Assembly (NCBI GenBank): GCA_021295715.1
Contig: JAGWBV010000057.1
Span: 1 to 32,075, forward strand
Direction: 5' to 3'
DNA: 32,075 nucleotides
Source of the DNA: Candidatus Poribacteria bacterium
GTDB lineage: Bacteria > Poribacteria > WGA-4E > WGA-3G
Below the pieces are notes generated by a model, which was not told the origin of the DNA, searched no databases, and saw nothing but the letters and a program-made list of their open reading frames with translations. This document shows positions 1 through 32,075 of this stretch, in pieces. How positions within the stretch are numbered: the first letter of the stretch is position 1; each line of letters opens with the position of its first letter. The position numbers were made by a program, and so were the translations under genes.

Positions 1-384
1 TTAGAGTCTTTATGAAAGGATACCTGCTTTTCTGCTTTCTATCATCTTAATTCTTAAAATTGTCCAAACTTTAGTATTATATATAAAGAGTCGTTTTTGG
101 TCAATAAAAAGGCTCAATTGGTTCAGAGGCGTTCGGGAATATGTGTCCGGAGCACCCGCGGGACGTGCCGACTCCTTTTAAGAGATTATCTGAACTGGGG
201 TTCCGCGCGACAAGAGTCGGGGAGACGAGGTGTTTTTGCTTGGTGTTTTTGATAGGGTATTTCTGCGTATTTCTGTGGATTTCCCCAAGGAAACCTCGCC
301 TGCGGTTGAGAGGTAGGGCATCTATATATCTGACGGAACCGGTGATGAATCCTCCTAATACAAACAGGAGGACGCGAATGGATG
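1..384. other. Gene-free left edge with one interrupted repeat
   Basis: No convincing gene lies here. The only structure I see is at about 224-300: GACGAGGT and ACCTCGCC, the two arms of the hairpin repeat common in this window, are separated by about 60 bases that include a copy of the T/G-rich motif (231-250). An open frame across the region has repeat-derived codons and no ribosome binding site. Confidence 0.6.
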
Positions 385-657
385 TTACTCTGATGGGAGA
401 TCGCTATTCAATATAAACTCGACGAAGGCTTCTGGATCTTGGCGGCAGTTTTCAAAAAAGGCATCCATATATTGATAGACCATATGTGTGAGCCTCCGCT
501 GTGCTAAAGACCCTTTTTCAGTATTTTCCAGTAAACCTTCCATTACCTTGATTTCGTTCAACAGCCTCTGTTCACAATTCGGATCAAGTTTAAGGAGCCG
601 CGTTACTTTGCCTTGCTTAAGAAATTCTTTACCCATCAGTTTCATATTTGTAGACAT
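385..657 (-). CDS. Small hypothetical protein, 90 aa
   Basis: I do not recognise this family. The predicted product is 90 residues, charged and probably helical, with no signal peptide or membrane segment, so it is likely cytoplasmic. The start is supported by a strong ribosome binding site: on the minus strand AAAGGAG lies a few bases before the ATG at 657. Codon use looks like genuine coding sequence, and the stop at 385-387 is a clean TAA. It stands alone, divergent from the restriction-modification operon that begins at 1073. Many leucines and glutamates at regular spacing could indicate a helical bundle, but no function can be assigned from sequence. Confidence 0.65.
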   Translation of the reverse strand: MSTNMKLMGKEFLKQGKVTRLLKLDPNCEQRLLNEIKVMEGLLENTEKGSLAQRRLTHMVYQYMDAFFENCRQDPEAFVEFILNSDLPSE

Positions 658-756
658 AGGAAACTCCTTTGTTAAGTTTGCCAGTATTCTAACATTTTTA
701 AGAAAGGAAGGGTATAGAAAAATGGAGGAATGCGCTTCGATTATGGATGTTTTGAC

Positions 757-784
757 TTGATTTTTTCTTGAAATCTGTTATGAT
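757..784 (+). promoter_or_regulatory. Possible sigma70 promoter upstream of hsdM
   Basis: TTGATT (757-762) and TATGAT (779-784) are separated by 16 bases. The -10 hexamer is the same TATGAT found before hflK and glcB in this window. It is about 290 bases before hsdM, with a hairpin repeat in between, so its link to hsdM is an inference. Confidence 0.35.
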
Positions 785-840
785 TTTATCCATAGGATTT
801 ACAGAGTTGGGATTCATAAGTCCCCCCGATAAGGGGTGGG

Positions 841-872
841 GAATGCCATCCGGCATTCATACCGTTGATTCT
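841..872 (+). repeat. Hairpin repeat with conserved 3' tag, copy A
   Basis: GAATGCC and GGCATTC form a perfect 7-bp stem with a 4-base loop, followed by the tag ATACCGTTGATTCT. The same 32-base layout occurs at 8106-8137 with a different but still perfectly paired stem. Confidence 0.8.
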
Positions 873-904
873 TTAGGGGGTGAAAGATAACATCGTGCTG
901 AATT

Positions 905-1062
905 TGCGTAAGTCCTGACCCATTCAGAAATATAGTAAAATCCAAAAATATGTTTACAGTTCGTCACGGAACAAACACCCCACCGCCGCTGGCGAGGATT
1001 GTATCCTCGCCCATCTTTGAGTGTATAAGTAATTACGGGTTTTACTATAGTATTACGAAGAA
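905..1062 (+). repeat. Dispersed repeats before hsdM
   Basis: TGCGTAAGTCCTGA (905-918) recurs exactly at 8376-8389. At about 992-1012, GGCGAGGAT and ATCCTCGCC form a perfect 9-bp hairpin, a member of the GTAGG/CTGG-type family seen at 10644, 13475, 14713, 18204 and 21168. It is followed by a GAGTGT...AAGTAATT tail also found after the hairpins at 10644 and 18204. Confidence 0.7.
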
Positions 1063-1072
1063 AAGAGAACGC

Positions 1073-2818
1073 ATGGCAAATTATCAAGAACTGGCAAATC
1101 TGGTTTGGAATGTCGCGGACGATGTGCTCCGCGGATTGTTCAAACCGCACGAATACGGCGACATCACACTCCCGTTTCTGGTGCTCCGCCGATTGGACTG
1201 CATCTTAGACGAGGACGGACGAAAAGAGAACGCCATCAATACATACAATCAGTTTAAAGACAAAGTACCGGAAGATCAACTCCCACCGATTATTCTGAGA
1301 GCGACAGGCACCAGTTTCTACAACACCTCCCAATACGACCTCTCCCGACTGGCAGACGATGCGCACAACATCCGTCTCAATTTTGAGAACTACATCGGAG
1401 GATTCAACCAAGACGTGCGCGACATCATCGAAAACTTCAATCTCGATCGGTTCATTGAGCGGTTGGAGAGAAACAACCGATTGTTCATTTTTTGCGATAA
1501 GTTCACCGAAATCGACCTACACCCGAATCAGGTAGATAATCACACGATGGGACAGGTCTTTGAGGAACTGCTCCGCCGATTCTCGGAGATGTCCAACGAG
1601 ACGAGTGGGGAACACTACACGCCGCGGGATGTCGTGCGATTATTGGTTTCGCTGCTGTTTGCGGAACACCGTGAAGACCTAAGCGGGCAGGGGGTGATCC
1701 GTAGTATCTTCGATCCGTGTTGCGGGACAGGCGGCATGTTGACGATTGGGAAGGAATACTTCCGCGAACAGATTAATCCCGATGCCGATATTCGGTTGTT
1801 GGGTCAGGAGCTGAACGCCCAGACCTACGCCATCTGTAAGTCGGATATGCTCATCACGGGCGAGGATCCCGACAATATTCGACTCGGTTCCAGTCTCTCC
1901 GAGGACCAATTTCAAGTGGAACGTTTCGACTATATGATTACGAATCCGCCTTTCGGTGTGAGTTGGAAATCCGACGAAGCAGCGGTGAAAGCGGAAGCGC
2001 AAACCGCTACCGGTAGGTTCTCAGCGGGGACACCGCGCACCTCAGATGGGGCGTTGCTGTTCCTGCAACACATGCTCTCGAAGATGGAGGACAACGGAAG
2101 TCGGGTGGGAATCGTCTTTAACGGGTCGCCGCTCTTCACGGGGGATGCCGGGAGCGGTGAGAGTGAAATCCGACGATGGATCATCGAAAACGATTGGCTG
2201 GAATGTATCATAGCGATGCCTGAAAAGTTGTTCTTCAACACCGGTATCGCCACGTATATCTGGATCCTAACGAACCAAAAATCGGAAGCGAGACAGGGCA
2301 AGATCCAACTCATCAACGCCGTTGACTTCCACGACGAGATGAAAAGGAATCTCGGAGACAAAAACGCTCTCATTTCCGATAACCATATCCGTCACATCGT
2401 GGAACTCTACACCGATTTTGAAGAGACCGAGCACTCCAAAATCTATCCTAACGAGTTTTTCGGATACACGAAGGTGACGGTTGAGAGACCGCTGATTGAA
2501 ACGCAAGAAATTTTGGGAGAGGAAACGGAGGTCGTTGTTCGGGACAAGGAGGGCAATCCGAAACCGGATACCAAACTGCGAGACGCTGAGCGTGTGCCGC
2601 TCACGGAGGATATTGACGATTACTACCAACGTGAAGTGAAACCGCATGTCCCTGATAGTTGGATAGACAGGAAGAAGGATAAGGTGGGCTACGAAATCAA
2701 CTTCAATCGGTATTTCTACCAGTATACGCCGTTACGCTCACTGAAGGAAATCACGGACGAATTGTTGGCACTGGAGCGGAAAAGTGAAGGCTTGCTAAGT
2801 GAGGTGTTGGAATTATGA
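1073..2818 (+). CDS. hsdM: Type I restriction-modification DNA methyltransferase subunit (HsdM)
   Basis: This is the N6-adenine methyltransferase subunit of a type I restriction system. It transfers a methyl group from S-adenosylmethionine to adenine in the site chosen by HsdS. The N-terminal helical region (LANLVWNVADDVLRG) is typical of HsdM. The SAM-binding motif FDPCCGTGG is at residues 213-221 and the catalytic NPPF at 291-294. The frame remains open upstream to 950, but those codons come from a hairpin repeat; the ATG at 1073 begins the conserved MANYQELANL sequence and gives 581 aa, a normal family length. A weak AGAGAA lies before it. The C-terminal third is charged, as usual for the part that contacts HsdS. 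It is the first gene of the hsd locus; hsdS and hsdR follow on the same strand. Confidence 0.95.
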   Translation: MANYQELANLVWNVADDVLRGLFKPHEYGDITLPFLVLRRLDCILDEDGRKENAINTYNQFKDKVPEDQLPPIILRATGTSFYNTSQYDLSRLADDAHNIRLNFENYIGGFNQDVRDIIENFNLDRFIERLERNNRLFIFCDKFTEIDLHPNQVDNHTMGQVFEELLRRFSEMSNETSGEHYTPRDVVRLLVSLLFAEHREDLSGQGVIRSIFDPCCGTGGMLTIGKEYFREQINPDADIRLLGQELNAQTYAICKSDMLITGEDPDNIRLGSSLSEDQFQVERFDYMITNPPFGVSWKSDEAAVKAEAQTATGRFSAGTPRTSDGALLFLQHMLSKMEDNGSRVGIVFNGSPLFTGDAGSGESEIRRWIIENDWLECIIAMPEKLFFNTGIATYIWILTNQKSEARQGKIQLINAVDFHDEMKRNLGDKNALISDNHIRHIVELYTDFEETEHSKIYPNEFFGYTKVTVERPLIETQEILGEETEVVVRDKEGNPKPDTKLRDAERVPLTEDIDDYYQREVKPHVPDSWIDRKKDKVGYEINFNRYFYQYTPLRSLKEITDELLALERKSEGLLSEVLEL

Positions 2819-2838
2819 GGTGCGGATAGATTCCATTT

Positions 2839-2883
2839 GTCTGAATCGCGGATTTACACGGATTAGACGGATTCGCGCGGATT
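2839..2883 (+). repeat. CGCGGATT-type intergenic repeat
   Basis: This is a run of near-tandem units of the form CGCGGATT / ACGGATT / GCGCGGATT, starting with GTCTGAATCGCGGATTT. The reverse complement of the same family is found at 3455-3488 and 3750-3792, where it forms the 5' coding sequence of hsdS. Confidence 0.7.
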
Positions 2884-2925
2884 ATTGGGTCTGTTCTATT
2901 AGGACCTTGAGAAAGGAAATCGTAA

Positions 2926-3332
2926 ATGAACACGAACCTGAAACATAAAGATATAACGCAAAAGATCATCGGCGCAGCATTTGAAGTCCATAAGTTTTTA
3001 GGAAACGGCTTTCAAGAGGTGGTTTATCAACGGGCGTTGTCGATTGAGATGCGGAAAGCGGGATTGGAGTTTGATAGAGAAATTGAGCAGGACATTTACT
3101 AAAAGATTTTCCAAAGTCTATCGGGAGACGTATAGCAGATTTTGTGATAGCACAGAAAGTGTTGGTAGAACTGAAAGCAATTAGCGCATTGGAAAATGTC
3201 CATGAAGTCCAGACATTAAATTATTTGAAGGCGTATCGATTAGAAGTCGCCTTATTAATCAATTTCGGTGAGAAAAGTTTAAAATATAAGAGACTGATTC
3301 TATCACAACACAATGCCGTTCCTCGTAATTGA
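2926..3332 (+). pseudogene. GxxExxY protein (PDDEXK_3 nuclease-like), frameshifted
   Basis: The product belongs to the GxxExxY family, small proteins with a PD-(D/E)XK nuclease-like fold and unknown cellular role. The first frame starts at ATG 2926 after GAGAAAGGAAA and encodes the typical GAAFEVHKFLGNGFQEVVYQ segment, but stops at 3100-3102. The rest of the family sequence continues in another frame to 3332: IADFVIAQ, then VLVELKA, then LNYLKAYRLEVALLINFG. Restoring one missing base near 3100 rejoins both halves and gives about 135 aa. The putative catalytic D and ExK lie in the second half, so neither fragment alone has the full domain. It sits between hsdM and hsdS. The frameshift could be real decay or a sequencing error in the TACTAAAAG stretch. 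Confidence 0.85.
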
Positions 3333-3734
3333 AAGTGTATTCATGGGCATTCGTCTGATCTTACCGTTTCTCCAAATCTGATATTGATATTCTAAAAACA
3401 CTAAATAAAAACCGCAGTTCGACATGAAAGTGAAGTTGACATGAGCGATAACAAAATCCGCGAAATCCGCAGAATCCGCGATTCAGACATTATCCCGAAT
3501 ATAAAGAGAGCGGCGTAGAGTGGATTGGCGAAATACTAAGTCATTTTTAGGTATTAGCGTTCCAAACTTTGTATCTGTAATTGGGTTGGAAAGTTGGACG
3601 ATGGCAGTTTGGAAGGTAGGAAGCACAGCGTTTCTCCCAGTCTTCCCGCTTCTTCACGCTTGCTCCAAATCTGATATTGGTATTCTAAAAACACTAAATA
3701 AAAACCGCAGTTCAGACATGAAAGTGAAGTTGAC
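3333..3734. other. Gap between the GxxExxY remnant and hsdS
   Basis: The gap contains the truncated hsdS 5' copy (3370-3546), about 115 bases of unexplained sequence (3547-3662), and the second copy of the repeated leader. I see no intact gene. The open frame 3520-3738 crosses unrelated pieces and merely ends on the ATGA of hsdS. Confidence 0.6.
3370..3546 (+). pseudogene. Duplicated 5' fragment of hsdS
   Basis: This stretch is a direct repeat of 3663-3844, which holds the leader and first codons of the intact hsdS. It starts at TCCAAATCTGATATTG, includes an ATGAGCGATA start at 3441, and ends after GTAGAGTGGATTGGCGAAATAC, split here as GTAGAGTGGATTGG and CGAAATAC, where similarity fades. A 10-base difference inside the CGCGGATT-type repeat puts this copy out of frame, so it stops after about 25 codons. 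It is a remnant and cannot encode a specificity domain. Confidence 0.8.
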
Positions 3735-5042
3735 ATGAGCGATAGCATCATCCGCGAAATCCGCAGAATCCGCGCAAATCCGCGATTCAGACATTATCCC
3801 GAATACAAAGAGAGCGGTGTAGAGTGGGTTGGCGAAATACCAAAGCATTGGAAAATAGTCAGAGGCAAGTTTATATTAACTAATAAAAAGGAAATAAACT
3901 CTGATTTCCAATGTGACAATCTACTCTCGCTTACTCTAAACGGTGTCTTGAGAAAAGATATGGATTCAACTGAGGGACTTAGACCAGATAATTATAGAAC
4001 TTATCAGGTTTTCTACCCGGATGATCTTGTTTTTAAGTTAATTGATTTGGAAAACATTCAAACGAGTAGGGTGGGTATAGTTCCTGAAAAAGGTATTATG
4101 AGTCCTGTTTATATCAGACTTGAGAGTGAAAGTGATTTATATGAAAGGTATTATTTCTATCAGTATTATGATTTATATAAGAAGCACATTTTCAATTTTT
4201 TGGGAAAAGGTGTCCGTTCCTCACTGAGTCCATCGGATTTGTTAGAGATACCGTTGGCTTTCCCACCACTCTCTGAACAAACCCAAATCGCCAACTTCCT
4301 TGACCGCAAGACCGAACAGATTGACGAACTTATCCGCATCAAAGAACGACGGATAGAACTGCTCCAGGAACAACGCACCGCGCTCATAAATCAGGCAGTG
4401 ACGAAGGGACTTGACCCGACTGTAGAGATGAAACCGTCGGGCGTGGAGTGGATTGGGGAGATACCAGCGCATTGGGAAGTAAAGAAAATTAAATATGTCG
4501 CAACTTTCATAAGTGAAAAATCCATGCCTGAGACAGATGCCATAAGAATTTCACCTGAAAATGTTGAATCGAAAACCGGTAAAGTCCTTAATTTTTTCAG
4601 TTCCTATGATTCAAACGGTGTGAAATTTCAAGTTGGGGATGTGCTATTCAACAAAATTCGCGTCTATCTCAACAAGGTGGTTTATGCAGAATATGATGGC
4701 TATTCTCTCGGTGAAATGATAATCATAAGACCTTCTTTACAAGATATTGGTAAATACCTCTTTTACCTGATGCTATCCAGTCGGTTCATTGAATACTGCG
4801 ATTCTATATCCAGGGGCGCGAAGATGCCACGAACAGACGTTTATGATATTCTGAACGCACAAGTACCCATTACGTCACATCAAGAACAAACCCAAATTGT
4901 TGACTTCCTTGATCGCAAAACCCAGCAGGTTAACGAACTGATAGCAACAGGACATCGAAAAATCCAACTCCTGCAGGAATACCGTCAGTCCCTTATCTCC
5001 GAAGCGGTGACCGGCAAGATAGATGTCCGAAACGAGGTGTAG
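3735..5042 (+). CDS. hsdS: Type I restriction-modification specificity subunit (HsdS)
   Basis: HsdS recognises the bipartite DNA target and holds HsdM and HsdR together. The 435-residue protein has the classic pseudo-duplicated layout. A YKESGVEWVGEIPKHW block (24-39) opens the first target recognition domain, which is followed by a helical spacer with FLDRKTEQIDEL (188-199). The related MKPSGVEWIGEIPAHW block (232-247) opens the second recognition domain, and a second spacer has FLDRKTQQVNEL. Residues 1-19 are unusual: they are encoded by the CGCGGATT-type intergenic repeat (3750-3792), so the N-terminus is longer than the usual start just before HYPEYK. No strong ribosome binding site is visible before ATG 3735. 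hsdR follows 4 bases after the stop. Confidence 0.93.
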   Translation: MSDSIIREIRRIRANPRFRHYPEYKESGVEWVGEIPKHWKIVRGKFILTNKKEINSDFQCDNLLSLTLNGVLRKDMDSTEGLRPDNYRTYQVFYPDDLVFKLIDLENIQTSRVGIVPEKGIMSPVYIRLESESDLYERYYFYQYYDLYKKHIFNFLGKGVRSSLSPSDLLEIPLAFPPLSEQTQIANFLDRKTEQIDELIRIKERRIELLQEQRTALINQAVTKGLDPTVEMKPSGVEWIGEIPAHWEVKKIKYVATFISEKSMPETDAIRISPENVESKTGKVLNFFSSYDSNGVKFQVGDVLFNKIRVYLNKVVYAEYDGYSLGEMIIIRPSLQDIGKYLFYLMLSSRFIEYCDSISRGAKMPRTDVYDILNAQVPITSHQEQTQIVDFLDRKTQQVNELIATGHRKIQLLQEYRQSLISEAVTGKIDVRNEV

Positions 5043-5046
5043 ACCG

Positions 5047-7998
5047 ATGCCGACGTATACAGAACAGAACTTTGAAGACCACATCGAACAGCACCTGAAC
5101 CAGTCGGAATACCGGTCATTACAATCTACTGACTACGATAAATCCCTCTGCCTGATCCACGATGAGGTTCTTCAATTTATTCAGGACACGCAACCGGACG
5201 TATATCAGCGACTGGAACGCCAATACGGTGCCGATACACCGCAGAAACTCCTCGACCGTCTGAGCAGACAGGTTGCGAGTCGCGGCGTGCTGGACGTGTT
5301 GCGGAAAGGGTTTAAAGATAGAGGTTGTGATTTTAAGCTGACCTACTTCCGTCCGTCAAGCGGTATGAACCCCGACCATCAACGGCTCTACGAGCAGAAC
5401 CGATTCTCCCTCATCCGACAACTACATTACTCGCAGCGGAACGAGAAATCGCTGGATATGACTTTGTTCCTCAACGGGTTGCCACTGGTGACGATGGAAC
5501 TCAAGAACAGTCTCACCGGTCAGGTTTTCACGGATGCAGAAAAGCAGTATCGGACGGATCGGGATCCGAGGGAACCGTTGTTCCAATTCAAGCGGTGTCT
5601 GGTGCATTTCGCCGTGGGCAACGAGAAGGTCTCCATGACGACCCACTTGCGAGCGGACAAGACGCGGTTCTTTCCGTTCAATAAGGGCATCGAAAACCCC
5701 GTGAACCCGAACGGACACAAAACCGCCTATCTGTGGGAGGACATCCTACAGCCCGATAACCTGATGGAGTTAATCGACAACTTCATCCATGAGCAGGAGA
5801 CCACAGAGAAGGTCTACGATCCCAGAATTGACGCGGTGAGAGATGTGAAGAGTCGCGTGCTCGTTTTCCCGCGCTACCATCAGCTCGACGTGATTCGTAA
5901 ATTGCAAAAGGCAATCGTGGAGGAAGACGTTGGGCACAACTACCTCATCCAACACACCACCGGTAGCGGGAAATCGAACTCCATCGCGTGGTTGGCGCAT
6001 CTGCTGACACATCTTTTCAGCTCTGAAACCGATACGAATCGGATCTTCGACTCCATCATCGTCGTGACAGATCGGCGTATCCTCGATAAGCAGCTGCAGG
6101 ATACCATCAAGCAGGTGGAGCAGGTTGAGGGTGTGGTGCATGCCGTTGAGAAGACGTCAGCACAACTCAGAGAATTCCTTGAATCCGGCAAGGACATCAT
6201 CATCTCGACGATTCAGAAGTTCAGTGTGATTGCCGAGGAGATTGGCAAACTTAAAAGCAAGCACTTCGCCGTGATTATTGACGAGGCGCACTCCTCGCAG
6301 AGCGGTGAATCCGCAAGGAATCTCAGGCTTTCACTCTCGCAAGGGATTGCGTTAGGCGTAACGGAGGATTATGCTGATGAGGTATCCGATATGGACGCTC
6401 GGATCCTTAAGGAGATGGAGATGCGCAGAATGCAGGATCATATCTCCTATTTCGGTTTCAGCGGCACACCGAAGAACAAAACCTTAGAACTCTTCGGTCG
6501 GAAGGACGATGAAGGCAACTTTCTCCCGTTCCACGTCTATTCCATGCGGCAGAGCATCAGCGAAGGCTTTACGCTCGACGTGCTACAGAACTACACCACC
6601 TTTAAGAGATACTTTGAACTCGTCAAAAGTGTCCCGGAGGATAAAGAATACGAGAAGGCGCGGACGCTTCGGAAGCTCACCAATTACGTTGACCTACAGC
6701 ACCACAGCATTGAGACGAAGGCCCGGATTATCCTTGAACACTTCACGGAACGCACCGCTAAGACGATTGAGGGCAAAGGGCGGGCGATGTTGGTTACGCC
6801 GTCCCGACTTCACTGCGTCAGATATAAACTGGAATTCGATAGACAGATGAAAGAGATGGGGCTTCCCTACGGGTGTCTCGTAGCCTTCAGCGACACGGTG
6901 CACGACACCGATAACGGGCAGGACTACACCGAAAACGGGATGAATGCGTTACCCCCAAGCGTCTCCATTGCGGATAGTTTCAAGAGTCCTGAGTATCGGA
7001 TCCTGATTGTGTCAAATAAGTTCCAAACGGGTTTCGATGAACCGCTCCTACAGACGATGTATGTCGATAAGCGGTTGGACGGGCTGCAATGTGTTCAGAC
7101 CTTGAGCCGTCTGAACCGCGTCACCACCGGTAAAACCGACACGCTGGTGCTCGACTTTGTGAATGAACCCGATCAAATACAGGAAGCGTTTCAGCAATAC
7201 TATCAGACCACGATACTCGCCGAGGAGACCGACCCGAATCGGCTGTATGACCTACAGAGCGAGTTGGAGGGGTTTGACCTCTACGATGACGGAACCATTG
7301 ATGAATTCTGTCTTATCTTCTATGACTCGGATCAATCCGACGAACTTCTGCAAGGCGTTCTCGATGGCGTTGTTGAGCGGTGGAGTGAGCTTAAAACAGA
7401 GGACGGGGAGCAGTTTCGTTCTACCTTGCAGAGTTATATTCGGCTCTACGGATACATCTCGCAGTTGATTACCTTCACCGATGTAGCGTTAGAGAAATTG
7501 TATATCTTCAGTCACAGTCTCAACAAGAAGCTGCCGAGACGGGAACACTCCGATCTACAAGGTCTCCTTGCGTCTGTGGACTTGGATTCATTCCGTGTGC
7601 AAAAAACGCATGAGAGTCTACACCTCTCCCTTGAGGAGAGTGATAGCGAGGTCGAAGGGATCGGTAGCGATGTCGCACCCCGTAGGGAACCTGAGCAGGA
7701 TTTCCTCTCCAATATTCTTGACGCGTTGAACAGTGCCTATCAGACGGATTTCACATCGGAAGATAAGGTTGACATTGAGAACGTCTACCAGAAGGTTCGT
7801 CAGCACACGGAACTGCGACAGGTCATCGCGGGAGATAATACGGAGACCAACAAACGGTATAAGTTTGATCAGGTGATTGATGAGATTTTATTGGATTTCG
7901 TCAATAACAAGTTGGAACTCTACACGAAATTGTCGAAACCTGAGATTAACGCGAATCTCAAGCGTCAACTCTATCAGGCGTATCTTGCACAACCCTAA
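5047..7998 (+). CDS. hsdR: Type I restriction endonuclease subunit (HsdR)
   Basis: HsdR translocates DNA using ATP and cuts it at a distance when the HsdS site is unmethylated. The N-terminal nuclease domain shows D137 and E151-x-K153 in a PD-(D/E)XK arrangement (TMELKNSLTG). The helicase motor follows, with Walker A TTGSGKS (304-310, K309), DEAH (412-415) and a later FSGTPKN motif. A QTLSRLNR motif lies in the second RecA-like domain, and a helical C-terminus completes 983 aa, close to the family norm. The frame is open from 5023, inside hsdS, but ATG 5047 has GAGGTG at a good distance (5034-5039) and begins the usual sequence. No inactivating change is visible, so the restriction activity may be intact. 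Confidence 0.95.
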   Translation: MPTYTEQNFEDHIEQHLNQSEYRSLQSTDYDKSLCLIHDEVLQFIQDTQPDVYQRLERQYGADTPQKLLDRLSRQVASRGVLDVLRKGFKDRGCDFKLTYFRPSSGMNPDHQRLYEQNRFSLIRQLHYSQRNEKSLDMTLFLNGLPLVTMELKNSLTGQVFTDAEKQYRTDRDPREPLFQFKRCLVHFAVGNEKVSMTTHLRADKTRFFPFNKGIENPVNPNGHKTAYLWEDILQPDNLMELIDNFIHEQETTEKVYDPRIDAVRDVKSRVLVFPRYHQLDVIRKLQKAIVEEDVGHNYLIQHTTGSGKSNSIAWLAHLLTHLFSSETDTNRIFDSIIVVTDRRILDKQLQDTIKQVEQVEGVVHAVEKTSAQLREFLESGKDIIISTIQKFSVIAEEIGKLKSKHFAVIIDEAHSSQSGESARNLRLSLSQGIALGVTEDYADEVSDMDARILKEMEMRRMQDHISYFGFSGTPKNKTLELFGRKDDEGNFLPFHVYSMRQSISEGFTLDVLQNYTTFKRYFELVKSVPEDKEYEKARTLRKLTNYVDLQHHSIETKARIILEHFTERTAKTIEGKGRAMLVTPSRLHCVRYKLEFDRQMKEMGLPYGCLVAFSDTVHDTDNGQDYTENGMNALPPSVSIADSFKSPEYRILIVSNKFQTGFDEPLLQTMYVDKRLDGLQCVQTLSRLNRVTTGKTDTLVLDFVNEPDQIQEAFQQYYQTTILAEETDPNRLYDLQSELEGFDLYDDGTIDEFCLIFYDSDQSDELLQGVLDGVVERWSELKTEDGEQFRSTLQSYIRLYGYISQLITFTDVALEKLYIFSHSLNKKLPRREHSDLQGLLASVDLDSFRVQKTHESLHLSLEESDSEVEGIGSDVAPRREPEQDFLSNILDALNSAYQTDFTSEDKVDIENVYQKVRQHTELRQVIAGDNTETNKRYKFDQVIDEILLDFVNNKLELYTKLSKPEINANLKRQLYQAYLAQP

Positions 7999-8105
7999 AT
8001 ATCTGTAGGAAAAATCACCAAATCCGGACCTCTAAAGTTTGTAGTCGTGCGATTTGCGGCGTACTCGACCCGGGGAATGCCACACGGAGAACATTCATAC
8101 CCGGG

Positions 8106-8137
8106 GAAGTGCATAAGCACTTCATACCGTTGATTCT
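8106..8137 (+). repeat. Hairpin repeat with conserved 3' tag, copy B
   Basis: GAAGTGC and GCACTTC form a perfect 7-bp stem with loop ATAA, followed by ATACCGTTGATTCT, identical to the tag of copy A at 841-872. Three of the seven base pairs differ from copy A, and both sides of each pair have changed. Confidence 0.8.
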
Positions 8138-8207
8138 GATTCATGCGACGCGCATTCATCGCACGTTCTTGCTGAACGCTGATCGCGAATCACTTTCCAT
8201 CTTTCCC

Positions 8208-8236
8208 TTGACTGTTTTTACCAAATGCCCTATGAT
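8208..8236 (+). promoter_or_regulatory. Likely sigma70 promoter of hflK-hflC
   Basis: TTGACT (8208-8213) and TATGAT (8231-8236) are separated by exactly 17 bases, one and one mismatch from consensus. The start of hflK is about 190 bases downstream, so a long leader is predicted. The -10 box lies in the left arm of an inverted repeat (CCCTATGA at 8228-8235, TCATAGGG about 8270-8277), which could serve as an operator or form a hairpin early in the transcript. Confidence 0.6.
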
Positions 8237-8301
8237 TGTAGATGTTTATTGTGGCATACATCCTTAAATGTCATAGGGCCTACGCATGTGCTCTTTTGTA
8301 G

Positions 8302-8320
8302 CACAAACTGTTAGTTTGTG
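8302..8320 (+). repeat. CAAACTGTTAGTTTG hairpin, copy 1
   Basis: CACAAAC, loop TGTTA, GTTTGTG: a perfect 7-bp stem. A related copy with identical loop is at 10422-10442, so the pair brackets the hflK-hflC operon. Confidence 0.75.
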
Positions 8321-8426
8321 TCCGTATTAGTTTTTTAGCCGCTCATAGTCTAACAGATCGGATTACAGTCCAAACTGCGTAAGTCCTGAAGAATAAAAAA
8401 ACAAAAATAAAAAAGGAGAAATCTTC

Positions 8427-9395
8427 ATGCAAGACCTCCAAGACTTGATAACACAACAACCCTACACAAATCTCATCACGCCCAAACGGATTGTATATGT
8501 AATCCTCGGTGTGATTGTCTTAGGGTGCTTAGCGACGAGTTTCTATACGGTGGAAGCCGACGAAATTGCGGTTGTGCTGATGTTCGGTAAATCCGTCCGA
8601 CAAGCCGAACCCGGACTCCACTTCAAGCTACCGCTCGGTATTGAGAGAGCCATTAATGTTCCTGTCCGAAAGGTGTTCAAAGAGGAATTCGGTTTTCGGA
8701 CGTTGAGAGCCGGTGTCCGCACGCAGTATGATACCCGTGATTACGCCGAAGAATCCCTCTTACTGTCGGGCGACCTGAGCATCGCCGATGTCGAGTGGGT
8801 AGTTCAGTATAAAATTAAAGACCCGAAAAGTTTCCTGTTCTTTGTGCGGAATCCGCAACGGGCTTTGCGCGACCTTTCAGAATCCGTGATGAGCCGGGTC
8901 GTCGGCGATCGGACTGTCACCGAAGTGTTGACTGTCGGGCGTATTGAAATCGCGGCAGAAGTTGAAGAACATCTTCAGCGATTGCTGGATCTCTACCAAA
9001 CCGGATTAGATGTGGCATCCGTGACCTTGCAGGATGTGAATCCACCGGAAGCCGTGAAGTCCGCTTTTAACGCCGTTAACGAGGCGAAACAGGAGAAAGA
9101 GCGGTTAATCAACGAGGCGTGGCGCGATTACAACCAATCCGTTCCAAAAGCCAAGGGCGTGGCAGCACAGCGAATTTCCGAAGCACAAGGGTACGCCCTG
9201 AAGCGGGTGAACGAAGCGCAGGGCGATGCCGATCGGTTCAAGTCGATTCGCTCAGAATATCAGAAGGCGAAAGAGGTTACCCGGCGCCGACTCTATCTCG
9301 AAGCCATGCGAGAAGTCTTGCCACAGGTGAAAGAGATTTATATCATTGATGGTAACGCCAACGCACCTATCCCAATCCTGCAACTCAAAGAATAG
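8427..9395 (+). CDS. hflK: HflK-like SPFH/band 7 membrane protein
   Basis: HflK with HflC forms a large membrane-anchored cage that binds and modulates the FtsH protease. The 322-residue protein has a short N-terminal cytoplasmic part, one membrane helix at about 21-40, then the SPFH/band 7 domain beginning with the typical VEADEIAVVLMFGK (42-55) and the PGLHFKLP motif. A long charged helical region (NEAKQEKERLINEA and onward) follows, as expected for oligomer assembly. The start has a clear AAAAAGGAGAAA site. hflC follows after 24 bases, so both are probably one transcript from the promoter at 8208. Order, length and topology all fit HflK rather than an isolated stomatin-type protein. Confidence 0.9.
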   Translation: MQDLQDLITQQPYTNLITPKRIVYVILGVIVLGCLATSFYTVEADEIAVVLMFGKSVRQAEPGLHFKLPLGIERAINVPVRKVFKEEFGFRTLRAGVRTQYDTRDYAEESLLLSGDLSIADVEWVVQYKIKDPKSFLFFVRNPQRALRDLSESVMSRVVGDRTVTEVLTVGRIEIAAEVEEHLQRLLDLYQTGLDVASVTLQDVNPPEAVKSAFNAVNEAKQEKERLINEAWRDYNQSVPKAKGVAAQRISEAQGYALKRVNEAQGDADRFKSIRSEYQKAKEVTRRRLYLEAMREVLPQVKEIYIIDGNANAPIPILQLKE

Positions 9396-9419
9396 CGCGC
9401 CTACAAAAGGAGTGTTCCA

Positions 9420-10382
9420 ATGAATTGGAAAAAGATTATTATACCCTTAATTGTCATTGTAGTTATAGTGTTGCCAGTTGTAGCGGGTGTGTTCTATACC
9501 GTCTATGAAGGTGAACAGGTCGTCATTACCGAGTTCGGTCGTCCTGTTGGGCAACCGATCATCACCCCTGGGTTGAAAGTAAAAACACCCTTTATTCAGC
9601 AGGTACACCGCTTTGAAAAGCGCGTGCTTGAATGGGACGGCTCCCCGAACCAGATCCCGACAAAGGACAAGCGATTCATCTGGTTAGATACGACGGCTCG
9701 GTGGCGTATTAAAGACGCTCTCAAATTCTATCAGGCACTCGGAACGGAACAGTTCGCGCAATCTCGTTTAGATGACATTATCGATTCCGCAGCACGTGAT
9801 TTAGTGACAGCGCAGTTACTGATTGAAGTCGTGCGGGATTCAAATCGGGTGTTAAGCCTGGATCTGGCAGTCCTTGAAGATGAAGAAGGGCAATCCAGCG
9901 AGCCGTTGGAGGAGATTCAGATTGGCAGGGAACGGATTACACGCATGATCCTTGAGAAGGTCCAAGAGACCGTTCCACAATTCGGCATTGAACTCGTCGA
10001 TGTCCAGATAAAACGGATTAACTATGTAGACGAGGTCCGAAAGAAAGTCTTTGACCAAATGATTTCGGAACGGCAACGGATCTCTGAGAAGTACAAATCG
10101 GAGGGAGCAGGCGAAGCCGCTGACATCATGGGGCAGAAGCAGAAGGAGTTAGAGCGAATCCAATCTGAAGCGTATAAGGAAGCAGAGCAGCTTAAAGGCG
10201 ATGCCGATGCGCAAGCCATTCAGATTTATGCCGAAGCACACGGTCAGGACCCAGAGTTTTACGCCTTTCTCCAGACCCTTGAAACCTATCGCCAGACGAC
10301 CAGCGAGAGCACGAAGCTCATCTTAACAACGGATAGCGACCTCTATCGGTATCTCAAAAGCAGTGAAGTCCTCAGGCGTTGA
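9420..10382 (+). CDS. hflC: HflC-like SPFH/band 7 membrane protein
   Basis: This is the partner of HflK in the FtsH-regulating complex. It has 320 residues with one N-terminal membrane helix (about 6-26), then the SPFH domain with VYEGEQVVITEFGRP and a GLKVKTPFIQQVHRFEKR segment typical of HflC. The motif LVDVQIKRINYVDEVRKKVF in the middle is the characteristic HflC stretch, followed by a glutamate- and alanine-rich helix. AAAAGGAG lies before the ATG. Despite the family resemblance to the upstream gene, sequence identity between the two is low, as for HflK and HflC in other bacteria. A CAAACTGTTAGTTTG-type hairpin lies about 40 bases after the stop. Confidence 0.9.
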   Translation: MNWKKIIIPLIVIVVIVLPVVAGVFYTVYEGEQVVITEFGRPVGQPIITPGLKVKTPFIQQVHRFEKRVLEWDGSPNQIPTKDKRFIWLDTTARWRIKDALKFYQALGTEQFAQSRLDDIIDSAARDLVTAQLLIEVVRDSNRVLSLDLAVLEDEEGQSSEPLEEIQIGRERITRMILEKVQETVPQFGIELVDVQIKRINYVDEVRKKVFDQMISERQRISEKYKSEGAGEAADIMGQKQKELERIQSEAYKEAEQLKGDADAQAIQIYAEAHGQDPEFYAFLQTLETYRQTTSESTKLILTTDSDLYRYLKSSEVLRR

Positions 10383-10729
10383 GAGGCGTACCTGATATAT
10401 AACGTGAGTGTCGTATTTGTAGCGTAAACTGTTAGTTTGCGCCTGATGGGATACAATCAGAATGAGGTTTCAGAAAATATTTCGGTAATGCTATTATGAA
10501 AAGCACTTGTAGGGGCAGGTCTTGTGCCTGCCCACATATTACTTCATTAACCGCACCGGGCATCGTTAGGAAATTACCGGATTAAATTCTGAATCTTCAT
10601 TTATGGTCAACCAGAAGAATAAGCAGACATTCTCCCCTCCCCGGGTAGGCGAGGTTTCTAACCTCGTCGGTGCAGAGTGTGCAATTAATTCTAAAGTTTA
10701 CCCTAGTTTGCGGCACGCGGAGGTGAAAC
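10383..10729. other. Intergenic region built of repeats
   Basis: No gene seen. It holds a GCGTAAAC/GTTTGCGC hairpin (10422-10442), a TTCGGTAAT-type composite repeat (about 10466-10540) that ends in a GGGGCAGG/CCTGCCC hairpin (about 10511-10535), and a GGCGAGG/CCTCGTC hairpin near 10647-10670 followed by a GAGTGT tail. An open frame over 10603-10884 is made of these repeats. Confidence 0.7.
10422..10442 (+). repeat. CAAACTGTTAGTTTG hairpin, copy 2
   Basis: GCGTAAAC, loop TGTTA, GTTTGCGC: 7 of 8 pairs are Watson-Crick and one is a wobble. Relative to copy 1 the outer stem bases differ but pairing is kept. It lacks a following T-run, so it is not a classic terminator. Confidence 0.7.
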
Positions 10730-11260
10730 GTGAGACGAATTCGTTATTGCGTCGCTATGAGTTTGGACGGCTATATCGCTGGACCCGACGGGGAGTTCGA
10801 CTGGATTGTCATGGATCCCGATATCGACTTCGCCGGAATGACAGAGCAGTTCGATACCTATTTACTGGGTCGGCGAACGTTTGAGGTCACAAGCGGGCAC
10901 GGAGAGGCGGCGATGCCCGACGGAGAAACGTTCGTGATCTCGCGGACGCTACAACAGCGCGACCACGAGGATGTCACAATCGTCGGTGAGAATTGGAGAC
11001 AGGTGTTGCAGTCGCTCCGTGAGGAGAAGGGAAAGGACATCTGGCTGTTCGGTGGAGGGTCCCTGTTTCGGAGTCTCGCCGAAGAGGGGTTTGTTGACAC
11101 GGTGGAGGTCGCTATCATCCCAATCGTGCTGGGGGGTGGGACACCGCTCATTGAGGAACCGTCCGAGCGAATTTCGCTGACATTGAAGGAGCACACGGTG
11201 TATGAGAAAACAGGAACAGTCGGGTTAGTCTACACCGTGAACAAGCCAAGTCAACCGTGA
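10730..11260 (+). CDS. Dihydrofolate reductase family (RibD C-terminal-like) protein
   Basis: The 176-residue protein belongs to the RibD_C/DHFR-like reductase superfamily (YyaP type), expected to bind NADPH. It begins RRIRYCVAMSLDGYIAG, the usual first strand and substrate loop, then has LLGRRTFEV, and the nucleotide-binding LFGGGSLF segment, followed by IPIVLGGGTPL. The start is GTG 10730, supported by GCGGAGGTG at 10717-10725. An overlapping longer frame from 10603 is repeat sequence in another phase. The physiological substrate is unknown: members of this group rarely have proven dihydrofolate activity, and no riboflavin or folate genes are adjacent. It appears to be a single-gene unit. 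Confidence 0.88.
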   Translation: MRRIRYCVAMSLDGYIAGPDGEFDWIVMDPDIDFAGMTEQFDTYLLGRRTFEVTSGHGEAAMPDGETFVISRTLQQRDHEDVTIVGENWRQVLQSLREEKGKDIWLFGGGSLFRSLAEEGFVDTVEVAIIPIVLGGGTPLIEEPSERISLTLKEHTVYEKTGTVGLVYTVNKPSQP

Positions 11261-11308
11261 GTTGGGGATTCGCTATCTATTTCTGATTCAATTGCTACCC
11301 AAAAATGC

Positions 11309-11538
11309 CGTAGGTTGGGTTGAACGAGATTGAAAGGATAGATGAGTGGATTCTAAATACCATCAAATCCAACAGGGTGTCATATATACTCACGAACGCA
11401 GTGAAACCCAACACATTCTCACATCTGCAGCATTGGATTGTTGGGTTTCGCTATATCTATATGAATGGAGCATCGCAAATCAGGGTCTCCGATATAAATA
11501 GGATGGATCTGGAGTTTTACCGCTCAACCCAACCTACG
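11309..11538. mobile_element. MITE-like element with 18-bp terminal inverted repeats, copy 1
   Basis: The ends are CGTAGGTTGGGTTGAACG and CGCTCAACCCAACCTACG, 17 of 18 bases complementary. An inner pair, GTGAAACCCAACA (11401-11413) and TGTTGGGTTTCGC (11439-11451), forms a second inverted repeat. The element is 230 bp and has no transposase gene; a second copy with the same ends and size is at 15899-16131. Confidence 0.75.
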
Positions 11539-11541
11539 TTA

Positions 11542-11562
11542 CTGACAACTGATAACTGACAA
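11542..11562 (+). repeat. Heptamer tandem repeat
   Basis: Three consecutive units of CTGAYAA (CTGACAA, CTGATAA, CTGACAA) lie between the MITE-like element and the next gene. Confidence 0.7.
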
Positions 11563-11571
11563 CTATTTTCC

Positions 11572-13461
11572 GTGAAGCGTCAACTCTCTCCTCTCAGTTT
11601 AAAAGCCGTTTGTATCGGACTCCTGCTGATTCCAGCGAATGCGATGTGGCAGATGATGGGGCTACGCTGGGACATCGCACACATGTCGATGATCTCACTC
11701 CTCTATAACACCGTCACGCTCCTATTCGTGCTGACAATCATCAACCGATTCGCAAAAAAAGTCTCGCCGCAACTCTCCCTTTCTACTGCCGAACTCCTGA
11801 CGATCTATGTCATGTTGTGCCTCTCGACAGCTATCGGTGGACACATGTGCGTGCAGATCCTCCTCCCGATTATCAGTTACGCCTTCGCTTATGCATCACC
11901 AGAAAACGATTGGCAGTCCCTGTTTTGGCACTATATCCCATCATGGTCATCCGTCACCGATAAGCGCGGACTCGCCAATTTTTTCGATGGTGGCTCTACG
12001 TTCTATCCGCACCTTGAGGCATGGAGCACGCCGTTGTTATGGTGGGCACTCTTCCTCGCCGCACTCTTTTCGGTGATGCTCAGTATCAACTTCATCTTCC
12101 GAAGGCAGTGGACGGAAAATGAGAAGTTGAGTTATCCGTTGATCCAGTTGCCGTTGGCGATGGCGAATCCGAGGAGCGGGTTCTTCCGTAGCAAGGCGAT
12201 GTGGATCGGGTTCGGAGTTGCGGCTGCCATTGATCTCCTCAACGGGGTGAATTACCTGTTCCCGCAAGTGCCGCGACTCAGCGGTATCCGTGCGTATGAC
12301 ATCGCCGATTTCTTTACTGTCCGCCCATGGAACGCAATTACCTGGTTCCCCATCGGCATTTATCCGTTTGCCGTTGGATTGGCGTTTTTCATGCCGTTGG
12401 AGTTGTCATTCTCCTGTTGGTTCTTTTACCTGTATTGGCAGGCATTTCGTGTGTTAGGAAGTGCCGTCGGATTGACAGCACCCTTCCCGTATGCCGAGGA
12501 GCAGTCTTTCGGAGCATATATCGGTATCGGTCTGGTAGCGGTGTGGAGTGCGCGTCGATACTTAACCCAAGTGCTGCGTAGTCTGTTTGGCGCGCGATCT
12601 ACACTTGATGGCGGAGATGAACCGATCTCTTACCGCGCCGCGGTGGCATGGATGTTGTTGAGCATGGTGTTCCTTGTTGTTTTCTGCTACAAACTGGGGA
12701 TGTCGTTGTGGGTCATTGCGACCTTTTTTGGGTTGTTCTTCGGGTTAGCGACGGGGATTACGCGGATGCGTGCCGAACTCGGATCACCCGTTCACGACCA
12801 ACATTATGCCGGTCCCGACAGGATGATGTATTCGGTCTTCGGCGCGAAACGGCTCGGTGCGAGTAATCTGACGGGGTTGGCGTATCTCTACTTTTTCAAT
12901 CGTGCCTACGATTGCCTGTTGATGCCGCACCATCTTGAGGGGTTGAAGATAGCCGAGCGTGCCGACATCGAAAACAAAACCTTCGCGAAGGCGGTCATCA
13001 TCGCTATCGGTGTCAGCATTGTGGCGACGATCTGGGCATATCTACATGTCTCATATCAGGACGGGGTCTATACGGCATGGGCGGGTAGAGAGACCTTCAG
13101 TCGGCTCGGTAGGAGGCTCGTCCAACCTGCAGGTCCCGATACCGCAGTGCTGAGCGCAGTCAGTGTCGGGACGGTTATGGCGATTCTCTTGGCTTTTTTC
13201 CGTAGTCGGTGGATGTGGATGCCGTTCCATCCAGCGGGTTACGCCGTCACCAGCACCTTCACGATGAATTTCTTCTGGTTTTCGCTCCTCGTGAGTTTCA
13301 TCTTGAAATGGATTATTACCAGACATGGTGGCATCGGCGGTTTTCGGAGGGCGGCACCTTTTTTCCTCGGTCTCGTGTTGGGTGAATTCGTCGTGACGAC
13401 CTTCTGGGGCACCGTAGCGATTCTATTCCGTGTGGAGACCTATATTACGATTAATCTGTGA
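11572..13461 (+). CDS. Polytopic membrane protein, DUF6785/DUF6784-like
   Basis: This 629-residue protein has roughly a dozen hydrophobic stretches spread over its whole length and is clearly an integral membrane protein. It resembles the DUF6785/DUF6784 group found in Poribacteria and Planctomycetes, perhaps distantly related to oligopeptide-transporter-like proteins. That recollection rests on the N-terminal membrane region and the RRQWTENEKLSYPLIQLP loop. No substrate can be named. The start is the GTG at 11572. It gives a sensible cytoplasmic basic N-terminus (MKRQLSPLSLK) before the first helix, but no ribosome binding site is visible, and the upstream sequence is a MITE-like element plus heptamer repeats. 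A later ATG at 11641 would cut into the first helix. It has no co-directional partner nearby. Confidence 0.75.
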   Translation: MKRQLSPLSLKAVCIGLLLIPANAMWQMMGLRWDIAHMSMISLLYNTVTLLFVLTIINRFAKKVSPQLSLSTAELLTIYVMLCLSTAIGGHMCVQILLPIISYAFAYASPENDWQSLFWHYIPSWSSVTDKRGLANFFDGGSTFYPHLEAWSTPLLWWALFLAALFSVMLSINFIFRRQWTENEKLSYPLIQLPLAMANPRSGFFRSKAMWIGFGVAAAIDLLNGVNYLFPQVPRLSGIRAYDIADFFTVRPWNAITWFPIGIYPFAVGLAFFMPLELSFSCWFFYLYWQAFRVLGSAVGLTAPFPYAEEQSFGAYIGIGLVAVWSARRYLTQVLRSLFGARSTLDGGDEPISYRAAVAWMLLSMVFLVVFCYKLGMSLWVIATFFGLFFGLATGITRMRAELGSPVHDQHYAGPDRMMYSVFGAKRLGASNLTGLAYLYFFNRAYDCLLMPHHLEGLKIAERADIENKTFAKAVIIAIGVSIVATIWAYLHVSYQDGVYTAWAGRETFSRLGRRLVQPAGPDTAVLSAVSVGTVMAILLAFFRSRWMWMPFHPAGYAVTSTFTMNFFWFSLLVSFILKWIITRHGGIGGFRRAAPFFLGLVLGEFVVTTFWGTVAILFRVETYITINL

Positions 13462-14136
13462 AACTTCTCCTCGCTGGGGAGGTTTCCTAACCTCGCCTAT
13501 GAAGTAAACGTAGGAAGGATCTCTGAATCCCGATTACTGATACCTAATCCTGAAAATCCTTGAATCCTGTCCCCCGGATAAAGGGGATTTAGGGGGTTGT
13601 CCTGATTCAGACAATTAACATTACCCATTTATGGTGAATTATCAAAATTATACCATTTCTAAAAGTTTATATTCCATTAACCGCGCCGTTCATCCAGACC
13701 CTGGTAGGTGTGGAAATACCTTTCGGACATCAATAAAATGCGCCGTGAATATATGCTCTTCAGCCCTGTAGGGGCGGCATTTGTAGAAACACTTCCACAA
13801 AATATCGTGAAAAGTCCTTAAATTGACAGCTATGGTGCGGTTTCCAAACGCACCGGGCATAACCAAAAACAGTAGGACCTTTTAAGAGGAATCATCAATC
13901 AGAATTGGTATAAGTATACATTATTAATAGACTCGAGAATGCTCCATCCCCCGCTGGCGAGGTTTGATGAAGTTTAAATAAATATTTCGGTAATTTCATC
14001 CCGAAAAACCACTGTAGGGGGTTTTTGTTTGGGTGTTTCTTGGTCTTGTGCCTACCCACACATTACTACAAAGATGGCAACTTGGGTTAATCGAATGCCA
14101 TTAGGCGGGGAGGGTGTCGGTATAGGAGGCGGTGAT
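13462..14136. other. 675-bp intergenic repeat cluster
   Basis: I see no gene. Recognisable members are a GGGAGG/CCTCGCC hairpin near 13475-13500, GGTGCG/CGCACC near 13833-13855, and AGCCCTGTAGGGGCGGCATT near 13764-13784. A half hairpin CTGGCGAGGTTT at about 13953 is joined directly to a TTCGGTAATTT-type repeat (about 13964-13995), which is followed by the T/G-rich motif at 14021-14040. The frame that extends the next gene back to 14029 lies in this repeat material. Confidence 0.7.
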
Positions 14137-14679
14137 ATGAAAGTCTTGGTCGGTTCCGAAAATCCAGTGAAAATTCAGAGCGTGCGGGACGGTTTTCTAA
14201 CATTTTTTGAACATGTAGAGGTCGAAGGTATACACGTTGATACCGGTGTTGCCGAGCAGCCTATGAATGATGAAACATTTGAGGGTGCCAAAAATCGTGC
14301 TGAGAACATTAAGCGAATAAACGATCAACAGAACCTCGGCGCGACATTTTTTGTCGGCATTGAAGGGGGCGTTCTTCAACTGCAGGATAGATGGTTTAGT
14401 GTGAATGTCGTTTATATTTTAGATCACCACACTCGAGACAGTTTTGCCACGACAGGACTTTATGAATTGCCGGGTGCGATATCGGAAGACCTTCTGATCG
14501 AAAAAGGATTGGGACGTGCCATGGGTGAACTTGCCAATGATACCTACGCCGCACGCGAACACGGCACTGCTGGGTTTTTGACACGTGGTAAAATTGACAG
14601 ATTCCAAAATCAGGTCCAAGGTATAACTTTAGCGTTAATTCCTTTTGTTAATGACACTCTTTATTTTCCTGCTTCCTGA
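14137..14679 (+). CDS. Inosine/xanthosine triphosphatase, YjjX/DUF84 family
   Basis: The 180-residue protein matches the YjjX (NTPase I/T, DUF84) family, which hydrolyses non-canonical nucleoside triphosphates such as ITP and XTP so they are not built into nucleic acid. It opens with VLVGSENPVKIQSV, where S-x-N-P-x-K is the family signature, and has FVGIEGGV in the middle, another conserved block, and AAREHGTAGFLTRG near the C-terminus. The true start is ATG 14137, preceded by GGAGG within AGGAGGCGGTGAT. A longer frame to 14029 would add repeat-encoded residues. It stands alone; the next gene is on the other strand. Confidence 0.88.
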   Translation: MKVLVGSENPVKIQSVRDGFLTFFEHVEVEGIHVDTGVAEQPMNDETFEGAKNRAENIKRINDQQNLGATFFVGIEGGVLQLQDRWFSVNVVYILDHHTRDSFATTGLYELPGAISEDLLIEKGLGRAMGELANDTYAAREHGTAGFLTRGKIDRFQNQVQGITLALIPFVNDTLYFPAS

Positions 14680-14770
14680 TGGGCAGCACAGATAGATTCA
14701 CTCCCAAGAACGGTAGGCGAGGTTTGTAACCTCGCCAGCGAAGGGTGCGGAGATCCTAACCACGCAAAGT

Positions 14771-15850
14771 CTAATCTATTTCCCATTCCTGCAGCCCGGT
14801 TGGCACAGGATCGGGACGTTCCGTCGTGCTTTCGATGACGACGTGTTCACCCGTTTCCGAGGACTTATCAAAGGCACACATCACCTCAAGCACATGATAC
14901 GCCAGCGCACCGTTTGCACGATGCATCCGTCCTGAACCGATAGCAGACACCATGTCGATGACCCCAATCATCCGAGCATTATTCGGGAGCGCGATTTCCT
15001 CTTCTCCCCAATCGCCACCCGCCGGGCAGACATTTACGGGACCCCCGAAACCGTTCGGATCAGGCACCGTCATTGATCCAGTTTCACCGTAGATTTCGAT
15101 ACACGGAAGACTGTGTCGCCACATGTCGAAACTCATAATCATTGTGATGATCGCACCGTTCTGGAATTCGATTGAGCCGGTGAGGTGGGTTGTAATTTTG
15201 ACAGGGATACGTAAACCGCGCACGGCTTGACTCGTCGCGACGCGTTCTTCAAAGGCTTTCGTCGTAATCGCGGCGACGCGTTTGACGGGACCGAGAATAT
15301 TGACAAGGGCAGTCACGTAGTAAGGTCCCATGTCCAGCATTGGTCCACCGCCGAGGTCGTAGTAAAAGGCGGGATTTGGATGCCAACTTTCGTGTCCGTG
15401 TCCGCACATAAAAGCGGTGCCAGCGATAGGTTTCCCAATTTTCCCCGCGTCCAGTGTTTGTCGAGAAGTCTGGATACCCGCACCGAGGAAAGTATCGGGT
15501 GCCGATCCGACGCGTAATCCCTTTTCAGCGGCGGTATCAATGAGTTGTTTTCCGCTCTCGGTGTCCACACCGAGCGGTTTTTCGCTATAGACGTGTTTTC
15601 CGGCTTCTAAGACTTGTAAGCCGACTTCAACGTGTGCACGCGGGATAGTGAGGTTCACGACGAGTTCGATCTCATCGTCTACGAGCAATTCATCGACAGG
15701 GCATGCGTGGGAGTTATATTTCTCGGCTTGCGCCTGTGCGGATTCCATTCGGAGGTCGGCACAGGCTTTGATTTCTAAAATGTCAGTTTTTCGTGCCCCT
15801 TCAAAGTAGGCACTGCTGATTGTTCCACAACCAATAATTCCAATCTTCAT
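14771..15850 (-). CDS. Gfo/Idh/MocA family oxidoreductase
   Basis: This is a predicted NAD(P)-dependent dehydrogenase of sugars, inositols or related polyols. Its 359 residues start with the Rossmann motif GIIGCGTIS (4-12). The family's E-K-P motif is at 90-92 (K91 likely catalytic) and GGGPMLDMGPYY lies at 167-178. In many relatives the last part reads D-x-G-x-H; here Y177 stands where the histidine usually is, which may change the chemistry. No signal peptide is present, so it is cytoplasmic. The start at 15850 has only a weak, distant GAAAGG. A MITE-like element lies immediately upstream (15899-16131). Substrate unknown. Confidence 0.88.
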   Translation of the reverse strand: MKIGIIGCGTISSAYFEGARKTDILEIKACADLRMESAQAQAEKYNSHACPVDELLVDDEIELVVNLTIPRAHVEVGLQVLEAGKHVYSEKPLGVDTESGKQLIDTAAEKGLRVGSAPDTFLGAGIQTSRQTLDAGKIGKPIAGTAFMCGHGHESWHPNPAFYYDLGGGPMLDMGPYYVTALVNILGPVKRVAAITTKAFEERVATSQAVRGLRIPVKITTHLTGSIEFQNGAIITMIMSFDMWRHSLPCIEIYGETGSMTVPDPNGFGGPVNVCPAGGDWGEEEIALPNNARMIGVIDMVSAIGSGRMHRANGALAYHVLEVMCAFDKSSETGEHVVIESTTERPDPVPTGLQEWEID

Positions 15851-16176
15851 ATACTATGTTTGCCTTTCAGATGCTTTAGCACAGGTATGGTTTACACTCG
15901 TAGGTTGGGTTGAACGGAGCATAAAAAATCAACGTATTTACCGCGGGGGATTTCGTGATCCCAAGATGCTTTAAGATACCAAAACCTGAGTGAACCCAAC
16001 ACTTCATCACGTGCGCCTATTTGGTGGAGATGTTGGGTTTCACTATCTATCGTCTAATAACACTCACATCAGTCCTGCAGAATTTCTGTTGGATGAATAG
16101 TGTTTTGTCCTCCCGTTCAACCCAACCTACATAGAGGCTCAGTACGATTAGGAACGGTAGGATTGTGTCCACAGTG
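15851..16176. other. Gap holding the second MITE-like element
   Basis: This gap lies between the 5' end of the oxidoreductase gene and the 3' end of thiC. It is mostly the 232-bp MITE-like element at 15899-16131. No additional gene, terminator or clear promoter was recognised. Confidence 0.6.
15899..16131. mobile_element. MITE-like element with terminal inverted repeats, copy 2
   Basis: The ends are CGTAGGTTGGGTTGAACG (15899-15916) and CGTTCAACCCAACCTAC (16114-16130), fully complementary over 17 bases. Inner repeats, GTGAACCCAACA near 15990 and TGTTGGGTTTCAC at 16031-16043, match those of copy 1. The sequence between these landmarks differs strongly from copy 1 although total length is almost equal. 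Confidence 0.75.
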
Positions 16177-18138
<1,962 letters not shown>

Positions 18139-18244
18139 TCAGTTTGCATTTATGATGGATCCTAAAAATACATAGACATCTTAAAGAAACAACAATCCTC
18201 CTCCGCTGGCGTGGTTTCTAACCTCGTCTCTTTAGAGTGTCTAA

Positions 18245-18458
18245 GTAATTCTAAAATCTACCATATATATTTGCATTTACATAATTGTCTGTGCCACTGC
18301 CGCCTGTTATTCTGCAGCTTGGCTTTTCACATCGTATATCTTTCGCCTCAGTCGAAAAATCAATCTCTATTCCACTTAACATACTAACACAAGTTCGACA
18401 TTTTCGCAAGTCGCATGACAATGGTAGCACGGGCATTTATGGTAGATTTTAGAATTAC
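18245..18458. repeat. Element bounded by 21-bp perfect inverted repeats
   Basis: The right arm, 18438-18458 (TATGGTAGATTTTAGAATTA plus C), is the exact reverse complement of the left arm, 18245-18265. The arms are 172 bp apart. The arm sequence resembles the tails following hairpin repeats at 1020 and 10675. Confidence 0.75.
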
Positions 18459-18773
18459 GTGAGTTTGATAATAAAAATTGCAAGGGACCCCGTAGGTGTT
18501 TTTGCTTGGGTGTTTCCGCCAGGTAGAGCGATGAAATTCCGAGAAACCTTCAGTTTCGCCATGAACGTCTCCTTTTTCAAAACACATTCAGAAAAATAAA
18601 CACAGCGAAACCCGACAATCCACCGCGGTCCCTATGAAAATGAGGTACTCACGTTAGAATTACTTGGACATTGCGACTGATGGGTTTGCAGGCAGGTACA
18701 AGACCTGCCCCTACGAAATGTCTTGTTATTTTTAGGATTCACCATAAAAAGCCCTGATTTGTCAAAAAAATGA

Positions 18774-18802
18774 TTGACAAACTACCAATCTATTGCTATG
18801 AT
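18774..18802 (+). promoter_or_regulatory. Sigma70-type promoter of malate synthase
   Basis: A perfect TTGACA (18774-18779) and TATGAT (18797-18802, one mismatch) are separated by exactly 17 bases. The start codon of glcB is about 98 bases downstream. This is the best promoter match seen in the window. Confidence 0.75.
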
Positions 18803-18899
18803 TAAATCACAATTGAGGCAAAATTTGTTGTCGGTGCAACGAAGCATCGGCTAACGGAGATCCAACACCTTATAAGCACCTTGGAATGGAGAAAACAGT

Positions 18900-21083
18900 A
18901 TGGGAAACCGGATTGAAATCGGTAATCTCAGGATAGATGAAAATTTGTACGCATTGATAAGAGATGAGATCGCACCCGGCACGGGTATAGAGCCAGATGC
19001 CTTCTGGAAAGCGTTCGGCGACATCATCGCAGCGTTCGCACCAGAAAACCAGTCACTCTTGGAGAAACGGGATACGCTCCAAAAGCAGATTGACGAGTGG
19101 CATCTGGCTCGCAAAGATGAACCGTTGGACGGTGAGGCGTATGCGGCGTTTCTCACGGACATCGGGTATCTGCTCCCTGAAGGACAGGACTTTACGGTGA
19201 TTACCGAAGATGTTGACACAGAAATTTCGCTCATCTCAGGTCCGCAATTGGTTGTCCCGACCGATAACGCCCGTTATGCCCTAAACGCCGCGAACGCGCG
19301 TTGGGGAAGCCTCTATGACGCACTCTACGGTACCGATGTCATTGATGAGTCGCACGGGGCGACACGAGGGACTGCCTATAACCCGATCCGAGGCGCGAAA
19401 GTCATCGCGTATACCGAACGGTTCTTAGATGAAATGACCGGACTTGAAGCCGGGAGTTTCTCTGATATTACAGGGTTTTCCCTCATAACCGTTCATGACG
19501 AGCAGCAATTACGCGCAACACTGAGGGATGGGAGTGAAGTCGGCTTAGCCGATCCAACCCAGTTTGTGGGTTTTACGCAAAAAAATGGCGCACTCAATGC
19601 TGTTCTACTACGGAATCACGGGTTGCACATTGAAATACAGATTGACCGAGAGCATCCCGTTGGACAGGCACATCCTGCAGGCGTTGTTGATGTTATCCTT
19701 GAATCGGCAATTACAACGATCCAAGATTGCGAAGATTCCGTCGCCGCAGTGGATGCAGCGGACAAGGTGCGCGTCTATAGCAATTGGAACGGTATTATGA
19801 AAGGGACGCTCGAGACGACGTTTGAGAAAAACGGCGAAATGCTTACCCGTCGCCTCGCACCCGATAAGACGTTCACCGCACCTGACGGAGGCACATTGAC
19901 GGTACCGGGCAGAAGTCTCCTCCTGATTCGGAACGTTGGACTCCACATGTACACGGATGCTGTCACGACAGCAGACGGTGAGGAGATCCCAGAAGGCATT
20001 CTTGATGCCATGGTAACGAGTTTCGCCGCAATACATGACTTACAGAGCAAGGGTCCCGCCACCAATAGCAAAACGGGGAGTATCTACATCGTCAAGCCGA
20101 AGTTCCACGGTCCTGAAGAGGTGGATATGACGATTCGGCTGTTTGAGTGGATTGAGTCGGCACTTGGGCTTCCAACGAACACTATTAAGATTGGGATTAT
20201 GGATGAGGAGCGACGGACAACCGTCAACCTCAAAGAAGCAATCCGCGTGGCACAGGAGCGTCTCGTCTTTATTAACACCGGATTTTTGGATAGAACCGGC
20301 GATGAAATCCATACGAGCATGGAGGCGGGACCCATGATTCCCAAAATGGACATCCGTAACGAGCCGTGGATGCTCGCTTATGAGGATTGGAACGTCGATA
20401 TAGGCATTGAAACCGCGCTTCTCGGTACTGCGCAAATCGGGAAGGGCATGTGGACGAAACCTGACCAGATGGCAGAGATGGTCGAAACGAAGGTGAATCA
20501 TCCGTTAGCAGGTGCGACAACCGCATGGGTGCCATCGCCGACAGCCGCAACGCTTCATGCGATGCACTACCACCGAGTTGATGTCGCAAATTGGATAAAG
20601 GAATTGTCAGCGAGACAGCGTGCAAGTTTGGCGGATCTACTAACACCCCCGTTGTTGAAGGATCGCAAGTTGCAAACCGATGAGATTCAACGCGAATTAG
20701 ATAACAACGCACAAGGTATCTTGGGATACGTCGTCCGATGGGTGGATCAAGGGATCGGCTGCTCGAAGATACCTGATATTAACAACGTCGGGTTGATGGA
20801 GGATCGCGCAACGCTGCGGATTTCGAGTCAACACATCGCGAATTGGCTACACCACGGGATCGTTACGAGGGAACAGGTTACCGAAACCTTCCAACGGATG
20901 GCGAAGATCGTTGATGAGCAGAACGCCGGTGACCCGAATTATCGGGATATGTCGCTGAACTATGATCAGAGTGTCGCATTCCAAGCGGCTTTGGACTTGG
21001 TTTTTAAAGGGTGTGAACTCCCGAACGGGTATACCGAATTTGTGCTGCATCCGCGTCGGCAAGAAGTCAAAGCAGGCGGCTAA
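18900..21083 (+). CDS. glcB: Malate synthase G
   Basis: The enzyme condenses acetyl-CoA and glyoxylate to malate, in glycolate or glyoxylate use. With 727 residues it has the length of the G isoform (about 723 in E. coli), longer than the A isoform. R344, in [12 protein letters not shown], corresponds to the catalytic arginine, and D635, in [19 protein letters not shown], to the catalytic base. The inserted domain typical of form G is present in the first half. GGAG lies before the ATG, and a near-consensus promoter is about 100 bases upstream. Isocitrate lyase is not in the window, so the gene may serve glycolate oxidation or a glyoxylate source elsewhere. A strong terminator follows at 21306. 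Confidence 0.97.
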
Positions 21084-21121
21084 TCAAGTCAGATGAGTTC
21101 CCAAATTCGGTGGAATCGGTT

Positions 21122-21200
21122 TGATGAAGTTAAATAGTTCGGTAATTCTATGTTTTCCCAAATCCGGTAGGTGCGGTTTCTAACCGCACCGGATTTTACA
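21122..21200 (+). repeat. Composite TTCGGTAATT repeat with intact hairpin
   Basis: The left part reads TGAAGTTAAATAGTTCGG; the right part is GGTAGGTGCGG, TTTCTAA, CCGCACCGG, an uninterrupted hairpin. Related copies start near 10466, 13964 and 24477. This one is the reference for the interrupted copy at 24477-24558. Confidence 0.75.
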
Positions 21201-21305
21201 CAGAGACCTTGAATATTTCAAAAAACCGCTTTAGCCCCGTAGGGGCGGCATCTATGTAGAATAATTGGGTTAGAATATAGAATGACGAGCGGATAAAAAA
21301 ATAAA

Positions 21306-21346
21306 GAAGGGAAGGATGTCTGATGCCTCCTTCCCTTTTCTTTTTT
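21306..21346. terminator. Rho-independent terminator, probably bidirectional
   Basis: AAGGGAAGGA and TCCTTCCCTT form a perfect 10-bp stem with an 11-base loop. A T-rich run (TTCTTTTTT) follows on the plus strand, and a run of A upstream supplies T's on the minus strand. It lies between the convergent glcB and amidohydrolase genes and can end both. Confidence 0.85.
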
Positions 21347-21633
21347 GTCATGCCCGGTAGGAGCGGTTTCTTGAGGAAACATAGGTGTCAATTTTAGAAA
21401 AATAGAGGCGGTTTTGCCGCGATGGAAGTGTTCTCAAAACCAAACACCGCGGGTATCGCATAGAAAATCTTCGGCTAAAATATGCTCTTGAGTCCCGTAG
21501 GGTTTATTTGCTTGGGTATTTCTTCACTATGTTTATAGCAGCGGGTCTGAGCAAAGGTCCAAGCCCTGTAAGGGGTTTGCTTGGGGGTTTCTACAGCATA
21601 TGTATAATAACTGTTCCTACCGAGAATAACAGA

Positions 21634-22491
21634 TTATGCGTCAAGTCGGTAAAATCTGATGGCGTTGTTGCGGAAGAGATTATCTAACTCTTCAGATGAG
21701 CACCCGGATACAGCCGCTCTCAAAGTCTCTACCCACCGTGGATAATCCGAGGCTTGCGTGGAGACGGGCCAATCGCTGCCGTATATAACGCGATTGAACC
21801 CGAAGCAGGCGATAACGTGTTCAATATACGGTTGTAAATCCGCAGGTGTCCATACGTCGAGAGCTGCCTCCGTTACCAAACCTGATATTTTGCAATGGAC
21901 ATTCGGGAATGTCGCAAGCGTTTGGATCTCCTGTTTCCACGGCTCAAAAAGTTGATTCTTGATGTCGGGTTTGCCGATGTGGTCTAAAATGAATTGGACG
22001 TGCGGACACTGTTCCACGAGCCGAATGGCATTGGCGAGTTGCGGGTGGAAGATACAAATATCGAAACTCAGTCCGTACCGAGAAAGCGTTTTAACACCAT
22101 TCACGAAGTCGGGGTGAACACAGAAATCCACGCTTTCGGATTGAATGAGGCGACGGATACCTTTAACGAATGGATTCTCTGCCAGTTTTTCAACAAAGGG
22201 TGCCACCTGTTCTCCCCCTTCGAGCGGTGCCCACGCAACAATGCCTTGAATCCGAGGGTCTACTGTCGTCGCGAGATCCGTAACCCAAGCCGTCTCTTTC
22301 AAACCGTCATCGGGATGTGTGTCGCATTGGACGAAGACGATGGATTCTATATCCAGTTCACCGGACGCGTCGTTGTAATCTTTTAGGAGATAAGGTCTGT
22401 TTAGGACTGGGACTTCCGTGAGCCAGGGGTATCTTAACTGTTGCGGATGCCATAGGTGAACATGCGTGTCAACGATCGGGAATTGCTCCAT
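21634..22491 (-). CDS. Amidohydrolase family protein (fuconolactonase-like)
   Basis: The 285-residue protein belongs to the amidohydrolase 2 family (PF04909), which includes L-fuconolactonase and related sugar-lactone hydrolases. It starts VDTHVHLW, where H10 and H12 form the first metal or active-site pair, and continues with FVQCDTHPDD, the ILDHIGKPD block and YGSDWPV, with D240 the likely catalytic aspartate. No signal peptide, so cytoplasmic. AGGAGC precedes the start at 22491. No fucose gene is adjacent, so the exact lactone or dicarboxylate substrate is unknown, but the MocA-type oxidoreductase 6 kb away could belong to a similar sugar route. Confidence 0.87.
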   Translation of the reverse strand: MEQFPIVDTHVHLWHPQQLRYPWLTEVPVLNRPYLLKDYNDASGELDIESIVFVQCDTHPDDGLKETAWVTDLATTVDPRIQGIVAWAPLEGGEQVAPFVEKLAENPFVKGIRRLIQSESVDFCVHPDFVNGVKTLSRYGLSFDICIFHPQLANAIRLVEQCPHVQFILDHIGKPDIKNQLFEPWKQEIQTLATFPNVHCKISGLVTEAALDVWTPADLQPYIEHVIACFGFNRVIYGSDWPVSTQASDYPRWVETLRAAVSGCSSEELDNLFRNNAIRFYRLDA

Positions 22492-22796
22492 TGCGTGCTC
22501 CTATATTTCACCTTTAATTGTATTTAAGTTTGAGGATATTTTAAGGCTTCTCCCCGAAATTGTCAATATTTTCTTTTCGTAATTCAGGGCATTCCCCACT
22601 TCAGTAGGAGCGAGTTCTACTCGCGATTCTTTCACTGAGGGGGTACGTATCACCCACCCTGCCTACTGATTGCTAATTGCTAATCGCTAATCGCTAATCG
22701 CTATTCTTCTAACCCCTGATAGCCATTCACCAAAAGGGTTTGCCAAAAAGTCTGATGATGTGCTAAACTGATAGATATTCCCAACGGAGGACGAAT
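22492..22796. other. Divergent gap upstream of the ThuA-like pair
   Basis: Contains a GCGAGT/ACTCGC hairpin (22610-22624) following GTAGGA, a heptamer array at 22668-22702, and a weak promoter-like pair TTGCCA (22740-22745) and TAAACT (22764-22769) with 18-base spacing. No gene seen. Confidence 0.55.
22668..22702 (+). repeat. Heptamer tandem array TAATYGC
   Basis: Five consecutive seven-base units: TGATTGC, TAATTGC, then three TAATCGC, then sequence decays. The CTGAYAA array at 11542 has the same period. Confidence 0.8.
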
Positions 22797-23600
22797 ATGT
22801 CAAAAAAATCTCGAATTGTTATGGTAGCAGGAAGTGCGAGTCATGGCGGTGGAGCGCATGAGCATCCCGCGGGGTGTGCCTTTCTCGCCGATCAGTTGAA
22901 CAAGGCTGTGGACAGCGTGGAAGTCGTGGTCTCGCAGGGATGGCCCGAAGATCCAGCGACTTTCACCGATACAGATGCCATTATTGTTTACTCGGACGGT
23001 GGTGCTGGGCATCTTAGCATTCCACACCTTGAACAGATATCTGGACTGGTGGAACAGGGTATCGGACTTGGGATGTTACACTATGCTGTGGAAGTGCCGA
23101 AGGGGGAACCCGGGGATCGCTTCTTGGAGTGGATCGGCGGCTACTTTGAGACTCACCTTTCGGTCAATCCGTATTGGACAGCAACGTTTACCGGATTTCC
23201 TGAACACCCCACAACACACGGAATAGAGCCGTTTTCATTGGAAGACGAATGGTATTACCACATGCGGTTTCGTGAAAATATGCAGGGTGTGACACCTGTG
23301 TTGAGTGCCATCGCACCTGCTTCGACACTTGAGCGACCCGACGGACCGCATAGCGGGAATCCGCATGTGCGGGCATCGGTCGCAAACGGTGAGCCGCAGC
23401 ACTTGGGATGGTGTGTGGAACGCCCAGATGGCGGACGTGGATTCGGATTTACCGGCGGACATCTCCATCGGAATTGGGCGGACGATCAACTTCGTAAATT
23501 CATTCTCAACGGTATCGTGTGGACAGCGAAGATGGAGGTCCCTGAGGACGGTATCTCTACACCGACGCCAACCGAAGCAGAATTGGATGCATATCTGTAG
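22797..23600 (+). CDS. ThuA-like domain protein, first tandem copy
   Basis: The 267-residue product resembles the ThuA family (PF06283), a class I glutamine-amidotransferase-like fold associated with trehalose and other sugar use; the biochemical role is not known for most members. Visible blocks are RIVMVAGSASHGGGAHEHPAG at the N-terminus (split: RIVMVAGSASHG and GGAHEHPAG), AIIVYSDGGAGH, GIGLGMLHYAVEVPKG, and GFTGGHLHRNW near the end, all expected for this group. No signal peptide. GGAGG lies before the ATG at good spacing. The next gene, of identical length, is a close paralogue 43 bases downstream, so both are likely co-transcribed. Confidence 0.85.
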   Translation: MSKKSRIVMVAGSASHGGGAHEHPAGCAFLADQLNKAVDSVEVVVSQGWPEDPATFTDTDAIIVYSDGGAGHLSIPHLEQISGLVEQGIGLGMLHYAVEVPKGEPGDRFLEWIGGYFETHLSVNPYWTATFTGFPEHPTTHGIEPFSLEDEWYYHMRFRENMQGVTPVLSAIAPASTLERPDGPHSGNPHVRASVANGEPQHLGWCVERPDGGRGFGFTGGHLHRNWADDQLRKFILNGIVWTAKMEVPEDGISTPTPTEAELDAYL

Positions 23601-23643
23601 TTTTAGAATGATTTGGGTAATTCTGCTGGAGGATCGAAAAAAT

Positions 23644-24447
23644 ATGGCAAAGAAATCTCGAATTGTTTTGGTGGCAGGAAGTGGAAGTCGTGGCAGTGGC
23701 GCGCATGAGCATCCCGCTGGGTGTGCCTTTCTTGCCGAGCAGTTAAACAAAAATGTCGACGGCGTAGCGGCAGAGGTCTCGCAGGGGTGGCCCGAAGATC
23801 CAGCGATTTTCACCGATACAGATGCTATTATTGTTTATTCAGGCGGTGGTGAAAAACATCTTAGCATCCCGCATCTTGATCGGATTAGTGAATTGATGGC
23901 ACAGGGCATAGGACTCGCAATGTTACACTTTGCAGTCGAGGTGCCGAAGGGCAAGCCGGGTGATTGTTTCTTAGACTGGATCGGTGGTTACTTTGAACCC
24001 GGCCTTTCGGTGAATCCTTATTGGATAGCAACGTTTACTGAATTTTCTGAACACCCGATAACACGTGGAATGGAGCCATTTTCATTGAAAGATGAGTGGT
24101 ATTATCACATGCGGTTTCGTGAAAATATGCGGGGCGTGACACCTGTGTTGAGTGCGATTGCACCTGCATCAACGCTCAAAAGACCCGATGGACCATACAG
24201 CGGCAATCCACAAGTCCGTGCTTCGGTTGCAAAGGGCGAACGACAGCACTTGGGGTGGTGCGTCGAACGTCCCGATGGCGGGCGTGGGTTCGGATGTACC
24301 GGTGGACATTACCATCAGAATTGGGGGAATGATCAATTCCGTAAGTTAATTCTCAACGGGATTGTCTGGACAGCAAAGATGGAAGTCCCTGAAGGAGGTA
24401 TCTCCACGCCGACACCAACCGAAATGGAATTGGAGGCGTATCTGTAG
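23644..24447 (+). CDS. ThuA-like domain protein, second tandem copy
   Basis: This is a 267-residue paralogue of the gene at 22797, similar along its whole length without gaps (by eye, roughly four residues in five identical). ATG 23644 is chosen by alignment with the first copy and by GGAGG in the 20 bases before it. The open frame goes back to 23305, but that part overlaps the upstream gene in another phase. Differences are scattered: AGSASHG becomes AGSGSRG, YSDGGAGH becomes YSGGGEKH, and GFTGGHLH becomes GCTGGHYH. The conserved VPKG, DEWYYHMRFRENM and NGIVWTAKMEVPE blocks are preserved, so both copies look functional. Function unassigned beyond the family. Confidence 0.85.
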   Translation: MAKKSRIVLVAGSGSRGSGAHEHPAGCAFLAEQLNKNVDGVAAEVSQGWPEDPAIFTDTDAIIVYSGGGEKHLSIPHLDRISELMAQGIGLAMLHFAVEVPKGKPGDCFLDWIGGYFEPGLSVNPYWIATFTEFSEHPITRGMEPFSLKDEWYYHMRFRENMRGVTPVLSAIAPASTLKRPDGPYSGNPQVRASVAKGERQHLGWCVERPDGGRGFGCTGGHYHQNWGNDQFRKLILNGIVWTAKMEVPEGGISTPTPTEMELEAYL

Positions 24448-24657
24448 GTGCGGCATTATTCTATGAGTAGGCTGAATGAAGTCTAAATAATTCGGTAATT
24501 CTATATTTCCACAGGCACGGTAGGTGCGGTGTTTTTGCTGGGGTGTTTCCCGCACCGGATATGGCTATGGCATTACCAAATTAATAAATTAATCTTCATC
24601 TGACCGCATTGAATTTTACCTTTATGAAACCGCATCTACCGACTAAGGAGACGGAAC
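24448..24657. repeat. Composite repeat whose hairpin is interrupted
   Basis: From about 24477 it parallels the repeat at 21122 (TGAAGTCTAAATAATTCGG, then GTAGGTGCGG). Here the seven-base loop is replaced by the T/G-rich motif (24530-24549) before CCGCACCGG resumes. Confidence 0.8.
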
Positions 24658-25512
24658 ATGGACCAAGCGTTACAAGATTATCTCTTCGACCTACAAGGCT
24701 ATCTAATTTTAGAGAACGCAATCTCGAAAACCGATCTCGATGAAATGAACGCGTGGATTGATGCGCATTGGACTTACGTTGAAGATCCGTGGGAGGAAGA
24801 AACCGAGGACAGACGGATTCCACGCTGGATCGGAAACATCGAAACGCATACCTACAACATCGAGAACGGTGTGAATTTCCAGAATATCATTGAGGGTGGC
24901 GATGTTTTCCAGAAACTCATCGACCATCCGTCATGGATCGGTTTGGTGCGGAAATACGTCCACGAAGTCAATGGGCTTTCTATCCATGAGAATTTCCTTA
25001 ACGTCCGCGGTCCCGGTGGTTTCATCCATATCCACTGTGGTGGACATGTCCCGCTGAGTTACCTCACCTTCCGACAGGAGAACACCGGCGAATGGATGGT
25101 AGGGCAGATTAACGTCCTGATGGCACTCAACGACATTGGACCCGGCGATGGCGCACCGGTGTTGGTGCCGAGTAGCCATAAATGCACAGAGATTCACCCG
25201 CGTTTGAAGGTCGATGGGAAAGGTTTGGTCTACGACGGTGTAAGCGGTAAACCCGCAGGGACAGCCTTTGCGACGAAGGAGATCTATCTCAAAGCAGGCG
25301 ATGTCGTCATGTTCACGGATGCGATTACGCACGGGTCGGCAGAACGGACGAATGAGGGGTATCGACGATCTATCGTCTATCGCTATTCTCCGAGATATGT
25401 TCGTGAACGTTTTGACTATCCGCATTCAAAAGAATTGTTAGCACGGTTGACACCCGATCAACGCAAGATTATCCAACCGACAGCACCGCGTCGCCCGCCA
25501 CAGGTTGTGTAA
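24658..25512 (+). CDS. Phytanoyl-CoA dioxygenase family protein
   Basis: The 284-residue protein resembles the PhyH family of Fe(II)/2-oxoglutarate dioxygenases, expected to hydroxylate a small organic substrate. Early LQGYLILENAISKTDLDEM is the usual N-terminal pattern. Near the core is GFIHIHCGGH (121-130): where many relatives have H-x-D, this protein has H124-x-H126. H225 in DAITHGSAERT and R236/R237 in GYRRSIVYRYSP fit the distal histidine and the 2-oxoglutarate-binding arginine. The unusual iron site means activity should not be assumed. AAGGAG lies just before ATG 24658. The small genes of a toxin-antitoxin module start 45 bases downstream. Confidence 0.85.
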   Translation: MDQALQDYLFDLQGYLILENAISKTDLDEMNAWIDAHWTYVEDPWEEETEDRRIPRWIGNIETHTYNIENGVNFQNIIEGGDVFQKLIDHPSWIGLVRKYVHEVNGLSIHENFLNVRGPGGFIHIHCGGHVPLSYLTFRQENTGEWMVGQINVLMALNDIGPGDGAPVLVPSSHKCTEIHPRLKVDGKGLVYDGVSGKPAGTAFATKEIYLKAGDVVMFTDAITHGSAERTNEGYRRSIVYRYSPRYVRERFDYPHSKELLARLTPDQRKIIQPTAPRRPPQVV

Positions 25513-25557
25513 CAGGCGAATTATGTCTTTATCTTTGAAAGGCAAAGGAGGTTCATG

Positions 25558-25815
25558 ATGCGAAAAGTTGATTTGCAACAGCAGGCAGTTAGGTTAATCA
25601 GGCAGCTCTCTACCGAAAAACTCAAATCTGCTGTTGATTATCTCGTTTATCTTCAAGATGCAGAGACGCAAAGTGTCTCTTCTGATCACGAAATTCCATC
25701 ACAAAATCTGGGAACGGCGATCCACGAAATGTTCAAACCTTTTGGCGGAGTGGAACTTGAAATACCCCCACGGGAACCGGCGCGAGAACCGCCTTGCTTT
25801 GACTATAATACTTAA
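25558..25815 (+). CDS. Small protein upstream of a MazEF-like module, DUF2281-like
   Basis: The 85-residue protein begins RKVDLQQQAVRLIRQLSTEKLKSAVDYLVYLQD, here split as RKVDLQQQAVRLI and RQLSTEKLKSAVDYLVYLQD, a pattern resembling DUF2281-type antitoxin-like proteins. The second half is disordered and proline-rich. AAAGGAGG precedes two in-frame ATGs, 25555 and 25558; 25558 has the better spacing. The next small gene starts within 30 bases, so it is probably in the same operon. It may be an extra antitoxin, or the antitoxin of a lost toxin, but this is inference. Confidence 0.6.
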   Translation: MRKVDLQQQAVRLIRQLSTEKLKSAVDYLVYLQDAETQSVSSDHEIPSQNLGTAIHEMFKPFGGVELEIPPREPAREPPCFDYNT

Positions 25816-25841
25816 AATAATCTATGGAGGATATTTTCATA

Positions 25842-26066
25842 ATGCGCACAATTCAAGAAATATCGGCGGACTTGTCAAGCCTAAGTACCGACGAACTGCA
25901 ACACATTGAGCGGGTTATTCGCGATTTATATCGGGCTCGTCATGAAACCATTATTTATGATGATGGCTACGGAATCTGGACAGAACAGGATCAGGTCTCA
26001 GCGGCAGCGGAGGTTTTTCAACAGTTTGAGAAAGAGGAAAATTTAGAAGACGATGTTGATGCCTAA
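25842..26066 (+). CDS. Probable antitoxin of MazF-like toxin
   Basis: This is a 74-residue acidic protein from ATG 25842, preceded by GGAGGAT about ten bases upstream. An in-frame ATG at 25824 would add six residues, but would place the binding site inside the gene. The protein starts RTIQEISADLSSLSTDEL and ends in a strongly acidic stretch (QQFEKEENLEDDVDA), as expected of a segment that wraps around a toxin. No clear DNA-binding fold is recognised. It overlaps the start of the toxin gene (26059 or 26053), the usual translational coupling of such pairs. Confidence 0.7.
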   Translation: MRTIQEISADLSSLSTDELQHIERVIRDLYRARHETIIYDDGYGIWTEQDQVSAAAEVFQQFEKEENLEDDVDA

Positions 26067-26397
26067 ACGTGGTGAGATCTGGTTAGCCGACCTTGGATTC
26101 GCGGCAAAGACGCGACCTGTTCTGGTTTTAAGTGTGCCTTTTTCAGATTCGGATTATGCTTTACTAACGATTGTACCGCATACAACAAACATAAGACGCT
26201 CTGCCTTCCAAGTTGAGCTTTCTGTATCAGGTTTGAGACCTGGTGCTTTCAACGTTCAAGGACTTACGGCAATTCCACCGTCCAAGTTCATTCGCAGGTT
26301 GGGAACATTGCGGTCTACTCAAATGAGATTGATTGAAGATACAGTAAAGGAATGGTTGGGGTTTCAGGCTTTTTCTGAAAGGCCATCGGAAAATTAA
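26059..26397 (+). CDS. MazF/PemK-family toxin
   Basis: The 112-residue product (114 if started at 26053) is a MazF/PemK-type mRNA interferase that cuts RNA and stops growth when its antitoxin is lost. The N-terminus PKRGEIWLADLGFAAKTRPVLVLS is the family's first two strands; for reading it is PKRGEIWLADLGF then AAKTRPVLVLS. LTIVPHTTNIR and LRPGAFNVQGLTAIP follow, and the usual C-terminal helix closes the protein. It overlaps the antitoxin's stop by 8 bases. argH starts 6 bases after its stop codon, so this stress module may share a transcript with an essential biosynthetic gene. Confidence 0.9.
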   Translation: MPKRGEIWLADLGFAAKTRPVLVLSVPFSDSDYALLTIVPHTTNIRRSAFQVELSVSGLRPGAFNVQGLTAIPPSKFIRRLGTLRSTQMRLIEDTVKEWLGFQAFSERPSEN

Positions 26398-26403
26398 CAG
26401 ACT

Positions 26404-27912
26404 ATGGGAAAACCGGAAAAAACACTCTGGGGTGGACGCTTCAGCACAAGCCTCACCACAGAGACGATAGCCTTCACGCACTCCATTGAAGCCGATACCC
26501 GACTCATCGGATACGATATCTGGGGAAGTCAGGCACATGCAATTATGCTCGCTCGGCAAGAAATTATCTCCGATGCCGACCTGCGCGAGATTTTGCGATG
26601 GCTCCAGAAAGCAGAAGCGGATTTTCAGAACGGTGATTTCACGCTCGACCCGAATAAAGAGGACGTACACATGAACGTCGAATCGTATCTGATTGAGAAC
26701 GCCGGACGCGAATTCGGTGGTAAACTCCACACCGCTCGTTCTCGCAACGATCAGGTACTCGTGGACGCGCATCTTTACATTCGGGATGAGATTCTCAACC
26801 TCCAGCGCGGTCTCTCTGAACTCTGTGAGGCATTCCTACACATTGCGAAAGCACATACCGATACCGTTATGCCCGGCTATACGCATACCCAACACGCACA
26901 ACCGATAAGCCTCGGTTTCTGGGCGACGGCTTATGTGAGTATGTTCCTACGGGATCAGAAACGTCTGCAATCTGCATATCGACTCGCCAATGCGAACCCT
27001 CTTGGCGCGTGTGCCTTGGCTGGCACGACCTTCCCGATTAATCGACACCTAACGACAAAACTGCTCGGTTTCGACGCACCACACGAACACGCCTTGGATG
27101 TCATCAGCAGCCGAGATTTTATCGCCGAGACGCTTTTCGCGTTGTCGCTTGTGATGGCGAACCTCTCGCGAATCAGTGAAGAAATCGTCTACTGGACGAC
27201 CTATGAATTTGGGATGGCGGTGCTTGACGATGCTTATAGTTTCGGAAGTTCCATTATGCCGCAAAAGAAGAATCCCGACATCGCCGAACTCACACGCGGT
27301 CGCACAGGACGCGTCTATGGCGCATTGTTGGACCTGTTGACAAATCTCAAGGGATTGCCACTGGGTTACAATCGCGATTTTCAGGAGGATAAACCCCCGC
27401 TCTGGGAAGCGTTTGATATTGTGGAGGCGTGTCTCGGTCTGCTACCGGAACTCCTCAGAACGACAGATTTTAAAACGGAACGGATGGCGGAATTGGCGAA
27501 TGCAAATTTCGCAACGGCGACGGAGTTGGCAAATTATCTCGTTAAGGAACATCAGATCAGTTTTCGGGAGTGCCATGAGATTGTCGGATGGCTTGTCGGA
27601 GAACTCGTGCAGCAGGAAAAAACGTTCGCCGATTGGGAGTTAACGCACGAACTCTTGAAACAGAAAAAGATTGACATACCGATCGCACAGCTGAAACAGA
27701 TACTGGATGCTGAATTGGCGATTCAGAATAACCAGAGCCTCGGCGGCACATCACCTGCGGAGGTGCGTCGGATGATAGACGACTTTCAGGGACGACTTAA
27801 TGAGATTGCGTCACATGTTGATGCTTGCCAGATGCAAATTGAGGACGCGCATCAAGAAACATTGCGAATTGTTGAAGATATTTTAGAAAGACCGATTAAG
27901 ATAATGTTGTAG
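26404..27912 (+). CDS. argH: Argininosuccinate lyase
   Basis: The enzyme splits argininosuccinate into arginine and fumarate, the last step of arginine biosynthesis. The 502-residue protein starts KTLWGGRFS and carries TARSRNDQV and the signature SSIMPQKKNPD, with S283 equivalent to the catalytic serine in the flexible loop. It is a little longer than the 457 residues of E. coli ArgH, with extra sequence in the C-terminal half. There is no visible ribosome binding site before ATG 26404, which is 6 bases after the MazF stop, so translation may be coupled to the toxin gene. A HigB-like toxin gene starts 20 bases downstream. No other arg genes are in the window. Confidence 0.96.
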   Translation: MGKPEKTLWGGRFSTSLTTETIAFTHSIEADTRLIGYDIWGSQAHAIMLARQEIISDADLREILRWLQKAEADFQNGDFTLDPNKEDVHMNVESYLIENAGREFGGKLHTARSRNDQVLVDAHLYIRDEILNLQRGLSELCEAFLHIAKAHTDTVMPGYTHTQHAQPISLGFWATAYVSMFLRDQKRLQSAYRLANANPLGACALAGTTFPINRHLTTKLLGFDAPHEHALDVISSRDFIAETLFALSLVMANLSRISEEIVYWTTYEFGMAVLDDAYSFGSSIMPQKKNPDIAELTRGRTGRVYGALLDLLTNLKGLPLGYNRDFQEDKPPLWEAFDIVEACLGLLPELLRTTDFKTERMAELANANFATATELANYLVKEHQISFRECHEIVGWLVGELVQQEKTFADWELTHELLKQKKIDIPIAQLKQILDAELAIQNNQSLGGTSPAEVRRMIDDFQGRLNEIASHVDACQMQIEDAHQETLRIVEDILERPIKIML

Positions 27913-27932
27913 CGGCGAAGGTAAAAAAAACG

Positions 27933-28214
27933 ATGCGTACGGGTCCATACAAACTAATCAGGGACTTCGCACAGAAACATCCGAATACCAGATCGGCACT
28001 TGAGCGTTGGTATAGATTGATGCGCGGAAGAAATTTTCGTTCCATCGCAGAGTTGTGTGGCATCTTTCCTCACGCTGACCGAGTTGCAGGTTGGACTGTT
28101 TTCAATATTGGAGGGAACAGGGCACGCCTCATTGCAACTATCCACTACGACGAGCAGATAGTGTTTATTCGTCATGTGTTAACCCACGCTGAGTATGATA
28201 AATGGAGACCTTGA
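27933..28214 (+). CDS. higB: HigB-family toxin
   Basis: The 93-residue basic protein matches the HigB family (PF09907) of mRNA-cleaving toxins that act on translating ribosomes. Its second half, ADRVAGWTVFNIGGNRARL followed by IATIHYDEQIVFIRHVLTH, is the family core with its strands and conserved basic residues. GAAGGT lies about seven bases before ATG 27933. The toxin comes before the antitoxin, the usual higBA order. It lies 20 bases after argH on the same strand. Confidence 0.88.
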   Translation: MRTGPYKLIRDFAQKHPNTRSALERWYRLMRGRNFRSIAELCGIFPHADRVAGWTVFNIGGNRARLIATIHYDEQIVFIRHVLTHAEYDKWRP

Positions 28215-28257
28215 CAAACACTATTAGGTCTGCTACTGATAAATTCAGGAGTATACT

Positions 28258-28563
28258 ATGTCAACCGAAAAACATACTGCACCTAATGTAGCGCAAGTTA
28301 AACTTGAGCACAATATTCCGAGTGGTTCTCGATCCCTTGCAGCACTAAACATTTTAAACGGGGCAATTGGCAAATGCCAAGATAATACTATCATAGCCTT
28401 AACCGAAAACGATTACGAGCAATTGGTAATCCTGCTCGGGGAATTAACAGATGTGGTACGCGACGACGAAGACCATCTCCTCGCTCCATTGATGCAATTC
28501 GTTTTTGGGCTCATTGAAAATTATGAGCGTAAACACATTCCAGAGTTGGCAGAACTTGGATGA
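28258..28563 (+). CDS. HigA-like antitoxin lacking an obvious HTH domain
   Basis: The 101-residue protein follows higB by 43 bases, with AGGAG before its ATG. The segment NDYEQLVILLGELTDVVRDD and the block APLMQFVFGLIENYERKH fit the N-terminal helical region found in HigA antitoxins partnered with this toxin class. The helix-turn-helix domain that normally follows is absent: the protein stops shortly after IENYERKHIPELAEL. It may neutralise the toxin without binding DNA, or have lost its C-terminus. Confidence 0.6.
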   Translation: MSTEKHTAPNVAQVKLEHNIPSGSRSLAALNILNGAIGKCQDNTIIALTENDYEQLVILLGELTDVVRDDEDHLLAPLMQFVFGLIENYERKHIPELAELG

Positions 28564-28656
28564 ATGAAAACTGAGTACTCCAATAGCCCCGACGGAAGAA
28601 CGCTTTGCATTAGACAATACACAACGCGCATCCCCCCTACATAGGAGATTAGAAAA

Positions 28657-29370
28657 TTGAGGGACAGATTAATAGTCGCTTTGGATACGGACGATGGTGA
28701 GGAAATTGACTGGCTATCTGGCACACTTATGGATACAGTCCGTTGGTTTAAGATCGGCTTTCAGGCGTTCAGTGCGCTCGGAACGGAAGCGTTCCCATGG
28801 TTCGATCAGAACGGATATAAAGCCTTTGTTGACCTGAAATTCCACGACATTCCGAACACGGTGGCACGCGATGTCAGCACGATGACGAAACATGGCGCAA
28901 ATATGATTAACATGCACGCCTCTGGTGGACTTATAATGATGAAGACGGCAAGAGCAAGGGCAGACGAAGTATCTGCCGAACGCGATATTCCGCCGCCAAT
29001 ACTACTCGGCGTGACCATTCTGACAAGCATTGAAGAAACTAACTTTCGGTTAAGTTTTGCCTCAGCACGGACGCTTTCGGAACAGGTTGTCTATCTCGCA
29101 CAGTTGGCGCAGGAAGCCGGACTGGACGGTGTTGTCGCGTCGCCGTTGGAGATCGAATCGATACGGAAAGCGTGTGGAAAGGATTTTGTCATTGTCACAC
29201 CCGGTATCCGTCCAGCGTGGGCATCGGCGGGAGATCAACGCCGCATCACTACGCCAGCGGAGGCGATTCAACGCGGCGCGGATTACATTGTTGTCGGTAG
29301 ACCGATTATTGACGCGGAGGATCCCTTGGAAGCTACCGAAATGATCCTTGAAGAAATGAAAGAGGCTTAA
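28657..29370 (+). CDS. pyrF: Orotidine 5'-phosphate decarboxylase
   Basis: The enzyme decarboxylates OMP to UMP, the last step of de novo pyrimidine synthesis. The 237-residue protein begins RLIVALDTDD and has the catalytic tetrad segment VDLKFHDIPNT, with D59, K61 and D64. The C-terminal phosphate-binding part reads VTPGIRP and ADYIVVGRPI. It starts at a TTG (28657): AGGAGA is 8 bases ahead and no suitable ATG exists. Four bases separate its stop from the next gene, so that gene is likely co-transcribed. Family and completeness are clear. Confidence 0.95.
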   Translation: MRDRLIVALDTDDGEEIDWLSGTLMDTVRWFKIGFQAFSALGTEAFPWFDQNGYKAFVDLKFHDIPNTVARDVSTMTKHGANMINMHASGGLIMMKTARARADEVSAERDIPPPILLGVTILTSIEETNFRLSFASARTLSEQVVYLAQLAQEAGLDGVVASPLEIESIRKACGKDFVIVTPGIRPAWASAGDQRRITTPAEAIQRGADYIVVGRPIIDAEDPLEATEMILEEMKEA

Positions 29371-29374
29371 CATT

Positions 29375-30785
29375 ATGAACATTGTGTGTATCTGTTTAGA
29401 CACGTTTCGTGCAGACATCATCGGTGAAGGCAAGAAGTATAGCCACGTGCAAACGCCGAACCTCGATGCCTTGGCATCAGAGTCTGTCCGGTTCACACGC
29501 GCCTTTGGTGAGGGACAGCCGACGCTTCAGATCCGGCGCGGCAACTTCACGGGGATGCGGAGTTTTCCGTGGAAATACAATTTCGACCGGCGTGGACATT
29601 GGCATCATGCGCCGGGTTGGCATAAGATACCACCCGAACAGGATACAATCGCTGAAGTCTTGCTTGAACGCGGGTATCTCACTGCTCTGATTGCGGATAC
29701 GTATCACATGTTCAAGCCGACGATGAATTTCTCGCGCGGGTTCGCACATTTCGATTTCATTCGCGGACAGGAGTCGGATAACTGGAACAGCGGTGATCCG
29801 AGGTTGATTGAAGAACAACTCCGAAAACATGTTCGTGAACCCCTCAACTGGCAACGGCATGCTGGACTCGTCAACTACCTCTTGTCGCAACGGCATCGTC
29901 AATCCGAAGATGACTATAGTTGTGCCCGCGTCTTCCGTGCCGCAGCGGACTGGCTACAGGACAATCATACCGTCGGTCCGTTTTTCTTATGGGTGGACAG
30001 TTTCGACCCGCATGAACCGTGGGATCCACCGAAGTCCTACGCAGACCTCTATTTTTCCGACTATTCCGGCAAGGATTTCATCACGCCGGGCAACGCGAAC
30101 GAAGGTGATGGACCTACGGAAGATGAACTTCGCCGGATTGAGGCACTCTACCTCGGCGAAGTGACGTTTGTCGATAAATGGGTCGGCGTGCTACTTGACA
30201 AGATAGAGCAGTTAAATCATGTCCGACCACGGTACACAACTCCGGGACCATGGAAGTTTCGGGAAGGGACCGAACAAGCTCCATCCTTTCAATACGCAGT
30301 TGAACCTGATGATTCGGCATCCAGAGGGACCCCATGACAAGGAAATTTTCGCGTTCGTGCAGAACCACGACCTTATGCCCACACTTCTGAATCAACTTGA
30401 CATTCCGTGCAGTTGGACAGATGGTGAGAACATGTGGCAACTCGTTCGGCAGGAAAAAGCGTCGCTCCGTGAACGGATTATCACCGGTTGGGCAGGATTC
30501 ATCACGGGCAACGCACGCGGTCGCGTCAGCGTGCGCGATAACCACTGGAACTTCTGTACTTCAGTCGGTTACAGAGATGAGAATGGCGATGAACTCTTTG
30601 ATGTCCGAAATGATCCCGAAGAAATAGTGAATATTGCGAGTGACCATCCAGCGATCGTTGCAGAACGAAAACGAGATGTCGAGGCATTGATTGGACAACC
30701 CTTACCCGGACATTTCATTGAGGTCTGCGATCCAGAGCAGGCACCGATGACGCGATGGCTTCAAAAGAAATTGGCGGAGATGTAG
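29375..30785 (+). pseudogene. Sulfatase-family hydrolase, split by a deletion and frame change
   Basis: Alkaline-phosphatase/sulfatase superfamily. The N-terminal frame (29375 to about 30215) has the metal-binding LDTFRAD (D9 and D14) and FFLWVDSFDPHEPWDPP, ending at DKWVGVLLDKIEQL. The sequence then switches frame to 30219-30785, which opens with MSDHGTQLRDHGSFGKG, the distal metal-binding D-H block. In relatives about a dozen residues with a strand lie between these two parts; here they are missing, so an out-of-frame deletion is likely. Two overlapping products are possible, but a working enzyme is not. The sulfatase nucleophile motif (C or S)-x-P-x-R is also absent: the sequence is GQPTLQIRR, with T50 nearest. 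Confidence 0.75.
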
Positions 30786-30840
30786 AACTGGCTGTCAGCG
30801 GGCAGCAGTCGGCATTCAGGTGATTTCCGATGGTTGACCG

Positions 30841-31602
30841 CTATTTAAGTTTTTCCCAATCCCAGAGAAGGATTGTACCGTCGTCGCTTCCGCTTGCCAG
30901 TGTCTTCCCATCTGGCGAGAACATCAACACACCAACAGAGCCTTGATGTCCTGTGAGAATCACTTGTATCTGATAATCCGGATCTGATTTCCATATCTGA
31001 ATTAACCCTGCTTCACTTCCGCTTGCGAGCGTTTTTCCATCCGGGGAAAAGGCTAAAGCAGTAGTGTTTTCAACAGCATCGAAGGTGCCGATGGGATTAC
31101 CCGTGTTGACCTCCCATAAACGCACTGTCCAGTCGCCGCCTGCAGTCGCGAGTTTTGTGCCATCCGGTGAAAGGGCGGTTGCGTTAATTGCGTCAGGATG
31201 TTTGTCAAGCATCGCGAACGCATTGCTTGTGAAGGTGTCCCAGACGTAAATACTGTTTCCATGAGCAGTTGCAATAATTGAAGCGTCGAGGGAGAACGTC
31301 AGTGCCTCCGGTGGTGTTTTGGACATAAATCCGTCTCGTTCGCCGCCGATTTGGGACTCTGTGAACAACGAAACCGCCTCGCCGGTCTGTGCGTCATAAA
31401 TCCAGATGCCAATCGACGTTGACGCAACAACGCGTGTGCTGTCGGGTGAGAGTTTGACATTGATTAATGTGCCTCTTCCGAGACGGGCTTTCGCACCTTC
31501 AGGCAGATGCCACTGTGTCGCAAAGTCCTGGGCAATACCCTTTGATAGCAGTAGACTGGAAAGCAAAAAACATACGATATAGAGAAGGTGGGTCTTTTTC
31601 AT
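30841..31602 (-). CDS. Secreted WD40-repeat protein
   Basis: The 253-residue protein has a signal peptide (KKTHLLYIVCFLLSSLLLSKGIAQ split as KKTHLLYIVCF and LLSSLLLSKGIAQ), so it is exported or periplasmic. Several WD40 blades follow, with clear LSPDGTKLATAGGDWTVRLW, FSPDGKTLASGSEAGLIQIW and FSPDGKTLASGSDDGTILLW repeats. Fewer than seven blades are seen, so it may form a partial propeller or need a partner. AAGGAG precedes the start at 31602. The promoter region has both a sigma54-like and a sigma70-like match (see 31651-31678). Role unknown, likely protein binding. Confidence 0.85.
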   Translation of the reverse strand: MKKTHLLYIVCFLLSSLLLSKGIAQDFATQWHLPEGAKARLGRGTLINVKLSPDSTRVVASTSIGIWIYDAQTGEAVSLFTESQIGGERDGFMSKTPPEALTFSLDASIIATAHGNSIYVWDTFTSNAFAMLDKHPDAINATALSPDGTKLATAGGDWTVRLWEVNTGNPIGTFDAVENTTALAFSPDGKTLASGSEAGLIQIWKSDPDYQIQVILTGHQGSVGVLMFSPDGKTLASGSDDGTILLWDWEKLK

Positions 31603-31650
31603 GAACTTGAACTCCTTTTTGGACAGTGCTTTTATCTTTGGAGTGTCTGT

Positions 31651-31678
31651 ATCATAGTGGAGAGCAAATTCCGTGCCA
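31651..31678 (-). promoter_or_regulatory. Overlapping sigma54-like and sigma70-like promoter
   Basis: On the minus strand TGGCACG, four bases, TTGCT matches the sigma54 -24/-12 consensus exactly (31663-31678). The same strand has CTGGCA, 17 bases, TATGAT, a good sigma70 match. Both point to the WD40 gene, whose ATG is about 50 bases downstream. Confidence 0.5.
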
Positions 31679-31759
31679 GTTTGAATGATACTGCCTCAGA
31701 AACTTTAGGCGAAATAGTGATAAAAAACCGCACAAAGTTGGGCATTCTTTATCAAAATT

Positions 31760-31803
31760 CGGTGTCAAAACCCCGTTGCTTTAGCTGGGGGATGTAGACA
31801 CCG
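31760..31803 (+). repeat. Stem-loop resembling an IS200/IS605-type end
   Basis: CGGTGTC (31760-31766) pairs with GACACCG (31797-31803). Inside is CCCC, GTTGCTTTAGCT, GGGG, a pattern similar to the GGCTTTAGCC-type hairpins at ends of IS605-family elements. No tnpA is visible nearby. Confidence 0.5.
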
Positions 31804-31840
31804 CCCTATTGAATTAGACCAAACCTTTGCTTAAAAAGAT

Positions 31841-31869
31841 TTGACAAATGTCTAAAATTATGGTAGGGT
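31841..31869 (+). promoter_or_regulatory. Promoter of structured leader and tnpB
   Basis: TTGACA (31841-31846) is perfect and TAGGGT (31864-31869) is weaker, with 17 bases between them. Transcription would begin near 31875-31877, at the first base pairs of the folded leader. Confidence 0.55.
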
Positions 31870-31874
31870 TAATA

Positions 31875-31959
31875 GTATCAGGTTGGCAAGCTTTACAAGC
31901 GTAACCGCAAGGTTGCGGGCTTGCCTCGCACTTGTAAGGGGATAAATGCCTGATACCTG
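31875..31959 (+). ncRNA. Structured leader RNA with pseudoknot potential
   Basis: Outer stem GTATCAGG (31875-31882) with CCTGATAC (31949-31956); inner stem GGCAAGC (31885-31891) with GCTTGCC (31919-31925); apical stem CGTAACC with GGTTGCG closed by a GCAA tetraloop (31900-31917). TTACAAG (31893-31899) can pair with CTTGTAA (31931-31937), crossing the inner stem as a pseudoknot. AAGGGG at 31936-31941 precedes a micro-ORF, ATG to TGA (31945-31959), encoding MPDT. Confidence 0.6.
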
Positions 31960-31966
31960 ACATTCC

Positions 31967-32075
31967 ATGCGAAATACGACTCATAAACTTTTCAACGATA
32001 AGACGTTGCGCCACTTGCACGATGATTTGAATATCATTGGTGTTGTGCGTAATCATTTTTTGGCGATCTCTATGC
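31967..32075 (+). CDS. tnpB: TnpB/IS605 OrfB-like protein, 5' end only
   Basis: The gene runs off the window; only 36 codons are visible. The sequence HKLFNDKTLRHLHDDLNIIG followed by VVRNHFLAIS resembles the start of IS200/IS605-family TnpB proteins, RNA-guided nucleases whose genes spread with these elements. The ATG at 31967 is the first possible start, because an in-frame TGA lies just upstream. There is no clear ribosome binding site of its own; the micro-ORF ending at 31959 could couple translation. The catalytic RuvC residues lie outside the window, so activity cannot be judged. Confidence 0.6.
   Translation, partial: MRNTTHKLFNDKTLRHLHDDLNIIGVVRNHFLAISM

Follow-up and report, generated by a model that had tools for sequence, protein, structure and literature searches.

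Does the stretch between the promoter and the start codon of a Poribacterial tnpB gene encode a structured RNA, and what would such an RNA do for the gene? The question is raised by contig C57 (JAGWBV010000057.1) in the genome of a member of Candidatus Poribacteria, bacteria that live as sponge symbionts; a tnpB leader is located at one end of this contig, near the 3' end of the 32,075-nt stretch of DNA that was analysed as a whole (referred to here as the window). An earlier note on this DNA had read from its letters a promoter, a leader RNA able to form a pseudoknot and a micro-ORF in front of tnpB, and had proposed that folding could switch translation. Our analysis supports the promoter-driven pseudoknotted leader, and a role of this leader in switching translation is plausible. 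The micro-ORF did not hold up.

The tnpB leader of the window

The tnpB reading frame exits C57, the terminal 79 bp of which are exactly the start of contig C67. C67 supplies the remainder, giving a full TnpB of 383 aa. Pfam identifies the ORF 3' of the leader as TnpB (PF07282, E 2e-19; PF01385, E 4e-11). The left terminus of the surrounding element was placed by homology: a close relative has two identical copies (L154/L155), and their boundary marks the terminus. The two copies delimit a 1470-bp element that contains only tnpB, with a hairpin near each end. In the element of the window the right-end hairpin is found on C67 and is of the same kind as the left-end hairpin. With a subterminal hairpin at either end and a gene of the tnpB type, the element belongs to the IS200/IS605 superfamily. 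The 1470 bp leave no room for the Y1 transposase gene tnpA in addition to tnpB; membership in this superfamily does not require tnpA, and many members have tnpB alone. At the other end of the window, positions 950-7998 hold Type I restriction-modification genes (methylase, specificity and helicase subunits, recognised by eye).

Table 1. Features of the tnpB leader and its surroundings in the window
Feature	Position	Strand	Basis or remark
IS200/IS605-type element, left end	31753..31790	+	terminus ~31753 after TTTAT; hairpin ccccgttgctttagctgggg 31771-31790
Promoter	31841..31869	+	TTGACA 31841-31846, 17-nt spacer, -10 31864-31869 (TAGGGT)
Leader RNA	31875..31966	+	covariance model match 95 bits; alignments A1, A2
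P1 5' strand, two alternative partners	31875..31883	+	covaries with copy 1 and copy 2
P1	31875-31882 with 31949-31956	+	pairing read off the sequence
P2	31885-31891 with 31919-31925	+	encloses crossing arm and P3 hairpin
Pseudoknot (crossing helix)	31893-31899 with 31931-31937	+	pairing and covariation
P3 hairpin	31900-31906 with 31911-31917	+	GCAA loop 31907-31910
P4	31926-31929 with 31939-31942	+	one mismatch in window copy
AAGGGG	31936-31941	+	sequence
Micro-ORF ATG CCT GAT ACC TGA	31945-31959	+	sequence
P1 3' strand copy 1, CCTGATAC	31949..31956	+	covariation, sequence
P1 3' strand copy 2, ACCTGACA	31955..31962	+	4 nt before tnpB ATG
tnpB start, cut by contig end	31967..32075	+	ATG 31967; C67 overlap, Pfam

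The three nested stems, the GCAA tetraloop and the crossing 7-bp pairing are all located where the earlier note had placed them. The leader fold is real and is larger than first described: P4 and a second copy of the P1 3' strand (31955-31962) had been missed. The loop of P4 bears the 3' arm of the pseudoknot, and the P4 region (31926..31942) takes in most of the AAGGGG.

Conservation and covariation of the fold

In single-sequence fold prediction the window leader folds better than 200 of 200 shuffles (z = -3.1). The genome itself contains 38 OrfB_IS605 matches, many of them with the same leader in front, and 12 of its leaders, which align with few gaps, were used as comparative set. Conservation of the pairings in homologous tnpB leaders had been named in advance as the test of the fold, and it was passed: at the 35 proposed pairs of P1, P2, P3, P4 and the crossing helix, standard pairs account for 97.9% of 390 cells, with compensatory changes in every long helix. 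Two-sided changes occur in 56 cells at 16 pairs, compared to 17 cells in shuffles, none of 500 being as high. When the partner strands were slid, pairing fell to ~40%. P2 and P3 are 100% paired and carry two-sided changes, while the crossing helix is 98.8% paired with two-sided changes in five of its seven pairs. The strands of P4, a short helix, co-vary across copies (ACCC/GGGT, TCCC/GGGA, ACCG/CGGT, ACCA/TGGT).

The crossing-helix pairs were also top-ranked in an unsupervised APC-corrected covariation scan of 93 distinct leaders, taken from the genus as well as from its relatives, which had been aligned by a model that did not contain this helix. The shuffle controls leave the relatedness among leaders in place, so that the fold draws its support from the slid controls, from the unsupervised ranking and from a subtype that is independent (see below). 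Within P3, G-U outnumbers A-C mismatches 59 to 1, which argues that the transcribed sense strand is the strand that folds.

Promoter, start codon and Shine-Dalgarno motifs

Upstream of the leaders we found the consensus TTGACA, 17-18 nt, TATAAT. Most distinct upstream regions (76 of 94) match 11-12 of the 12 consensus bases, the spacer being 17 nt in 71 and 18 nt in 21 of the 94. The TTGACA and 17-base spacer proposed for the window are thus present and recur as a consensus in other copies, but the -10 of the window itself (TAGGGT) is degenerate, most copies reading TATAAT. Exactly 4 nt separate the -10 from leader position 1 in 75 of 94 cases, and this fixed gap puts the predicted transcription start inside the P1 5' strand. 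At its other end the leader runs directly up to the ATG, with few exceptions among 98 cases.

A Shine-Dalgarno motif between -16 and -8 was found in 0 of 53 distinct tnpBs that carry the RNA. Among 19 genes of the window, for which the starts were chosen by us, 11 have one. A role of the AGGGG as ribosome-binding site of tnpB is not supported: its distance from the ATG downstream is 26–31 nt, and it takes part in P4. A family of small membrane proteins, some of which carry the leader, allows a comparison of members with and without the RNA. A Shine-Dalgarno motif near the ATG is missing in six of seven members with RNA, the exception being L183 (RNA plus GAGG at -10), and is present in 15 of 17 members without RNA, typically as AAAAGGAG at -11 to -13. 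At locus L226, where the crossing pairing and P1 are lost, GGAG stands before the ATG. The leader thus seems to stand in for a normal ribosome-binding site. The tnpBs of sister Poribacteria likewise have no Shine-Dalgarno motif, and a recognisable diverged leader is found in only part of them; because several bear such a leader, they were unusable as RNA-free controls.

One 5' strand with two tandem partners

The P1 3' strand is present twice between P4 and the ATG, the two copies usually being 7 nt apart and matching each other in sequence. Across the 93 leaders both copies covary with the P1 5' strand, the covarying positions being 6-8 with 76-78 and 6-8 with 83-85. Of 88 distinct leaders, 81 contain two separate stretches that are complementary to their own 5' strand; when 5' strands were dealt randomly among leaders, the count averaged 28 with a maximum of 41. 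Pairing with copy 1 and pairing with copy 2 are mutually exclusive. In energies computed without the pseudoknot the two states are near-equal on average (P1alt minus P1 = 0.4 +/- 3.4 kcal/mol; 49 leaders favour one, 39 the other), single leaders differing by several kcal/mol; the window copy prefers P1 with copy 1 by ~6 kcal/mol. More distant leaders (for example L241, L250, L159) may vary in copy spacing and keep two copies, and in L159 one copy includes the tnpB ATG itself. We also observed reduced leaders (L020, L239, L250, L255) in which the loop of the P2 hairpin seemingly kisses the P4 loop directly, without P3. L250 and L255 have a duplicated P1 3' strand 10 nt apart.

A closing strand with two tandem partners suggests a translation switch. 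We consider it rather probable that the tnpB 5' UTR represents an undescribed cis-acting leader class of Poribacteria, which replaces the Shine-Dalgarno motif and in which the choice of P1 copy would set TnpB translation. The leader would act as an initiation module that works without Shine-Dalgarno pairing and chooses between two P1 registers. P1 would enclose P2-P3 and the small P4, the loop of P4 kissing the bulge between P2 and P3, while the 5'-terminal strand would have two possible partners, copy 1 at ~11-18 nt and copy 2 at ~5-12 nt ahead of the AUG. Copy 2 would coincide with the ribosome docking region, and pairing there would block the ribosome. Pairing with copy 1, further upstream, would leave more of the start region open, and the choice of copy would in this way set the level of TnpB translation. 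Such a choice might be triggered by a ligand, a protein, temperature or folding kinetics. What was observed computationally is the fold, the competition of two partners for one strand, the placement of the leader at the start codon, the lack of a Shine-Dalgarno motif and the spread to unrelated genes; that the leader controls translation, and in which direction it switches, is what we infer. The leader may instead regulate transcription or RNA stability.

An unlikely, though the most probable, alternative is a constitutive translation-initiation or mRNA-stabilising element. It would shield the 5' end and bring in ribosomes with neither a Shine-Dalgarno motif nor any switching. The missing Shine-Dalgarno motifs of RNA-bearing genes and the diversity of the genes served agree with such an element, but it leaves unexplained why both P1 3' copies stay complementary to one 5' strand. 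Coupling through a mini-ORF is considerably less probable. Here ribosomes bound to the AGGGG would initiate eight nt further downstream, at an NTG in copy 1, terminate at a TGA that overlaps the ATG and re-initiate on tnpB. The AGGGG is conserved and in 57 of 79 leaders the NTG reads to the TGA in ATGA. However, P1 pairing imposes the NTG, the TGA overlap needs only an A after the ATG and is missing in the MRNT family, which includes the window, and AGGGG is changed to AGCGG in some leaders. The ATG micro-ORF of the earlier note is itself peculiar to the window copy: copy 1 contains an ATG in only 4 of 93 leaders, and the other copies inspected have no ATG at the position of the window's ATG. 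The choice between two P1 partners is the preferred reading.

Comparison with known RNAs

A covariance search against all 4227 Rfam families, including HDV, HEARO, IS605-orfB-I and riboswitches, had been proposed as a check. It gave no match with E<=10 at 31700-32075. No gathering-level match was found in the window, and at ten related loci no match fell on a leader. Searches of the open-licence literature returned nothing for Poribacteria combined with TnpB, and for Poribacteria combined with riboswitch only the genome report of another phylum. Since there is neither an Rfam match nor a literature report, we filed the leader as a putative undescribed RNA class within the cis-regulatory leader RNAs.

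Structured leaders that control translation are known from other insertion sequences. In the 5' UTR of the Salmonella IS200 tnpA a stem limits translation (PMC12594629). This leader resembles ours as a structured translation-controlling leader of the same element superfamily, but it is a single stem-loop that hides the ribosome-binding site, has neither a pseudoknot nor a tandem P1 partner and precedes tnpA. In ISPpu9 a long folded 5' UTR limits translation of the transposase tnp and is opened by an antisense RNA (PMC8450116); the likeness is that of a long folded leader, in a different IS with no architecture in common. Both are analogues of the Poribacterial leader, not relatives. The guide RNA of TnpB (omega RNA or reRNA) is likewise structured and comes from the same element. 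It is found at the 3' end of tnpB, its guide lying beyond the right end. The Poribacterial leader is a 5' UTR between promoter and ATG and thus distinct from it, as had been anticipated. A structured RNA tied by name to IS605 orfB/tnpB is IS605-orfB-I (RF03065, 214 positions; PMC11701678). That the leader is one of these motifs, a question left open by the earlier note, finds no support as far as it can be tested: the window leader has no match, and RF03065 gave 0 matches in its own genome and also 0 in 14 control genomes.

preQ1 riboswitches are pseudoknotted translational riboswitches (PMC11625349) and share with the leader a compact pseudoknot near a bacterial start codon. They work by a hidden Shine-Dalgarno sequence; the Poribacterial leader has competing P1 partners, no family match and no known ligand. 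Measured against riboswitches as conserved structured leaders of related genes, it is conserved and structured, yet the genes it serves are diverse.

The order of P2, crossing arm and P3 resembles that of P1, P2 and P3 in HDV-like ribozymes, and a self-cleaving ribozyme of this kind would trim the tnpB transcript. We regard this as very improbable. The likeness is one of strand order alone, as the earlier note had suspected: only 5 nt (31926-31930) are available between the strands corresponding to those that flank HDV P4 and the catalytic J4/2 strand, these 5 nt are used in the leader's own P4, the leader's P1 and closing P4 have no HDV counterpart, and no Rfam ribozyme matched.

Distribution and exchange between tnpB families

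Leaders were searched for in Poribacteria genomes, in some ten tnpB loci of other origin and, by pattern scan, in IMG/VR. With the covariance model (E<=1) the genome of the window contains 34 leader copies. The leader is present in each of the 38 genus genomes searched and frequently reaches dozens of copies; apart from the window's own genome, the count per same-genus genome examined ranges from 2 to 49. In the rest of the family its presence is patchy, another family of the same order has a few copies, and the model found none in the 12 more distant genomes. In four genomes a leader was detected by the model upstream of 57 of 69 TnpB domains.

Leaders more than 90% identical precede TnpBs that share only 22-36% identity. 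Leaders from one TnpB cluster are on average 77% identical, leaders from different clusters 76%. Sequence similarity between loci ends near the ATG. Near-identical leaders on divergent TnpBs and this end of similarity indicate that the 5' part has been exchanged between tnpB families. At L131 (2054-2148) a second leader directly adjoins the right end of another tnpB element. At L241 we noticed a below-threshold group I intron match on the minus strand (2597-3342; 31 bits, E 2e-4), which directly adjoins a partial tmRNA match (E 1e-7); an ORF there resembles a LAGLIDADG endonuclease by eye, and a tnpB with a diverged leader is located just downstream.

Phage and plasmid records gave no BLASTN match to the window leader. 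A rough architecture scan found no convincing leader in front of nine viral tnpBs; the scan is insensitive and misses the window copy, owing to its P4 mismatch, as well as some true members. Of eleven plasmid, phage and viral-contig tnpB loci, model R2 matched only one IMG/VR contig, with a Poribacteria-type tnpB. This 54-kb contig (IMGVR_UViG_3300033059_000057; L181, L182, L278) is classed as viral and has several leader copies, one before an ORF with DGTHHFL repeats. Its tnpB is 86% identical to a Poribacterial one, and it may be a Poribacteria phage or mis-sorted host DNA.

Leaders in front of genes other than tnpB

In four genomes 21 of 78 leaders have no OrfB_IS605 domain nearby. Among the 20 of these that were inspected, 8 precede broken or contig-cut tnpBs and 12 precede sequences not recognisable as tnpB. 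The leader ends at or within a few nt of the ATG in members of the small secreted coiled-coil membrane-protein family, in L303 (a 91-aa coiled-coil membrane protein), in L317 (a GIY-YIG-like protein by eye, with no Pfam match) and in L319 (an 86-aa protein). In L315 it is located upstream of an N6/N4 DNA methylase gene starting ~16 nt downstream, and in L101 upstream of a GIY-YIG/NUMOD3 endonuclease gene. L101 (1501-2560) shows the leader, then an apparent remnant tnpB start with ATA for ATG, then the endonuclease gene. No clear ORF follows the leader in L306, L316 and L320. The membrane-protein family (L183-L212) is widespread, with many paralogues per Poribacterial genome, of which only some members carry the leader; it has no confident Pfam match.

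A distinct subtype (AACCAGTTTGGGTGGCAC...) precedes other genes and has the same architecture with covariation of its own: 94.8% of its cells are paired, and there are 31 two-sided changes compared to 9.7 in shuffles.

Since the leaders ignore TnpB clusters and also precede other genes, a TnpB-specific function was rejected. Autoregulation, in which TnpB or its guide RNA would bind the leader, is one of the least probable alternatives. Most copies do precede tnpB, but near-identical leaders stand before highly divergent TnpBs and before genes other than tnpB, and the right-end TATCAC is constant wherever recovered while P1 varies. For the same reason we rejected a pairing of P1 with the right-end TATCAC, that is, a trans interaction with the guide RNA. 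A transposon DNA signal folded in single-stranded transposition intermediates is the least probable alternative: the leader does lie inside an IS200/IS605-type element and single-stranded DNA tolerates G-T, but its register is fixed to promoter and start codon, it also occurs before genes without visible element ends, and the element has end hairpins of its own.

Implications for Poribacteria

The choice between two P1 partners may extend beyond tnpB. Somewhat more tentatively than for tnpB itself, we propose a new portable class of regulatory RNA: a pseudoknotted start-codon module in place of the Shine-Dalgarno motif, whose 5' strand would switch between two tandem sites and which would be exchanged between divergent tnpB families, serving tnpB, homing-type endonucleases, a DNA methylase and small membrane proteins. 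The pairings of the leader yield precise, testable predictions. If the switch is true, one 5' strand would choose between two tandem partners in the absence of a Shine-Dalgarno motif, whereas the usual design hides the Shine-Dalgarno motif. How tnpB is restrained in its native host is little studied, and the leader described here is common to hundreds of tnpB genes. Its presence on unrelated genes as well suggests that they may respond to a common signal.
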